DNA of 6,397 nt from the NCBI GenBank assembly GCA_021795795.1, contig JAJYPA010000478.1, positions 1-6,397 on the forward strand. The letters are read 5' to 3'. Each line of letters opens with the position of its first letter. Position 1 is the first letter of the stretch. Both the position numbers and the translations under genes were made by a program. Positions 1 to 6,397 of the stretch are shown here, in pieces. Source of the stretch: Pseudomonadota bacterium (GTDB lineage Bacteria > Pseudomonadota > Gammaproteobacteria > Halothiobacillales > Halothiobacillaceae). Under the pieces are notes generated by a model. The model was given only the letters and a program-made list of their open reading frames with translations. It was not told the origin of the DNA and did not search any database.

Positions 1-273
1 GTCCCGCCCGGAGTGCTCGCCGCCGACGACGACCACCCGCCCAGACTTGATGGTTCGGCCAAACCATGTCGGACTGCCTCCAGCAATATGAACGGCGAGG
101 CTGTAGATCAGCGAACTTTTGCCCGCGTTCGGGGGGCCGAATACATCACCGGCGACCCCGGCGGGCAGTATCCCCTCCACCAGCCAGTCCACAGGCGGTG
201 GCAGGTCGGCAAAGTCGGCCCAGTCGATTAACTGGACGGTGGGGTTCCTGGTTTTGGTGTGCAGCGTGGTCAT
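1..273 (-). CDS. RepA-like AAA ATPase/replicative helicase, N-terminal part (runs off the left edge)
   Basis: The frame is open from ATG at 273 to the window edge, giving the first 91 residues of a longer protein. Residues 46-53 (GPPNAGKS) form a Walker A P-loop. Residues 78-90 (SGRVVVVGGEHSG) resemble the strand and GE motif after the P-loop in the RepA/AAA_25 helicases of plasmids and integrated elements. Such proteins are hexameric DNA helicases that initiate or support element replication. The start has a ribosome site: GGGAG ends 7 bases before the ATG. No ATG or GTG occurs upstream in frame before the stop at 385-387. The family call rests on the P-loop context only, since Walker B lies outside the window. 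A DnaB-like or other P-loop ATPase is possible. It sits on the element side of the tRNA scar, which fits a mobile-element gene. Confidence 0.65.
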   Translation of the reverse strand, partial: MTTLHTKTRNPTVQLIDWADFADLPPPVDWLVEGILPAGVAGDVFGPPNAGKSSLIYSLAVHIAGGSPTWFGRTIKSGRVVVVGGEHSGRD

Positions 274-608
274 GGCCGTGCTCCCTGAAGAGTGGATCTG
301 CCATCTGTGCGGACTTGAAAGACCTGATGCGGGTTTTGCAGCGCCGGAGACTTTAGCCAACCAACTTGGCCGGTGACGCTGTTTTCAGCGATGGCCGTGC
401 GACCATCGTTGGTAGTACCATTGCGATGATGGGAAAAGAGAGGACCGTTTGGTTTTCTTTCTCCGCCGCTGTGAGCGCGGGATTGATGTTACGATGGTGC
501 GAACATCAGCCGGATCGGATTGACCTTGGGTGCTCATCGAGGTGAGGGAAAGAAAATAACGGTTTCCAGAGGGCCGGTTCCGCGCTCCAATTTTGCTCCA
601 CTGACTTT
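274..608. other. stretch of about 335 bases with no convincing gene
   Basis: This lies between the RepA-like start and the phased repeats. A minus-strand frame from TTG at 654 to a stop at 385 encodes an arginine/serine-rich 89-residue string with no recognisable domain and no ribosome site. Another minus-strand frame ends in an ATGA overlap with the RepA-like start but has no usable start codon. I see no terminator or RNA gene. It is probably upstream control sequence for the helicase gene. Confidence 0.4.
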
Positions 609-644
609 GTGTTTGTCCGTGTTTCAGCGTGTATGGGCGTGTAT
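609..644. repeat. four direct repeats GTGTWT with exact 10-bp period
   Basis: GTGTTT occurs at 609-614 and 619-624, and GTGTAT at 629-634 and 639-644, each followed by a 4-base spacer. A 10-bp period puts all copies on one face of the helix, as for co-operatively bound protein. The array starts 95 bp from the tRNA fragment, on the inferred element side. Two readings fit: arm-type or excisionase sites next to an attachment core, or iterons of a replication origin serving the RepA-like gene. An AT-rich tract (645-660) follows directly. Confidence 0.6.
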
Positions 645-703
645 TAAATATCAATATTTACAATCGGTTACGACGTAGTGCATTGATTGGAAAAGAGATA
701 AAA

Positions 704-753
704 TCTGCCTCCGAAGCCGAAGGTCACTGGTTCGACTCCAGTACTGCGCACCA
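704..753 (+). other. 3' fragment of tRNA-Arg(CCG); probable integration attachment site
   Basis: The bases map to tRNA positions 27-76: anticodon stem, loop CTCCGAA (709-715) with anticodon CCG at 711-713, variable loop AGGTC, T arm ACTGG-TTCGACT-CCAGT (726-742) with its invariant TTCGA, acceptor 3' strand ACTGCGC (743-749), discriminator A and encoded CCA (751-753). The anticodon stem has one mismatch, T706 against C718. The D arm and 5' acceptor strand (expected GCGCAGT) are absent upstream, so it cannot be a working tRNA. The mismatch suggests that identity with the intact gene begins near 707. The likely origin is an attachment-site duplication left by integrase. Confidence 0.8.
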
Positions 754-862
754 TAATTAAGTTAAAGGTCTGAGTATCGTGCCTGGGTTTTTGGTTGCCA
801 TCCGGCTTAAATGCTCTACTGAGGTCAATTTTCGGCGCTTTTGTGCAACGCATTGTTAGCCG
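754..862. other. intergenic region between the tRNA fragment and the DsrE-like gene
   Basis: I see no gene here. A minus-strand reading frame spanning 668-853 is the antisense of the tRNA fragment and not a protein gene. No hairpin followed by a T run is visible for termination of the DsrE-like transcript. Confidence 0.5.
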
Positions 863-1219
863 CTAAAATGTAATGACCTTGTCACTATCGGTGACCCAAT
901 CCGCTAATTCTGACATCGTGGACTTTTCCGCTCCCTCAAAATAGGGATGATTCTTGTAGATGCCACAACGTGCCATACACGTTCCACAAACCTTGACCAA
1001 AGCGCCTTGTGCAATGAGCTCCTTGAGCATCTTGGACAAATCCTGGTCGTATCCTTCTGGTGGTTTGCAGACATCACGAGCCATGTCGACGGAATCATTC
1101 ATCAGGAACACTCTTACTTCTTGGCCTGCCTCCAGGAGTTTTCCGGCAAGACGCAAACCATTCCAAGTTACGTCAGTGTTGTCATAAGGCTCACGGTTGA
1201 AAATTATCAGCGCTTTCAT
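863..1219 (-). CDS. DsrE/DsrF-like sulfur relay family protein
   Basis: This 118-residue protein has the usual length of the DsrE/DsrF/TusD family, small cytoplasmic proteins that form oligomers and often carry persulfide sulfur on a cysteine. The N terminus (MKALIIFNREPYDN) is the first strand and loop of the fold. Residues 76-86 (VKVCGTCMARC) match the family's conserved VxxCGTC segment, with cysteines at 78, 81 and 85; Cys51 is a fourth. GGAGAG lies 3 bases before the ATG. It is divergent from hcp across a 298-bp regulatory region that holds a weak FNR-type box, which suggests a linked response. Whether it moves sulfur, binds metal or does something else cannot be read from sequence. The TusD, DsrE2 and YchN-like branches are not separable here. 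Confidence 0.85.
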   Translation of the reverse strand: MKALIIFNREPYDNTDVTWNGLRLAGKLLEAGQEVRVFLMNDSVDMARDVCKPPEGYDQDLSKMLKELIAQGALVKVCGTCMARCGIYKNHPYFEGAEKSTMSELADWVTDSDKVITF

Positions 1220-1305
1220 TTTCTCTCCACAGCTTTGATCGGTGGATATATACTCATGTCACACACAACTTAAAATATTAAAGCATATTAACATTCATAA
1301 AACCA

Positions 1306-1319
1306 ATGATGCAACTCAA
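1306..1319 (-). promoter_or_regulatory. weak FNR-type box upstream of the DsrE-like gene
   Basis: Read on the minus strand this is TTGAG-TTGC-ATCAT, 8 of 10 matches to TTGAT-N4-ATCAA. It lies inside a CCAAT...ATTGG inverted repeat (1303-1323). A possible -10 (TAATAT, 1275-1280 on the minus strand) would put the box about 44 bp before the start of transcription, close to but not at class II spacing. This is only a candidate. Confidence 0.3.
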
Positions 1320-1331
1320 TTGGAGGTCGGC

Positions 1332-1427
1332 ATGCCCAACAAGGATCGAATGAACAGTCGACAGGGAGTCCGTCCGTCATGGATAGCAGCCCCCTGGAAT
1401 CCGGGTAGAACGCCAAAGATGCTATAG
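1332..1427 (+). CDS. possible small ORF upstream of hcp (31 residues)
   Basis: An ATG at 1332 is preceded by GGAGG at 1322-1326 with a 5-base spacer, a strong ribosome site. The frame runs 31 codons (MPNKDRMNSRQGVR...TPKML) and stops 11 bp before the FNR-type box of hcp. I recognise no family. It lies upstream of the inferred hcp transcription start, so it would need its own promoter. It may be chance. Confidence 0.2.
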   Translation: MPNKDRMNSRQGVRPSWIAAPWNPGRTPKML

Positions 1428-1438
1428 GTCTTGGATCC

Positions 1439-1452
1439 TTGATCGAGATCAA
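1439..1452 (+). promoter_or_regulatory. perfect FNR/ANR/DNR-type operator for hcp-hcr
   Basis: TTGAT-CGAG-ATCAA is a perfect match to the FNR-family consensus and is extended to 9-bp arms (ATCCTTGAT / ATCAAGGAT, 1435-1456). Its centre, 1445.5, is 41.5 bp before an inferred start at 1487, the class II activator position. FNR-type activation of hcp is known in E. coli. The regulator could be an oxygen-sensing FNR/ANR or an NO-sensing DNR/NnrR, since their sites are nearly the same. Confidence 0.85.
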
Positions 1453-1474
1453 GGATTACTCTGACCGCGACAGG

Positions 1475-1480
1475 CACCAT
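1475..1480 (+). promoter_or_regulatory. candidate -10 element of the hcp promoter
   Basis: CACCAT keeps A at position 2 and AT at the end of TATAAT. It lies 22 bp after the operator, giving transcription from about 1487 and a leader of about 31 bases. The poor match and lack of a -35 fit an activator-dependent promoter. The same arrangement recurs at 5406-5447. Confidence 0.5.
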
Positions 1481-1517
1481 TCACCGACGTACACCACAAC
1501 TTCAGGAGACGCCCATT

Positions 1518-3188
1518 ATGTTTTGCTATCAATGCGAACAAACCACACGTACCCCCGCCGGAATAGGCTGTACCAGTGCGCCGGGAACGTGCGGCAAGGA
1601 CGAGGCCACAGCCGGTCTGCAGGATATTCTCACGCACCTTATTAAGGGCATTGCCCAGTATGCGCGCCGGGCGCGGGCGATGGGTATTGTCGACAGGCAT
1701 ACGGACGACTTCATTTTTTATGGTCTTTTCACCACGCTAACCAATGTGGACTTCACTGCTACACGTTTTGTCCACCTGATCCAGGAGGCCACCAAAAGGC
1801 GTGAGCGAATCAAATTATTGTACGAGGAAGCGGCGCGAGAGCAGGGCAAGACTCCCGAAATTTTGTCCGGTCCAGCCGCCTTTCAACCCGCCGATGGTCT
1901 GGAACAACTGCTGCGTCAAGCCCCTGGCGTCGCCATAAATGCTGGCGCCGAGCATCTCGGATCAGATGTAATCGGTGCTCGTGCCCTCATCCTCTATGGC
2001 ATGAAAGGCGTAGCCGCTTACGCTCAACACGCCCGTGTTCTGGGTTATCAGAGTGACGAAGTCGACGCCCAGGCGGAGGAAATCCTGGATTACTTGGCAA
2101 GTAATCCAACGGACATCGATGCAATGTTGGAAGAATCGTTGGAAGTTGGCCGTTTGAACCTGAAGGTGATGGAATTACTTGACGCGGCCAACACCGGCAG
2201 TTTTGGAGCGCAGGAAATCACCTCTGTGCGCATCTCCCCGATCAAAGGGAAGGCAATTCTGGTCAGCGGTCATGATCTCCATGATCTGAAGCAAATCCTG
2301 GAGCAGACCAAGGATCAGGGGATAAATGTGTACACCCATGGCGAGATGCTGCCAGCCAACGCCTATCCCACGCTCAAGGCATACCCTCATCTGGCAGGGA
2401 ATCTAGGGGGAGCATGGCAGGATCAGCAGCGCGAATTTGCAGATTTCCCTGGACCCATTGTCATGACTTCCAACTGCATCATTGAGCCGGGCAAAAGTTA
2501 TAAGAATCGCATTTTTACCCTTGGCCCAGTGGGTTGGCCCGGTGTCCGCCATATTGACAATGGGGATTTCACGCCTGTTATCCAGGCCGCCAAGGCCTTG
2601 CCGGGATTCGCTGCCGATGCAGAAGATCAACGGATCACCATCGGTTTTGGACATCACACCCTCTTGGGCGTGGCTGACAAAATCGTAGATGCAGTAAAGT
2701 CCGGAGACATTCGCCACTTCTTCCTCGTCGGTGGTTGCGACGGTGTTTCTCCGGCGCGCAACTATTTCACGGAGGTAGCGGACAATGCCCCCGCCGACTC
2801 GGTAGTAATGACCTTGGGTTGCGGTAAGTATCGATTCAATAAGCATGAATTCGGAGATATCGGAGGCATTCCCCGCCTGCTGGATATCGGCCAATGCAAT
2901 GATGCCCACTCCGCCATCCGGGTAGCGAGTGCCCTGGCCGAAGCCTTCAATTGTGGAGTCAATGACCTGCCGTTGTCGATCATGCTTTCCTGGTTTGAAC
3001 AAAAGGCTACCGCCATTCATCTTTCCCTACTGGCTTTGGGTATCAAGGGGATCAAGCTAGGGCCAACCCTGCCAGCCTATCTCACACCAACTCTGGTGCA
3101 AAAGCTCCAATCACGTTTCGACCTTGATCTCGATCTTATTGGCGAGGCGCAAGCGGATTTGCAGGCGGCCCTGACGCATACAGCATAG
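1518..3188 (+). CDS. hcp: hybrid cluster protein (hydroxylamine/NO reductase), class II
   Basis: Hcp is a cytoplasmic iron-sulfur protein that reduces NO (and in vitro hydroxylamine) and protects against nitrosative stress. This 556-residue copy is full length. The N terminus carries Cys3, Cys6, Cys18 and Cys25 (CX2CX11CX6C), the pattern of the facultative-anaerobe class II proteins such as E. coli Hcp, which bind a [2Fe-2S] proximal cluster; class I proteins of strict anaerobes have tighter spacing. All eight hybrid-cluster ligands can be located: His252 (GHDLHDL), Glu276 (THGEM), Cys320 ([11 protein letters not shown]), Cys407 (GGCDG), Cys435 (LGCGKY), Cys460 (GQCNDAHSA), Glu494 and Lys496 (WFEQKA). 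The start has AGGAG at 1504-1508 and the MFCYQCEQT opening is typical. It is co-transcribed with the reductase gene that follows and is preceded by a perfect FNR-type box. Confidence 0.97.
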
Positions 3189-3199
3189 CACAATGGATC

Positions 3200-3228
3200 G
3201 CCGCTTCGTTCCGCACGGACGATGCGGC
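3200..3228 (+). promoter_or_regulatory. hcp-hcr intercistronic hairpin
   Basis: GCCGC (3200-3204) pairs with GCGGC (3224-3228). After a T/T mismatch, TCGT pairs with ACGA and CC with GG, around loop GCAC (3213-3216), with one bulged T at 3210. No T run follows, so it is not a standard terminator. It ends 2 bases before the AAGGA of hcr and could stabilise the upstream message or adjust the hcp:hcr ratio. Confidence 0.5.
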
Positions 3229-3245
3229 ATAAGGATGAGCACATC

Positions 3246-4274
3246 ATGACCAACTACGATATCACTATCCATACCCGTGATAGGCAACGGGTGTCCTTCG
3301 TCTGTTCTGAGGCGGAAGATTTACTCTCCGCTGCGGACCGGGAAAGCATCCTGCTTCCTTCCCAATGCCGGAAAGGGACCTGTGGAGCTTGCGTGGCCAC
3401 GGTCACCGCGGGTTCTTATCGCCTGGGAGAAGTGAGTATGGAAGCACTGCCAGAAAATGCGCAGGCGCGAGGCGATGTACTTCTGTGCCGTACCTATCCG
3501 CGAGCGGATCTGATTCTGGAGGCGCCCTATGACTACGACTACATCCGTTTCGAGCGCATTCCGGAGCGCGAGGCCGAAGTGATTGAAGTCACTATGGTGG
3601 CTATCGGTACGAGACGACTGTTGTTACGTCTGCAACCCGATGCGCAGGGGGGAGCTGCGGAATTCGAAGCCGGGCAATTTATGGAAATCCAGGTGCCGGG
3701 TAGCGGTGCGCGTCGCGCCTATTCGCTGGCCAATAACACCAACTGGAATGGCGACCTGGAATTTTTCATCACGCTGCGCCCTGGCGGTGCCTTCTCTACC
3801 TATCTGGAATCCGCCCTGGTGGGCGATCGCCTGAACATACGTGGACCACTTGGAACCTTTACCCTGAGAGAAAATGGCCTGCGGCCACGGTGGTTCGTTG
3901 GTGGCGGGACAGGTCTGGTGCCGCTACTGTCGATGCTGCGCCGCATGGCAGATTGGGGAGAAATGCTTCCGGCACGGCTATACTTCGGCGCGAGATATGA
4001 AGACGAACTCTTCTGTCAGGAAGAAATCCGCCAGATCCAGGATAAACTTCCCCAACTGCAGGTTAAGATATGCCTTTCACGTCCTGGAAATGAATGGGCG
4101 GGTTATCGAGGCAGCATAATGGATGCCTTGCGCGATGACTTGGGAAGCCTTGCGGTTTCACCGGACCTGTATGTTTGCGGATCAACACGACTGGTCCAGG
4201 GGGTGACGGAATTGGCTCTGAGCCAGGGGTTACCGGATTCCAGTTTGCGGTTTGAACGATTTTTGTCTGCATAG
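3246..4274 (+). CDS. hcr: NADH-dependent Hcp reductase, ferredoxin domain at the N terminus (Hcr-like)
   Basis: This 342-residue flavin/iron-sulfur reductase is placed to pass electrons from NAD(P)H through FAD and [2Fe-2S] to Hcp. Residues 1-90 are a plant-type ferredoxin with Cys41, Cys46, Cys49 and Cys81. Then comes a ferredoxin-NADP reductase-like FAD domain (RAYSLANN, residues 157-164) and an NAD domain (GGGTGLVPLL at 219-228, YVCGSTR at 309-315). This order is that of oxygenase reductases such as BenC and MmoC; E. coli Hcr has the FAD/NAD part first and ferredoxin last. The role rests on its place 57 bp behind hcp. I chose ATG 3246, behind AAGGA at 3231-3235, over in-frame ATG 3222 because that one lies inside the hairpin stem and the fold begins at MTNYDITIHT. 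Its 3' end overlaps the convergent ferredoxin remnant. Confidence 0.88.
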   Translation: MTNYDITIHTRDRQRVSFVCSEAEDLLSAADRESILLPSQCRKGTCGACVATVTAGSYRLGEVSMEALPENAQARGDVLLCRTYPRADLILEAPYDYDYIRFERIPEREAEVIEVTMVAIGTRRLLLRLQPDAQGGAAEFEAGQFMEIQVPGSGARRAYSLANNTNWNGDLEFFITLRPGGAFSTYLESALVGDRLNIRGPLGTFTLRENGLRPRWFVGGGTGLVPLLSMLRRMADWGEMLPARLYFGARYEDELFCQEEIRQIQDKLPQLQVKICLSRPGNEWAGYRGSIMDALRDDLGSLAVSPDLYVCGSTRLVQGVTELALSQGLPDSSLRFERFLSA

Positions 4275-4406
4275 TGCAGTGTCTATGCCTCGGAATTCCA
4301 GGTGACGTGATTGCCCGCAGCGAAATGTTTTTTCTAGGACCAAAAAATTGGGGTCCTCGTCGGTGTACTTGCAGAGAATGCAGGATTCCGTCACCACATG
4401 CGTCAT
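4230..4406 (-). pseudogene. broken 7Fe/4Fe-4S ferredoxin remnant
   Basis: The first 16 residues, MTHVVTESCILCKYTD, are the hallmark start of bacterial FdxA-type 7Fe ferredoxins, which normally continue with a Cys-rich CVxVCPVDCF segment, then a PNFLVI strand and a second cluster motif of about 100 residues in all. Here residue 16 is followed directly by EDPNFLVLE: about 12 residues holding three cluster cysteines are missing without loss of frame. After LVLE the similarity ends and an unrelated tail runs to a stop at 4230, inside the convergent hcr gene. Only Cys9 and Cys12 of the family motif remain, so it cannot bind the normal clusters. The start is well formed: GAGGAG 5 bases upstream, and its ATG overlaps the TGA of the preceding gene (ATGA). 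I read it as a decayed last gene of the operon; a sequencing or assembly fault is the other option. Confidence 0.75.
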
Positions 4407-4912
4407 GGTTGCTCCTCTGTGCGGCGTACCCGCCGCGGCCAATGATCATGAATACTGAACACGAGGTGCAGTAGCCATAAAAACAGCAGAATCCCCGCGA
4501 TGGTGCGATGCCAGGGGAGGAGTCCGCCATGATTCTGCCATAGCAGGATACCGATGCACGCAGTGATGCTGGCAAAAATGAGGAAAAGACCCTCCACCAG
4601 GGCATCAAGACCATCACGAAGTGCTTTGGACGCCCCAGACTCCCGGTTTAACTGCAGGCGCAGTTGATGCCGAGATTCCACGGAGAGCAGAAAAATGCGC
4701 GCCGCCGTCTGCCGCCCCGGCGTATTGCCCAGCAACCAAACCCATTCCCCCGCGAGAAAGCATACCGCAGCTAGGCCATCGGCGATATGAAATGCGTAAA
4801 CCGAGGCATCTCCCATGGCGAGCAAGAAACCGGAGATCAATTGCAGGGTAACCGTCAGTACCAAACCCAACAACACGAACAGCGCCCAGCGCGCCCGGCA
4901 GGATGTAGCCAT
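4403..4912 (-). CDS. four-helix inner-membrane protein, possible b-type cytochrome
   Basis: This 169-residue protein has four likely membrane helices: about 9-32, 40-61, 104-125 and 136-155. The loop between helices 2 and 3 (62-103) is polar with several arginines. Histidines at 42 (YAFHIADG), 135 (PWHRTIAG) and 149 (LLHLVF) lie in or at the edge of helices 2 and 4, as heme b ligands do in cytochrome b561-like and DUF4405-type proteins, but I cannot confirm heme binding. It begins 1 base after the hemerythrin remnant stops and its TGA overlaps the ferredoxin start, so it is translated within the operon. A membrane cytochrome beside a ferredoxin suggests electron passage between quinones and soluble carriers, which is inference. 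It looks intact although both neighbours are broken. Confidence 0.7.
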   Translation of the reverse strand: MATSCRARWALFVLLGLVLTVTLQLISGFLLAMGDASVYAFHIADGLAAVCFLAGEWVWLLGNTPGRQTAARIFLLSVESRHQLRLQLNRESGASKALRDGLDALVEGLFLIFASITACIGILLWQNHGGLLPWHRTIAGILLFLWLLHLVFSIHDHWPRRVRRTEEQP

Positions 4913-4913
4913 T

Positions 4914-5090
4914 TTACTGTGCCTGACGTCGCCGCGCCATGGTCGCGCCTATGCTCGCCCGCTTTCCCGTACCTAGCATACCTTCGGCGATGGGGAGTAT
5001 TTCTCCATGCCCGAGGATGCGCTCATGGCAGGCACGCAGCAGGCCAATCGGGTCATCGAAGGTGGGGGCTGGTTCCCCCAGGAGGTTCAT
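4914..5090 (-). pseudogene. internally deleted hemerythrin (HHE) domain protein
   Basis: The 58-residue product reads as two ends of a hemerythrin-domain protein fused in frame. Residues 1-25 (MNLLGEPAPTFDDPIGLLRA, then CHERI) match the N terminus of bacterial HHE proteins usually found with DUF2249; His22 would be the first iron ligand. Residues 30-55 (EILPIAEGMLGTGKRASIGA, then TMARRR) match the C-terminal helix and tail. The middle, normally about 100 residues with the remaining His/Glu/Asp di-iron ligands, is absent. It cannot form the four-helix O2/NO-binding bundle. The ATG overlaps the TGA of the DUF2249 gene (ATGA, 5087-5090) with GGGGGAACC-type sequence only inside the gene, so translation is probably coupled. 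It ends 1 base before the membrane protein gene. The intact frame implies a clean deletion; a short functional peptide is possible but less likely. Confidence 0.75.
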
Positions 5091-5371
5091 GACGGATCTC
5101 CACCTGCCGTATTCACGGTAAAACGTATCCGGATTTCGTGCGGATCACGGACTTCGTAGGCAATGGCGACTTTATCGCCGTAGCGGGTGCGGAGTTGTTC
5201 CAAAAGGGGCAACGGATCATGGTCGTTGACAAAAAGCATCGCTTCGCCTGCCGAAAGCGCATCCAGCGCCCCGAAGATGGCGGCGTGCCGAAAGCGTTTG
5301 GCAATTCCGCGCGCGTCGAAGGGATAGACGGCATCGCTGCGTAAGTGCTGATGATGTAGCTGTTCTTTCAT
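5087..5371 (-). CDS. DUF2249 domain protein
   Basis: This 94-residue protein carries the two signatures of DUF2249: DARG (19-22), which opens the domain, and FVNDHDPLPLL (47-57), followed by a YGDKVAIAYE strand. The fold is related to TusA/SirA-like small proteins; its biochemical role is not established, but such genes recur beside hemerythrin and NO-metabolism genes. I chose ATG 5371, with GAGG 9 bases upstream, over in-frame ATG 5407. The inferred transcription start (about 5399) lies downstream of 5407, and residues before 5371 (MGCRIHDSRISP) look unlike the family. It is the first gene of a tight minus-strand operon and its TGA overlaps the start of the hemerythrin remnant. Confidence 0.88.
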   Translation of the reverse strand: MKEQLHHQHLRSDAVYPFDARGIAKRFRHAAIFGALDALSAGEAMLFVNDHDPLPLLEQLRTRYGDKVAIAYEVRDPHEIRIRFTVNTAGGDPS

Positions 5372-5405
5372 GGGAGATATCCTCGAATCGTGAATACGAC
5401 AGCCC

Positions 5406-5411
5406 ATGGTT
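5406..5411 (-). promoter_or_regulatory. candidate -10 element of the DUF2249 operon
   Basis: AACCAT on the minus strand lies exactly 22 bp after the FNR-type box, matching the CACCAT element before hcp in both sequence and spacing. Transcription would begin near 5399 and leave a leader of about 28 bases carrying GAGG before ATG 5371. Confidence 0.45.
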
Positions 5412-5426
5412 GTTCATCTCAGTCAG

Positions 5427-6397
5427 TTATTCCTTGATCTGCGTCAAGGGCTCATTAAAAGCATTGCTTTGTTCCCCAGATTCTTGCTGATTGACCCCGT
5501 TCCAAGCGGAAAACACCGTATAGACTTTACTATACCGTAACAGGTGACTGTGTTCCTGAGTGGGCAGGAGTTCGCCCATGCCATAGGCGCCTAGCGTGGG
5601 GAGTTGTGGAAAACGCTCTCGCCAGAGGGCCAAATCACGGTCTTCGCCACCAAAGAAGGCAACATCCCGCCCGATAGAACTGGAAATCCAGGCGAAGGCC
5701 GGGGACGGCGCATTCGTCGCCAGGGTTTCCAAGGCAATGCGGGTGTCACGCTCCGCAGAAGATGGGTCGCGGAGGGTAAGAAACGCACGGGATTCCTCCT
5801 CCAGCGCCCGCTCCAGCCAGAGCCCGCTGCGATTGATATCGGTAGCCCGGATGTGCAGCAAGCTGGGTGGCGTATCTGGATGGGTGTCCTTCCTGACTTC
5901 GCCGATGAGTAAACGCTCCAGGGGCAGGCGAGCCTCCTGGCGGATACTGAAGGGGATGTTCTGGGCCAGCATGGGTAAGGCCAGATAACGCTCCAGTTGC
6001 AACAGCAGGTTGCCTTCCTGACGGGTAACAGGAAGTATTGCGCTCAAGGGCCGCAGCCCTGCCGACCAGGCAGAGTGCTGCGCAGATATTCCCCGAAAAC
6101 ACAGTTCTACAGGTTCGCGTCGGGCACTGGCATGCAGCCAGAAGCACCCGGTACGACTGCTCACGCTGCCGAAACCGGCGGACTGGCCAAGCCAGTGCGG
6201 CGTCGTTTGATCCGGACGCGCCCAGCGCAGACGTGGCATGCCCGGCCCCTGACCGCTGCGGCTGAGCCCCAGGGGTGAGGCGAGCAGCAGCACGGCGCAA
6301 GCGGGATCCCCCAGTGCCTGACCGGCGTCGGTGAAAACGCCGGGGAAAGTCGCTGCCGCGATCTGCAGACACGCCAACTGCCGCATCTGTGCCTGCA
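5427..6397 (-). CDS. FIST-domain protein (N terminus may lie beyond the window)
   Basis: FIST proteins are predicted ligand-sensing proteins, often linked to signal transduction; the ligand is thought to be small, such as amino acids. Counting from ATG 6386 there are 319 residues. The C-terminal FIST_C part is clear: SSSIGRDVAFFGGEDRD (235-251), FPQLPTLGAYGMGELLP (259-275) and LLRYSKVYTVFS (282-293). Residues 1-120 are a divergent FIST_N-like region with WLGQSAGFGSV at 65-75. The family usually has a cysteine just before the GR motif, but here it is serine (SSSIGR). The frame stays open from 6386 to the window edge, so the true start may be upstream; no ribosome site can be judged in the 11 bases available. 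A 55-bp gap holding a promoter-like signal separates it from the DUF2249 gene, so it may be transcribed apart. No kinase or cyclase output domain is present. Confidence 0.75.
   Translation of the reverse strand, partial: QAQMRQLACLQIAAATFPGVFTDAGQALGDPACAVLLLASPLGLSRSGQGPGMPRLRWARPDQTTPHWLGQSAGFGSVSSRTGCFWLHASARREPVELCFRGISAQHSAWSAGLRPLSAILPVTRQEGNLLLQLERYLALPMLAQNIPFSIRQEARLPLERLLIGEVRKDTHPDTPPSLLHIRATDINRSGLWLERALEEESRAFLTLRDPSSAERDTRIALETLATNAPSPAFAWISSSIGRDVAFFGGEDRDLALWRERFPQLPTLGAYGMGELLPTQEHSHLLRYSKVYTVFSAWNGVNQQESGEQSNAFNEPLTQIKE
5434..5447 (-). promoter_or_regulatory. FNR/ANR/DNR-type operator for the DUF2249 operon
   Basis: On the minus strand TTGAC-GCAG-ATCAA matches TTGAT-N4-ATCAA at 9 of 10 bases. 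It lies within the last codons of the FIST gene. It shares the ten bases AGATCAAGGA with the hcp operator, and its centre is 41.5 bp before the inferred start at about 5399. This suggests that the DUF2249 operon has its own promoter, activated by the same regulator as hcp. Confidence 0.65.

Follow-up and report, generated by a model that had tools for sequence, protein, structure and literature searches.

Two operons on opposite strands of a 6,397-nucleotide stretch of DNA (the window) are each preceded by a box of similar sequence. Are these boxes operators of one regulon, and if so, what kind of regulator would read them? In the initial annotation they were taken as parts of two FNR-type promoters of the same geometry, one before hcp-hcr and the other before a DUF2249 operon.

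Two boxes and the genes behind them

The hcp gene (1518..3188, plus strand) encodes a hybrid cluster protein (TIGR01703, 815 bits, cut-off 360.8). It is followed by a gene for a 2Fe-2S/FAD/NAD reductase (3246..4274, plus strand), called hcr on the basis of its domains and place, its best NCBIfam match, MmoC, being below the cut-off. On the minus strand a 94-residue DUF2249 protein is encoded (5087..5371; PF10006, 91 bits), and a FIST-domain gene (5427..6386; FIST_C 20.2 bits, cut-off 28.5) lies upstream of it in the same direction.

A motif scan reproduced the positions and scores first given for the two boxes. Site 1, TTGATCGAGATCAA at 1439-1452, has no mismatch to TTGATN4ATCAA, and site 2, TTGATCTGCGTCAA at 5434-5447 (minus-strand reading TTGACGCAGATCAA), has one. 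The extended motif CTTGAYN4RTCAAG is exact at both sites and has no further match in the window, even when two mismatches are allowed. The 16-bp elements are predicted DNR/FNR-type operators: that of hcp-hcr (1438..1453, plus strand; CTTGATCGAGATCAAG) from the motif match and its retention upstream of related hcp genes, and that of the DUF2249 operon (5433..5448, minus strand) from the motif match. The second box does lie inside the end of the FIST coding frame, as had been pointed out, where it codes for the residues LTQIK. Also as described earlier, the sites have AGATCAAGGA in common and a −10-like hexamer lies 22 bp beyond each 14-bp box, CACCAT at 1475..1480 on the plus strand and AACCAT at 5406..5411 on the minus strand (read 5411-5406). 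From this geometry, with the box centred at −41.5, transcription is predicted to start at 1487 (plus strand) for hcp-hcr, and at 5399 (minus strand) for the DUF2249 operon.

Loose matches alone may well arise by chance. Seven matches to TTGATN4ATCAA with up to two mismatches were present in the window, a number reached by 4 of 200 shuffles. At least two loose matches to CTTGAYN4RTCAAG (up to two mismatches) were obtained in 30 of 200 shuffles, and thus the window alone cannot settle the question.

Conservation of the box and its spacing to the −10 hexamer

In 11 related genomes, whose sites are therefore not independent of each other, the strict motif gave 36 matches against one for the reversed control. 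A looser scan with TTGAYN4RTCAAGGA (up to one mismatch) was carried out on seven genomes; in the sister genome G001, for example, it gave 10 forward matches against one in the control. Retention of the box upstream of hcp in relatives had been set beforehand as a check on the proposal, and an exact TTGAYN4RTCAA was seen at all eight hcp places, these coming from 7 of 57 relatives. The same exact box is present at both plasmid hcp copies that were opened. Among distant hcp upstream regions it occurs in 16 of 78; of 1560 windows drawn at random from these loci, 0.7% contain it.

At class II promoters activated by CRP/FNR-family proteins, the box is centred at −41.5, that is, 22 bp separate the 14-bp box from the −10 element; a recognisable −10 hexamer, a mapped start and dependence on the activator also belong to this class. 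The 22-bp spacing is found at both window sites. Their hexamers are weak, each matching TATAAT at three of six positions and neither fitting TAnnnT; among related promoters the hexamers TATTGT, TAAACT, TATTCT and TACAAT are seen. A simple sigma-70 scan (TTGACA/TATAAT) of the window detected neither promoter, as expected if both are activator-dependent.

Spacing was counted on 20 of 30 aligned rows; those left out were nine near-duplicates and the thioredoxin site as read on the opposite strand. Of these 20 Acidithiobacillus-type sites, some still close relatives of one another, 10 have TAnnnT at offset 22 (seven globin, two hcp and one thioredoxin), as do 9 of 16 distant hcp promoters, against zero to three at any other offset between 12 and 35. 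With the looser.AnnnT, into which the window hexamers also fall, the count is 17 of the 20 at offset 22 and at most five elsewhere. None of the six DUF2249 sites has TAnnnT at offset 22; three of them show CGACTA there and GACTAT one base on. At the matching place, hcp orthologues have CACCAT, CACCCT, TATTGT or CAATAT, and DUF2249 loci have AACCAT or AACTAT (L188, L101 and L104) or CGACTA (L082, L106 and L107).

Coincidence as the source of the agreement between the two sites, a reading to which the shuffles above lend some weight, is strongly disfavoured and retains hardly any probability. It is in effect excluded by the 36 strict matches against one in related genomes together with the TAnnnT peak at offset 22, and the box at every related hcp place also speaks against it. 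The proposal that the agreement is hard to explain by chance is thus borne out by the genome comparison and not by the window alone, and the two promoters of one geometry and family, before hcp-hcr and before DUF2249, are supported.

The regulator and its predicted targets

In G001 the strict motif has four sites, against none for the reversed control, and these precede hcp-hcr, DUF2249, a globin gene and a thioredoxin-like gene (Pfam thioredoxin domain). The globin gene (Pfam globin) is followed by a reductase gene, a Pfam hemerythrin gene and a GcvH-like gene; globins more than 90% identical lie behind seven more strict sites in seven other genomes and behind one plasmid site. The gene behind the site was established for 22 of the 36 strict sites. 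The fourth G001 site was also considered as the promoter of a neighbouring DNR-like regulator gene itself; this was rejected, as the box lies 3′ of that gene and upstream of the thioredoxin-like gene on the same strand.

The regulator encoded beside the thioredoxin site, which was read from the sister metagenome-assembled genome G001 and not from the window's own genome, is of the type that binds FNR boxes. It scores 112 bits with Pseudomonas aeruginosa DNR against 59 bits with the best FNR; two unnamed regulators score slightly higher (116 bits), and among named solved structures DNR is the best. It is below every NCBIfam cut-off (best FtrB, 97.6 of 211), its recognition helix reads LGLTPETLSR and one cysteine follows the likely start. 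A DNR-like regulator without the FNR cysteines, as is characteristic of a DNR regulon, is therefore present in the sister genome. The protein is probably not an oxygen-sensing FNR, and 'FNR-type' in that sense is not supported, since the regulator is DNR-like and without the FNR cysteines.

Taken at the level of sequence, the boxes are very likely read by a DNR-like regulator, presumably responsive to nitric oxide or other nitrogen oxides, which would govern a small nitrosative-defence regulon in Acidithiobacillus. DNR senses nitric oxide via haem, and nitric oxide or related nitrogen oxides are the presumed signal here. The regulon would comprise hcp-hcr, the DUF2249 operon, the globin-reductase-hemerythrin run and the thioredoxin-like gene. 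What is observed are the boxes, their conservation, their spacing to the −10 hexamer, the sequence kinship of the regulator and the genes that follow the four sites in G001; from these we infer that the regulator binds and that it activates and does not repress, that nitric oxide is the signal, and where transcription starts.

It is unlikely that the boxes are read by a genuine oxygen sensor of the FNR/ANR type, carrying an Fe-S cluster, whether alone or beside the DNR-like protein. TTGATN4ATCAA serves as the FNR consensus as well (PMC1274295), and G005, G012, G013 and G015 have in addition a regulator in which an E-x-x-S-R helix is combined with N-terminal cysteines and which could read the same box. 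However, the CRP-family hits read above the Pfam cut-off in G001, G002, G009 and G014 were either DNR-like or of an RRESVSV-helix type. G001:C116 was assigned to the latter type, judged from the complementary strand, and two fragments at contig ends, G014:C243 and G002:C112, come from the DNR-like gene. No FNR with N-terminal cysteines was seen among these loci of partial assemblies; its absence from the relatives is unproven, since G001 and G014 are small (2.3 and 2.4 Mb) and the hits are those above the cut-off. In G007, which has the hcp box, the single hit above the cut-off is DNR-like.

Control by a DNR-like protein resembles the DNR regulon of denitrifying Pseudomonas and beta-proteobacteria in its operator, in its CRP/FNR regulator without FNR cysteines and in its nitrogen-oxide-related targets: both window sites, exact to the extended motif, fit the published consensus CTTGATnnnnATCAAG (Rodionov et al. 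2005, PMC1274295). The targets seen here are hcp-hcr, DUF2249, globin and thioredoxin, whereas nir, nor and nos form the core described there (PMC1274295). In the HcpR1 regulon too, a CRP/FNR regulator without FNR cysteines controls hcp and often ferredoxin- or hemerythrin-like genes, with TTGACnnnnGTCAA-type sites described in cyanobacteria and some delta-proteobacteria (PMC1274295); the Acidithiobacillus regulator differs in matching DNR best among named solved structures, a comparison of scores and not a tree. An FNR-like box also lies upstream of hcp at the FNR-dependent promoters of enterobacteria, but an additional NsrR site is described there (PMC1274295), and none was found in the window, where gATGyAT-N5-ATrCATc had no match at up to three mismatches and NsrR, NnrR and sigma-54 motifs gave none above chance.

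The pTF5 plasmid family of Acidithiobacillus carries a module of regulator, hcp, hcr and nnrS (PMC10322971), with the same hcp-hcr pair at 90–91% DNA identity to the window and an exact box. Its CRP/FNR regulator, related to that of G001, is divergent from hcp, whereas in the window a DsrE-family gene occupies this place and the DUF2249 cassette comes after hcr. In a literature search outside subscription journals, this Acidithiobacillus regulon was not seen described. Regulation of this kind is well established, and the present case, arrived at by computation, adds a further example. It places an uncharacterised DUF2249 protein of an acidophile in a small predicted regulon with Hcp and globin, and thus nitric oxide or nitrite stress is a concrete condition in which to test it.

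Erosion of the DUF2249 operon

Downstream of DUF2249, on the same strand, lie a hemerythrin remnant of 58 residues (4914..5090) with no Pfam match, a 169-residue open frame for a small membrane protein (4403..4912), cytochrome-b-like only below the Pfam cut-off, and an fdxA remnant (4230..4406) whose match to FdxA is confined to the first 16 residues (20.8 bits, cut-off 135). Relative to L188, which encodes a 171-residue hemerythrin (Pfam hemerythrin, 55.5 bits), 339 bp have gone in frame from the hemerythrin gene. From fdxA, the 3′ part and a stretch within the gene are missing too; L188 retains the 4Fe-4S motifs as far as its contig end, and the relative G009 has a full hemerythrin gene and an unbroken fdxA start. 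By these alignments the second operon has been eroded: two working components, hemerythrin and fdxA, are already lost in the window. The initial annotation had assigned the DUF2249, hemerythrin, membrane and ferredoxin genes to the Hcp response. The proposed promoter before DUF2249 stands, but working hemerythrin and ferredoxin genes in its operon are unsupported, since only remnants of both are left; the predicted promoter would now precede DUF2249, a hemerythrin remnant, the membrane protein and an fdxA remnant.

Retention of the box before DUF2249, the other check set for relatives, was seen in part. Of the ten DUF2249 loci that were examined, six carry an exact box no more than 280 bp upstream; no box was found at the other four (G030, G031, G043 and G045). 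In G031 and G043 the DUF2249 DNA matches the window about as well as at some box-bearing loci, which is real counter-evidence to a universal link between box and DUF2249.

With the operon behind it decayed, site 2 might have ceased to be a useful promoter, being either a relic or a side effect of FIST codons. In line with this, the cassette is missing at this locus in G002 and only short pieces of the region remain in G014. Between the window and G001, the differences in DUF2249 (three) and in the membrane gene (two) are synonymous only; this is no proof of selection, since the hemerythrin remnant behaves likewise (two synonymous, no other differences). However, the box and AACCAT are identical in the window, G001 and G009, and an exact box also precedes DUF2249 in G005, G009 (two copies), G012, G018, G021 and one plasmid, so that the relic reading is quite improbable. 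It is conceivable, though doubtful, that what selection keeps under nitric oxide control in this lineage is, of the whole operon, the DUF2249 protein itself and not the neighbouring hemerythrin and ferredoxin. DUF2249 would then be a stand-alone nitrosative-stress protein, whose role could be tested without its usual partner.

Gene calls in this region call for caution, as they conceal two decayed genes and a promoter within a coding frame. ARAGORN reported no tRNA in the window; the 3′ part of a tRNA-Arg is recognised there by Rfam (30.7 bits, cut-off 29) and by alignment.

Box, hexamer and their spacing

The sites and the geometry claimed in the initial annotation are right. Both 14-bp boxes lie at the positions given, 1439–1452 on the plus strand, upstream of hcp (1518–3188, plus) and the hcr-type reductase gene (3246–4274, plus), and 5434–5447 on the minus strand, upstream of the DUF2249 gene (5087–5371, minus). 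Both are exact to the longer palindrome CTTGAY-N4-RTCAAG (the strict motif) as well. No third place in the window fits this motif even at two mismatches; two such loose matches were also reached in 30 of 200 shuffles. At both sites 22 bp separate the box from the hexamer (CACCAT and AACCAT, respectively), and the distance from box to start codon, calculated from coordinates, is similar (79 bp at hcp, 76 bp at DUF2249).

A spacing of 22 bp from box to hexamer is the geometry of class II activation by the CRP/FNR family. When TAnnnT was counted at each offset between 12 and 35 bp past the box, a peak was observed at 22 bp. Of 20 Acidithiobacillus-type promoters, 10 have the hexamer there (7 globin, 2 hcp, 1 thioredoxin), as do 9/16 distant hcp promoters, and the counts at other distances are 0–3 in both sets. 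The looser.AnnnT was found at 22 bp in 17 of the 20 promoters and in five or fewer at other offsets. The window's own hexamers are weaker and fit the looser pattern only. None of the six DUF2249 promoters counted has TAnnnT at 22 bp; three of these (loci L082, L106 and L107) carry CGACTA at 22 bp and GACTAT one base later.

Conservation of the box and extent of the regulon

The strict motif was found 36 times across 11 related genomes and the backward-read pattern once; these counts are not independent because the genomes are related. The sister MAG G001 alone gave 4 vs 0. The gene behind the strict site was established in 22 of the 36 cases (8 hcp, 8 globin, 4 DUF2249, 2 thioredoxin-like). 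The other 14 sites, in G005, G007, G012, G018 and G021, may widen the regulon.

Among 57 relatives hcp was detected in seven, with 8 places in all. An exact TTGAYN4RTCAA lies upstream at each of the 8, as well as at hcp of both plasmid copies opened. An exact box was found within 250 bp upstream of hcp in 16/78 more distant loci, and in 0.7% of 1560 random windows taken from the same loci. These 16 loci (among L003–L080) include plasmid, methanotroph, mycobacterial and planctomycete records, and in several of them the spacing from box to TAnnnT is exactly 22 bp.

The four strict sites of G001 precede hcp-hcr, DUF2249, a globin gene and a thioredoxin-domain gene. The globin gene is followed by reductase, hemerythrin and GcvH-like genes, and the thioredoxin-domain gene stands after a CRP/FNR-type regulator gene, near a NarK-like transporter that scores under the family cut-off. 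On the A. ferrooxidans BYM plasmid the annotated run is globin, FAD oxidoreductase, thioredoxin, hemerythrin and GcvH, then a DUF2249-hemerythrin pair, with boxes upstream of globin and of DUF2249.

DUF2249 was surveyed at the 10 loci with the strongest short-domain matches, one per genome. An exact box lies within 280 bp upstream in six (G001, G005, G009, G012, G018, G021) but in none of the other four (G030, G031, G043, G045), so that the link between DUF2249 and the box is common, not general. Three of these four are without an exact box across about 3.2 kb, and the one exact box of G031 sits downstream of the gene. The second G009 copy and the plasmid copy of DUF2249 also have the box. PMC11218638 and PMC6282519, on haloarchaea and Thermus, connect DUF2249 proteins with denitrification and nitrate respiration. 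This type of regulation is already known, and the paired Acidithiobacillus promoters are an addition to it; a literature search of limited depth found no account of an Acidithiobacillus regulon with these boxes.

The probable regulator

The shared control of the hcp-hcr and DUF2249 promoters proposed initially is very probable, but the regulator appears DNR-like rather than FNR. The G001 regulator scores 112 bits against P. aeruginosa DNR vs 59 bits against the best FNR; two unnamed regulators score slightly above DNR (116 bits), and no named NCBIfam equivalog was obtained for it. Its recognition helix reads LGLTPETLSR. It has one cysteine past the likely start, the second being present only in the open-frame leader. 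An FNR-type Fe-S cluster has four cysteine ligands, and such a cluster is therefore not expected here. Relatives of this regulator are clustered with globin in G002, G005, G009, G012, G013, G014 and G015, those of G002 and G014 being end fragments. Cysteine-bearing FNR-like proteins are present in G005, G012, G013 and G015; none was seen among the above-cut-off loci read in G001, G002, G009 and G014. The DNR consensus given in PMC1274295 is CTTGATnnnnATCAAG, and the same paper describes the FNR cysteines as absent from both DNR and HcpR proteins. A regulator akin to HcpR1 is possible. A DNR-like activator responding to nitrogen oxides is favoured because of the score nearer to DNR, the single cysteine, the DNR consensus and the lack of a cysteine-type FNR among the loci read in G001, G002, G009 and G014.

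pTF5-like plasmids carry a regulator-hcp-hcr-nnrS module, as described in PMC10322971. On pTF5-type plasmids a CRP/FNR regulator is upstream of hcp, whereas a DsrE-family gene (863–1219, minus) takes that place in the window. The pTF5 regulator adjoining hcp (L081, 1605–2315) has a DNR-like DNA-binding part and a sensor-domain stretch that aligns badly with the others, which may be a compensated frameshift.

Erosion of the second operon

In the DUF2249/hemerythrin/membrane/ferredoxin operon described initially, two of the four genes, hemerythrin (4914–5090, minus) and fdxA (4230–4406, minus), are remnants. The membrane protein gene lies at 4403–4912 (minus) and the FIST gene at 5427–6386 (minus). 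In G009 (L188) the order FIST-box-DUF2249 is as in the window, and the hemerythrin that comes next is full-length (171 aa, Pfam 55.5 bits). After it stand the membrane gene and an fdxA whose 4Fe-4S motifs are kept as far as the contig end. Compared to G009, 339 bp are missing in frame from hemerythrin in both the window and G001, leaving 58 residues without a Pfam match. Of fdxA, the window retains the initial 16 residues plus one short piece from further along. At the same locus in A. ferrivorans DSM 22755 everything between ~4333 and ~5483 is absent and the FIST protein tail, which crosses the box in the window and G009, differs. G014 retains short pieces of the region only (76 and 48 bp). 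In G014 (L093, 6801–6918) the membrane/fdxA end is fused to mid-FIST (window 4359–4434 and 5813–5860), with ~6 bp common at the joint. This fusion suggests that the region has undergone repeated deletions.

Between the window and G001 only synonymous changes are seen in DUF2249 (3), the membrane protein (2) and the hemerythrin remnant (2), and the window differs from G009 in DUF2249 by one replacement and zero synonymous changes; these counts are uninformative on selection for DUF2249 and the membrane protein because the hemerythrin remnant likewise differs from G001 by synonymous changes only.

The Acidithiobacillus MAG contig of G001 (L001) is 99% identical to window 572–6397, and A. ferrivorans DSM 22755 (L002, genome G002) is 91–93% identical across aligned parts. 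A tRNA-Arg 3' part at 678–753 shares ~45 bp with the intact tRNA-Arg(CCG) adjoining hcp in G014 (L093); the sequence to its left is different in the window and in L002. The tRNA part has the appearance of a scar left where an integrated element was attached. Left of it lies an AAA_25 frame (1–273, minus), RepA-like by our reading.
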